Assembly: GCF_004421185.1 (NCBI RefSeq)
Contig: NZ_LXQB01000056.1
Coordinates: forward strand, 1-45,499
Length of the DNA stretch: 45,499 nucleotides
Direction of reading: 5' to 3'
Source of the DNA: Methylacidiphilum sp. Yel
GTDB taxonomy: Bacteria; Verrucomicrobiota; Verrucomicrobiia; Methylacidiphilales; Methylacidiphilaceae
Shown here: piece by piece, positions 1-45,499 of the stretch
Layout: every line of letters starts with the position of its first letter
Numbering within the stretch: the stretch's first letter is position 1
Notes under the pieces: generated by a model
Told to the model about the DNA's origin: nothing
Databases searched by the model: none
Seen by the model: only the letters and a program-made list of their open reading frames with translations
Made by a program: the position numbers and the translations under genes

Positions 1-2
1 TT

Positions 3-134
3 GGGCGGGAGAATCGGCCCAATAAGGGACTGTTGTTTGTATGCGCCCATTGTGGGTATACGCTCCATGCCGATTTAGTGGCTGCCAGAAACACATCAGC
101 ATGCGAACGCTCCTCATCTGGCAAGACTGGGTGA
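3..134 (+). pseudogene. tnpB: TnpB C-terminal fragment, IS200/IS605 family (runs off left edge)
   Basis: The frame beginning at base 3 is open from the window edge and ends at TGA 132-134. Its product holds the C-terminal zinc-ribbon half of TnpB: a Cys-x2-Cys pair (VCAHCGYT) followed by LHADLVAARN, the end of the RuvC-like nuclease domain with its last aspartate. TnpB is the RNA-guided nuclease carried by IS200/IS605 and IS607 elements and is the ancestor of Cas12. Only the last 43 residues are visible, so I cannot say whether the whole gene is intact. The family call is firm; its functional state is unknown. The right end and probable guide-RNA scaffold follow directly. Confidence 0.8.
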
Positions 135-265
135 GGACGGGGCGATTGTCAGCCGTCCCTGAAGCATCGGGTGATGAAGCCAAAGCCGCGCGTCTTTCGA
201 GATACGCGCAAGCCTGAGGTGGAGCCTGGATGCAAGCTCCGTCCTTTAGGACGGAGTAGTTGAGT
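135..265 (+). ncRNA. Probable TnpB omega-RNA scaffold and IS right end
   Basis: Downstream of the tnpB stop the DNA is rich in perfect short hairpins: GCGCGT (188-193) with ACGCGC (204-209), GGAGC (221-225) with GCTCC (236-240), and CTCCGTCC (237-244) with GGACGGAG (249-256) around a TTTA loop. In IS200/IS605 elements the 3' end of tnpB and the element's right end encode the omega-RNA, whose guide is the first flanking bases outside the element. The last hairpin is typical of such right ends. The guide would then begin somewhere around 260-265. Boundaries are inferred, not mapped. Confidence 0.55.
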
Positions 266-349
266 AGCTTCATGAGAATGGCTTATAATGTGTGGACTAA
301 AAGACATTTTTTTTCTTGTCCTTGTTGAGGGAACTGGAAGAGGCAACCA

Positions 350-952
350 TTAGAGAAGGCACAATCGGTTTATCGCTTTTTTCCAAACAAAACGCAAAGG
401 TTTTTTTGCCCATTCTTCTGCATAATCGACACCAATTCTAGGAGTTCTCTCAATTTCCGAATCTGGAACTTCAAGTCCGGATTCTTCCACCCAAATGCGC
501 TCTCCAATCAAAGAAATTCCATTGTCTGCTAGAGTAATCCCCATAGTTTTGGTGACTTTTCCAGGGCCATCTGCCCACTGATGTTCAGGAATACCTTTCC
601 TTCTTGGTTTAACCAACTCCTTTCCTTCTGTAATAATCACCCCACGGATTAATACAGCCATGGGAACGCCCTCCGGTCCCAAAACAAAATTCAAAAGATG
701 GTGCATCCCATAGCAAAAATAGACATAAGTAATGCCTCCTTGCTGAAAGATTATTTTATTTCTTGGAGTCAACCGATTTCCATAGCCATGACAAGCTTTG
801 TCCTCGGCTCTACCATACGCCTCGGTCTCCATGATGATTCCAGCAATATTCCCTTTCGGATCTTTAACCGCCAATTTTTTTCCTAGGAAAAAAAGGGCCC
901 CTTGTACTGGATCATCAATCAGATATGCGGCTAAGCCAATTTTCTTTCCCAT
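350..952 (-). CDS. mpg: DNA-3-methyladenine glycosylase (AAG/Mpg family)
   Basis: This is a base-excision repair enzyme that removes alkylated purines such as 3-methyladenine from DNA in the cytoplasm. The 200 residues match the AAG fold length. The conserved block ETEAYGR (42-48) supplies the catalytic Glu44 and the intercalating Tyr46. His55 lies in the DKACHG stretch, followed by the TPRN (62-65) and [13 protein letters not shown] (76-88) blocks that shape the base pocket. The start is the ATG after a stretch with no clear ribosome site. It follows fdsD on the same strand with a 69-bp gap, so it may be a readthrough passenger of the formate dehydrogenase operon. It differs from E. coli AlkA and Tag, which belong to the HhH superfamily. 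Confidence 0.9.
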
Positions 953-1021
953 TATGGCTTTTATTTAAATAGAAAGTGCACAGAAATCCATCGCGAAGAA
1001 AAAAAGCAAAGAAATTTTGAC

Positions 1022-1261
1022 CTAGCTACTACTTTTTAGTTTTTCAACGGCTAGTCTTACAAGGGGAGCCAGTTCTCCTCCCTCAGTCTTCTCAACATAG
1101 CTAATAATCCTTTGTCGCATGGAAGGAGACCAAAATTTCCGGAGATGATTAGCAATCCCCTCTACGGCTTCTTCAGTGGTAGGATAATTTTTAAAAAAAT
1201 CGCCTATCTGGTTAGCCATAAAAATGAGATCCTCATACCCCTCTTTCATAACTATGTTCAT
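1022..1261 (-). CDS. fdsD: NAD-dependent formate dehydrogenase delta subunit
   Basis: A 79-residue protein that matches the small FdsD family: NQIGDFFKNYPTTEEAVEGI is followed by NHLRKFW and SPSMR, then a C-terminal segment with LAPLVRLAVEKL. FdsD is a small subunit or assembly partner of the soluble molybdenum NAD-dependent formate dehydrogenase. It lies 50 bp after fdsA in the usual order G-B-A-D, which supports the call. No good ribosome site precedes the ATG at 1261. Met5 is an alternative start. The usual chaperone gene fdsC (FdhD-like sulfurtransferase) is not next to it. Confidence 0.85.
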   Translation of the reverse strand: MNIVMKEGYEDLIFMANQIGDFFKNYPTTEEAVEGIANHLRKFWSPSMRQRIISYVEKTEGGELAPLVRLAVEKLKSSS

Positions 1262-1311
1262 TGAAAGGAAGATGTTATATAAAATTTACAAATGGTGTAA
1301 TGCCCTCCTTC

Positions 1312-4191
1312 TTAACAGGCAACGGTTTTTTCTTTTGCTTCTTTAGCAAGAGGGCTTACTTGCACAGCAGTTACCTTGTATTCCGGACAGTTTGTTGCCC
1401 AATCTGAAATTTCAGTAGTGACTATATTTGCACGACTTTCAGGAAAATGGAAAGTCGCATATACAGTTCCCGGTTGCACCCTTTCAGTTATTTTACACCT
1501 GAAAGTTCCACTCCCCTTTCTACTGGTCACTTCTACCAACTCTCCATCTTTGATTCCCCTTTCTTCAGCATCTGATGGATGAATTTCTAAGATATCTTCT
1601 TTAAACCAGATGACATTTTGCGTCCGCCTTGTCTGTGTCCCCACATTGTAATGATGTAAAATTCTGCCCGTTGTGAGGATAAGAGGGAAACGCCTGGATG
1701 GCTTTTCTGGCGTTGGGACATAACCAGTAATATGGAACTGTCCTAAGCCTCTGAAGAATTTTTCCTTATGCATTACTGGAGTTCCTTCAGTCGCCTGTTC
1801 ATTACATGGCCATTGAATGCTTCCCAATTTATCAAGTTTCTCATAACTTACCCCTCGGAAGGTTGGAGTCAGTCTAGCAATTTCATCCATGATTTCTGAG
1901 GGATGATTATAATGCATAGGATAACCCATTGCTTGAGCGATTTCCTGAATCACTTCCCATTCTTGTTTTCCGCAGAGCGGAGGCATTACTTTTCTGACTC
2001 TTTGAATCCTTCTTTCGGCATTGGTGAAAGTTCCATCTTTTTCCAAAAAGGAACATCCAGGCAAAAACACATGGCAGTACTTCGACATTTCATTGAGGAA
2101 AATGTCATGAAGGACCACTAGTTCCATTGATTTTAGGGCTTGGATGACGTGATTGCTATCGGGATCCGATTGAGTAAGATCCTCCCCATGCACATAGATG
2201 CCCTTAAAATTACCATACACAGCTTCCGTCAGCATATTAGTAATTCTTAACCCCGGCTCTGGATCCAAGGGTACATTCCATGCTTGTTCGAAAAGCATCC
2301 TCGTTTCAAAATCGGATACATGCCTATAGCCTGAAAATTCATGAGGGAAAGAACCCATGTCACAGGAGCCTTGCACATTGTTTTGACCTCGCAGAGGATT
2401 AACTCCTGCTCCCTCTTTGCCAACATTTCCAGTAAGCATAGCCAGATTCGCTATGGCAAGCACAGCAGTTGTCCCTTGGGAATGTTCAGTTACGCCAAGT
2501 CCATAATAGATAGCTGCATTACCACCAGTAGCATACAGTCTTGCTGCAGCTCGGATGGTTTCGGCAGGGACTCCTGTTATTTCCTGCACTGCTTCCGGTG
2601 CATTCTCAGGCTTTCGAATAAATTGCATCCATTTTTCAAAGGAGACCTTGTCACATTTCTCTTCAATAAATTTTCTATCTTCGAGCCCTTCCTCAAGGAT
2701 TGTATAGGCGATAGCATTCAGCAAAGCGACGTTAGTCCCCGGCTTTAATTGAAGATGATAATCGGCTCGAATGTGGGGTGTTTTGACAAGGTCGATTTTT
2801 CTTGGATCAGCTACAATTAGACGGGCACCTTGGCGAAGCCGACGTTTCATCTGGGAACCAAAAACAGGATGCCCATCGGTAGGATTGGCACCAATGACAA
2901 AAATGACATCAGAAAACTGAATAGAATCAAAGGGATTCGTACCTGCTGAGGTTCCAAAGGCTGCCTTCAATCCATAACCTGTAGGAGAATGGCAGACCCG
3001 AGCACAAGTATCAATGTTGTTATTGTGAAAGACTGCTCGAACTAGCTTTTGTACAAGAAAGTCCTCTTCATTGGTACACCGAGAAGAACTCACAGCCCCA
3101 ATCGAATTTCTACCATATTTATCAGCTATTCTCTTAAATTCCGAAGCGACATAAGCAATAGCTTCTTCCCAGCTCACTTCTTTCCAGGGATCTTCGATTT
3201 TTTTACGGAGTAGGGGCTTTAATGGCCTTTCAGGACTCAATGCATAAGTCCAGGCAAACCTGCCTTTAACACAAGAATGCCCATGATTAGCATGACCATT
3301 TTTATAGGGCACCATTCGAATGACTTCATAGCCTTGGGTTTGAGCTTCGAAAGAACAGCCCACTCCACAATAGGCACAGGTTGTAATCGTTGATTTTAGG
3401 GGTAGGCCCTTTTCTATGACCGTATCTTCGATCAAGGCCGCTGTTGGGCAGGCCATAACACAGGCTCCGCAAGAAACGCATTCTGAGCTCAAAAACTCAT
3501 GGGTAGGACCTGGAGTAATAACAGAATCAAACCCCCTATGACGCGCAGTGAGAGCCAGAGTTCCTTGAATTTCATCACAAGCACGGACGCATCGAAAACA
3601 GACAATGCATTTGGAGGGATCAAATGTAAAATAAGGATTTGTTTTATCTTTAGGACTTGTTAGATGATTTTTTCCTGAAAAACCATAACGGACATCTCTC
3701 AATCCAACAGCACCTGCCATGTCCTGAAGCTCACAGTCGCCATCCACAGGGCACATCAAACAATCCAAGGGATGATCAGAAATATACAATTCCATAACGT
3801 TGCGACGGAGCTTGGCAAGTTTTTCAGAAAATGTTTTGACCTTCATGCCCTGTTCTACTTGGGTCGTACAGGAAGCTGGATAGCCTCTTTTGCCTTCTAT
3901 TTCCACAAGACAAAGCCTACAAGATCCAAAAGGTTCAAGGCTTTCTGTCGCACAAAGCTTGGGAATCATAATTCCATGCAAGGCTGCAGCCCTTAACAGG
4001 GAAGTGCCCTCAGGAACGCTGACTTCTATCCCATCAATGGTTAGAGTTACAATTTTTGGTTGAATCTCGGATTCGGGCACAAATCGAGCCATTTTATTTT
4101 GAGTAGCACCATTTTTATGACCGTTTCTATATTTAATCCACTCTATAGGGCTTCCAGGCGTTCCAAGATCTATTCGTCTGTCGGTTAACAT
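1312..4191 (-). CDS. fdsA: NAD-dependent formate dehydrogenase alpha subunit (Mo-bis-MGD catalytic)
   Basis: The 959-residue catalytic subunit oxidises formate to CO2 and passes electrons to FdsG/FdsB and NAD+. An N-terminal [2Fe-2S] ferredoxin domain (Cys in LCATES, GSCRLC and ASC) comes first. Next is the NuoG-like HPLDCLMC cluster, then two [4Fe-4S] motifs (CIVCFRC, CVSCGACVMAC). The molybdopterin domain then starts with CAYCGVGC. The Mo ligand lies in CARVCHSP and is cysteine, not selenocysteine. A C-terminal molydopterin dinucleotide-binding domain contains ILTTGRILHHYN. About 45 extra residues precede the ferredoxin domain. The ATG at 4191 has a clear AAGGAGG-type site about nine bases upstream. 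In methanotrophs this is the final step of methane oxidation and a major NADH source. Confidence 0.95.
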   Translation of the reverse strand: MLTDRRIDLGTPGSPIEWIKYRNGHKNGATQNKMARFVPESEIQPKIVTLTIDGIEVSVPEGTSLLRAAALHGIMIPKLCATESLEPFGSCRLCLVEIEGKRGYPASCTTQVEQGMKVKTFSEKLAKLRRNVMELYISDHPLDCLMCPVDGDCELQDMAGAVGLRDVRYGFSGKNHLTSPKDKTNPYFTFDPSKCIVCFRCVRACDEIQGTLALTARHRGFDSVITPGPTHEFLSSECVSCGACVMACPTAALIEDTVIEKGLPLKSTITTCAYCGVGCSFEAQTQGYEVIRMVPYKNGHANHGHSCVKGRFAWTYALSPERPLKPLLRKKIEDPWKEVSWEEAIAYVASEFKRIADKYGRNSIGAVSSSRCTNEEDFLVQKLVRAVFHNNNIDTCARVCHSPTGYGLKAAFGTSAGTNPFDSIQFSDVIFVIGANPTDGHPVFGSQMKRRLRQGARLIVADPRKIDLVKTPHIRADYHLQLKPGTNVALLNAIAYTILEEGLEDRKFIEEKCDKVSFEKWMQFIRKPENAPEAVQEITGVPAETIRAAARLYATGGNAAIYYGLGVTEHSQGTTAVLAIANLAMLTGNVGKEGAGVNPLRGQNNVQGSCDMGSFPHEFSGYRHVSDFETRMLFEQAWNVPLDPEPGLRITNMLTEAVYGNFKGIYVHGEDLTQSDPDSNHVIQALKSMELVVLHDIFLNEMSKYCHVFLPGCSFLEKDGTFTNAERRIQRVRKVMPPLCGKQEWEVIQEIAQAMGYPMHYNHPSEIMDEIARLTPTFRGVSYEKLDKLGSIQWPCNEQATEGTPVMHKEKFFRGLGQFHITGYVPTPEKPSRRFPLILTTGRILHHYNVGTQTRRTQNVIWFKEDILEIHPSDAEERGIKDGELVEVTSRKGSGTFRCKITERVQPGTVYATFHFPESRANIVTTEISDWATNCPEYKVTAVQVSPLAKEAKEKTVAC

Positions 4192-4260
4192 GGCTTCATC
4201 CTCCTTTTTCTAATTTTCTAGCGGTGTAATTTTTGTCTCTGTCCTCTTTTTTCTCTCGCA

Positions 4261-5829
4261 TTAAAGAGCGCCCGCAAAGGCACAAATTTCTTCTTTACTA
4301 TAGCCAAAATCCTCTGGAAAATGTCTCAACGCACTCAAAACGGGGAAAGGAGTCATTCCTCCCAAGCCACATAACGAAGCATGAAGCATAGTATCACACA
4401 GATCGAAAAGCAGCTCTAGCTCTTTTCGAGACCCTTTCCCCATTAAAATTTTTTCCATTAACTCCATGCCCCTGGTCGAACCAATTCTACAAGGCGTGCA
4501 TTTTCCACAAGATTCCTCAGCACAAAATTCCATGGCATAATGAGCCATAAACGCCAAGTTTGTTTGATCATCAAAGACAATGATTCCTCCATGGCCTACA
4601 ATCCCTTTGATTTTGCTTAATTCCTCGTAATCTAGAAGAATATCCAAAAAATGTTCGGGAAGATAAGGACCTAAGGGACCTCCAATTTGAATGGCTTTGA
4701 GTGGCCTCCCGCTACGCGTGCCACCTCCAAAGCCATAAACCAGATCCCGAAGAGATATGCCAAAGGGTACTTCTACAAGTCCTGGATAGTTGAGATTTCC
4801 AGAGAGTTGAACTGGCAAAGTACCTTTGGATCGATTGACTCCATAGGCTGCGTAGGCCTCTCCTCCATGAGACAAAATCCATGGCACAGAGGCTAGAGTG
4901 ATCACATTGTTGATTACGGTGGGTTTTCCCCACAATCCTTTAACGGCTGGTAAAGGCGGTCTTGGCCTTACCATTCCTCTTTTGCCTTCAAGGCTCTCCA
5001 GAAGAGCTGTTTCCTCTCCACAGACATAGGCTCCTGCTCCAAGAAAAACCTCTAAATCAAAAGAAAAGGAGGAACCAAAGAGCGGGCTGCCCAATATTCC
5101 CTGCGATCTGCAAACCGCAATAGCTTTGTTGAGTACTTCGTGGGCAAGTGGATACTCAGACCGAAGATAGATATATCCTTTATCAGCTCCTACAGCAAAA
5201 CCAGCAATCGCCATTCCTTCAATGAGCAAGAATGGATCGCCTTCCATAACCATTCTATCAGAAAAGGTGCCTGAATCCCCTTCATCAGCATTGCAAACGA
5301 TGTATTTCTGGGAAGCGATAGCCCTTTGGGTCGTTTTCCATTTAATGCCAGTAGGGAAGGCTGCCCCACCGCGGCCTCTTAACCCAGATTTTGTAATTTG
5401 ATCAATGACTTTGTCTGGACCCAATTCAATCGCTTTTTTTAATCCCTGAAATCCTCCACAAGCTATGTAAGAATCTAATGACAAAGGATCGTTCTTTCCG
5501 ATTCGTTCAAAAATCAACCTTGTCTGTTTTTTCAAGTAGGGATGCTCTTGAAGATTTCCTAAACAAAGAGGATGGTCTGAACCTTCAAGAAAACCTGAAT
5601 CAAATAAGGAGCCAATCGCCTCTTCAGTCACTGGCCCATAGGCGATCCTTCTGCCTCCTTCTAGTTCGACTTCTATAACCGGCTCCAACCAATAAAGTCC
5701 ATAAGAACCCGTACGGATTATCCGGATGGGGATATTCCTTAAGAATGCTTCTTTTTCTACTGCAAAAGCTACCTCGTCCGCACCTACTGCGATGGCTGAA
5801 TAATCTTTGGCTATATAAAGAGTATGCAT
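4261..5829 (-). CDS. fdsB: NAD-dependent formate dehydrogenase beta subunit (FMN/NADH)
   Basis: A 522-residue NuoF-like subunit that takes electrons from FdsA through FMN to NAD+. Visible landmarks are the NADH-binding glycine loop GLRGRGGAAFPTG, the FMN region YVCGEETALLESLEGKRG and the [4Fe-4S] motif ESCGKCTPCR with the fourth Cys in HASLCGLGG. The N-terminal 120 or so residues form the thioredoxin-like leader domain common in FdsB/HoxF, here lacking an obvious cluster. It starts two bases after the fdsG stop, so the genes are translationally coupled. fdsA follows 69 bp downstream. Confidence 0.95.
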   Translation of the reverse strand: MHTLYIAKDYSAIAVGADEVAFAVEKEAFLRNIPIRIIRTGSYGLYWLEPVIEVELEGGRRIAYGPVTEEAIGSLFDSGFLEGSDHPLCLGNLQEHPYLKKQTRLIFERIGKNDPLSLDSYIACGGFQGLKKAIELGPDKVIDQITKSGLRGRGGAAFPTGIKWKTTQRAIASQKYIVCNADEGDSGTFSDRMVMEGDPFLLIEGMAIAGFAVGADKGYIYLRSEYPLAHEVLNKAIAVCRSQGILGSPLFGSSFSFDLEVFLGAGAYVCGEETALLESLEGKRGMVRPRPPLPAVKGLWGKPTVINNVITLASVPWILSHGGEAYAAYGVNRSKGTLPVQLSGNLNYPGLVEVPFGISLRDLVYGFGGGTRSGRPLKAIQIGGPLGPYLPEHFLDILLDYEELSKIKGIVGHGGIIVFDDQTNLAFMAHYAMEFCAEESCGKCTPCRIGSTRGMELMEKILMGKGSRKELELLFDLCDTMLHASLCGLGGMTPFPVLSALRHFPEDFGYSKEEICAFAGAL

Positions 5830-5831
5830 AA

Positions 5832-6290
5832 CTAGCGTATGGAATGGATTAGGTTTTCAATTTTTCGAGTATCAACTCTTCCATAGAGCTTACCATTGAG
5901 AGCCACCGAAGGACCATTAGCGCAATTGCCAAAACAAAAAGTGGGAAGTAATGTCACTTTGCCATCAGGGGTCGTCCCACCAAAATCAATTTTCAACGTT
6001 TCTTTTGCTTTTTCTATCACTTTATGACAGCCATTGGCTTGACAGGCTTCAGCCCGACAAATCTTTATGATGTTTTTTCCTGGAGGCTTAGTTCGGAAGT
6101 CAGCATAAAAAGTAAGAACACCATACACTTCAGCTTGAGAAAGATTGAAAGAAGATGCAATCTGAGGTAGAAATTCTTTTGGAATATATCCAATTTCTTC
6201 TTGTACTTTATGATAGAAGGGAATAAGCCCATTGGGTTTCGTAGAATAGAAAGCTAAGCTATCCAGTAGTTTTTGATCCATTGTTCTCAT
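5832..6290 (-). CDS. fdsG: NAD-dependent formate dehydrogenase gamma subunit ([2Fe-2S])
   Basis: A 152-residue NuoE/24-kDa-like subunit with a thioredoxin-like [2Fe-2S] fold. The four cluster cysteines are visible as CRAEAC (with a further Cys in ANGCH) and CFGNC. The N-terminal helical part includes YHKVQEEIGYIPKEFLP, typical of the family. It is the first gene of the fdsGBA-D operon, and the AT-rich 194 bp upstream must carry the operon promoter. The residue order, small size and immediate coupling to fdsB make the assignment secure. Confidence 0.95.
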   Translation of the reverse strand: MRTMDQKLLDSLAFYSTKPNGLIPFYHKVQEEIGYIPKEFLPQIASSFNLSQAEVYGVLTFYADFRTKPPGKNIIKICRAEACQANGCHKVIEKAKETLKIDFGGTTPDGKVTLLPTFCFGNCANGPSVALNGKLYGRVDTRKIENLIHSIR

Positions 6291-6484
6291 CGATCCGTTC
6301 TCTAATTGAATTTCTTTTTTTGTTTTATCATAATTTTTTTTAATAACTATTCAGCAAGGTCATTATCAGCAACATAACAAAATAAATGCATTTACTAATG
6401 TAATTATCCGATTTTCCCCTATCAATCAATATTCAAAAATAAAAATTATTAAAATAATTTTTTTTCCATATTCATTAAAATATT
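6291..6484. promoter_or_regulatory. AT-rich upstream region of fdsG; no gene
   Basis: Very AT-rich 194-bp gap. The fds operon starts to its left and reads leftward. The beta-propeller gene ends at its right edge, also reading leftward. It should hold the fds promoter, but I cannot fix -35/-10 boxes with confidence and see no strong terminator hairpin. Confidence 0.35.
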
Positions 6485-7573
6485 TTATGGACTATCAAGA
6501 CTTCCATAACTTAGGGGATAGGTGATTATTCCCCAAGGCATTTTTATTCCTTCAATCTTGGCTAGTTCTTTGTAATTGTCCGCATCGAAAACGTAGAGAG
6601 CATCGGATCGGCCACTAGCAACTAAGATTTTTTTTCCATCCGGGCTAAAAGTAAAATGCCAGCTTCGCATACCTACAGGAGCTTCCGCCAAAAGCTTCAG
6701 ATTTTGGGAATCGAACACTTGCAGTTTTCTATCCCGGAAAGCAAGTACCAAAAGCTTTTTGCCTGATGGATCGAAAACTACTCCATAAGGACCAGAAGCG
6801 GTGGTCGTAGCTTTAAGAAGAGAAAAATGATTGTCGAACAAAGCTAAGGTATTGCTGTTTTCAAAAGTCACCGCATAGATTTCCTCTTGAGGTGCCTTCT
6901 TTAAACCTCGAGGTCTTGTGCCAATTTTTTGAAGATCTATCCGGCGGATTTCCCGTCGCGTTTCAATATCATAAAGGCCGATAGAATTTTCTCCCTCATT
7001 TGCAACCAATAGCTTAGATCCATCTTGAGAAAACTCTATGGCTTCGGTTTCTTTTCCTCCGGAAAACTCATTGTCTATCCTTTCCTTTTGGATATCAATC
7101 TGAGCAATTTTTGCTCCTATAGGACTTGTTGACTCTGAAAGATCTGGCTCATAAGAAACAAAGAGGAATTTTCTTTCTGGATGCAATCGCAAAAATTCAG
7201 GATTTTGTCCAAGCCGTATCGTTTTTTTTATTCGCCCATTGTTCGCATCCAGAATTAGCAAGGATCGAGTCGATTTGTCAGCGACAAAAAGAGTTTTTCC
7301 TTCTTTGTCAATACCAATACCTCTGAGCATGCTACCAGGAAGTGCAATTGTTTTGAGTTTTTCGTTTTTCTCAATATCAATAATGGCTATGCCTCCTTCA
7401 CAACTAACATAGGCTAAAGGATGAACGCTAGCTCTTAGGGAGGAAAAACAAATCAACACAGAAAGGAAAGTAACCAAAAAGAAGACACACAAACGGATCA
7501 AAAGAGTGGGGAATGATAAAATTTTAAATTTCAGGAGAAAGAAATTAAAAAAACCGTTTTGTTGAATAATCAT
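6485..7573 (-). CDS. Secreted YVTN-type beta-propeller protein, PQQ-linked
   Basis: A 362-residue protein with a long hydrophobic N-terminal signal (about residues 17-50), then some seven blades of the YVTN/Lactonase type. Typical repeat phrases are GKTLFVADKSTRSLLILD, GSKLLVANEGENSIGLYD, GKKLLVLAFRDRKLQVFD and GKKILVASGRSDALYVFD. It resembles the periplasmic beta-propeller proteins found beside PQQ-dependent dehydrogenase and catabolism genes. It is transcribed divergently from pqqA across 159 AT-rich bases. Function is unknown; a periplasmic chaperone or accessory role in PQQ-enzyme metabolism is inferred from context only. No catalytic motif is evident. Confidence 0.7.
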   Translation of the reverse strand: MIIQQNGFFNFFLLKFKILSFPTLLIRLCVFFLVTFLSVLICFSSLRASVHPLAYVSCEGGIAIIDIEKNEKLKTIALPGSMLRGIGIDKEGKTLFVADKSTRSLLILDANNGRIKKTIRLGQNPEFLRLHPERKFLFVSYEPDLSESTSPIGAKIAQIDIQKERIDNEFSGGKETEAIEFSQDGSKLLVANEGENSIGLYDIETRREIRRIDLQKIGTRPRGLKKAPQEEIYAVTFENSNTLALFDNHFSLLKATTTASGPYGVVFDPSGKKLLVLAFRDRKLQVFDSQNLKLLAEAPVGMRSWHFTFSPDGKKILVASGRSDALYVFDADNYKELAKIEGIKMPWGIITYPLSYGSLDSP

Positions 7574-7732
7574 TGAAAAAGGTAAAAAATTTATTTAGAT
7601 TGTCGTGCTTCTGAGTTATATTAAAATAATCAATGTAGAAAAATTTAAAAAATTGAAATTGCATTTCAATAAAAAATTGCAATTGAATGAGAAAAAAATA
7701 ATTTATTAATTTTATTTAAAATAGGAGGACTC
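7574..7732. promoter_or_regulatory. Divergent promoter region, beta-propeller gene / pqqA
   Basis: A strongly AT-rich 159-bp gap between the leftward beta-propeller gene and rightward pqqA. Both promoters must sit here. A clear AGGAGG ribosome site at 7723-7728 lies four bases before the pqqA ATG. I cannot place promoter boxes reliably because of base composition. Confidence 0.4.
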
Positions 7733-7813
7733 ATGAATTGGGAAAAACCAGCATTCGAAGAAATGAATCTCTGCATGGAAGTGACTGCCTACGCGTTTGT
7801 TGCTGAGAATTAA
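7733..7813 (+). CDS. pqqA: PQQ precursor peptide PqqA
   Basis: A 26-residue peptide, MNWEKPAFEEMN... ending in EVTAYAFVAEN. PqqA is the ribosomally made substrate for pyrroloquinoline quinone. PqqE cross-links a conserved Glu and Tyr separated by three residues, and here these are Glu16 and Tyr20 in EVTAY. The start ATG has a strong AGGAGG site at 7723-7728, the best in the pqq cluster, fitting the need for stoichiometric peptide. It is separated from pqqB by a 14-bp hairpin. It is shorter than most gene finders accept, so it is easily missed. An overlapping minus-strand reading frame has no support. Confidence 0.93.
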   Translation: MNWEKPAFEEMNLCMEVTAYAFVAEN

Positions 7814-7836
7814 TCTTCGATGAGTTCAAAAGCTTC

Positions 7837-7874
7837 CACAAAGGGCAAAGGCAATCCTGTCTTTGCCCTTTGTG
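7837..7874 (+). promoter_or_regulatory. 14-bp hairpin between pqqA and pqqB
   Basis: CACAAAGGGCAAAG (7837-7850) is perfectly complementary to CTTTGCCCTTTGTG (7861-7874), with a ten-base loop. The stem ends seven bases before the pqqB ATG at 7882 and is not followed by a T-run. It is therefore not a classic intrinsic terminator. It could stabilise the pqqA mRNA 3' end, attenuate readthrough, or mask pqqB translation initiation. pqqA is known in other methylotrophs to be expressed above the downstream pqq genes. Confidence 0.75.
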
Positions 7875-7881
7875 CTCCAAT

Positions 7882-8778
7882 ATGGAAGTCATAGTTTTAG
7901 GTTCGGGAGCGGGAGGAGGTATTCCCCAATGGAATTGTCTTTGTCCAAATTGTGTTCGCGCCCGGATAGAAATCAAAGAAAAGAAAGAGGTTTTTTCCTT
8001 TAGAAGAACCCAATCCTCCATAGCTGTTCGGATGGAGGGGGAAAAGTGGATTCTTTTAAATGCATCGATCGATTTGCCTACTCAATTAGCACTTCATTCA
8101 GAACTGGCGCCTCCAGGCCTTGAAATTCGTTCTTCTCCATTTGCTGCTATTATTCTAACTGATGGACAGATTGATCATGCCTCTGGTCTTCTTTCTTTGC
8201 GTGAAGGCAAAGAAATTGAAATTGTTTGTTCTGACAGCACTTGGGAGCTAATTTCTGAGTACTATCCAATAGTTCGAATCTTGTCTTCCTATGTTCGATT
8301 GAAACGAAGTTCTTTTCCAATAAAAATAGGCTCGTTGCTTTTTGATGCTTTTGAGTTACCGGGAGGGCCACCACCGTATGCAAAAAGAGAGCCGCGACCA
8401 GGTGATGTGATTGCGGTAAGTATCGAAGAGGAATCTGGGTTAAAAGTCGTTTATTGCCCTGCTTTGCCATCAATAAGTAGCAGATTTGAAGAATTTATTC
8501 AGGAAGCTGAATGCCTGTTTGTCGATGGGACTTTTTGGTCAGAAAACGAACTTTTACTTTGGAACATTAAAGAGAAAAAAGCTTCAGAAATGGGGCATAT
8601 TCCGGTGGGCGGTGAAAACGGATCGCTAAGCTGGCTTAGCACTCTACAAATTCCTAAAAAAATCTACATTCATATCAACAATACCAATCCCATGCTTGAT
8701 CCTGATTCGGCACAGGCAAAAGCTGTGCATTCTTTAGGGATAGAAATTGCTTACGATGGCATGAAACTTTTGCTATGA
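7882..8778 (+). CDS. pqqB: PQQ biosynthesis protein PqqB (metallo-beta-lactamase fold)
   Basis: About 298 residues beginning MEVIVLGSGAGGGIPQWNC, the hallmark PqqB N-terminus, with CLCPNC completing the metal-binding cysteine set. TDGQIDHASGLL is the family's variant of the lactamase metal motif. FVDGTFW, MGHIPVGG and HINNTNPML are further conserved blocks. PqqB is thought to hydroxylate the tyrosine of the cross-linked PqqA product. An in-frame TTG at 7870 would add four residues, but that codon lies inside the hairpin stem; the ATG at 7882 matches family N-termini. No Shine-Dalgarno sequence lies before it. Confidence 0.95.
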   Translation: MEVIVLGSGAGGGIPQWNCLCPNCVRARIEIKEKKEVFSFRRTQSSIAVRMEGEKWILLNASIDLPTQLALHSELAPPGLEIRSSPFAAIILTDGQIDHASGLLSLREGKEIEIVCSDSTWELISEYYPIVRILSSYVRLKRSSFPIKIGSLLFDAFELPGGPPPYAKREPRPGDVIAVSIEEESGLKVVYCPALPSISSRFEEFIQEAECLFVDGTFWSENELLLWNIKEKKASEMGHIPVGGENGSLSWLSTLQIPKKIYIHINNTNPMLDPDSAQAKAVHSLGIEIAYDGMKLLL

Positions 8779-8788
8779 TTTTCTTCCA

Positions 8789-9574
8789 ATGACTGCCTTT
8801 GATGCTTTGCCTATTTATCCTTCCTTTATACCGAAAGAAGAATTTGTTTCAAAACTCCCTCTGCCTCCTGCCCAATTCGAAGAAGTGCTTAGATCGATAG
8901 GAAATACTAGCTACCATGATAAACACCCCTTTCACCTGCTGATGAACGAAGGCAAACTCTCCAAAGAGGCTTTGCAGGGATGGGTAGCCAATCGGTTCTA
9001 TTACCAGGAACAGATCCCCATCAAAGATGCCGCGATCCTGTCGAACTGTCCAGAGAGGGAATTGAGGCGCATCTGGATATCCAGGATCCATGATCATGAT
9101 GGGTTCGGAGAAGATCCTGGTGGCATTGAACGATGGCTTAATTTAGGAAAGGCTGTCGGGCTTAGTCGGGAAGATCTTTTATCTCATCGGTTTCTGCTTC
9201 CAACGGTTCGGTATGCTGTTGATGCTTATGTCCATTTTTGTAGGGAACAACATTGGTTAATCGCCATGGCTTCTTCTCTGACAGAGCTTTTTGCCCCTAC
9301 CATACATAGGATACGAATTTCAGCTTTTCCAAAATATTATCCGTGGATCGATCCTGAAGGATTAAAATATTTCGAAAAAAGAGTTGAACAAGCACCCAAA
9401 GATGTCCGATTTACCCTTGATCTCGTGCTGAAAAGATGCACTACCCCATCCCTACAGCTTGCTGCGATTGAAGCCTTACAATTCAAATGTGATCTACTTT
9501 GGTCGATGCTCGATGCGCTCTATATGCATTACCAGTTGGGGATTTGTACGCCCAAGCCTCCCTATGCACTCTGA
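8789..9574 (+). CDS. pqqC: Pyrroloquinoline-quinone synthase PqqC
   Basis: A 261-residue cofactorless oxidase of the heme-oxygenase-like fold that carries out the last ring closure and eight-electron oxidation giving PQQ. Family blocks seen are YHDKHPFHLLMNEGKLS, GWVANRFYYQEQIPIKDAAIL, ISRIHDHDG and the glycine-rich segment after it, plus FAPTIHRIRI. The conserved His and Arg residues around HDHDG and the Tyr in FYYQ line the active site. It starts ten bases after pqqB and overlaps pqqD by eleven bases, so pqqB-C-D-E is one tightly packed transcript. Confidence 0.95.
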   Translation: MTAFDALPIYPSFIPKEEFVSKLPLPPAQFEEVLRSIGNTSYHDKHPFHLLMNEGKLSKEALQGWVANRFYYQEQIPIKDAAILSNCPERELRRIWISRIHDHDGFGEDPGGIERWLNLGKAVGLSREDLLSHRFLLPTVRYAVDAYVHFCREQHWLIAMASSLTELFAPTIHRIRISAFPKYYPWIDPEGLKYFEKRVEQAPKDVRFTLDLVLKRCTTPSLQLAAIEALQFKCDLLWSMLDALYMHYQLGICTPKPPYAL

Positions 9575-9836
9575 TAAAATCCCAACTCTTTCCTCGAAAG
9601 CACGGCTCAAATTTGATCAGGCAAGACAAAAGCCGGTTCTATTGTATCCAGAAGGACTCCTTTTCCTTAACCAAACCGCTTACAAAATCTTGCTTTTGTG
9701 TGATGGAAAGAGAAAAGTAGATGATATTGTTACCGAACTATCCAAAGAATATTCCATCGAGAGGGTTGAGATGGAAAAAGATATATGGGATTTTATATTA
9801 ACTCTATGTGAAAGGGGTTTTATTCAACTCAATTAA
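9564..9836 (+). CDS. pqqD: PqqA-binding chaperone PqqD
   Basis: About 90 residues from MHSDKIPTLSSKARLK. PqqD binds PqqA and presents it to the radical SAM enzyme PqqE. Family signatures are RQKPVLLYPEGLLFLNQTA, the CDGKRKVDDIV segment and the C-terminal helix ending FLI-type (FILTLCERGFIQLN). The ATG at 9564 overlaps the end of pqqC by eleven bases and gives the usual PqqD length. A longer frame opening at 9459 only reads pqqC out of frame. pqqE follows nine bases later. Confidence 0.9.
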   Translation: MHSDKIPTLSSKARLKFDQARQKPVLLYPEGLLFLNQTAYKILLLCDGKRKVDDIVTELSKEYSIERVEMEKDIWDFILTLCERGFIQLN

Positions 9837-9845
9837 TAGATTTGT

Positions 9846-10979
9846 ATGTCCAACCTAAAGTTGTTACCCTTATCCTTACTCTGTGAACTGACCTTTCACT
9901 GTCCTTTAGAGTGTCCTTATTGCAGTAATACCCTAGGATACTCGAAATGGTTGAAAGAGGAACTGTCTACCGAAGAGTGGATAAGAGTTCTTCAAGAGGC
10001 TCAAAGACTTGGAATTTTGCAAGTTTATTTTTCTGGGGGTGAGCCATTAGTGCGAAAAGACCTGCCTGTGTTGATTCGTACAGCTCATGATCTAGGGTTA
10101 TATTCGAATATGAGTACAGGGGGAACTTTGATTAACAGGAAACTTTTAAAAAAGATAAAAGAGGCCGGATTGGACAGCATTCAGCTAAGCATTCAGGATT
10201 GCAGGCCCGAAAGTGCTGATCTTTTTTCAGGAGTAAAAAAGAGCTTTGAAAAAAAAATAGAAGCCGTTCAACTCATTAATGAATTTTCTATTCCCTTAGG
10301 GATTAACGTTGTCATTCATCGACATAACATCGAAAGAATATCTGAAATTATAGATTTCGCTGCAGCCTTAGGAGCTCAGAGGCTAGAATTGGCTAATACC
10401 CAGTACTACGGTTGGGCTCTCCATAATAGAAAGGAGTTACTTCCTAGAAGGCATCAAGTGGAAAAGGCTGCTAAAGAAGCTTCAAACGCAAAAGAAAAGT
10501 ATAAGGGGAAGATGGAAATTCTTTTTGTAATCCCCGATTATTATAGTTCGTTTCCAAAACCTTGTCTTCAAGGATGGGCTAAAGTATACATGACTGTTTC
10601 AGCTGACGGAACGGTTTTACCCTGTCAAAGCGCCCGTGACATACGCTCCCTTTCTTTTCCAAACATCCGATCAGACACTTTAGAGAATATCTGGTGGAAT
10701 TCGGAAGCCTTCAACAAATTCCGAGGGACCGATTTTCTTCCAGAACCATGCAAGAGTTGTCCTCGCAAAGAAATCGATTTTGGCGGTTGCCGATGTCAAG
10801 CCTTCTTGTTCACAGCCGATGCTTCAGCAACTGATCCTGTCTGCATTTATTCTCCACACCATCATCTCATTGAAAAGATTGTAGAAGAGATAAACGCACC
10901 TAAAGAAAATAATAAATCTAAAGAGCCAACGTTTGTTTATCGAACCATCAAAAATTCAAAAGCTTTATGCTGCTCTTAA
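9846..10979 (+). CDS. pqqE: PqqA peptide cyclase PqqE (radical SAM/SPASM)
   Basis: A 377-residue radical SAM enzyme that forms the Glu-Tyr carbon-carbon cross-link in PqqA. The SAM [4Fe-4S] motif is CPLECPYC (near residues 19-26), followed by YFSGGEPL. The C-terminal SPASM domain has its cysteines in PCLQGWAK, LPCQSA, EPCKSC, GGCRCQAF and DPVC, all matching PqqE. The C-terminal 40 residues after DPVCIYSPHH are Lys/Glu-rich and specific to this protein. It closes the pqq operon; a terminator-like hairpin lies at 11104-11141. Confidence 0.96.
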   Translation: MSNLKLLPLSLLCELTFHCPLECPYCSNTLGYSKWLKEELSTEEWIRVLQEAQRLGILQVYFSGGEPLVRKDLPVLIRTAHDLGLYSNMSTGGTLINRKLLKKIKEAGLDSIQLSIQDCRPESADLFSGVKKSFEKKIEAVQLINEFSIPLGINVVIHRHNIERISEIIDFAAALGAQRLELANTQYYGWALHNRKELLPRRHQVEKAAKEASNAKEKYKGKMEILFVIPDYYSSFPKPCLQGWAKVYMTVSADGTVLPCQSARDIRSLSFPNIRSDTLENIWWNSEAFNKFRGTDFLPEPCKSCPRKEIDFGGCRCQAFLFTADASATDPVCIYSPHHHLIEKIVEEINAPKENNKSKEPTFVYRTIKNSKALCCS

Positions 10980-11103
10980 CTTTAACTATGCCCGAGGAAA
11001 CTTCTCCTCTTGAGAGAAGAATACATAAAAATCATCCCACTGTTCAATCCGTTTATAAGGAATAGAATACACAAAAACTAGCTAATGCTTTGCTTGATAG
11101 TAT

Positions 11104-11141
11104 AAAAAAGCCAAAGGCTTTTTTTCCCTTGGCTTTTTTTT
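11104..11141. terminator. Bidirectional rho-independent terminator after pqqE
   Basis: AAAAAAGCCAA (11104-11114) pairs with TTGGCTTTTTT (11129-11139), followed by more T on the plus strand and preceded by A's that give a T-run on the minus strand. It sits between the convergent pqqE and small secreted protein genes and can serve both. Confidence 0.8.
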
Positions 11142-11168
11142 AAAAATTCCAGTCTATAACAAAACTCT

Positions 11169-11372
11169 TTATTCAGTCTTTTTCTGTTTCTTTTCTTTTT
11201 TACAGGATGGACATTCTCCTGATTTCCCTAAGTAATTATTCCCCTGTTTTCCAACAATAACCATATCCCCTCTTGTTGTCTGGATCATCCGTCCATGGCC
11301 TTGAGTGGCAAAAAACGAACCACAAACAACGATAGAAAAGAGCACTGTAAGATACTTTGTCATTTTTTTCAT
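11169..11372 (-). CDS. Small secreted protein of unknown function, CPSC motif
   Basis: A 67-residue protein with a typical Sec signal (basic MKKMTKY, hydrophobic LTVLFSIVVCGSFFA, probable cleavage after ATQGHG or nearby). The mature part of some 40 residues contains MIQTTRGDMVIVGKQGNNYLG and a CPSC pair followed by a lysine-rich tail. The ATG at 11372 has an AAGGAG site, which supports real translation. The Cys pair could bind metal or form a disulfide. I do not recognise the family. It faces pqqE convergently and diverges from the large oxidoreductase gene. Confidence 0.6.
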   Translation of the reverse strand: MKKMTKYLTVLFSIVVCGSFFATQGHGRMIQTTRGDMVIVGKQGNNYLGKSGECPSCKKEKKQKKTE

Positions 11373-11609
11373 AAAAAACTCCTTTTTTTATTTATCGTTT
11401 GTTTTTACTAAAATGTCTCCCACGGATTTTTCTTTTTTTCTTTGGAGAGCTACATTATTTTTACCTTGTCTTTCTCCTCCCCCCCTTTTTTAAAAAAATA
11501 TGAATTAGAGGTAGAAAATCGGCAAGTTCTTTTTAAATCAAAACGAAACTAACATTTTTATAATGATTTACTTTTCAGAAGAGCTATAATAGAACTACAA
11601 AAATATTTC

Positions 11610-14600
11610 ATGGCAACTAAAAGTATTATCACAGCAGCCGATCCAAGATTTCTCAAAGAAGAGGGTTTTGAAGTTTATACTGGTAATGAGGCAATCGTTA
11701 AAGGACTTCTTGAAACTGATGGAGGTGTTCATCTCCTAACAGGCTATCCTGGTTCACCTATCTCTGGTATTTTCGATTCAGTTCAATCAATTGCTGGTTT
11801 GCTAAAAGAACACGGCATTCAGGCAATCCTTGCCAATAATGAGGCTCTGGCTGCGGCTATGCTTAACGGCTCACAGATGGCTGGACTAAGAGCTGTTGCA
11901 GCCATGAAAAGTGTTGGGTTCCATGTGGCTTCCGATGGATTAGCACTAGGTAACTTATGCGGCAGTCATCCTGAAGGAGGGGCAATTGTCATCATTGGGG
12001 ATGATCCATGGAATGATTCAACTCAAGCTCCAGCAGATTCTCGCTTTCTTTGCAAGCATCTTCATATGCCTCTTTTAGAGCCTTCAACAATCCAAGAAAT
12101 GAAAGATTGGATTAATTTAGGATTTCTTCTCTCCCGGCATTCCAATCTTTTCATAGGCTATTTAGTCACGACCAATCAAGCCGATGGTGGTGGTACGGTC
12201 TCTGTGAAGAAAAACCATTTTCCCATTCACAATGCCCTTAATCCTTTTTTACTGAACAGCTCAGAAATAGACTTAGAGAACCGGGTAATTCTCCCACCAA
12301 GGACTTCTAAAAGAGAACAAGATTATCTTTTTCGGTATCGCCTTCTTTGGTCCAAAGCTAAAGAGCTTGGAATAGATAAAAGTGAATTTTTGGATCAAAA
12401 AAAAGGCCGCAAAAAAATAGGTTTTATTAGCTCTGGCCTAGTTTATTGTTACCTCGTACAGGCATTAAGCACTCTTGGGATGTATGGCCAAATCCCTATT
12501 TTAAAGCTCGGTTTATCTTATCCTTTAAATCCTGAGGTTATCATTCCATTTGCCGAAGCCGTTGAAGAACTCTATGTGATAGAAGAAAGAAGGGCTTTTG
12601 TTGAAGAAAACCTTGTTTTGCTTTTTAGTCAGGAAGGAATTACAAAAAAAGTCTATGGGAAAAAATTCCCTTTTGGACTCCAAGGCATTCCCTCAACAGG
12701 CGGGCTAGATCCTTCTATCCTTATTCAACTATTGAACCCTCTTTTCTCCAAAGTGTCGATAAGCAATGAGAGGACAAGTTCTTTCAGAGGTTTTTCTTTA
12801 GAAAATAATTCAAGGGCTTCTTTTAATCTACCATTAAGGACTCCTACCTTCTGCCCAGGTTGTCCTCACAGAGATTCAGCAGCCGTGCTTTTAGAAATCC
12901 AAAAAGATTTTAAGAATCCTCACTACATGAAATCCCGGTACCAATCCGATCCTATTGAACTTGTGTTTCATGGGGATACCGGCTGCTATACTATGCTAAT
13001 GTTCGAACCTTTTCAAAACCTAATGCACAATTACAGTGGCATGGGTTTGGGCGGAGGCACTGGATTAGGAATCGATCCATTTATTAAAAACAAACAAGTA
13101 GTATTCATGGGGGATTCCACCTTTTTCCATTCTGGGATGATCGCCATTTCCAACTCCGTTAAAAATGGACAAGATATCACCTATATTATTTTGGACAATA
13201 GGACCACTGCTATGACTGGGCATCAAACAACCCCAGCTCTAGATAAAGACCTTCTCGGTGAACGAACTGATTCTCAGGACATAGAAAAAATTATTGCTTC
13301 GGTGACTGAAAAAACTGGAGTTCCCATCTATAGACTCAATCCTGCGTCCAGAGAAAGTTATAAAATGCTTTTAGAGCGGACCCTTCTGAAAGATGGGGTA
13401 AAAGTGGTGATTGCCGAAAAGGAATGCGCCATTGTCTCGCACCGCAGACAAACAAGTAGAGAAAGGCAAGAACTTCGGGAAAAAGGATATATTCCAAAGA
13501 AAAGATATGTCTTTATTAATCCCGATGTTTGCGAATTTTGCTTGGAATGTACACTATCCACAGGTTGTCCGGGATTAACTTTTGTTGAAACCGATTTTGG
13601 GAAAAAGATGGCTACCGACTTATCCTGGTGCATAGCTGATGGAGCATGTGCTAGGGTTGGAGCCTGTCCAGCCTTTGAAGAGCTAACTGTTTATCGAAGC
13701 TCACCTCGATCGACTTCGAAAAAAGAAAATTTAAAATTGGATTTACCACCTAGAGAAAATTTGACGAAGCCATTTCGAATCGTCGTAGCTGGAGTGGGGG
13801 GAATGGGGATTGCCAGTGTTACTGCTGTTCTTGTGAGAGCAGGGCATAGGGAAGGATATGGGGTGCAATTTTGCGATCGCAATGGACTAGCTATTCGAAA
13901 CGGCTCGGTAGTTTCTCAAATTGTTTTTTACCCTAAATCCGAAGGAGACAATCCGCCCATTACCGCAATTGGAAATTATGGGGATGCGGATCTGATTTTG
14001 GGTTTGGATCCATTAGAAACAGCCAGGATCATCGATCCAGTAGGCCGCTACAGGGTTGCTTCTCCTGAAAAAACCTCACTGATTCTTAACGAAACGATTA
14101 CTCAAACCGTCCGCTCATTGCTTGGAAAGGATCAACTTCGTTTTGAGCAACTTGAAGAAAAAATTCTTTCCATGATCAATCCAAAGAAGTATTTAAAGTT
14201 TCCTTTCTCACGCCTTTCTGAGGAATACTTTGATAACAAGCTCTATTCTAATCTTATGGTTGTTGGAGTAGCCTTTCAGGCTGGACTACTCCCTTTTTCT
14301 CTAGAAAGCATAGAATGGGCGGTGCAGGAGACCCTCGGCAAAACAAGTCCAATAAACTTCGAAGCTTTTTCCGTTGGCAGAGCCCTAGCAACGGGATCCA
14401 TAGAAAGAGCGAAGCCTACCGAGCAAGTGCCAATTCAAGACTACCATCAAGAGTGGGATGCATTCATTAATCAACTCCAGAAATCCAAAAAAGAAGAGGC
14501 TCAAAAACTATGGAAATGGAACTCAGAGATATCTTCCTATCCTCTGGATACACCTACAATTCGGGCTTTTAGCGTAAGGCTCAAAAATTTATATCTTTAC

Positions 14601-15188
14601 GAAGACATCAATTATGCCCAGCTCTATTTCGATGCCATACAATCCATTTTAATTAAAGACGAAGCTCAATTCCAATTTGCAGCGACCAAGGCAGCCATTG
14701 AAAACATCTACAAATGCATGGCTATCAAAGATGAAGTCGAAGTGGCAAGGCTTCTGACGGAACCTCAAACCCTATCGCAAGACTTGCAGAAACTCCACAT
14801 TCATTTTGACAAAGGAGACAAGGTCGTTTACAAGCACTGGACCTGCCCAGAATTTGTTATTGGAAAACTGAGGATTAGGTTTCGATTGAAATCTTCTCAG
14901 TGGATGCTTCAGCTTATGAAAAGAGCAAAATTTTTAAGACGGCTTCTCCCTGGTTGGCATGCTAAGGAAAGAGCCTTTCGGGATTGGTTCCTCTCTCTTT
15001 GCAAAGGCTTCGACTACTCGACTGTGCAAGAATACCAACTCTGGGTAGAGATCCTCAAATTGCCTGAAGAAATAAAAGGATATAGAGAAATCCGTTATCC
15101 AAAAATGGAAGCAGCACGAGAAAAGGCTTCAAAAATTATGGCAGCCATTAGTAGCAATAGCCAAAAGGAACAGCGCCTGCTGTCCTAA
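11610..15188 (+). CDS. Indolepyruvate:ferredoxin oxidoreductase, fused alpha-beta form
   Basis: A 1192-residue single-chain 2-oxoacid:ferredoxin oxidoreductase that decarboxylates aryl- or branched 2-oxoacids to acyl-CoA. The pyrimidine domain (GYPGSPISGIFD, about residue 45) is followed by the TPP-binding half, which has CPGCPHRD near 413 and HGDTGCYT near 453. A cysteine-rich segment (CEFCLEC, then CIADGACARVGACP) lies near 640-690, and the gamma (IorB-like) domain starts at GVGGMGIAS near 727. The last 250 residues form the helical C-terminal domain of the bacterial fused type. The start has no clear ribosome site. Exact substrate cannot be read from the sequence. It stands alone, with glyS convergent downstream. 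Confidence 0.88.
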   Translation: MATKSIITAADPRFLKEEGFEVYTGNEAIVKGLLETDGGVHLLTGYPGSPISGIFDSVQSIAGLLKEHGIQAILANNEALAAAMLNGSQMAGLRAVAAMKSVGFHVASDGLALGNLCGSHPEGGAIVIIGDDPWNDSTQAPADSRFLCKHLHMPLLEPSTIQEMKDWINLGFLLSRHSNLFIGYLVTTNQADGGGTVSVKKNHFPIHNALNPFLLNSSEIDLENRVILPPRTSKREQDYLFRYRLLWSKAKELGIDKSEFLDQKKGRKKIGFISSGLVYCYLVQALSTLGMYGQIPILKLGLSYPLNPEVIIPFAEAVEELYVIEERRAFVEENLVLLFSQEGITKKVYGKKFPFGLQGIPSTGGLDPSILIQLLNPLFSKVSISNERTSSFRGFSLENNSRASFNLPLRTPTFCPGCPHRDSAAVLLEIQKDFKNPHYMKSRYQSDPIELVFHGDTGCYTMLMFEPFQNLMHNYSGMGLGGGTGLGIDPFIKNKQVVFMGDSTFFHSGMIAISNSVKNGQDITYIILDNRTTAMTGHQTTPALDKDLLGERTDSQDIEKIIASVTEKTGVPIYRLNPASRESYKMLLERTLLKDGVKVVIAEKECAIVSHRRQTSRERQELREKGYIPKKRYVFINPDVCEFCLECTLSTGCPGLTFVETDFGKKMATDLSWCIADGACARVGACPAFEELTVYRSSPRSTSKKENLKLDLPPRENLTKPFRIVVAGVGGMGIASVTAVLVRAGHREGYGVQFCDRNGLAIRNGSVVSQIVFYPKSEGDNPPITAIGNYGDADLILGLDPLETARIIDPVGRYRVASPEKTSLILNETITQTVRSLLGKDQLRFEQLEEKILSMINPKKYLKFPFSRLSEEYFDNKLYSNLMVVGVAFQAGLLPFSLESIEWAVQETLGKTSPINFEAFSVGRALATGSIERAKPTEQVPIQDYHQEWDAFINQLQKSKKEEAQKLWKWNSEISSYPLDTPTIRAFSVRLKNLYLYEDINYAQLYFDAIQSILIKDEAQFQFAATKAAIENIYKCMAIKDEVEVARLLTEPQTLSQDLQKLHIHFDKGDKVVYKHWTCPEFVIGKLRIRFRLKSSQWMLQLMKRAKFLRRLLPGWHAKERAFRDWFLSLCKGFDYSTVQEYQLWVEILKLPEEIKGYREIRYPKMEAAREKASKIMAAISSNSQKEQRLLS

Positions 15189-15226
15189 CCTTTGAAGCTC
15201 TAAAGAATAGCTAAAGGATCTGCTTG

Positions 15227-16600
15227 CTATTCAATCTTTTCTCTAAGAAAATCTACAAGCTCCTCAATCCTAACTCTCTCTTGCCTCATACTATCACGAT
15301 AACGAACAGTCACAGTATTTTTTTCCCCAGCCAGTACTCCCTCCCTTACTCCTTCTAATGTTTCAAAATCTATCGTCACACAGAAGGGCGTTCCAATTTC
15401 ATCCATTCGTCGGTATCGCCGCCCAATCGCTCCAGATTCATCATAAAATGACTTAAAATGTTTTTGCAATAGCCTAAAGACCTCTTTAGCTTTAGAAACA
15501 ATATCGATCTTGTTTTTTAGAAGAGGAAATATCCCAACTTTTATCGGGGCAATTCTTGGAGAAAATCCGAGTACAACGCGCTTTTCTTTTTCTCCTTTTT
15601 CTCCAAGGATCTCCTCTTCCCTATAAGCTTCACAAAGTAGGGCTAAAAGAGTTCTATCAACGCCAGCGCTCGGTTCGACAACATGGGGGATATATTTACA
15701 TTTTCTTTCTTCATCGTAATATTCTAAAGATTTTCCACTAAAAGTGCCATGCTGTTTGAGATCAAAATCCGTTCGGTAGGCTATTCCTTCGAGTTCTTGC
15801 CTGCCAAAAGGAAAATCATATTCTAAATCGTAGGTTTTTTTAGAATAAAACGCTCTTTCCTCCTCTGGCACATCGCGAACATGAATATGAGCTCTTGGAA
15901 TACCTATCGACTCATACCATAAGATCCGTTGTTCTTTCCATTCTTCAATATACTGAAAGCCCGTATCAGGAGGAATGAAATATTCAAGTTCCATCTGTTC
16001 GAATTCTCTGGAACGGAAAATGAAATTTCTTGGATTAACTTCGTTTCTGAACGCTTTTCCTATTTGGGCTATTCCAAAGGGAATTTTCATTCGGGAACTT
16101 TCTAGAACATTTTTGAATTGCACAAAAATGGACTGAGCTGTTTCCGGTCTTAGATAGGTCAGAGTGCTTTCTTCTTCCAGAGGGCCAACATACGTTTTAA
16201 AAAGAAGATTGAATCGTCTCGGTTCAGTCAATTCTCCTCCACACTCTCCTGGATGTTTTGAAGGATGTAACGGACAAGCATTCTCTTTTAAATGATCTAA
16301 TCGGAACCTGGCATGACAGAGTTTACAGTCTACAAACCAATCGGCAAATTGCTCTTCATGACCGCTTGCTTTCCATACTTCCCTGTTCATTAATATGGAG
16401 CCATCCAATCCAACCACATCGGTTCTTAGCTGTGTCATGGCTTTCCACCATGACATTTTGATGTTGTTCTTCAGTTCGGCCCCTAGTGGACCATAGTCCC
16501 ACACCCCATTAATTCCTCCATAGATTTCAGAAGAAGGGAATACGAAGCCTCTTCTTTTACACAGCGCAACAATCTTTTCTAAAAGCGTTAATTCTGTCAT
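15227..16600 (-). CDS. glyQS: Glycyl-tRNA synthetase, dimeric class II type
   Basis: About 457 residues of the alpha2 (eukaryote/archaea/Gram-positive-like) GlyRS that charges tRNA-Gly. The start EKIVALCKRRGFVFPSSEIYGG, the GPLGAELKNNIK segment, RPETAQSIFVQFKNV, FGIAQIGKAFRNE (motif 2) and EPSAGVDRTLLALL (motif 3) are all diagnostic. The C-terminal anticodon-binding domain holds GTPFCVTIDFETLEG and VTVRYRDS. The ATG at 16600 begins MTELTLLEKIV and fits the family. A longer frame from 16654 would overlap the divergent upstream gene. It ends 38 bp from the convergent oxidoreductase gene. Confidence 0.95.
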   Translation of the reverse strand: MTELTLLEKIVALCKRRGFVFPSSEIYGGINGVWDYGPLGAELKNNIKMSWWKAMTQLRTDVVGLDGSILMNREVWKASGHEEQFADWFVDCKLCHARFRLDHLKENACPLHPSKHPGECGGELTEPRRFNLLFKTYVGPLEEESTLTYLRPETAQSIFVQFKNVLESSRMKIPFGIAQIGKAFRNEVNPRNFIFRSREFEQMELEYFIPPDTGFQYIEEWKEQRILWYESIGIPRAHIHVRDVPEEERAFYSKKTYDLEYDFPFGRQELEGIAYRTDFDLKQHGTFSGKSLEYYDEERKCKYIPHVVEPSAGVDRTLLALLCEAYREEEILGEKGEKEKRVVLGFSPRIAPIKVGIFPLLKNKIDIVSKAKEVFRLLQKHFKSFYDESGAIGRRYRRMDEIGTPFCVTIDFETLEGVREGVLAGEKNTVTVRYRDSMRQERVRIEELVDFLREKIE

Positions 16601-16629
16601 AACTTCCAAAAATGAATAGTATATCTTAA

Positions 16630-19068
16630 TTGTACGTGCACAAAAAGACACCAAAATCTGAAGCTATCGACAAAAAAGAAAAAACTTCCACAGAAGTGGT
16701 TCCGTATCGGCTGCCTTTTGCCCTTTGGTGTAGTTTTTGTTCGTTCACAAAAAAGCTGCTCCTTCTCTTTATTTTAGCCTTAATAGGGATTATACTAGGT
16801 CTTTTTCTTTACCTTCGCTTTTTCGGTTTCCCATCGCCAGTCAAACGCTATGTTCTTTCTGAACTAGAATCCCGTGGAATGATAATATCCCTAGATAAAC
16901 TCTCCATCGATCCTAAAGGTAATCTTATAGCCAACCGAGTCGTTGTATTCCGTGCAAAAGACAAACAATCGATATGGCTGCAAGTCGATAAAGTTTATCT
17001 ATCCGTCGGGTGGTATTCATGGTGGAAAGGTCAGCCGTTGATACAATCTGCCATCGTTTCCAACGCAACGATTTCGATTCCTCTGACTCCACACAATGAA
17101 CTAGAAATCCATCAGGTCAATGCTTCAGTCAAGCTCTTAGCTGATGCCATAGAAATTAAAAAAGCCAATGGCAGGATTCTTAATATAAATTTTGATCTTA
17201 AAGGCAAAATTGAACTCAATGGGTTTCCTCCCTTTTATCCACAGACCGAGGAACAAATCCAGTGGATCGATTCGGTATGGTCAAAAGTGATGGCTACATT
17301 GGATCAACTGGAAACCCAAAAACCACTTCTGCTTGAAGGGGCATTTAATCTTAGTACTAAAAATCCGGAAAATGCATCGGCAGCCTTTCAACTATCCTCT
17401 AAAAAACTTTGGTATAAGAACGCTCCAATTGACCATATTTTTGCTGAGCTAAGACTCAACAGTGGAGTATTACAGGTTGAAGAACTAAGCATTGAACTCC
17501 CTAGAGGAGAAATGTCAGCATGGGGAGAAATAGACTTTAAAGGATCTAATTCGTTTATCGAATTTCTCAGCAGCGCCGATGTCACTTTGTTAAAACCAGT
17601 ACTGGACAAAGGTTGGCAAAAGGCTTTTGAAAACTTAAAATTCAATGATTTGCCTACCTTCAGTGGTCGCTTGACTACAAAATGGGGAGAGCAGAAAATG
17701 ACCAGTCTGGTCGTAGACATCCATTGCCATAATTTTTCTTATTGTGGCAATCAGTTGAGCGATTTATCCTTACCAATTGCTTATGATGGAAAGAAACTAT
17801 TTATCCCCGAAATTAAGCTAAAAACTGCCGATGGGATGTTGATTGGAGAAATGCTTTGGGACAGGCTCCATTCCACCATCTGGGCAAAAATTAGCAGTAA
17901 TAGAATAAATCCTAAGATTTTCAAAAATTTTTTTGGATCTGAATTTGATAGGATCTTGGATGTCACAGAATTCAATAAAGAATTTCCTGTAGTGAGCTTA
18001 GAAATCCGAGGTCCTGCATTAGATCCTAAGCAATGGGTCTATTCTGGTCACTACCTAATAAATAATTTTATTTATCAAGGAGTTTTAATTAAATCAGCAG
18101 AATCGGATTTTACTTTTTCCAACTACGAGCTTTTTTTACCAAATTTACAAGTCAGTCGTCCAGAAGGAACAGTCAACGGAACCGTTCGACATAATTTTCA
18201 AAAAAAACTGGTTTGGATCACCAACCTTTGTTCTTCAGTCAACGTCATCGAATCGGCACCAGCTCTTGGAAAAGAATTTTATTCCTATGTCAAACCTTAC
18301 CGGTTCCACTCTCCCCCTTTTTTAAAAGTCAACGGGGTTGTTGATTTAGATAAAAATTCTAAAGAACCAAAAACTGACTTGCATATCGAGATAGTCTCTT
18401 CCTCTGTTATGGATCTGGATATTTTTAAAGTGACCTTTCCTCTGACCAAACCCAAAGGAGAAATCTTCTTAAAAGGCAGGGAATTAACCATCAAAGTCCA
18501 TCACGGCTTTCTTTTCGATGGAACCATTCAAGGAGTTTATACTTCCAATTTGTGGCGGAAGACAATTCCATTTCACACTCATTTTACTATCACGCATGGG
18601 GATTTTCATAAGGCAATGCTAACAATATTTAAAAACGAAAAAGATTCTGGAATCTTTAATTTCAAAACTCAATTTGGTGGAAATTTAGGAGATCTGTATT
18701 CTCTTAAAGGGGATGGGAAAATTGAGATTCATGACGGTTATATTATGTCTATTCCTTTTTTAGGAATCATTTCTACCTCTTTAAGTACAAAAGACAACGA
18801 TTTTGCAATGGCTAGAGCCGATGAAGCTTCTGCTAGTTTTAATATCAAAGATGGTTGTATTTTGACTAAAGATCTGAAAATTTCTAGTTTTACTTTTTCG
18901 GTCCTAGGCTCAGGAAAATACGATTTTATCCGAGATAATCTCGACATGGATATGCGGGTCAATATGCGGGGTCCCATGGGCTATTTGCTCTATCCTATCA
19001 GTCAGCTCTTTGAATATCATGGGACCGGAAAGCTTGCTTCTCCAGTCTGGAAATCTAAGGTTTTTTAA
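16630..19068 (+). CDS. AsmA/DUF748-like inner-membrane-anchored envelope protein
   Basis: An 812-residue protein with one N-terminal membrane helix (about 43-65, LLLLFILALIGIILGLFLYL), then a long beta-rich periplasmic region. The C-terminal part (FGGNLGDLYSLKGDGKIEIHDGYIMSI and the following LGIIS segment) resembles the AsmA C-terminal/TamB-like superfamily implicated in lipid transport between membranes. The upstream start is a TTG at 16630; a GTG at 16636 is equally possible and neither has a ribosome site. It diverges from glyQS across about 30 bp. The specific cargo is unknown. Confidence 0.7.
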   Translation: MYVHKKTPKSEAIDKKEKTSTEVVPYRLPFALWCSFCSFTKKLLLLFILALIGIILGLFLYLRFFGFPSPVKRYVLSELESRGMIISLDKLSIDPKGNLIANRVVVFRAKDKQSIWLQVDKVYLSVGWYSWWKGQPLIQSAIVSNATISIPLTPHNELEIHQVNASVKLLADAIEIKKANGRILNINFDLKGKIELNGFPPFYPQTEEQIQWIDSVWSKVMATLDQLETQKPLLLEGAFNLSTKNPENASAAFQLSSKKLWYKNAPIDHIFAELRLNSGVLQVEELSIELPRGEMSAWGEIDFKGSNSFIEFLSSADVTLLKPVLDKGWQKAFENLKFNDLPTFSGRLTTKWGEQKMTSLVVDIHCHNFSYCGNQLSDLSLPIAYDGKKLFIPEIKLKTADGMLIGEMLWDRLHSTIWAKISSNRINPKIFKNFFGSEFDRILDVTEFNKEFPVVSLEIRGPALDPKQWVYSGHYLINNFIYQGVLIKSAESDFTFSNYELFLPNLQVSRPEGTVNGTVRHNFQKKLVWITNLCSSVNVIESAPALGKEFYSYVKPYRFHSPPFLKVNGVVDLDKNSKEPKTDLHIEIVSSSVMDLDIFKVTFPLTKPKGEIFLKGRELTIKVHHGFLFDGTIQGVYTSNLWRKTIPFHTHFTITHGDFHKAMLTIFKNEKDSGIFNFKTQFGGNLGDLYSLKGDGKIEIHDGYIMSIPFLGIISTSLSTKDNDFAMARADEASASFNIKDGCILTKDLKISSFTFSVLGSGKYDFIRDNLDMDMRVNMRGPMGYLLYPISQLFEYHGTGKLASPVWKSKVF

Positions 19069-19084
19069 AAATGGGAACCTAAAA

Positions 19085-19993
19085 ATGGGCACTAAAGAGA
19101 GATTACCAAAGCAGGAAATGTGTAAACATCCCCTTTTGCCTGCTGAGATAAAATCTAGACTTGTCGGAGCGCATGTTTCGATTTCTGGTGGATTTCGATT
19201 TGCTGTTTTGCGTGCAAAAGCTTGCGGTTTTAGCGCTGCGCAAATTTTTTTGAAAAACTGTCGAAGATGGGAAGACCCAATAGTAGATTCAGAAGATATA
19301 GCTCAATTTTTAAGTTTAAAAGAAAAATATAGAATCTTTTTTTTTGGTCATTTCAGCTATTTAATCAACCTTTGCGCTTCGACAGAACAGACAGTGAGAA
19401 AATCCATCCACGCATTGATCCAAGAAATGGCTATAGCCGCAAAGCTTACTCTGCCATTTGTCGTTTTGCATCCTGGCAGTTCTACAGTAGAGAAATCAAT
19501 AGAAGCAATTGAGGCTCTCTCTGCTCGGTTAAATATAGTAATGGAGATGACCGAAGCAAAAGAGGTAAAAATTGCTCTTGAAACAATGGCGGGGCAAGGC
19601 GGTCAGATTGGAAGAAATATTGAACAACTAAAAGCAATCTTTGAAAGACTAAAGAAGCCGGAACGTTTTTGTTTTTGTTTAGATACTGCCCATCTTTGGG
19701 AAGCAGGATATGACTTAAAAAGCAAGGAAGGATATGAAGAATTGATTGAAAAAATTTCAGCTGCTTTAGGCCTCTCTAGAATTGCTGCGTTTCATCTCAA
19801 TGATTCAAGCAGCTCTTTTGGCTCAAATGTTGATCGGCACGCCCATATTGGAGAAGGAACTATTGGCCTTGAACCATTCCGAAGGATAATGGAAGATAGT
19901 CGATTTGCGGGCTTGCCTATGGTTTTGGAAACTCCTAAAGAAAATGGCGTAGAGGCGGATTGTCTGAATCTAAGAAAAATTTTAGTTTATTAA
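19085..19993 (+). CDS. nfo: Endonuclease IV (AP endonuclease)
   Basis: About 302 residues of a TIM-barrel, tri-zinc AP endonuclease that cuts the backbone at abasic sites in base-excision repair. Metal-binding blocks are complete: GAHVSISGG, GHFSYLINL, VLHPGS, ALETMAGQGGQIG, LDTAHLWEAGYD, FHLNDSSSSFGSNVDRHAHIGEG and the C-terminal VLETPKE. The ATG at 19085, just after the upstream gene's stop, avoids a 60-base overlap; another ATG at 19118 is also possible. The product complements the mpg and uracil-DNA glycosylase genes elsewhere in the window. Confidence 0.93.
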   Translation: MGTKERLPKQEMCKHPLLPAEIKSRLVGAHVSISGGFRFAVLRAKACGFSAAQIFLKNCRRWEDPIVDSEDIAQFLSLKEKYRIFFFGHFSYLINLCASTEQTVRKSIHALIQEMAIAAKLTLPFVVLHPGSSTVEKSIEAIEALSARLNIVMEMTEAKEVKIALETMAGQGGQIGRNIEQLKAIFERLKKPERFCFCLDTAHLWEAGYDLKSKEGYEELIEKISAALGLSRIAAFHLNDSSSSFGSNVDRHAHIGEGTIGLEPFRRIMEDSRFAGLPMVLETPKENGVEADCLNLRKILVY

Positions 19994-20037
19994 AAAAATT
20001 TCTAGTCAAAAAGTGTAATCTAAATATAGTAATTGCC

Positions 20038-20382
20038 ATGAGTAATCTACGTATTATTGCCTATTTAAAACCATCTTGTGGTTGGAGTAACGGGGTAAGA
20101 GCTATTTTGAAGAAATACAACCTTCCTTACGAAGATAAAGACATCATTAATTATCCTGAAAACATGGAGGAAATGATTATGAAAAGTGGGCAGCCTTTTT
20201 CTCCATGCGTTGAAGTCAATGGCGAAATGCTAGCTGATATCAGTGGACAGGAACTTGAAGAGTATCTCATTGCCAAAAATTATGTCCAAAGGATAGACAA
20301 GCCAGTCGATGTACCTATTGATCAAGCCTGCTCTGGGGAGCATCACCAGAGTCAGCCTATAAGAGTAAATTTTGAACTTTAA
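20038..20382 (+). CDS. Glutaredoxin-like protein with CGWS active site
   Basis: About 114 residues with a thioredoxin fold: IIAYLKPSCGWSNGVRAIL holds the active site, followed by a DIINYPENMEEM helix, the cis-proline segment SPCVEVNGE and the glycine pair area DISGQELEEYL. The motif C-G-W-S has one cysteine, close to the CGFS of monothiol glutaredoxins used in Fe-S cluster handling, but it lacks other CGFS-class features that I can confirm. The C-terminal tail of some 30 residues (including a Cys and His-His) is extra. The in-frame ATG at 20038 matches the domain start; the longer frame from 19960 overlaps nfo. Confidence 0.8.
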   Translation: MSNLRIIAYLKPSCGWSNGVRAILKKYNLPYEDKDIINYPENMEEMIMKSGQPFSPCVEVNGEMLADISGQELEEYLIAKNYVQRIDKPVDVPIDQACSGEHHQSQPIRVNFEL

Positions 20383-21484
20383 AATCGTTTGGGTTGATTG
20401 TATCTCTACTTATTCTTTAAGATAAAATAGAAACACTTTACGGAGCTATAAAGAAAGCCTTCAGTTTTACTTACACCACTGAAAAAGGTTGAGAACAAAG
20501 TCATAGGTGTTTTTGACTCCGTTTTTGTCCTTATTTTCTGAGCTGGTTTATTCAGGTAGGCTGGGCGTGCAAGGGGCAAGGTCGGAGCGCAACCTTGCCC
20601 ACTGCTAAGTTAAGTTTTTGTGTAAACTCAAGTAGTTTTGTGTCCACCTGTTGTGAGAATCACAGCCTCCAGTCCGCCCATCCACAAATAAATTGCCAGG
20701 GGGGCTTCTAATCAATCGGTTTGTCATGACTGGATAAGAATTTATCCCGAAAAATCATCTTTATTTGATGATTTGACCTATAACGCACCAATCTAAGAAT
20801 CATCCATATCCCATTTCATTGGGCAAGAAGAAGGTGTTTTTGACTGGTGCTCCCCACAGCTCTCCTAAATGCAGCAGCGCAGCAACTCTCTCTTTATTGC
20901 CTCTTGCCATCTATGTGGATATCGTATTCCCAGAAGCTCAATAGCTTACTAATAAATCATGACAAACAACATAATACTAATTAAATAGAAATTATTACAA
21001 TTAAAACAGACTTATTGTAATGGTGTTTTTCTATTGACTTTATCGATTCCCTTTTCTACGCAATCCAGTTTTTATAACTCACAGAATTAGACAATAGGCT
21101 AAGCTTTTTGGCAACGATTTGTATTGATTTTTTTAGGTAATAAAGCAAGGTTTTTCTCTTTCATCTGGCCGTAAGCAATCCAAAAGAACTTTCTTTTATC
21201 TTTGTCTTTTATTGTATTCCTTAATAGTCTGCTATTTCCACATCCTTAAATAAATAGCTCCTATTTTATAACAAACAACGGCATTCAAATAAACATCAAT
21301 GATGTAATTAAAATATACACATTTTCCATTCTATCGTAACATTTTGAAATAAAAAAATAATAATCTCATTTTATCAGATATGATTTTGCGTAATATTGTC
21401 GCTTCTTTGTCATAATGTAAAATATCATAATAAATGATACTTAATCATTGTATTTATGATATGAATCATGAAATTATATATATA
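20383..21484. other. 1.1-kb intergenic region with serial hairpins, no recognisable gene
   Basis: No credible coding frame. The left half (20500-20900) is richer in GC than the right and contains perfect hairpins: GGGCAAGGT 20574-20582 with ACCTTGCCC 20592-20600; GGATAA 20732-20737 with TTATCC 20742-20747; AAATCATC 20752-20759 with GATGATTT 20767-20774; CCCA 20810-20813 with TGGG 20820-20823. The 13-mer GGTGTTTTTGACT occurs at 20506-20518 and again at 20833-20845. This could be a decayed insertion element or a structured RNA. The right half (20950-21484) is extremely AT-rich and must include the promoter of the TonB receptor gene. Confidence 0.6.
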
Positions 21485-23683
21485 ATGAAATATAGTAACT
21501 ATTTTTTAGTAAGAAAACTGTTTATAATATGTATACTAAATAATAGTATAAATCTTGGTTTATTAAATAGTCAACAATCTCAGGAATCACCTAACCCAAA
21601 TACCAGAGTGGTTATGCCGGAAGTGGAGGTCTCTGAATCTGAGCCTTCTTTAACTGTTCCATCTGCACAAAAAATGCAAGAATTATTAAATGAACTTCCA
21701 GCAAGTTCCAATCTCATTGAAGCCAAACGAGTCCGTCAGGGTAGAGCAGCTACTTTGCAAGATCTTTTTTTGTTTCAACCTGGCATATGGACCCAACCTG
21801 GATTTACCGGTCCTAATGCCTATCGAATATCAATCAGGGGATCTGGCCTATCGACTGGAGCAGGGACTGAAAGAGGAATATGGTTTTTACAAGATGGGAT
21901 TCCCTTAAACCCTCCAGATGGAGTACTGTTTAATCAAGGGCAGTTTGATCCATTGGCTTATCAGTATTCTGTGATTTCTCGTGGAGCCGAGGCTTTTAAT
22001 TATGGATTTGCAACACTTTTTGGAGCCGTAAACTTTGTCACCTACACTGGCTATACTGCGCCTCCTTATTCAGCTTATTTTACAGCTGGTAGTTTTGGTT
22101 GGCTGCAAGGGTCCATTGAAGCCGCTGGTGTGGAGTCCAAGACAGATTATTTTGCAGTTCTATCCGATGCTTCAGCAGAAGGCTATCGCTTTCACAACAG
22201 CTTTAACAATGCTTGGCTGAACACAAACATAGGCTATAAGATCACGTCAAGTATTGAAAATCGGATCTATTTTACCTATTCCAACCAGCAATGGCAAGTT
22301 CCTGGGCCTCTGGCTCTTGAGGAAGTCTTAACGGATCCTACCACTGCTAATCCAGCCTATGTGGAGGGAGACTATCGGCAATTTTGGGACACAACCCGCG
22401 TCGCCGACAAAGCAACCTATATTATTGATCCAAACCAAACCGTAAACATGGGAATTTCTTGGACCAATCTCCATCAGATAACTTTTTATGGTCTTTTTTT
22501 CCAAAGCTCCAATAATTTCTTCTCTCTGCCCTGCAACTATACAAATACCATGGACCTCTATGGACATCGGAACTTGATTGTTGCTGGGGTCATGCCAATG
22601 GGTGAGTTCTATCAAGAGAATTGGAATAGGCTTTTGGGAACTATTCAGGGAACTCCGATGGCCACATATAATATGACCGTCGTGAATATACCCATATATG
22701 CCTATGATCAATTCTGGGTTAACGAAAAATTTTCTATTAATCTTGCTTTACAAGCTGTTTACGATCGGATGACTAACGAAGCTTTTAAAGATCTCCTTCA
22801 TCGAAGTGTCGATACCACACTGACATTTAGTCAATTCAATCCTAAATTGGGACTTCTTTATCAAGTGGATCCTCATAATCAACTCTATACCAGCGTAGCC
22901 AGAAGCTTTGAACCCCCTTCTCTTTATGAAACGGCAATCTCCCCTACCGCTTTACCACCCAACCTTGCGTTATACCCTAATCGGGCTCAAAATGCCATCA
23001 CCGCTGAGATTGGAACCAGAGGCCAATGGGATAGATTTAATTGGAGTTTTGCTTTTTTTCAATCTTGGGTAACAAACGAACTGCTGGAAGTCTCTTTAAA
23101 TCCTCCTCTTAATACTCTAATTTATACAATTAATGCTCCTCCAACCACTCATCGTGGAATTGAAATCAGTCTCAATACCACCCTGGCTAAGGGTTTAATG
23201 GTTAGCAATTCTGATTCACAAAATCAGGATCAAATTGTGCTCTATCAAATTTTTGATTGGTATCGATTTTATTTAAATGGGAATTTTTTCTCCCCTACAA
23301 CACATCAAGAGATACCTCTAAGGGGTAATCAACTTTTTGGGGTGCCTGAATATTCCTATATGGCACAAATGTTATATATGCATCCTTCTGGATTTTATAT
23401 TGGACCCAATGTTATGGCATGGTCCACTTATCCAGTGGATCTGGTTAACACAACTTTTGCTCCTGGGACTGCTTTGCTCGGTTTTCGGATTGGATATCAA
23501 AACCCAAAAAAACATCTATCCATTTATTTAGACGGAAGGAACTTAACCAACGAGCATTATGTAGCAATGGTGAGTGATGTTTTTGATGCTTCTAATGGAG
23601 GAAAGATTCCATTATCAAAACAAACCTACTATTGGCCTGGGGATGGTTGGGCGATTTACGGAGGAATTTCATGGAACTTTTAA
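21485..23683 (+). CDS. TonB-dependent outer-membrane receptor
   Basis: About 732 residues. A signal peptide (MKYSNYFLVRKLFIICILNN...) precedes a short linker with a TonB-box-like segment, VVMPEVEVSESE. A plug domain follows, with LQDLFLFQPGIW, RISIRGSGLS and GIWFLQDGIPLNPPDG; then a 22-strand-type barrel ending in the aromatic Phe of GGISWNF. Conserved barrel parts include LYTSVARSFEPPSLYE and YLDGRNLTNEHYV. Such receptors import metal chelates, vitamins or sugars with TonB-ExbBD energy. The substrate cannot be read; no transporter genes adjoin it. The Met at 21485 fits the signal peptide better than the upstream Met at 21434. Upstream DNA is highly AT-rich. Confidence 0.92.
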   Translation: MKYSNYFLVRKLFIICILNNSINLGLLNSQQSQESPNPNTRVVMPEVEVSESEPSLTVPSAQKMQELLNELPASSNLIEAKRVRQGRAATLQDLFLFQPGIWTQPGFTGPNAYRISIRGSGLSTGAGTERGIWFLQDGIPLNPPDGVLFNQGQFDPLAYQYSVISRGAEAFNYGFATLFGAVNFVTYTGYTAPPYSAYFTAGSFGWLQGSIEAAGVESKTDYFAVLSDASAEGYRFHNSFNNAWLNTNIGYKITSSIENRIYFTYSNQQWQVPGPLALEEVLTDPTTANPAYVEGDYRQFWDTTRVADKATYIIDPNQTVNMGISWTNLHQITFYGLFFQSSNNFFSLPCNYTNTMDLYGHRNLIVAGVMPMGEFYQENWNRLLGTIQGTPMATYNMTVVNIPIYAYDQFWVNEKFSINLALQAVYDRMTNEAFKDLLHRSVDTTLTFSQFNPKLGLLYQVDPHNQLYTSVARSFEPPSLYETAISPTALPPNLALYPNRAQNAITAEIGTRGQWDRFNWSFAFFQSWVTNELLEVSLNPPLNTLIYTINAPPTTHRGIEISLNTTLAKGLMVSNSDSQNQDQIVLYQIFDWYRFYLNGNFFSPTTHQEIPLRGNQLFGVPEYSYMAQMLYMHPSGFYIGPNVMAWSTYPVDLVNTTFAPGTALLGFRIGYQNPKKHLSIYLDGRNLTNEHYVAMVSDVFDASNGGKIPLSKQTYYWPGDGWAIYGGISWNF

Positions 23684-24080
23684 TATTCAGTCAGAGATTT
23701 GAATTTTTTTCTAATTATTTAGCAATTTAAAAGCCCTCTTCTTTTCTTAAGGATAATTTTCTGTTCAAGAAATTTGGCAAAGCTCCTTTCCAAAAGAACC
23801 GAATAACTTCAGACCATGAAAGCTGCTAGCTTCTCAGTTGCAAAGAGTTTGAAGAGCTACTCTGACCACACGCTAAGACCATATAAGGGGAAAGAGAAAT
23901 AGACAGGTGGTCTACTTCTTTTCCTATTGTCCCTCTCTAGCCTTCTTTGAACCTTTTTCACAACATGGAATGGAAACCTTTTATCTCTCAAATTATCTGG
24001 AAGAGCAAACATACATCTTACTATAGTTAACCTCGAAGAAGACAGACCCTGCAGTCCTGGCAGTATGAGGAGCTAAACGG
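23684..24080. other. Intergenic region, no gene seen
   Basis: About 400 bp between the convergent receptor and uracil-DNA glycosylase genes. No frame with coding character is visible on either strand. A weak hairpin TTCA/TGAA followed by seven T's just after the receptor stop (about 23687-23712) may terminate the receptor transcript. Confidence 0.4.
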
Positions 24081-24788
24081 CTAGCTATTTAAAAGTTGAC
24101 CAATCCGTTTTAAAACAGCATCGAACATACTCTTGGTGAGTCTGCCTGTAAAGGTGTTTTGTTGGCTAGGATGAAAGGAAGCCACAAGAATTTTACCGTC
24201 CGGGAGGGTTAGTTCGATTCCATGGCTAAAGGAGGGCTTTTTGACTGGAAAAGGTTCTGCTTTTTCTTCGGCCATAATTTTAAGCGTTTTAAAGACACCA
24301 TCAAAGGCAATGCGGCCCAAAGCCAAAATGACATGGAGGCTTTTTAGAATGTGTAATTCTTCTATCAAATACGGCCTGCAATTGATAATTTCTTCTAAAA
24401 GCGGTTTATTATTAGGAGGCGCACAGCGAACCGTAGCCGTAATGTAGACTTTATTAAGGACCAAAGAATCGTTTTTTCCTATAGATAAGGGACTGTTGGA
24501 ATAGCCAAAACGGTAGAGGGCATCAAACAGAAAATCTCCGCTCCGGTCGCCCGTAAAGATTCTACCAGTCCGGTTTCCTCCATGAGCTGCGGGTGCAAGC
24601 CCAACAATAAGTAGCTTAGCAGAACTGTCTCCAAATCCAGGAACGGGTCTGGACCAATAAGTTTCTTTGGCGAATCTTTTCGGTTTATGCTTTAGTATTT
24701 TTTCCCTCCAGGCTACAAGCCTAGGACAGAGACGGCAAGCAATCACTCTTGCTTCTAGATCGGAAAGTGCTCGATCTTTAGGATGCAT
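24081..24788 (-). CDS. Family 5 uracil-DNA glycosylase (UDGb-like)
   Basis: A 235-residue glycosylase that removes uracil, and in this family often hypoxanthine and other deaminated bases, from DNA. Motif A is GLAPAAHGGNRTGR with the following FTGDRSG. Motif B is HPSQQNTFTGRLT. Cysteines in ACRLCPR, VRCAPP and INCRPY would bind the [4Fe-4S] cluster of this class. Family 5 lacks the catalytic polar residue of classical UDG at motif A, as is the case here. It lies 8 bp downstream of the cytosine deaminase gene on the same strand, so the two are likely co-transcribed. Confidence 0.9.
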   Translation of the reverse strand: MHPKDRALSDLEARVIACRLCPRLVAWREKILKHKPKRFAKETYWSRPVPGFGDSSAKLLIVGLAPAAHGGNRTGRIFTGDRSGDFLFDALYRFGYSNSPLSIGKNDSLVLNKVYITATVRCAPPNNKPLLEEIINCRPYLIEELHILKSLHVILALGRIAFDGVFKTLKIMAEEKAEPFPVKKPSFSHGIELTLPDGKILVASFHPSQQNTFTGRLTKSMFDAVLKRIGQLLNS

Positions 24789-24796
24789 CTAAGGCC

Positions 24797-25264
24797 CTAG
24801 TTAGTGATTTTTCCTATATCTTCGAACCATAGCTCAGGATTCGATGCGATGAAGGAAGTTAATAATCTTTTGCATTCTTCATCATCGAGATGAATAATTT
24901 CTACCCCATGCTCTACAAGGACTTCTTCAGGTCCTTTAAAGTTATGATTTTCTCCAATGACAATCTTTTTTATTCCATAGAGAAGAATGGCTCCCGTGCA
25001 CATCCAACATGGAGAAAGGGTCGTATAGAGTATGGCATTGTGATAAACTTTTGGGGGGTAGCGTCCCGCATTTTCTAAGCAATCCATTTCGCCATGCCTT
25101 ATAACGCTGCCCAATTGCACCCTACGGTTTCTTCCCCTTCCAAGCACTCTATCTTTGTAGGCAAGGCAGGCACCGATAGGTATTCCTCCTTCTTCAAATC
25201 CAATTTTTGCTTCCTCCAGAGCGATTTTCCAGAAAGGATTAGATTGATGCCAATGACTGTTCAT
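24797..25264 (-). CDS. Cytosine/nucleoside deaminase, yeast Fcy1-like
   Basis: A 155-residue zinc deaminase. The zinc-binding, proton-shuttling motif is HGEMDCLENAGR and the second half is TLSPCWMCTGAILLYG. The overall pattern, including IGENHNFKGPEE and ELWFEDIGK at the C-terminus, resembles the small fungal cytosine deaminases more than tRNA adenosine deaminase TadA or large CodA. Likely role: deamination of cytosine to uracil in pyrimidine salvage. The ATG at 25264 is preceded on the coding strand by an A-rich run of about 13. It precedes the uracil-DNA glycosylase gene by 8 bp. Confidence 0.82.
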   Translation of the reverse strand: MNSHWHQSNPFWKIALEEAKIGFEEGGIPIGACLAYKDRVLGRGRNRRVQLGSVIRHGEMDCLENAGRYPPKVYHNAILYTTLSPCWMCTGAILLYGIKKIVIGENHNFKGPEEVLVEHGVEIIHLDDEECKRLLTSFIASNPELWFEDIGKITN

Positions 25265-25425
25265 GAATTTTTTTTTTTTTTCCTATGATATTCGCTTTGA
25301 AGAAAGACGATTGCAAGCACAGTTTGATGATAAACTAATGGATCGAAAAAATTACAAGATTATCTATGTTAAGCTTTTAGTTTATTCCCGCTCTTTTTCT
25401 ATTTGCCTTATTACTTTTATTTTTA

Positions 25426-25453
25426 TTGACAACTTAACGAAGGCCTTTATGCT
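25426..25453 (+). promoter_or_regulatory. Probable sigma-70 promoter of the riboswitch operon
   Basis: TTGACA at 25426-25431, a perfect -35 box, is followed after 16 bases by TATGCT (25448-25453), a fair -10. Transcription would begin close to the 5' end of the riboswitch at about 25460. Confidence 0.6.
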
Positions 25454-25466
25454 TAATAGTCAAAAA

Positions 25467-25568
25467 CTCTTATCGAGAGCGGTGGAGGGACTGGCCCTGT
25501 GAAGCCGCGGCAACCGGAAAAGAGCTCTTTTCGTCTAGGTGCCAAGCCCAGCCCTTTGAAGTTAAGGG
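25467..25568 (+). ncRNA. SAM-I (S-box) riboswitch aptamer
   Basis: The conserved S-box core is plain: TTATCGAGAG near 25470, then GGTGGAGGGACTGGCCC (25481-25497), TGAAGCC, CGGCAACC (25508-25515) and AGGTGCCAAGCCC (25537-25549). Closing helix P1 can form from CTCTTA (25467-25472) and TAAGGG (25563-25568). The RNA binds S-adenosylmethionine and normally switches off methionine or homocysteine synthesis and sulfur uptake genes. It precedes a threonine-synthase-like gene, an uncommon target. Confidence 0.95.
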
Positions 25569-25574
25569 GAGGAT

Positions 25575-25604
25575 GAGAGGAAGTTTCTTTCTCTTTATTT
25601 TTGC
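25575..25604 (+). terminator. Riboswitch expression-platform terminator
   Basis: GAGAGGAAG (25575-25583), loop TTT, then CTTTCTCTT (25587-25595) form a nine-pair stem including two G-U pairs. TATTTTTGCC follows. Placed 7 bases after riboswitch helix P1 and 50 bases before the gene, it is a natural OFF-state terminator. I could not define the competing antiterminator. Confidence 0.7.
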
Positions 25605-25655
25605 CTTTTCTTCCTTCAAAGTAATCCTCGATAAGCATCACAAAGGAATAAAATC

Positions 25656-26894
25656 GTGAAAGAATTTTTTGATCGTTTGAAGTGTAAGGAATGCGGCAGA
25701 AGTTATCCTAAAGAAGCGGTTCATGTGTGTGAATTCGATTTTGGGCCTCTGGAGGCAACCTACCATTATCATAAAATTAAAAAATATGTTTCCAGGCAAA
25801 TGATCGAATCTGGACCCGATTCAATGTGGAGATATGAACCCTTTCTTCCTTTGGAAGAGGAACCCACTGTTGGACTCCATACGGGAATGACACCACTACT
25901 GGCAGCTAAAAGGTTAGCTAAAATACTAGGGATCAAAGAACTCTATATTAAGAATGATACAGTCAATTTTCCTACTCTTTCTTTCAAAGACAGAGTAGTT
26001 TCTGTTGCCCTTTCTCGAGCTAAAGAGCTTCATTATGAAGTCGTTTCCTGTGCTTCAACAGGAAATCTTGCCAACAGTCTGGCCGCCCACGCTGCTGCCA
26101 ATGGATTTAAAAGTTACGTTCTTATTCCTGCCGATCTTGAGCCAGCAAAAGTCATAGGGAGTTTGGTCTATAATACGAGGGTTATCGGTATCAAAGGCTC
26201 CTATGATAAAGTAAATAGGCTGTGTTCAGAAATTGCTGGCAAATATCGCTGGGCCTTTGTCAACGTCAATTTTAGACCTTATTACGCTGAAGGTTCAAAA
26301 ACGATGGGCTTTGAAATCTTAGAACAAATGGGATGGAAAATTCCCGATCACACTGTAATCTGCATGGCTAGCGGCTCTCTATTGACCAAAATCGATAAAG
26401 CTTATCAAGAAGCCATTCTCTGTGGGCTGGTGGAAGAAAAACCCTATGCTATTCATGGGGCCCAAGCCTCTGGTTGTAATCCCATTACGGCAGCCTTTAA
26501 AAAAGGCACGGATTTGATCAGGCCAATAGCCAATCCAAACACGATTGCTAAGTCTTTGGCTATTGGAACGCCTGCCGATGGTTATTATGCGATTCAGACG
26601 ATTCGGCGAACCGGTGGATATGCTGAAGATGTCACTGATCAAGAAATTATTGAAGGCATAAAAATTTTGGCTGAAACTGAAGGGGTATTCGCTGAAACCG
26701 CTGGAGGTGTTACAGTAGGATGTGCAAAAAAATTGATCCAAAAAGGATATATACCCCAAGAAAGCCAGGTAGTTTTGTGTATTACAGGGAATGGATTAAA
26801 AACTGCAGAAGTCCTCAAAGATCATTTAAACCCCATTGATGTGATTGAGCCACATATTCAAGATTTTGACAAAATAGTTGACTTTGAAAAGTAA
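25656..26894 (+). CDS. thrC: Threonine-synthase-like PLP enzyme under SAM control
   Basis: A 412-residue fold-type II PLP enzyme. The N-terminal ribbon has Cys10, Cys13 and Cys25. The cofactor lysine is Lys111 in SFKDR and the phosphate loop is ASTGN (133-137). The substrate-side segment NFRPYYAEGSKTMGFE resembles threonine synthase. Where many ThrC proteins carry a GNGGN-type loop, this one reads MASGSLLTKI. Sequence alone would give threonine synthase (phosphohomoserine to threonine). The SAM riboswitch upstream and the sulfur-carrier and NIL genes downstream suggest instead replacement of the phosphate by sulfide to give homocysteine. That is an inference. The start is GTG at 25656 with AAAGGA nine bases upstream. 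Confidence 0.85.
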   Translation: MKEFFDRLKCKECGRSYPKEAVHVCEFDFGPLEATYHYHKIKKYVSRQMIESGPDSMWRYEPFLPLEEEPTVGLHTGMTPLLAAKRLAKILGIKELYIKNDTVNFPTLSFKDRVVSVALSRAKELHYEVVSCASTGNLANSLAAHAAANGFKSYVLIPADLEPAKVIGSLVYNTRVIGIKGSYDKVNRLCSEIAGKYRWAFVNVNFRPYYAEGSKTMGFEILEQMGWKIPDHTVICMASGSLLTKIDKAYQEAILCGLVEEKPYAIHGAQASGCNPITAAFKKGTDLIRPIANPNTIAKSLAIGTPADGYYAIQTIRRTGGYAEDVTDQEIIEGIKILAETEGVFAETAGGVTVGCAKKLIQKGYIPQESQVVLCITGNGLKTAEVLKDHLNPIDVIEPHIQDFDKIVDFEK

Positions 26895-26919
26895 AAAAGC
26901 AAAGGAGTAATGAATAATT

Positions 26920-27210
26920 ATGAATACAATGTTAAACGAAATCACTGTTAGGATTCCCACTCCACTTCGTGGACTAACTCAGAATAAAGAAGTTGTCTAT
27001 GTTTCTGGAAAGACGATCAAAGAACTGCTGCTTAATTTAGAATCTCAATGTCCAGGGATTTTGAACCGCATATGCAATGAAAAAGGGGAGATTAGGCGTT
27101 TTGTTAATGTTTATCTTAATGGGGAAGACATCCGGTTTTTAAACGGTTTAGATACTCCACTCCAACAGAGGGATGAAGTAAGCATTGTCCCCGCTATTGC
27201 TGGGGGATAA
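26920..27210 (+). CDS. MoaD/ThiS-like sulfur-carrier protein
   Basis: A 96-residue beta-grasp (ubiquitin-like) protein ending in the Gly-Gly that is activated to a thiocarboxylate in MoaD, ThiS and CysO. It has the typical LRGLTQNKEVVYVSGKTIKELL start, the RFVNVYLNGEDIRFL segment and the DEVSIVPAIAGG tail. AAAGGAG precedes the ATG at 26920. It follows the thrC-like gene by 25 bp and precedes the NIL gene by two bases, so it is part of the SAM-riboswitch operon, not a molybdopterin or thiamine cluster. It is likely a sulfur donor for the adjacent PLP enzyme, as CysO is for CysM; that role is inferred. Confidence 0.85.
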   Translation: MNTMLNEITVRIPTPLRGLTQNKEVVYVSGKTIKELLLNLESQCPGILNRICNEKGEIRRFVNVYLNGEDIRFLNGLDTPLQQRDEVSIVPAIAGG

Positions 27211-27212
27211 AG

Positions 27213-27455
27213 ATGATCAAACAACGGTATTGGCTCAGTTTGGATGGAAATCTCTGTAAAAGGCCTTTGATATGGGAGTTGAGTAGGAATTTTGATCTCA
27301 TTTTCAACATCCGAAATGCAAGTATCACTGGAGAAATTGGCATCATAGGTATTGAACTGGAAGGCAATCCAGAAGTTATTAAAGAGGCAGTTTCTTGGCT
27401 AGAATCACAAGGGGTGCATGTAGAGCCTGTGGAGATCAGTACCATTGAAGGATAA
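27213..27455 (+). CDS. NIL-domain protein
   Basis: An 80-residue stand-alone NIL domain, an ACT-like fold first noted at the C-terminus of the methionine transporter ATPase MetN. Seen here are WLSLDGNLCKRPLIWELSR, FNIRNASITGEIGIIGIEL and the VSWLESQGVHVEPVE helix-strand end. In MetN the domain binds methionine and inhibits transport; NIL domains also occur in the archaeal homocysteine-forming proteins. Its single cysteine lies in the NLCKR turn. It is two bases after the sulfur-carrier stop, so the two are translationally coupled. It could be a methionine sensor or a sulfur-transfer partner; unknown. Confidence 0.8.
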   Translation: MIKQRYWLSLDGNLCKRPLIWELSRNFDLIFNIRNASITGEIGIIGIELEGNPEVIKEAVSWLESQGVHVEPVEISTIEG

Positions 27456-27503
27456 GCTCGATGGGGAATGTATCGCTATGGACTGTTTGAAACAGCCAGC
27501 GCT

Positions 27504-27827
27504 TTACTCCATCCCCGCTTTAGGTTTGGCTGAAGTACTATTCGAAGCGCTGCTATTGTCACCAGTTGTTTTAGTTGTAGTTGAAGCTTCTTTTTCTGCT
27601 TTGGCAGCTTTCATATAACTAGGGCTGCGATAATCAGTAATATAGAAACCAGAACCTTTGAATAAAAGGCCCATACCACCAGAGATAATGCGTTTAACTT
27701 CTCCTTTTGCCCAGGGTTTCATAGCACAGCATTCTTCTGGGCAACAGAGAAAAGGTGGTTCGGTAATCGATTGGAAAATTTCAAATTCCTTACCACATTT
27801 ACTACATTCGTATAAATAGGTTGGCAT
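27504..27827 (-). CDS. FmdB-family zinc-ribbon regulatory protein
   Basis: About 107 residues beginning MPTYLYECSKCGKEFEIFQ, the standard FmdB/CxxC_CXXC_SSSS domain. The first CxxC pair (ECSKC) is followed by an unusual second cluster CCPEECC instead of a simple CPxC. GGMGLLFKGSGFYITDYR is the conserved second half. The C-terminal 35 residues are a Lys/Ala/Ser/Thr-rich tail of low complexity. Role is unknown; FmdB-like proteins are implicated in amide-porin regulation and often lie near DNA or translation genes. The ATG at 27827 fits the ribosome site AAAGGA better than an ATG two codons upstream. It is convergent with the riboswitch operon. Confidence 0.85.
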   Translation of the reverse strand: MPTYLYECSKCGKEFEIFQSITEPPFLCCPEECCAMKPWAKGEVKRIISGGMGLLFKGSGFYITDYRSPSYMKAAKAEKEASTTTKTTGDNSSASNSTSAKPKAGME

Positions 27828-27870
27828 CTGCATTCCTTTCTTTGAGAAAAAAATTGCTGTTCGTTAGGTT

Positions 27871-29712
27871 TCAAACAGAAGGAGCGTCGATCCATCGCGT
27901 TATTTTGTCAATCCTGATCTTTTTTGTGTTGCCATCCTCCATAGATACCTGCAACACATCCCCAGGTTTATGCCCTAGTAAAGATTGACCAAATGCCGCT
28001 AAATAAGAAATAATCCCCTTGCTTGGATTGCTATCCCATGCCCCTAGAATGGCTATGGAACTAGGAGTATTAGTTTCCAAATTCGTAAAATGAACAACCG
28101 TTCCAATATTTACTACTGAAGTATCCACATCTGAAAAGTCTGTAGCCCTAGCCTTGCTAATCATAGATTCCAGTTCGGCTTTCCTTCGCATTAACACTGC
28201 TTGCATTTCTTTAGCTGCTTTGTATTCATGATTCTCTCTAAGATCCCCATAAGACCTAGCATGTGCTATTTCCTTACTATTTTCTGGAATCTTTTTCCTC
28301 ACTAACTCATCCAGTTCTCTTTTCTTTTCTTCCAAGCTACTCCAAGACACAATTAAGGTGTTTTCCTCTTCGATCCCACGATTCCCACTGATCAATTCCT
28401 GAACTTCTGGCCTTACCTTTACAATAGCTCCTAGCAATGACCGCTTATCAAGTTCTCTAAAAACAGGACTAAGGAGTACCGTACGGGTGATATCCTTGAC
28501 GTCATCCAAAGAAGAGCCAGACAGTAAATCCTGGATCAATCCTGTTCCAGTAGTTAAAAGATCGTATAATTTTTCAGCTTTCTTTCCTACCGAACCGAGT
28601 TCTCTTTCTAGAACATAAAGGATGCAATAAAAAAGATCAGAATTTAAAAGAGGCTGAAGCAGATTATTTCTGTTTTTACAAAACCAGTATAATAATTCAA
28701 CGGATAAGACTCTTTCTCTGATCAATCTACTAAATTTTTCAAGCAAAAGATCAGTCAACCCCGACTGCTCAAAAATCTTAACGATATTTTCTGCCAATTT
28801 GCCATCCGCATTGATCAAGAGATCGAAAAACAGCTCAATAGGCTTATTCCTCCTCTCCCAAAGCAACCACAAAACTCTCTCTTGGTTTATTGAGGATAAT
28901 CGTAGAAGGGAAGATAAAAGAAGATCATATTTTTGAGGAATATAAAAAAATAGATCTTCTTCCTTTACAGAAGGCAGAGGAATTTTAGCTTTTTGGATAA
29001 TTTCTTCTTTCAATAAAACAAAATCTAACGTAGGAAAGGAATCCTCCTTAGGCTGTTGTAATAGGCTCTCTATGCTTGCAACCACTTTCAAAGCTTGATC
29101 CTGATCATTCCAATTATCTATCTCTTTGAGTATTTTGTATAACGCATCAATCTTTTTTCGTGGAGGTAGTGCTGACTGAAGAGTTTCAATAATTAGGGAA
29201 TAGTTATCGGGAGCTTTATCTAAAATAACAATCGGTTCAGACTTTCTAGAAGGAATACGGATCGAGGCAGATTTTTTAATTATTTTTTTTGAATTTTCCC
29301 ACCATTTCTTCCATTGGTCAGCAGAGATGACCTCAGGACAAAGAACAGCCTGTAACCGCTCTGGGGTAGCCTTTTGCCGAAAAGAAAGAACAAAAATCTT
29401 AATTAACTCTTCTGGATTCTCAAGAGAAAGTTTCTGTAAATAAGATAGTTTTTCTTCTTTCAACACCAACAAATGGTTAAAAGAAAGGACTGTGAGAGAA
29501 GTATAAGCAAAATCAAGAGCCATTTGATGCGAAGGCTTGCCTTTAAAATCAATGATCACACGATCATTGCTCTCATCTATCTTCTTGATCTTGCCCAATC
29601 CCCAACTCCGATGAATGCAAAAAACCCCTTCTTTAAAATTATTTGAATTAATACTTTGTTCCCATTCGTCATCCTCTTTACTAGAAATAATATCAATTAA
29701 TTCGGTTGTCAT
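27871..29712 (-). CDS. greA: Long GreA-type transcription elongation factor
   Basis: About 613 residues with a C-terminal GreA/GreB module. The coiled coil contains IAHARSYGDLRENHEYKAAKEMQ, whose acidic tip residues DLREN suit RNA-polymerase cleavage stimulation, and the C-terminal FKBP-like domain starts near VVHFTNLE. The roughly 440 residues before it are helical and start with a Tudor/CarD-like patch, GVFCIHRSWGLGKIKKIDE. Classical GreA is near 158 residues; chlamydial and some verrucomicrobial forms carry such an N-terminal extension. The Met at 29712 is chosen over 29742 by fit to the domain; neither has a ribosome site. It follows the SufR-like regulator gene on the same strand. Confidence 0.88.
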   Translation of the reverse strand: MTTELIDIISSKEDDEWEQSINSNNFKEGVFCIHRSWGLGKIKKIDESNDRVIIDFKGKPSHQMALDFAYTSLTVLSFNHLLVLKEEKLSYLQKLSLENPEELIKIFVLSFRQKATPERLQAVLCPEVISADQWKKWWENSKKIIKKSASIRIPSRKSEPIVILDKAPDNYSLIIETLQSALPPRKKIDALYKILKEIDNWNDQDQALKVVASIESLLQQPKEDSFPTLDFVLLKEEIIQKAKIPLPSVKEEDLFFYIPQKYDLLLSSLLRLSSINQERVLWLLWERRNKPIELFFDLLINADGKLAENIVKIFEQSGLTDLLLEKFSRLIRERVLSVELLYWFCKNRNNLLQPLLNSDLFYCILYVLERELGSVGKKAEKLYDLLTTGTGLIQDLLSGSSLDDVKDITRTVLLSPVFRELDKRSLLGAIVKVRPEVQELISGNRGIEEENTLIVSWSSLEEKKRELDELVRKKIPENSKEIAHARSYGDLRENHEYKAAKEMQAVLMRRKAELESMISKARATDFSDVDTSVVNIGTVVHFTNLETNTPSSIAILGAWDSNPSKGIISYLAAFGQSLLGHKPGDVLQVSMEDGNTKKIRIDKITRWIDAPSV

Positions 29713-29793
29713 ATGATAATTAAATTTAATACATATGAACAATTTAACAATAATAAAGAAGTTTAATTGAAAGAAATTTTATTTTTCCCATTT

Positions 29794-30480
29794 TTATTCC
29801 AAAGGAGAAGAGGGTTCAGAAAATAGGAAACTACAGCAATAGCTCCCATAAGATCTCTCCTCGATACGTCGCACAGGCACGCCTAATACTTTTTCAAACA
29901 TTCTCCTTTCGAATTTTTTTATTACTGGATACTTATCCAACAGAGCTAAAAGAGGATGATGATATTCTATGATTTTTAGCTCTCCATTTTCCTCAATAAC
30001 AAGCTTACCCATATACCCTCTTTCTTCTCTAAAACTCAGTAATTCTTTAGCTTTTTCAACTAAGCTTAACGCACTGAGAGCCTGACTAAGATTTTCCCCC
30101 TCCGTTCTATATATCCAATAGATCAGCCGATCAACCGCTAGGGACCCATAAATGGATTCTATAGCTCTTAGCAGCTGCTCAGTAAAAGAAGAACAGTCTT
30201 TAGGAAAAAAAACGTCCGCTTTTTCCGTTAAGCAATAAACAATCTCCGGTCTTCCTACAGATTTCTGCCTTTTACGGGTTTCTAAAAATCCTTCCTTTTC
30301 TAGCGCTGCACAATGTTGTTTGACTCCCATGTACGAAAGATTGATTTTTTTAGTCAGTTCCCCTATGGAAAGTCCCGGGTTTATCTTTAATTCAAAAAGA
30401 ATATTATAACGAGAATCTTTTATCAAATTGGATAAAAGGCTATTCATACTGTTTAAAGCTACATTGGAAATGCATTGCAA
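29794..30480 (-). CDS. SufR-like winged-helix transcriptional regulator
   Basis: A 228-residue DNA-binding protein. The winged HTH (about residues 20-85) reads SIGELTKKINLSYMGVKQHCAALEKEGFLETRKR, then VGRPEIVYCLTEKA, a pattern of the COG2345/SufR group. The C-terminal sensor resembles the SufR type but lacks its usual cluster cysteines: HHPLLALLDKYP stands where NCP is expected, and only YCCSFLF remains. It may thus not hold an Fe-S cluster. It is divergent from serA across 162 AT-rich bases that contain repeated TTCAATG words; it may control serA and itself. Alternative: a MarR/ArsR-like regulator. Confidence 0.78.
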   Translation of the reverse strand: MQCISNVALNSMNSLLSNLIKDSRYNILFELKINPGLSIGELTKKINLSYMGVKQHCAALEKEGFLETRKRQKSVGRPEIVYCLTEKADVFFPKDCSSFTEQLLRAIESIYGSLAVDRLIYWIYRTEGENLSQALSALSLVEKAKELLSFREERGYMGKLVIEENGELKIIEYHHPLLALLDKYPVIKKFERRMFEKVLGVPVRRIEERSYGSYCCSFLFSEPSSPLE

Positions 30481-30557
30481 AAATATTTGCTTAATAAAGC
30501 GATCTTTTTTTATTGAAAAAATTTAAAAAAAAGAAATGCTTTTATTTTTCTTTCCTT

Positions 30558-30631
30558 TTCAATGAATTTTTCTATGAAAAAGTGCAAATAACTTTTTAAC
30601 AAATTCAATGTATTCTTAATGAATTTCAATG
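30558..30631. promoter_or_regulatory. TTCAATG repeats in the regulator/serA divergent region
   Basis: TTCAATG occurs at 30558-30564, 30604-30610 and 30625-30631. The last two are 21 bp apart, two helical turns, and the final one is about 12 bases before the serA ATG. Two copies extend to overlapping AATGAATTT-like words. They could be operators for the SufR-like regulator, but an AT-rich region makes chance repeats possible. Confidence 0.35.
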
Positions 30632-30642
30632 AGTAAATTATT

Positions 30643-32238
30643 ATGACTATTCCATATCATATCCTTATCGCTGACCCTATTTCCAAAAAAGGGATTCATG
30701 AATTAGAAGCTTCTGGGCAAATTAGAATAGAGGAAAAATATGGTTTAAAAGAACCCGATCTTCTCTCCATCATTTCTGAATACGATGGAGTGATTGTCCG
30801 CAGTCAGACGAAGATATCTCGAAAGGTAATCGAAGCAGGAAAAAAGCTAAAGGTCATTGGGAGAGCGGGGGTGGGTATTGATAATGTTGATGTCGAGGCA
30901 GCAACAGAAAATGGGATAGTAGTGATGAATACCCCCGGAGGCAATACGATTGCTACAGCCGAACATACCTTTTCTTTGCTTCTTGCTCTTGCCAGAAATG
31001 TTCCCCAAGCCCATGCCTCCATGCAACGGGGAGAATGGAAACGAAAAAATTTTGAAGGCATAGAGCTTTTTGGAAAGGTCCTAGGCATTATTGGGCTTGG
31101 GAGAGTTGGAATGGAAGTAGCCAAACGAGCGCTTGCCTTTGGCATGAAAGTTAAATGCTTCGATCCCTACCTCTCCCCCACGAAGGTGAAAAACCTGCAA
31201 GTGGAACTTGTTAACAATTTGGAAGAGCTCTTTTTTGATTTGGATTTTCTTTCCCTTCATGTCCCTCTTACCTCTGAAACCGAAGGGATTATCAACAAGG
31301 AAAACTTAAAAAAATGCAAACAGGGAATCAGGCTCGTCAATTGCGCCCGAGGCGGGTTAATCCGGATTGAAGACTTGCTGGAGCTGCTTAAATCAGGGTG
31401 GGTGGCAGGAGCCGCACTCGATGTCTATGACCCTGAACCTCCGCCAGCTGACTTTCCTCTACGCGGACTGCCTAATGTCATTCTCACTCCTCATCTGGCT
31501 GCATCCACAGTCGAAGCACAGGAAAATGTTGGGACTGAAATCGCTGGCATGATCATAGACTTCTTTTGCCATGGCATAATCCGGAATGCTGTTAATGTTC
31601 CGAGTGTTGATCCAAAAGTGCTTTCCATCCTTAGTCCTTATATGGCACTGGGCGAAAAGCTGGGAATTTTTATGAGCCAGTGGATTCCCAACCGAATTGA
31701 CGAGCTGGTTATCTATTTCTCAGGAAAAATCAATGAATATGATACAAGCCCGCTGACCCGTGCTGTTTTAAAGGGATATTTGCGAAAAGTCGCTGGCAAG
31801 GAAGTCAACGAGGTCAATGTCATGTTCTTGATCAACACCCTCGGCATCAATGTCAAAGAAGTCAAAATGAGTAGTGCCGGAGAGTTCACCGAGATTATTG
31901 GCATTGAAGCCAAAACTAATGGACTTATCTTTCAAGCTGCCTCAACTTTCTATGGGAAGTCACACAGACTTGTGCAACTCAATTTCAATCCCATTGAAGC
32001 CTCTATGGAGGGAATTCTTCTATTGCTCGAAAACAAAGATAGGCCAGGAATCGTTGGCAAAGTTGGGACCATCCTTGGAGAACATGCCGTCAATATTGCA
32101 GCGATGTCTCTTGCCCGAGCAAAGGCCCAAGAAAAGGCAATTAGCATACTCAACTTGGACAACATACCTAGTCCCGAAGTCTTAGCTCAGATACGCAATA
32201 CGGAGGATATTTATAATGTGAGGTTAATTTCTCTATGA
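30643..32238 (+). CDS. serA: D-3-phosphoglycerate dehydrogenase
   Basis: A 531-residue enzyme of the long SerA type, the first step of serine synthesis from 3-phosphoglycerate. The substrate domain (VRSQTKIS) is followed by the NAD-binding loop GLGRVGMEVAKRA, then LVNCARGGLI and LTPHLAAST with the catalytic Arg and His. An intervening domain and a C-terminal ACT domain (LLLLENKDRPGIVGKVGTIL) complete it. It draws carbon directly from the Calvin-cycle product 3-phosphoglycerate in this autotroph. It diverges from the SufR-like regulator and may be under its control. Confidence 0.96.
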   Translation: MTIPYHILIADPISKKGIHELEASGQIRIEEKYGLKEPDLLSIISEYDGVIVRSQTKISRKVIEAGKKLKVIGRAGVGIDNVDVEAATENGIVVMNTPGGNTIATAEHTFSLLLALARNVPQAHASMQRGEWKRKNFEGIELFGKVLGIIGLGRVGMEVAKRALAFGMKVKCFDPYLSPTKVKNLQVELVNNLEELFFDLDFLSLHVPLTSETEGIINKENLKKCKQGIRLVNCARGGLIRIEDLLELLKSGWVAGAALDVYDPEPPPADFPLRGLPNVILTPHLAASTVEAQENVGTEIAGMIIDFFCHGIIRNAVNVPSVDPKVLSILSPYMALGEKLGIFMSQWIPNRIDELVIYFSGKINEYDTSPLTRAVLKGYLRKVAGKEVNEVNVMFLINTLGINVKEVKMSSAGEFTEIIGIEAKTNGLIFQAASTFYGKSHRLVQLNFNPIEASMEGILLLLENKDRPGIVGKVGTILGEHAVNIAAMSLARAKAQEKAISILNLDNIPSPEVLAQIRNTEDIYNVRLISL

Positions 32239-32279
32239 TTTTCTTTGTTCTTTAAAAGGAAAAATGCTAGAGTTTTCTT

Positions 32280-32663
32280 GTGAAACGTATCGCAAGATTA
32301 TTATGCGTCCTTTTCTTTGTAAACTTTCCCTTTTTGCTTCCTGCAGCCAATACGCAGAAAAGTGATCCTGAAGTTTCACAAGCTAAAAAAATTGAAAAGA
32401 AACCAAAACCTATTCCTATCAAGCCTGCGCCAGAAAAGGCAAAAAAAGCCCCTACCCTTCTCCCTCCCCGGGCTACGGGCATTATCCCTGAAGGGATAAG
32501 ACAAGGGCCTCAACTTATTAATCCATTGGCTCCAAAAGAAATGGGATATGGACAAAGGTTCATGGCAAAGGATCCAAGACAGCCTCACCCTACGTGGACA
32601 ATCAATAGCACAGAGGTCATGACTCCTGGAGGAGGACTGGAACTATTTACATGGGAGTGGTAA
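32280..32663 (+). CDS. Small secreted Lys/Pro-rich protein, unknown
   Basis: A 127-residue protein with a signal peptide (MKRIARLLCVLFFVNFPFLLPAA, cleavage near AANT), then a Lys/Pro/Ala-rich linker (KKIEKKPKPIPIKPAPEKAKKAP) and a compact C-terminal segment, GYGQRFMAKDPRQPHPTW to the end ELFTWEW. The start codon is GTG at 32280. It overlaps the downstream DUF488 gene by 13 bases, so the two are likely coupled. I do not recognise the family. The positively charged linker suggests an envelope location. Confidence 0.6.
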   Translation: MKRIARLLCVLFFVNFPFLLPAANTQKSDPEVSQAKKIEKKPKPIPIKPAPEKAKKAPTLLPPRATGIIPEGIRQGPQLINPLAPKEMGYGQRFMAKDPRQPHPTWTINSTEVMTPGGGLELFTWEW

Positions 32664-33025
32664 AAAAAATTTGCATTAAGCGGGTTTACGAAGAGCCTTC
32701 TGCACAAGATGGCTACAGGATCCTTGTTGATAGGTTGTGGCCGAGGGGAATGCACAAAGAACAATTAAAAATCGATTTTTGGGCAAAAGATTGGGCTCCT
32801 TCGGATGAATTGCGAAAATGGTTTACCCATGATCCTCAAAAATGGGAGGTATTTTCGAAAAAGTATGTAGAAGAACTTACCAGTAAAGAACATGCTATCA
32901 AAGAGCACTTAAGCAATTGTCCTTCCCCGACTGTTACTCTCCTCTACAGTGCTAAAGACACGGTGCATAATCAGGCAGTCGTTTTAAAATCTTTTATCGA
33001 AACAAAACTCAAAGATAATGCCTAG
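32651..33025 (+). CDS. DUF488-family protein (YeaO-like)
   Basis: A 124-residue protein of the DUF488 family: IKRVYEEPSAQDGYRILVDRLWPRGM near the N-terminus, then WAPSDELRKWFTHDP and LLYSAKDTVHNQAVVL. Family members are uncharacterised; several lie near stress or methylotrophy genes. The ATG at 32651 lies inside the end of the upstream secreted-protein gene. Its 3' end overlaps the convergent CbbY-like gene by four bases at 33022-33025. Confidence 0.85.
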   Translation: MGVVKKICIKRVYEEPSAQDGYRILVDRLWPRGMHKEQLKIDFWAKDWAPSDELRKWFTHDPQKWEVFSKKYVEELTSKEHAIKEHLSNCPSPTVTLLYSAKDTVHNQAVVLKSFIETKLKDNA

Positions 33026-33726
33026 GCAGGATTAAGGAGCGAGTCGAGCAAGGAAACATCAAGCCTAGATATGTCAGCCGTTACAAAGACCGCTCCTTTG
33101 AAATCTGCACATGCCGTATACTCATTAGGAACGGCAACACATTTTATCCCTGCTTTCAATGCGCAACGTAACCCGTTCATAGAATCTTCTATGGCAATCA
33201 CCTGTTCTGCTCCTAAGCCCAGCTCTTCTAGACATTTCCTATAAAGGGGGGAGTCTGAAGCTGTTTTCGTTCCAGCTCTTCTTCCTAGAATAGGATGGAT
33301 ATGAGGCCTTAATTCAGGCAGATGGCGAACAAGAAAGGCTTCGATTTGTTCTTCAATGGAGATAGATACAATAGCAATAGCTATTCTCTCCTCCAAGGCT
33401 TGCCCAATTAATTCCTTTATTCCTTCTCTTAGTCGTGCCTTATGGACATGTTTTTCAATATAAAGTTTTTTTTTCGTTTCCGCCCAAAGATACGATATTT
33501 TTTTTAATTCTTCTTCCCCTACCGAAGGATACAATTGTCTATAAGCATACTCCATCCTTGCTTGATTACCAGGCAATTCAAGGAGAGAGATAAATTCTTT
33601 CCAAGACCATTGGATAGGTATACTGAGTGTTCTAAATGCTTCATTGCAGGCAGGCAAATGAGCTTCCTTTTCGCTGAAAGCTATTGTTCCATCAAAATCA
33701 AAAATTATTGCTTTTAGCCTGCGCAT
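33022..33726 (-). CDS. cbbY: CbbY-like HAD phosphatase
   Basis: A 234-residue HAD hydrolase. The nucleophile motif is IIFDFDGTIAFSE, with cap residues HLPACNEAFR and WSWKEFISLLELPGNQAR that follow the CbbY pattern; motif III lies around GRRAGTKTASDSPLYRKCL and motif IV is VIAIEDSMNGLRCALKAG. CbbY removes phosphate from xylulose-1,5-bisphosphate, a misfire product that inhibits RuBisCO. As the last gene of the Calvin operon this role fits well. A beta-phosphoglucomutase or general sugar phosphatase is the alternative. It starts 15 bp after the histidine phosphatase gene. Confidence 0.8.
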   Translation of the reverse strand: MRRLKAIIFDFDGTIAFSEKEAHLPACNEAFRTLSIPIQWSWKEFISLLELPGNQARMEYAYRQLYPSVGEEELKKISYLWAETKKKLYIEKHVHKARLREGIKELIGQALEERIAIAIVSISIEEQIEAFLVRHLPELRPHIHPILGRRAGTKTASDSPLYRKCLEELGLGAEQVIAIEDSMNGLRCALKAGIKCVAVPNEYTACADFKGAVFVTADISRLDVSLLDSLLNPA

Positions 33727-33741
33727 GCACTTACTACTCTT

Positions 33742-34344
33742 CTAGCAATTCGAGAGGCACTTTTCAATGAACTCTGAAGATACAATGGATAGGTTTTGGG
33801 GTAACGTTGTTTCGATAATTTCTTTCTTGAAATGAGTTAGCTCTAACCCTTGAAGCGCGCACCGTAAAAGGGAGCCTATATATTTATGGATAATGACCAG
33901 AACATTTTTCTGCTCGTCATTTTCTTTATAAATAGCAAAGATGGTGCTAAGAATCCTCCTTTGTGCTCTAAACACATCTTCTTTACTGCCAGGAACCAGA
34001 GGCACATTCCTTGGATCTTCAATCCATTGCAGATATAAAGAAGGTACTTGAGCAGAAAGTTCTAAAATAGTTTTCCCTTCCCACTCCCCCATATCTATTT
34101 CCAATAGACCATCTCTTGTTTCGTAGGGTACATGCAGAGCAGTGGCATAAATTGCAGCTGTCTGCCTTCCTCTTATTAAAGGACTCGAATAAATCTTACC
34201 AATCTTCAATGCTTCCAGCAAGCCGATATTCGTTTTTGCTTCTTCAATCCCAATTTCACATAAAGGAATATCCGTCCGACCCTGAATTCTGTGCTCTAGA
34301 TTCCAAGCGGTCTTACAATGCCGCGCCAAATAGAGATTTCCCAT
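33742..34344 (-). CDS. Histidine-phosphatase family protein (GpmB-like)
   Basis: A 200-residue phosphohistidine phosphatase. The catalytic LARHCKTAWNLEHRIQGRTDIPL has the core RH-x-x-T-x-W-N with Cys where Gly is common. SSPLIRGRQTAAIYA, EIDMGEWEGKT and the second histidine in VLVIIHKYIG complete the site. GpmB-like enzymes are either phosphoglycerate mutases or broad sugar-phosphate phosphatases. In this Calvin-cycle operon it may act on phosphoglycerate or as a metabolite-repair phosphatase. No good ribosome site precedes it. The tnpB scar lies between it and the upstream transketolase gene. Confidence 0.8.
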   Translation of the reverse strand: MGNLYLARHCKTAWNLEHRIQGRTDIPLCEIGIEEAKTNIGLLEALKIGKIYSSPLIRGRQTAAIYATALHVPYETRDGLLEIDMGEWEGKTILELSAQVPSLYLQWIEDPRNVPLVPGSKEDVFRAQRRILSTIFAIYKENDEQKNVLVIIHKYIGSLLRCALQGLELTHFKKEIIETTLPQNLSIVSSEFIEKCLSNC

Positions 34345-34384
34345 CTTATTAAAAAATATAATCCTTTAGACATCAAGGACTTGT

Positions 34385-34660
34385 CCAGTAACCGTTCCGT
34401 CAGACTTATTCCTTTCTACTACCACAGGTTCGAAGCTGACTTCCTGCTTCCCCGAGGCTGGTTTCACTTGGGTCTTTCGGTCCGAGCCAGAGCCTTCCTC
34501 TCCACAGGCTTCACATTCAGCCGGCCTGAGCCGTAGAGCCGCTTAGGGCGGCCAATCCATACGCCAAAAGATTCCTGGCCGAATTTACGTCTCGGTCGTG
34601 TGGGGTTCCACAGTCCGGACAGGTCCAAAGCTGACTATCTTACGAGACATGCTCAAAATA
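34385..34660 (-). pseudogene. tnpB: Decayed tnpB 3' remnant with IS right end
   Basis: The minus strand encodes the TnpB zinc ribbon and last RuvC segment, [30 protein letters not shown], in one frame. After a one-base shift comes CEACGEEGSGS and the conserved KQEVSFEP tail. The 17-base CCGTTCCGTCAGACTTA (34392-34408, plus strand) matches the copy at 44681-44697 at 16 of 17 positions and marks a shared right end. The N-terminal two thirds are absent. It lies between tkt and the histidine phosphatase gene, an insertion scar inside the Calvin operon. Confidence 0.82.
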
Positions 34661-34708
34661 CATATCTTTGCGCAAGAAAGTGCAACTTACATTGAAGCTC
34701 TTCAAGCC

Positions 34709-36748
34709 CTATTGTAGTTTTCTTAAGGATCGAATGGCAGCTTCCATAACCTTCTCAGCAGTAATACCAAACTGCTGATAGATCACTTTATAGGGTGCCG
34801 AGGCTCCGAAATGATCTAAGCCTACTACCTCTCCATCAAGCCCAATCCATTTGTTCCATGCGAGGGTCGCTCCTGCTTCCACCGCTACCCTAGCCCGAAT
34901 CCGTGATGGAATCACCTCTTCGATATACTGCGTAGGCTGTCGAAGGAATAGATCCCAAGAAGGCATAGAAACGACTCTTGTGGGTATTTGTTTTTGCGCC
35001 AGTAATTTTTGAGCTTCCAAAGCAATATGTACCTCTGAACCAGTTCCAATCAAAATGACCTGAAAGTCAGCCATATCAGAAAGTACATATGCTCCATATC
35101 TAGCTCCGGAACTAGGGGCATAGTTGGATCGATCAAGTACAGGCAACGCTTGCCGGGTCAGGATCAAGGCAGTTGGCCCATCGGTTTTTTCTAAAGCTAC
35201 TTTCCAACCTTCCACTGTTTCTGCGGCATCACAAGGTCTGAATACCGTCATATTCGGTATGGCTCGAAGTGCGGTCAGCTGTTCGACAGGCTGATGGGTT
35301 GGCCCATCCTCCCCTAACCCTATGCTATCATGAGTGAAAATGTAAATCACAGGCAGTTTCATCATTGCAGCTAATCTCATGGTGGGCCTCATGTAATCCG
35401 AAAAGATAAGGAAGGTCCCTCCATAAGGCCTTATTCCCTTATGCAAAGCCATCCCACTCATTATTGCTGCCATCCCATGTTCTCTGACTCCATAGTGGAT
35501 ATACCTGCCTGCATAATTCCCTTTTGTAATATCCTTTGCTTCTTTCGGTTTGGTGTTGTTTGAAGGAGTCAAATCAGCGGAACCTCCTATAAGGGAGCCA
35601 ACTTTAGAGAAGATGGCATTAATAACACTTCCAGAAGCAGCCCGTGTAGCAATCGGTTTATCTAAGGAGAAGGTTGGCAAATCTTTATCCCACCCTTCCG
35701 GTAGCTCATTCTTTAATGCTTTCTCTAGCTCTAAAGCCTCTTTTGGATACTTTTTGGAATAGCTCTCATAGAGCTTGAGCCACTGTTTTCTTCTTTGCTT
35801 ACCTTTTTGAGCAAAAGCACAAAAATACTCTTTTACTTCCTCAGGGACATAGAACGAAACATTAGGAGGTAACCCTAGTCTTTGCTTGGTTAATCTCACC
35901 TCTTCTTCCCCTAAAGGTTCCCCATGCGCTTTTTCCGAATCCTGCTTATGCGGGCTGCCATAACCAATATGAGTTTTGGCAATAATCAGATGAGGCTTAT
36001 CCATGCTCATCTTCGCCCTTAAAAATGCCGCTTCCACCTGTTTGCGGTCATTGCCATTGATCTGCTGGACCTCCCATCCATATCCAAGGAACCTTTCTTG
36101 CACATTTTCGCTGTAGGCAAGCGAGGTATGCCCATCTATTGTAATGCCATTGTCATCATACAATACAATAAGCTTGCCCAGCCCCAGATGCCCAGCTAAG
36201 GAACAACTTTCATGAGAAATCCCCTCCATTAGATCCCCATCGCTGGCAAATACATAGGTCCAATGGTTAAAAAGCTCTATATCAGCTTTATTATACCGGC
36301 TTGCCAAAATTCTTTCAGCCAAAGCCATCCCTACAGCATTGGATATCCCTTGGCCTAAGGGACCAGTCGTTGTCTCTACTCCAGGGGTGTGTCCATATTC
36401 GGGATGTCCTGCTGTTTTTGAACCAAACTGCCTGAAATTTTTTAAATCCTCTAAAGTCAGACCGTACCCACTTAAGAAAAGCAAGCTATAGAGCAGCATA
36501 GAGGCATGTCCGCAGGATAGAACGAACCGATCCCGATCAGGCCAATCGGGTGCTTCAGGATCAAAAGATAAAAACCTTGTCCAAAGCACTACAGCTGCAT
36601 CGGCCAGACCCATAGGCGTTCCTGGATGCCCTGAATTTGCCTTCTGAACAGCATCCATAGACAACCCCCTAATCACATTGACAGCTAGTTGCTCTAGGGC
36701 TTCATCTTGAAGTAAATCCTTTATTGTGCGATCCATGATCTTATCCAT
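34709..36748 (-). CDS. tkt: Transketolase
   Basis: A 679-residue thiamine-diphosphate enzyme that shuffles two-carbon units in the regenerative phase of the Calvin cycle. Landmarks are the N-terminal SGHPGTPMGLAD, the TPP motif ASDGDLMEGISHE with the YDDNGITIDG loop, HKQDSEKAHGEPLG, GGSADLTPSN, HYGVREHGMAAIMSG and TRQALPVLDR. The length is standard. The ATG overlaps the prk stop by eight bases, so translation is coupled to prk. A GGAG site lies about eight bases before the start. Confidence 0.97.
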   Translation of the reverse strand: MDKIMDRTIKDLLQDEALEQLAVNVIRGLSMDAVQKANSGHPGTPMGLADAAVVLWTRFLSFDPEAPDWPDRDRFVLSCGHASMLLYSLLFLSGYGLTLEDLKNFRQFGSKTAGHPEYGHTPGVETTTGPLGQGISNAVGMALAERILASRYNKADIELFNHWTYVFASDGDLMEGISHESCSLAGHLGLGKLIVLYDDNGITIDGHTSLAYSENVQERFLGYGWEVQQINGNDRKQVEAAFLRAKMSMDKPHLIIAKTHIGYGSPHKQDSEKAHGEPLGEEEVRLTKQRLGLPPNVSFYVPEEVKEYFCAFAQKGKQRRKQWLKLYESYSKKYPKEALELEKALKNELPEGWDKDLPTFSLDKPIATRAASGSVINAIFSKVGSLIGGSADLTPSNNTKPKEAKDITKGNYAGRYIHYGVREHGMAAIMSGMALHKGIRPYGGTFLIFSDYMRPTMRLAAMMKLPVIYIFTHDSIGLGEDGPTHQPVEQLTALRAIPNMTVFRPCDAAETVEGWKVALEKTDGPTALILTRQALPVLDRSNYAPSSGARYGAYVLSDMADFQVILIGTGSEVHIALEAQKLLAQKQIPTRVVSMPSWDLFLRQPTQYIEEVIPSRIRARVAVEAGATLAWNKWIGLDGEVVGLDHFGASAPYKVIYQQFGITAEKVMEAAIRSLRKLQ

Positions 36749-37763
36749 TGCGCTTGATCTCCGTGTTAATTTCCTTAAGGCTCAACTCTCTTTGCCTTCT
36801 AATCCTAGAAAGCGCATCGACTGGGGGAGCAAAAGGAATAGTAGCATTCTCATCATACGCTCTCAACAAATGATAGGCAAGAAGCAATTGAGTTAAAGCC
36901 AAAGGATGGCTATGTTTAATCTCATTTCTATCCAAATATCTCCCTAATCGATCCAGATTGAGTGGCGGCACCCCTTTAGGAAGATGATTCCAGATCGTTT
37001 TTTCTAATCTTAAGGCCTCTTCTTCTGGAACATTCCCATCAATCTCAAGAATATCCACTGGCTTCCCCATGTCTCTACCCAGTTCAAGCCGTATTCCAGA
37101 ATTTTCAGCCCGATTATCAATAAGATACGAAAAATCGGGATGAGGAATGGTAGGCCGCAAAACAAGTCTTGTATTCAAATGCCCATCTATTTTTGCAGGA
37201 TCCACTCCTTTGGGAGGATAAAATGTAACGATAATATCTGCAAACTCTCGTTGCGGTCGAATATAAGCTTCAGAGTCGGGTTCTCTTTTGACCAACTCTT
37301 CGAGCACCTGCTCTGCTGTATAGCCCCTTTTGGTCGTATCCCTCTTTATTTTCCAAATTCTGCGGAGTTCTTCAGGAGGATTTAAGTAGACCTTGACGTC
37401 ATAAAATTGACGCATGATTCGAGTATAGAAGCCAAGCAACCCTTCCACGATGATAAATTCTTTGGGCATAATATATTCAGGACGAACAAGGGTGCCATTA
37501 GAATGATCGTACACTGGCTTTAAAATAGGCAGTCCATAATGGAGCCTTTCTAGGTGTTGCTCCATGATGTCTAAATAATTACAATCAGGATGTAAAGCTG
37601 TGATGCCAATCTGAGCTCTTTCTTTCCGATCATACTTATGATAATCATCTGTACAGATATGGGTCACTCGATCAGCACCTAAGAGGTTCACTAATCCACC
37701 TGTTAACGTGGATTTCCCCGCCGCACTATCTCCCACAATTCCAAGCATTATTGGCCGTCGCAT
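36741..37763 (-). CDS. prk: Phosphoribulokinase, plant/cyanobacterial (class II) type
   Basis: A 340-residue kinase that makes ribulose-1,5-bisphosphate. The P-loop is GIVGDSAAGKST (8-19), followed by CTDDYHKYDRKERAQIG, ALHPDCNYLDIM, PVYDHSNG, EGLLGFYT and IKRDTTKRGYTAE. These follow the plant/cyanobacterial class, not the shorter proteobacterial CbbP (about 290 residues) that normally accompanies red-type RuBisCO. It lies nine bases after cbbX and overlaps tkt by eight bases. Start is the first ATG; no clear ribosome site. Confidence 0.95.
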   Translation of the reverse strand: MRRPIMLGIVGDSAAGKSTLTGGLVNLLGADRVTHICTDDYHKYDRKERAQIGITALHPDCNYLDIMEQHLERLHYGLPILKPVYDHSNGTLVRPEYIMPKEFIIVEGLLGFYTRIMRQFYDVKVYLNPPEELRRIWKIKRDTTKRGYTAEQVLEELVKREPDSEAYIRPQREFADIIVTFYPPKGVDPAKIDGHLNTRLVLRPTIPHPDFSYLIDNRAENSGIRLELGRDMGKPVDILEIDGNVPEEEALRLEKTIWNHLPKGVPPLNLDRLGRYLDRNEIKHSHPLALTQLLLAYHLLRAYDENATIPFAPPVDALSRIRRQRELSLKEINTEIKRNG

Positions 37764-37772
37764 AGAATTAGA

Positions 37773-38723
37773 TCAAGACTTGGTTATTTCTTTCTCTTCT
37801 TTTGGTTGATTTTCTTGAAAGACTCGACTCTGTCGAATATCGGACACATCGATTCTCATCAGTTCGCTCGCAGGGATTTTCCCCCCTTTTTCGATCAGAC
37901 GAGCCGCTTGACGAAGTTTAAATCGATCTATGGCATTTCTAACGCTTCGGGCGTTAGCAAAGAGTGGTTGTTGCATTCGTAGTCTTAAATATTCCTCAAA
38001 GGCCTTTCTCGATGCATCATCAAACGTATACATCTGCTGCTTTAGCATAAGTTCAGCAATTGCCATCAGCTCTTCAAAAGTATAACTTGGGAATTGGATA
38101 TGATGTGTGATTCTGGATCTTAATCCAGGATTCATCTGGAAAAAAAGCTCCATCCTGTCCTGATAACCAGCAAAGATCACCACAAGATCTTTCCGGTTAT
38201 TCTCCATGGCCTGCAAAAGTATTTCTATAGCCTCTTGACCATAATCCCTTTCGCTTTCAGGACGGTATAAAGCATAGGCTTCATCAATAAAAAGAACCCC
38301 ACCCATTGCCCGCTTAATCACTTCTTTTGTCTTAGGGGCCGTATGACCAACATATTGACCGACAAGATCTTCTCGTGTTGCCGATACTAAATGTCCCTTT
38401 CTAACATAGCCTAGTCTATGTAAAATCTTACCCATCTTCATCGCAACAGTCGTTTTGCCCGTACCAGGAGGACCCGTAAAAGACATATGTAAGGAAGGAG
38501 GTTCAGTAATAACTCCAGCCAATTCTCGAAGCCTTTGGACCATCAGAAAAGAAGCAATCTCTTTGACCCTTTGTTTAACTGGCTTTAAACCAATCAACTC
38601 CTTTTCAAGATCATTCAACACATCATCGATCCGAAACTGAGTTAATTGTTCTTCCACATCGACGATTATAGCAGTCTCAACACCCTCCGTAGAAACAAAC
38701 GCTTCTTTTTGCTGAACCTCCAT
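37773..38723 (-). CDS. cbbX: RuBisCO activase CbbX (AAA+)
   Basis: A 316-residue AAA+ protein. Walker A is GPPGTGKTT (about 84-92), pore-loop region [12 protein letters not shown], Walker [14 protein letters not shown], sensor segments [11 protein letters not shown] and [11 protein letters not shown]. CbbX removes inhibitory sugar phosphates such as RuBP from red-type RuBisCO by pulling the C-terminal tail of the large subunit. The start is the ATG with a GAGG site; the GTG directly before it is not favoured. Gene order cbbL-cbbS-cbbX is typical. Confidence 0.97.
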
Positions 38724-38776
38724 CACTTACCTCTTTTTGGGTTGACTTCAGGAGCTTGACGATAAAACGCTAAGGT

Positions 38777-39193
38777 TCAATACCGTTGACCTTTTGGCTT
38801 ATCCAACGCATAAGCCTTAAGCCGGTACTTCTGCTGCCTATCTTCCCATTCCATTCTATCTAGTTCAAAACCAGGCTCTTCTTTCGGCCGGTTACAAATA
38901 AAACTGATCATGGTCGATTGATAGCCCTGCTGCCTGTTATAGCCACTAATCCTAATATAATGGTTTGGAAAAGCCTTTCGGCATTCATTTAACTCCTGCA
39001 TGACCGCCGCCGGATCTTTTATATCAAAAAGAGGCAATCCCCACATATCCCAATAAGTATTCCGCGGATGAGGATCGTCGGTATATTCAATCATGATCGA
39101 CCATCCCTGATCAATAATATATTGAACCTGAGCAGCTATTTCTTCATCAGTAAAGTCAGGCAGATAAGAAAACGTACCCTGGGTAATTCTCAT
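38777..39193 (-). CDS. cbbS: RuBisCO small subunit, red type
   Basis: A 138-residue small subunit. MRITQGTFSYLPDFTDEEI, GWSIMIEYTDDPHPRNTYWDMWG and IRISGYNRQQGYQS match form IC/ID (red) enzymes. The extra C-terminal 30 residues after MISFICNRP form the beta-hairpin extension found only in red-type subunits. It follows cbbL by 27 bp with an AAAGGA-like site. Confidence 0.97.
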   Translation of the reverse strand: MRITQGTFSYLPDFTDEEIAAQVQYIIDQGWSIMIEYTDDPHPRNTYWDMWGLPLFDIKDPAAVMQELNECRKAFPNHYIRISGYNRQQGYQSTMISFICNRPKEEPGFELDRMEWEDRQQKYRLKAYALDKPKGQRY

Positions 39194-39220
39194 AATCGTT
39201 ATCCTTTAGTTATTAAGTTT

Positions 39221-40687
<1,467 letters not shown>

Positions 40688-40755
40688 TTACTCCTTTTTT
40701 TGCTTCTTTTATATTTTAAGAATAAATTACCAAAAGAAAAATCCAAAAAGATGAT

Positions 40756-42099
40756 TTAAAAAGATTTTTCTATCTTTTGAATGGTATCTGCATCCATTTT
40801 TTCCTGAAAGTTGGAAAAATCACCAAAAGCTAAAAGGCTATAGAGTGTATCCATTGCGATATTCTTTGTCAATGTAGAATTTAAATCTGGCAGTTTTGAT
40901 TTTCTCAGCTCTTTCCACTCTATTACAGTAGGTGCATAAAAGAAATCCCCAAATCCAGCTTGATCAAATTTTTTCTGTAATCCTTCTCCATCGATCCTCT
41001 CAAATTCAGGAGTCTTTCGTAACTCTAGAAGAAATTCAACAAACTGCGGCTCAACCACAAAAAGACGCTCAAGCTGCTTTCTGCCAACTTTATTCAATAC
41101 CTCTTCTTTTAAATGTAGCTCTTGCAGATAACTCTTCTGCTGCTGAGAAATGATATTTGCAGGAGGCACTTCTTTTTGTTCCAAGAAATCTTTGAGAGCT
41201 TTGTATGGAGCAGTGTAGACATCACAGCCAGCTGTAAGGGGAAATGTTTGCCACCGGCGCATGCTAGCCACAATATTTAAAGTTTGCACTCCGTGGGCAC
41301 TCCTTATGTTTCGAAGCTGTCGTTGAGCCTCCAATACCACATGCTCTCCTAATAAATCTGACTCTAGCCCTTGACTGAGCCGACCGATAAACACGTTACT
41401 GCGGTGTGGATTTGCCAGTAGAGCCGCTGCAACAACTTGCCTTGCCGAAAAAGTTGCCGTAAAATTAACGGCAATACCCGCTTTCTCTAGCTCCCGAGCT
41501 ATCACAAAACAGTGGGGGAAGTGCGGTGTAAAAGGAACTTTGACAAAACAATTGGGATTGCTAGTGTGCAGACACCACCCCGCTCTAAAGGACTCTTCCA
41601 TGCTGGCAGCTAGTCCCGTATGCAATTCAAGGCTAATTTCCCATCTCCTATCCACTCCATATCTCTCGGTGGTTTCTATCCCTATTCTTCCATTAAGGAT
41701 AGTATAAAGAATGCTAGCAGCTTTAGAAAGACTTAAGGAAGGAGTAGCCTTTTTTAGCTCTTTTATCCATGCTTCGAGGCTTTCCTGTGAACCTTCTCTG
41801 CAGAAGCTATCGAAAATTTTTGCTACAAGCGGCTGATTGGTAGTATTGCCATCGATTTCTGCATTGTAAACACACTGGTCTTGGTCTTCAGAAAAAACGA
41901 CAAGATCTGAAAGTTCTTTAAAATCAGCGGTATCAACATAAATATGGCTGGTGCCCACTTTTTTGAGTGCCTGCAATAGAGGATGGGAAATATACCTGAC
42001 TGCTTTTTTCAATCTGTTTTTACCTCGCACCCGTTCAATAATTTCAAGAGCCGTATTTTCTAAAGGTGTAAGGTAATCTGTAATATTTTTTGTTTTCAT
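40756..42099 (-). CDS. tal: Transaldolase-family protein, long form
   Basis: A 447-residue TIM-barrel aldolase of the transaldolase family that moves dihydroxyacetone units between sugar phosphates. The Schiff-base lysine is in NCFVKVPFTP; other blocks are YVDTADFKEL, YNAEIDGNTTNQP, INFTATFSARQ-like AVNFTATFS, NVFIGRLSQGLESD and VASMRRWQTF. It exceeds the usual 220-360 residues by a C-terminal helical extension after TLNIVASM. It heads the Calvin operon, with an AAGGAG site before the ATG. Transaldolase is not part of the strict Calvin cycle, but supports pentose regeneration variants. Confidence 0.85.
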   Translation of the reverse strand: MKTKNITDYLTPLENTALEIIERVRGKNRLKKAVRYISHPLLQALKKVGTSHIYVDTADFKELSDLVVFSEDQDQCVYNAEIDGNTTNQPLVAKIFDSFCREGSQESLEAWIKELKKATPSLSLSKAASILYTILNGRIGIETTERYGVDRRWEISLELHTGLAASMEESFRAGWCLHTSNPNCFVKVPFTPHFPHCFVIARELEKAGIAVNFTATFSARQVVAAALLANPHRSNVFIGRLSQGLESDLLGEHVVLEAQRQLRNIRSAHGVQTLNIVASMRRWQTFPLTAGCDVYTAPYKALKDFLEQKEVPPANIISQQQKSYLQELHLKEEVLNKVGRKQLERLFVVEPQFVEFLLELRKTPEFERIDGEGLQKKFDQAGFGDFFYAPTVIEWKELRKSKLPDLNSTLTKNIAMDTLYSLLAFGDFSNFQEKMDADTIQKIEKSF

Positions 42100-42295
42100 A
42101 GTTCTCCTTTTTCAGGGATAAGTAAACAGAATAGAAGAGGGTTAGGAAACACCCTTAAAAGAAGATACCCAGACAGAGCGACTAGAAAAGTAAATATTTC
42201 TTTTTTTCTTTATAGATTTCGAAAAGATATTATATAAATTTTCATTTGCATTTTTAACTATCTTCCATTTTAGTTAGATTCTTCAATTTGGACTT
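42100..42295. promoter_or_regulatory. Divergent promoter region, tal-cbb operon / rplU
   Basis: A 196-bp gap between the leftward Calvin operon and rightward rplU-rpmA-obgE. Both promoters must lie here. No CbbR-type regulator gene is adjacent, and I could not identify a T-N11-A operator with confidence. Confidence 0.35.
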
Positions 42296-42628
42296 ATGAA
42301 AGCAATCATACAAACAGGGGGAAAGCAATACTGGGTGAGTGAAGGAGAACAATTCCCAATCGAATTGCCCCGTCAGCAACCTACCCAAGAGAATACGATT
42401 AAAATAGAGGAAGTTCTCTACGTGGAGGATGGGAAAAGAAGGCAAGTCGGTACTTCCTTTGTTCCTGGTGCCTCGGTTGAATTAGAATGTATCTCTGAAA
42501 TAAAGGCACCTAAGGTTGTGGCCTTTAAATTCCGTCGCAGAAAAGGCTACCACCGAACCGTGGGTCACAGACAAAAACTTTTACTTGTCAAAGTTAAAAA
42601 GATCCATTATCCAGCTGACAATCAGTAA
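42296..42628 (+). CDS. rplU: 50S ribosomal protein L21
   Basis: 110 residues starting MKAIIQTGGKQYWVSEGEQF, then PGASVELECISEIKAPKVVAFKFRRRKGYHRTVGHRQ with the family's basic KxRRR-GY-R-GHRQ signature. L21 binds 23S rRNA domain I. It is followed by rpmA 24 bp downstream and then obgE, an almost universal gene order. Confidence 0.97.
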   Translation: MKAIIQTGGKQYWVSEGEQFPIELPRQQPTQENTIKIEEVLYVEDGKRRQVGTSFVPGASVELECISEIKAPKVVAFKFRRRKGYHRTVGHRQKLLLVKVKKIHYPADNQ

Positions 42629-42652
42629 CCCTTTACACCTGGAGAGGTTTTT

Positions 42653-42910
42653 ATGGCTCACAAAAAAGGTCAAGGCAGTACAAGAAACGGTAGAGATAGT
42701 CATAGTAAAAGACTAGGCATAAAAGAATACAGCGGAGAAATTGTTAAAGCTGGCCATATTCTTTTACGACAGCGGGGAACAAAATTTCATCCAGGGAAAA
42801 ACGTTGGCATAGGAAGAGATTTTACCCTCTATTCCCTTGTGGACGGCAAGGTTTTTTGGGATGGACAAAGAAGAGTGGTTCATGTCAAACCGCTGAGGGA
42901 ACTCACTTGA
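42653..42910 (+). CDS. rpmA: 50S ribosomal protein L27
   Basis: 85 residues: [22 protein letters not shown] is the standard start, whose N-terminal tail reaches the peptidyl transferase centre, followed by [30 protein letters not shown] precedes the ATG. It starts without a Firmicutes-type cleavable leader. Confidence 0.98.
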
Positions 42911-42980
42911 TCCCATCCTTTCTACCTTTTTTTCCTCTTTTTTTTGCTATAGTATTATAAAACCTCATTAATTGATTAAC

Positions 42981-44078
42981 ATGTTTACTGATTATGTGCG
43001 GATTTTAGCCAAAGCGGGAAAAGGAGGTAATGGCTGCGTTAGCTTTTGTCAAGAAGCCTTTCGTCCTCATGGAGGGCCCGATGGCGGAGATGGCGGTAAA
43101 GGGGGTGATGTTATCTTAAAAGTCAACCCTCAAGTTTCGGATCTAACCCCATTCTTCTTTTCCCCACACCAGTTTGCAGAAGATGGGCAAGCAGGCAAAG
43201 GCAAAAAAAGAAAGGGGAGAGATGGGAAAAACCTTGAGCTAGAGATACCTCCAGGAGTTGTTGTTTACCGGCTACCAGCAGACCACCTGCTCCATTCCTC
43301 CACAGACCTCTTGCCTATTCCCAAACCCGGAGAGCCGATGGATAAAATGGTCGAACTGCTGGAACCTGGCATGCGTTTTATCCTTTGCAAAGGGGGAAGA
43401 GGCGGAAGAGGTAATTTTCAGTTTCGAAGTCCTATCAATCAAGCTCCACGCTATGCAGAGGAAGGAGAGGAAGGGGAATCAGGCCAGTTTCTTCTCGAAC
43501 TAAAAACTATTGCTGATATCGGGTTTTTGGGAATGCCTAATGCAGGCAAATCGACGTTACTTTCTAAGATTTCGAGTGCAAAACCAAAAATAGCGCCCTA
43601 TCCTTTTACTACAATCAGGCCTCATGTAGGCATCGTTAGTTATGAGGATGGTTTAAGAATTTCCTTTGCCGATATTCCAGGACTCATCCAAGGAGCGCAT
43701 TTAGGAAAGGGTCTTGGATTTTACTTTCTTAGACACATAGAAAGATCCCGTATCCTCGTCTATGTGCTTGACCTTGCTGATCAGATGACAGACTCAATAT
43801 CTGTCTTCTACATGCTGCAGGAAGAAATTGAAAAATATAATAAAAAACTATTAGAAAAGCCTTTTATTGTTGTGGGAAACAAGATAGATCTCCTACCTAT
43901 TGATAATGCCAAACAACAAGCCTATGTGTTTGAACAAAAAACTGGCTATCCATTATTGCCCCTATCCGCTCGCGAAGGCAGCGGGATCCATCAGTTCCTA
44001 CAACAATGTCGAGAAATGGTCTTATTAGCAAGACAATCATTTCCTTCTTCAAAAATCGAGCTTTCTACCTTACAATAA
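42981..44078 (+). CDS. obgE: Obg GTPase (CgtA)
   Basis: About 365 residues. The glycine-rich Obg fold (FTDYVRILAKAGKGGNGCVSF, GGPDGGDGGKGGDVIL) occupies the first 160 or so residues. The GTPase follows with G1 GMPNAGKST, G3 DIPGLIQGAH and G4 NKIDLL. Obg acts in late 50S ribosome assembly and stress control. There is no TGS or OCT C-terminal domain beyond the GTPase. The ATG at 42981 fits family N-termini; an in-frame TTG nine bases earlier is rejected. It completes the L21-L27-Obg unit. Confidence 0.96.
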   Translation: MFTDYVRILAKAGKGGNGCVSFCQEAFRPHGGPDGGDGGKGGDVILKVNPQVSDLTPFFFSPHQFAEDGQAGKGKKRKGRDGKNLELEIPPGVVVYRLPADHLLHSSTDLLPIPKPGEPMDKMVELLEPGMRFILCKGGRGGRGNFQFRSPINQAPRYAEEGEEGESGQFLLELKTIADIGFLGMPNAGKSTLLSKISSAKPKIAPYPFTTIRPHVGIVSYEDGLRISFADIPGLIQGAHLGKGLGFYFLRHIERSRILVYVLDLADQMTDSISVFYMLQEEIEKYNKKLLEKPFIVVGNKIDLLPIDNAKQQAYVFEQKTGYPLLPLSAREGSGIHQFLQQCREMVLLARQSFPSSKIELSTLQ

Positions 44079-44097
44079 AGCAGTTGCTCTTTAAAAT

Positions 44098-44448
44098 ATG
44101 ACAGAAAGAATCTCCACCGGCTTAATCCTTTATGGACTAACCCTCCTCATTCTTGGGTTCGTAGGGTATTTGTCTAATCCCCAAAAAGCTAAAACTTCTC
44201 TTTTCAGTGGAGGAGGCATGGGCGTTCTTTCTATACTCCTTGGCTACTTTTCTAAACTGCCTTTGGTATTACCTATTTCTTTTATCCTTATTATCCTCTT
44301 TAGCCTTATGTTATTGTGGAGAGCAGTCATAACTTGGAAATTGGTACAAGCTGGAAACAAAAACAAACTCTTTGCTGCTTCTCTTCTTTCCATAATGCTC
44401 TTCATCTCTCTGTTAACACTCGGCTACCTATACATAGCCCAAAAATAA
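44098..44448 (+). CDS. Small four-helix membrane protein, TMEM14-like
   Basis: A 116-residue protein with about four hydrophobic helices (near 9-25, 38-52, 55-74 and 91-112). The GFVGYLSNPQKAKTSLFSGGGMGVLSILLGYF stretch resembles the glycine-rich repeats of TMEM14/UPF0136 proteins, but the match is by eye and weak. It follows obgE by 19 bp and is probably co-transcribed. Function unknown. Confidence 0.55.
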   Translation: MTERISTGLILYGLTLLILGFVGYLSNPQKAKTSLFSGGGMGVLSILLGYFSKLPLVLPISFILIILFSLMLLWRAVITWKLVQAGNKNKLFAASLLSIMLFISLLTLGYLYIAQK

Positions 44449-44680
44449 AATGGTTTTTCATCTTAGAGACTAAAGTTAAGGACTTTTTTATCAGTTCTCT
44501 CAAAATATCTTTTGATTAAAAAAAGCCATTTATAGCATTTTTTTAGCCAGCACGGCTATATGCCACATTGCTGCCATTTCCTAAAGCTTCCAATTCAGCT
44601 CTTTTTCTTATTATAAGTCTTCTCCTTTTGATCATCTCTTTGAAAAGGGTTCCATTTGAAATGTTTTTAATCTGTTAAAG
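44449..44680. other. Intergenic region, no gene seen
   Basis: A 232-bp AT-rich gap between the TMEM14-like gene and the right end of the decayed tnpB element. No coding frame, tRNA or strong terminator is visible. Confidence 0.4.
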
Positions 44681-45499
44681 CCGTTCTGTCAGACTTACTC
44701 GTTCCTGCTCAGAGAGGAACAAAGCTAACTTCCTGCTTCACAGAGGACAGTTTTACCATCGTCATGCAACGCCGGCCAGAGCTTTTTTCTCCACCGGCTT
44801 CACATTTGGCAGAACTCGCCATAGGGCCGTTTAGGACGGACAAACCATGCGTCATGATATTCTTGGCCCCATTCACCTCCCGGTCGTGGATGCTTCCACA
44901 CTCCGGGCATACCCACTGGCGAATGGTCAGCGGCAGTGTTTCCTGGACCCTCCCCCATGCCGAACAGCTCTTGCTGGACGGAAACCAGCGACCAGCGACA
45001 AGCACCAAACCACCGCGCCTTTCTGCCTTGTATTCCAGTTGTCGCCGAAACTCGAAGAAACCCATGTCGGATAGAAAGCAGGCAAGATTACCGGTTCTTC
45101 TCCATGCTGCCCACTTTCAGCTCTTCGACAAGCACGCGGTGAAATCATCGCCTGAGCCGTGAGGTGAGCTTGTGTAAGCCCTCCTGCCGGATGTTGGCAA
45201 TACGGGCATGGAGCTTGGAGAGTCGGACTCTGGCCTTTTGGGCACTTCCCGATATGGGCAACCGCAAGCCTTTGGGAATCGTTGTGTGGTCCGCAAGGCC
45301 CAACGTCTTCCTGGCCCCCTGGTGTTTACGCAAGAGACTGCAAGACAGTCGCCCCAATCGCTTGAGCAAGGCCCTGTGCGGCTTGGGACCGATTACCTTT
45401 TCTCCTTGTGGAGAATGTTGCCATGGCCGATACCCCCAAATCCACCCCGGTCGCGCCTTAGTTTTCAGCGGGATGCAGGGGGATAGCGTCGGCAGCGGG
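44681..45499 (-). pseudogene. tnpB: Frameshifted tnpB with right end, runs off right edge
   Basis: Reading the minus strand from the edge, the RuvC-I motif GVDLGVSAMATFS appears first (45450-45410). A frame change gives GEKVIGPKPHRALLKRLGRL through LSKLHARIANIRQ and LHKLTSRLRR (to 45145). Another frame holds VEELKVGSMEKNR with the second acidic residue, ending in a stop. The last frame (from about 45065) holds MGFFEFRRQLEYKAE, the zinc ribbon CSAWGR...CPEC with one Cys replaced by Trp, and HDREVNGAKNIM. At least three frameshifts mean no active nuclease. The right-end word CCGTTCTGTCAGACTTA lies at 44681-44697. The region 44449-44680 before it holds no gene. Confidence 0.88.

Follow-up and report, generated by a model that had tools for sequence, protein, structure and literature searches.

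A conserved hairpin between pqqA and pqqB in Methylacidiphilum, a putative barrier at the 3' end of the pqqA message

PQQ synthesis consumes one PqqA peptide per molecule, so the precursor is needed in larger amounts than the enzymes despite their common operon, and the question arises of how one operon can supply both. We address it here for a window of 45,499 nucleotides (the whole stretch of DNA analysed, contig NZ_LXQB01000056.1 of Methylacidiphilum sp. Yel), in which a profile search found pqqA, pqqB, pqqC and pqqE all scoring above their NCBIfam cut-offs. On the forward strand, the Shine-Dalgarno sequence AGGAGG (7,723 to 7,728, read directly) precedes pqqA (7,733 to 7,813; TIGR02107, 35.2 bits, cut-off 20), which encodes the 26-residue PQQ precursor MNWEKPAFEEMNLCMEVTAYAFVAEN, and after a spacer of 68 nt follow pqqB (7,882 to 8,778; TIGR02108, 320 bits, cut-off 245) and the downstream operon genes pqqC (8,789 to 9,574; TIGR02111, 334 bits) and pqqE (9,846 to 10,979; TIGR02109, 482 bits). 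The cluster is a pqqABCDE operon of the Methylacidiphilum type. Divergent from pqqA, at 6,485 to 7,573 of the reverse strand, lies the gene of a beta-propeller protein resembling the PQQ-dependent catabolism-associated family (TIGR03866, score below the cut-off), and the two genes may have a regulatory region in common. Elsewhere, pqqB of the Kam1-like genome G011 (locus L007) is broken by a 1-base deletion within a G run, possibly an error of long-read sequencing; the genome paper gives pqqB as present.

Within the pqqA-pqqB spacer lies a hairpin, on the same strand. The original prediction placed a perfect 14-bp hairpin at 7,837 to 7,874 with its end seven bases before the pqqB ATG, and these details are correct, except that the stem is longer than claimed, the 14 perfect pairs being followed by G-U, C-G and A-U to make 17 pairs in total. 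Sequence and fold place the 5' arm at 7,837 to 7,853, starting 23 nt past the pqqA stop, a four-nucleotide loop (ATCC) at 7,854 to 7,857 and the 3' arm TGTCTTTGCCCTTTGTG at 7,858 to 7,874, with 7,851/7,860 as the single G-U pair. The 7-nt linker CTCCAAT (7,875 to 7,881) contains neither a U tract nor a Shine-Dalgarno sequence and leads directly to the ATG of pqqB at 7,882.

The minimum free energy of 7,820 to 7,900 is -34.1 kcal/mol, as compared to -15.3 +/- 3.05 in dinucleotide shuffles (z -6.2; 0 of 200 shuffles as low). A survey of uninterrupted stems over 445 kb, namely the window and 400 kb of the SolV-like genome G009, returned five with at least 12 pairs and a score of 30, and the pqqA-pqqB stem and its orthologue were the top two. 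Moreover, among 283 start regions none is more structured than those of pqqB and its orthologue, and in 5/5 genomes of the window genus no 44-nt fold in the surrounding 3.8-3.9 kb equals the hairpin. A chance structure, or the functionless remnant of a mobile repeat, could be argued solely from the fact that the hairpin is a single short inverted repeat; this reading is already disfavoured by the z value and the top rank in the survey, as well as by conservation across two genera with two-sided changes (see below), and we regard it as very improbable. A second copy is lacking too, since a search of its own genome returned only the hairpin itself and its own inverse, which also rules out a dispersed or REP-type repeat. 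A known RNA family was ruled out as well, as Rfam gave no match above cut-off (the sole match was a chance one elsewhere, below its cut-off), and a 24-residue short open reading frame across the hairpin (7,820 to 7,894) was rejected on the grounds that its frame stops after two codons in G009 and in G011.

We found a hairpin in the pqqA-pqqB spacer of 13/13 genomes of the family. The stem of G009 is identical to that of the window, and between genera the stem sequence is wholly different while the pairing is retained. In an alignment of the sister genus 90.8% of cells are paired, and the covariation score is 0.381 as opposed to 0.245 when shuffled (0/500), with pairing dropping to 40-56% in slid registers. 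The compensatory changes that the original prediction proposed as a check in the spacers of relatives do occur, two-sided changes being found at 7 of the 17 sister-genus pairs. Within the window genus, the stem base of G010 and G008 is rebuilt as GCAAC..GTTGC or GCAGC..GTTGC, with a single base bulged out, where the window type has CACAAA..TTTGTG; the automatic alignment of the five window-genus spacers misplaces the stem base at this 1-base bulge, and its pair counts understate the pairing, individual folds being the better guide. These comparisons also bear on whether the element acts as DNA. A 14-bp perfect inverted repeat would suit a palindrome for a dimeric regulator; however, the sequence differs fully between genera and yet the pairing stays, and the retention of G-U pairs points to an RNA element. 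The position after the first gene, near its stop, and the single genomic copy likewise speak against an operator, which we consider highly unlikely.

Which gene the hairpin serves is suggested by its position. The gap between the pqqA stop and the hairpin is 14-23 nt in 12 of the 13 family genomes, whereas that between the hairpin and the pqqB start ranges from 5 to 50 nt among the 12 genomes of the two main genera. In the window genus (n=5) the hairpin begins 23 nt past the pqqA stop and leaves 5-7 nt to pqqB, and in the sister genus (n=7) it begins approximately 14-17 nt past the stop, leaving 42-50 nt to pqqB; in the one genome of a third genus it begins about 41-47 nt past the stop (the position in G005 was taken from its perfect stem). 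Between the two main genera the hairpin is thus usually anchored to the pqqA stop and not to the pqqB start, although within the window genus alone the distance to pqqB is nearly as constant as that to pqqA. Three mechanisms had been offered at the outset: mRNA stabilisation, attenuation and occlusion of pqqB initiation. The first two fit, because the distance to the pqqA stop is the one kept, while occlusion as a general mechanism does not, given the 42-50 nt of the sister genus.

For the window genus, occlusion would mean that a stem 7 nt before the ATG impedes 30S binding and lowers PqqB, and the untranslated pqqB mRNA would then decay or be cut by Rho, a sequel that would also feed the decay barrier proposed below. 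The short distance of 5-7 nt, seen in each of the five genomes, and the strongly structured start region agree with this, but the 3' arm contains no Shine-Dalgarno motif, as a sequestering hairpin would, and such motifs are rare in the genus, so that we view occlusion as unlikely and, at most, as a genus-specific extra effect. The original prediction had also set the AGGAGG of pqqA against the lack of a Shine-Dalgarno sequence at pqqB. Both observations hold, inside as well as outside the stem, yet the absence is not special: 4-5-mer Shine-Dalgarno-like words precede 43/233 long ATG open reading frames versus 34/233 in a control region, and the missing motif is a weak argument because most genes here have none and the stem contains none. 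That the hairpin moves a distant Shine-Dalgarno sequence close to the ATG was ruled out, no such motif being present upstream of the stem. In the window and in loci L139-L158 of G009, gene starts show hardly any enrichment of Shine-Dalgarno-like words and gene ends hardly any of U-tailed terminators, and hence translation starts and transcription ends in this genus may obey other rules.

Additional support comes through published RNA-seq of M. fumariolicum SolV, which has the same stem as the window, with values of 2920/1919/2133 for pqqA, 1308/588/620 for pqqB and 1165/560/622 for pqqC (PMC5623727). From these values pqqA is 2.2-3.4 times pqqB, a modest ratio in which the RPKM of the 81-nt pqqA gene is unreliable, and pqqB is about equal to pqqC, so there is no step at the next spacer. 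The transcript ratio proposed as a check is therefore unequal, and together with the conserved pairing and its two-sided changes it supports the original idea of a device for making much precursor and little enzyme; equal coverage combined with unconserved pairing, the contrary outcome, is not what we observe. We infer that the hairpin causes the SolV ratio by blocking decay, although partial termination or a promoter that has escaped notice could produce the ratio as well.

Partial termination would make the hairpin a leaky terminator, or attenuator, at which RNA polymerase halts in some passages to give a short pqqA RNA and less pqqBCDE RNA. In line with this the SolV expression step falls between pqqA and pqqB, and U tails follow the hairpin in the relatives G007, G004 and G005 (CCCTGTTTTTTCTC or CCCTGTTTCTTCTC) and in the more distant loci L049, L130, L056 and L108 described below. 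However, the stem in the window and in SolV is followed by CTCCAAT, which has no U tract and is not what an intrinsic terminator carries; G008 has a weak T run (TTCTTAT), and the window genus is without a clear U tail. U-tailed hairpins are moreover not enriched at gene ends in the genus (5/225 versus 3/225 controls). Owing to the missing U tract and this lack of enrichment, intrinsic termination is not our first choice, and attenuation as the main explanation seems possible but doubtful.

We instead favour, with a probability of roughly 0.55, the reading that the hairpin is a putative 3'-end barrier of the malE-malF kind that preserves a stable stretch of pqqA mRNA, perhaps together with partial termination. 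As in known 3'-protective hairpins, a very stable hairpin follows the 5' gene, whose message is the more abundant one by the SolV values, and the stem in the window is not followed by a U tract. In the mechanism we propose, pqqABCDE would be made as one transcript with the hairpin as the 3' border of its pqqA part. New 3' ends would arise by downstream endonucleolytic cuts or by Rho-dependent stops in or after pqqB, and exonucleases would trim them back toward the hairpin, where PNPase would stall at the 17-bp stem, such that a short stable pqqA mRNA builds up while the pqqBCDE portion decays. The genome contains genes for Rho, PNPase and RNase E/G, and a search for RNase R gave no match above the cut-off; with this set of enzymes a strong stem should halt 3' decay. 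In the U-tailed relatives the hairpin probably doubles as a leaky intrinsic terminator.

Each single mechanism already has well known precedents. The malE-malF element is a repetitive (REP) element, unlike the pqqA hairpin, which has no other copy in its genome. In other respects the pqqA hairpin appears similar to it: in E. coli, at malE-malF and in 26/34 5'-stabilised gene pairs, a stable U-tract-free hairpin ends the stable part at its 3' side, and the mRNA of the first gene exceeds that of the next (Dar and Sorek 2018, PMC5927463). In the E. coli gal operon, a hairpin at the galE 3' end keeps exonucleases from trimming further once Rho has stopped transcription or RNase E has cleaved the RNA, and it sets polarity, but its stem is 8 bp and the galE 3' end lies approximately 120 nt past the stop, inside the next gene (PMC11925234). 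In P. brassicacearum pqqABCDE, one operon, pqqA also exceeds pqqB (log2 TPM 12.77 versus 6.86), by about 60-fold as opposed to 2-3 in SolV, a likeness in expression (PMC6722718).

Hairpins after pqqA are also found in other bacteria, in a wider sample of loci picked by similarity and availability, not as a census, in which other stretches of some GC-rich loci fold equally well. Outside the family, none of the 288 genomes of the phylum sampled has a true PqqB above the cut-off; a later search found PqqB in two verrucomicrobial MAGs, one of which (L049) has a recognised pqqA followed by a hairpin with the U tail TTTTTTCC. Hairpins likewise follow pqqA in Methylococcus (L112), in Methylococcaceae and Methylothermaceae loci (L095, L098, L106 and L113), in Rahnella (L127), Phyllobacterium (L136) and Acinetobacter (L130, with a U tail, as in the gammaproteobacterial loci L056 and L108), and weakly in Klebsiella (L131), while several marine Gammaproteobacteria have a hairpin with a T run farther from pqqA. 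Loci with a short spacer, namely those of Sinorhizobium, Sulfitobacter, Ruegeria and Pseudoduganella, lack the hairpin. In many Methylococcaceae loci the pqqA pattern had no match within 1.2 kb, which has no bearing on the hairpin. Separately, contig L051, labelled Nitrososphaerales archaeon TH1177, encodes a PqqB that shares 46% identity with the window protein and is perhaps a bacterial contaminant within an archaeal assembly. We tentatively raise the possibility that pqqAB operons, from Verrucomicrobiota to Gammaproteobacteria, generally contain an old element close behind the pqqA stop, a hairpin which sets the ratio of precursor to enzyme, as a leaky terminator where it is U-tailed and as an exonuclease barrier, also set against the pqqB start, in Methylacidiphilum, where the tail is missing. 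In Methylobacterium extorquens AM1 a short pqqA (there pqqD) transcript reportedly exceeds the longer operon message (Ramamoorthi and Lidstrom, 1995), in an organism and a sequence other than those of Methylacidiphilum.

Taken together, relatives keep the hairpin in place despite changes of its letters, most likely so that more pqqA message than enzyme message survives from a common transcript. If the difference in U tails holds, one position would be served by two mechanisms within a single family. The lanthanide methanol dehydrogenase of methanotrophs depends on PQQ, and a conserved hairpin at the boundary of pqqA would be a simple way for these organisms to set the ratio of precursor to enzyme.
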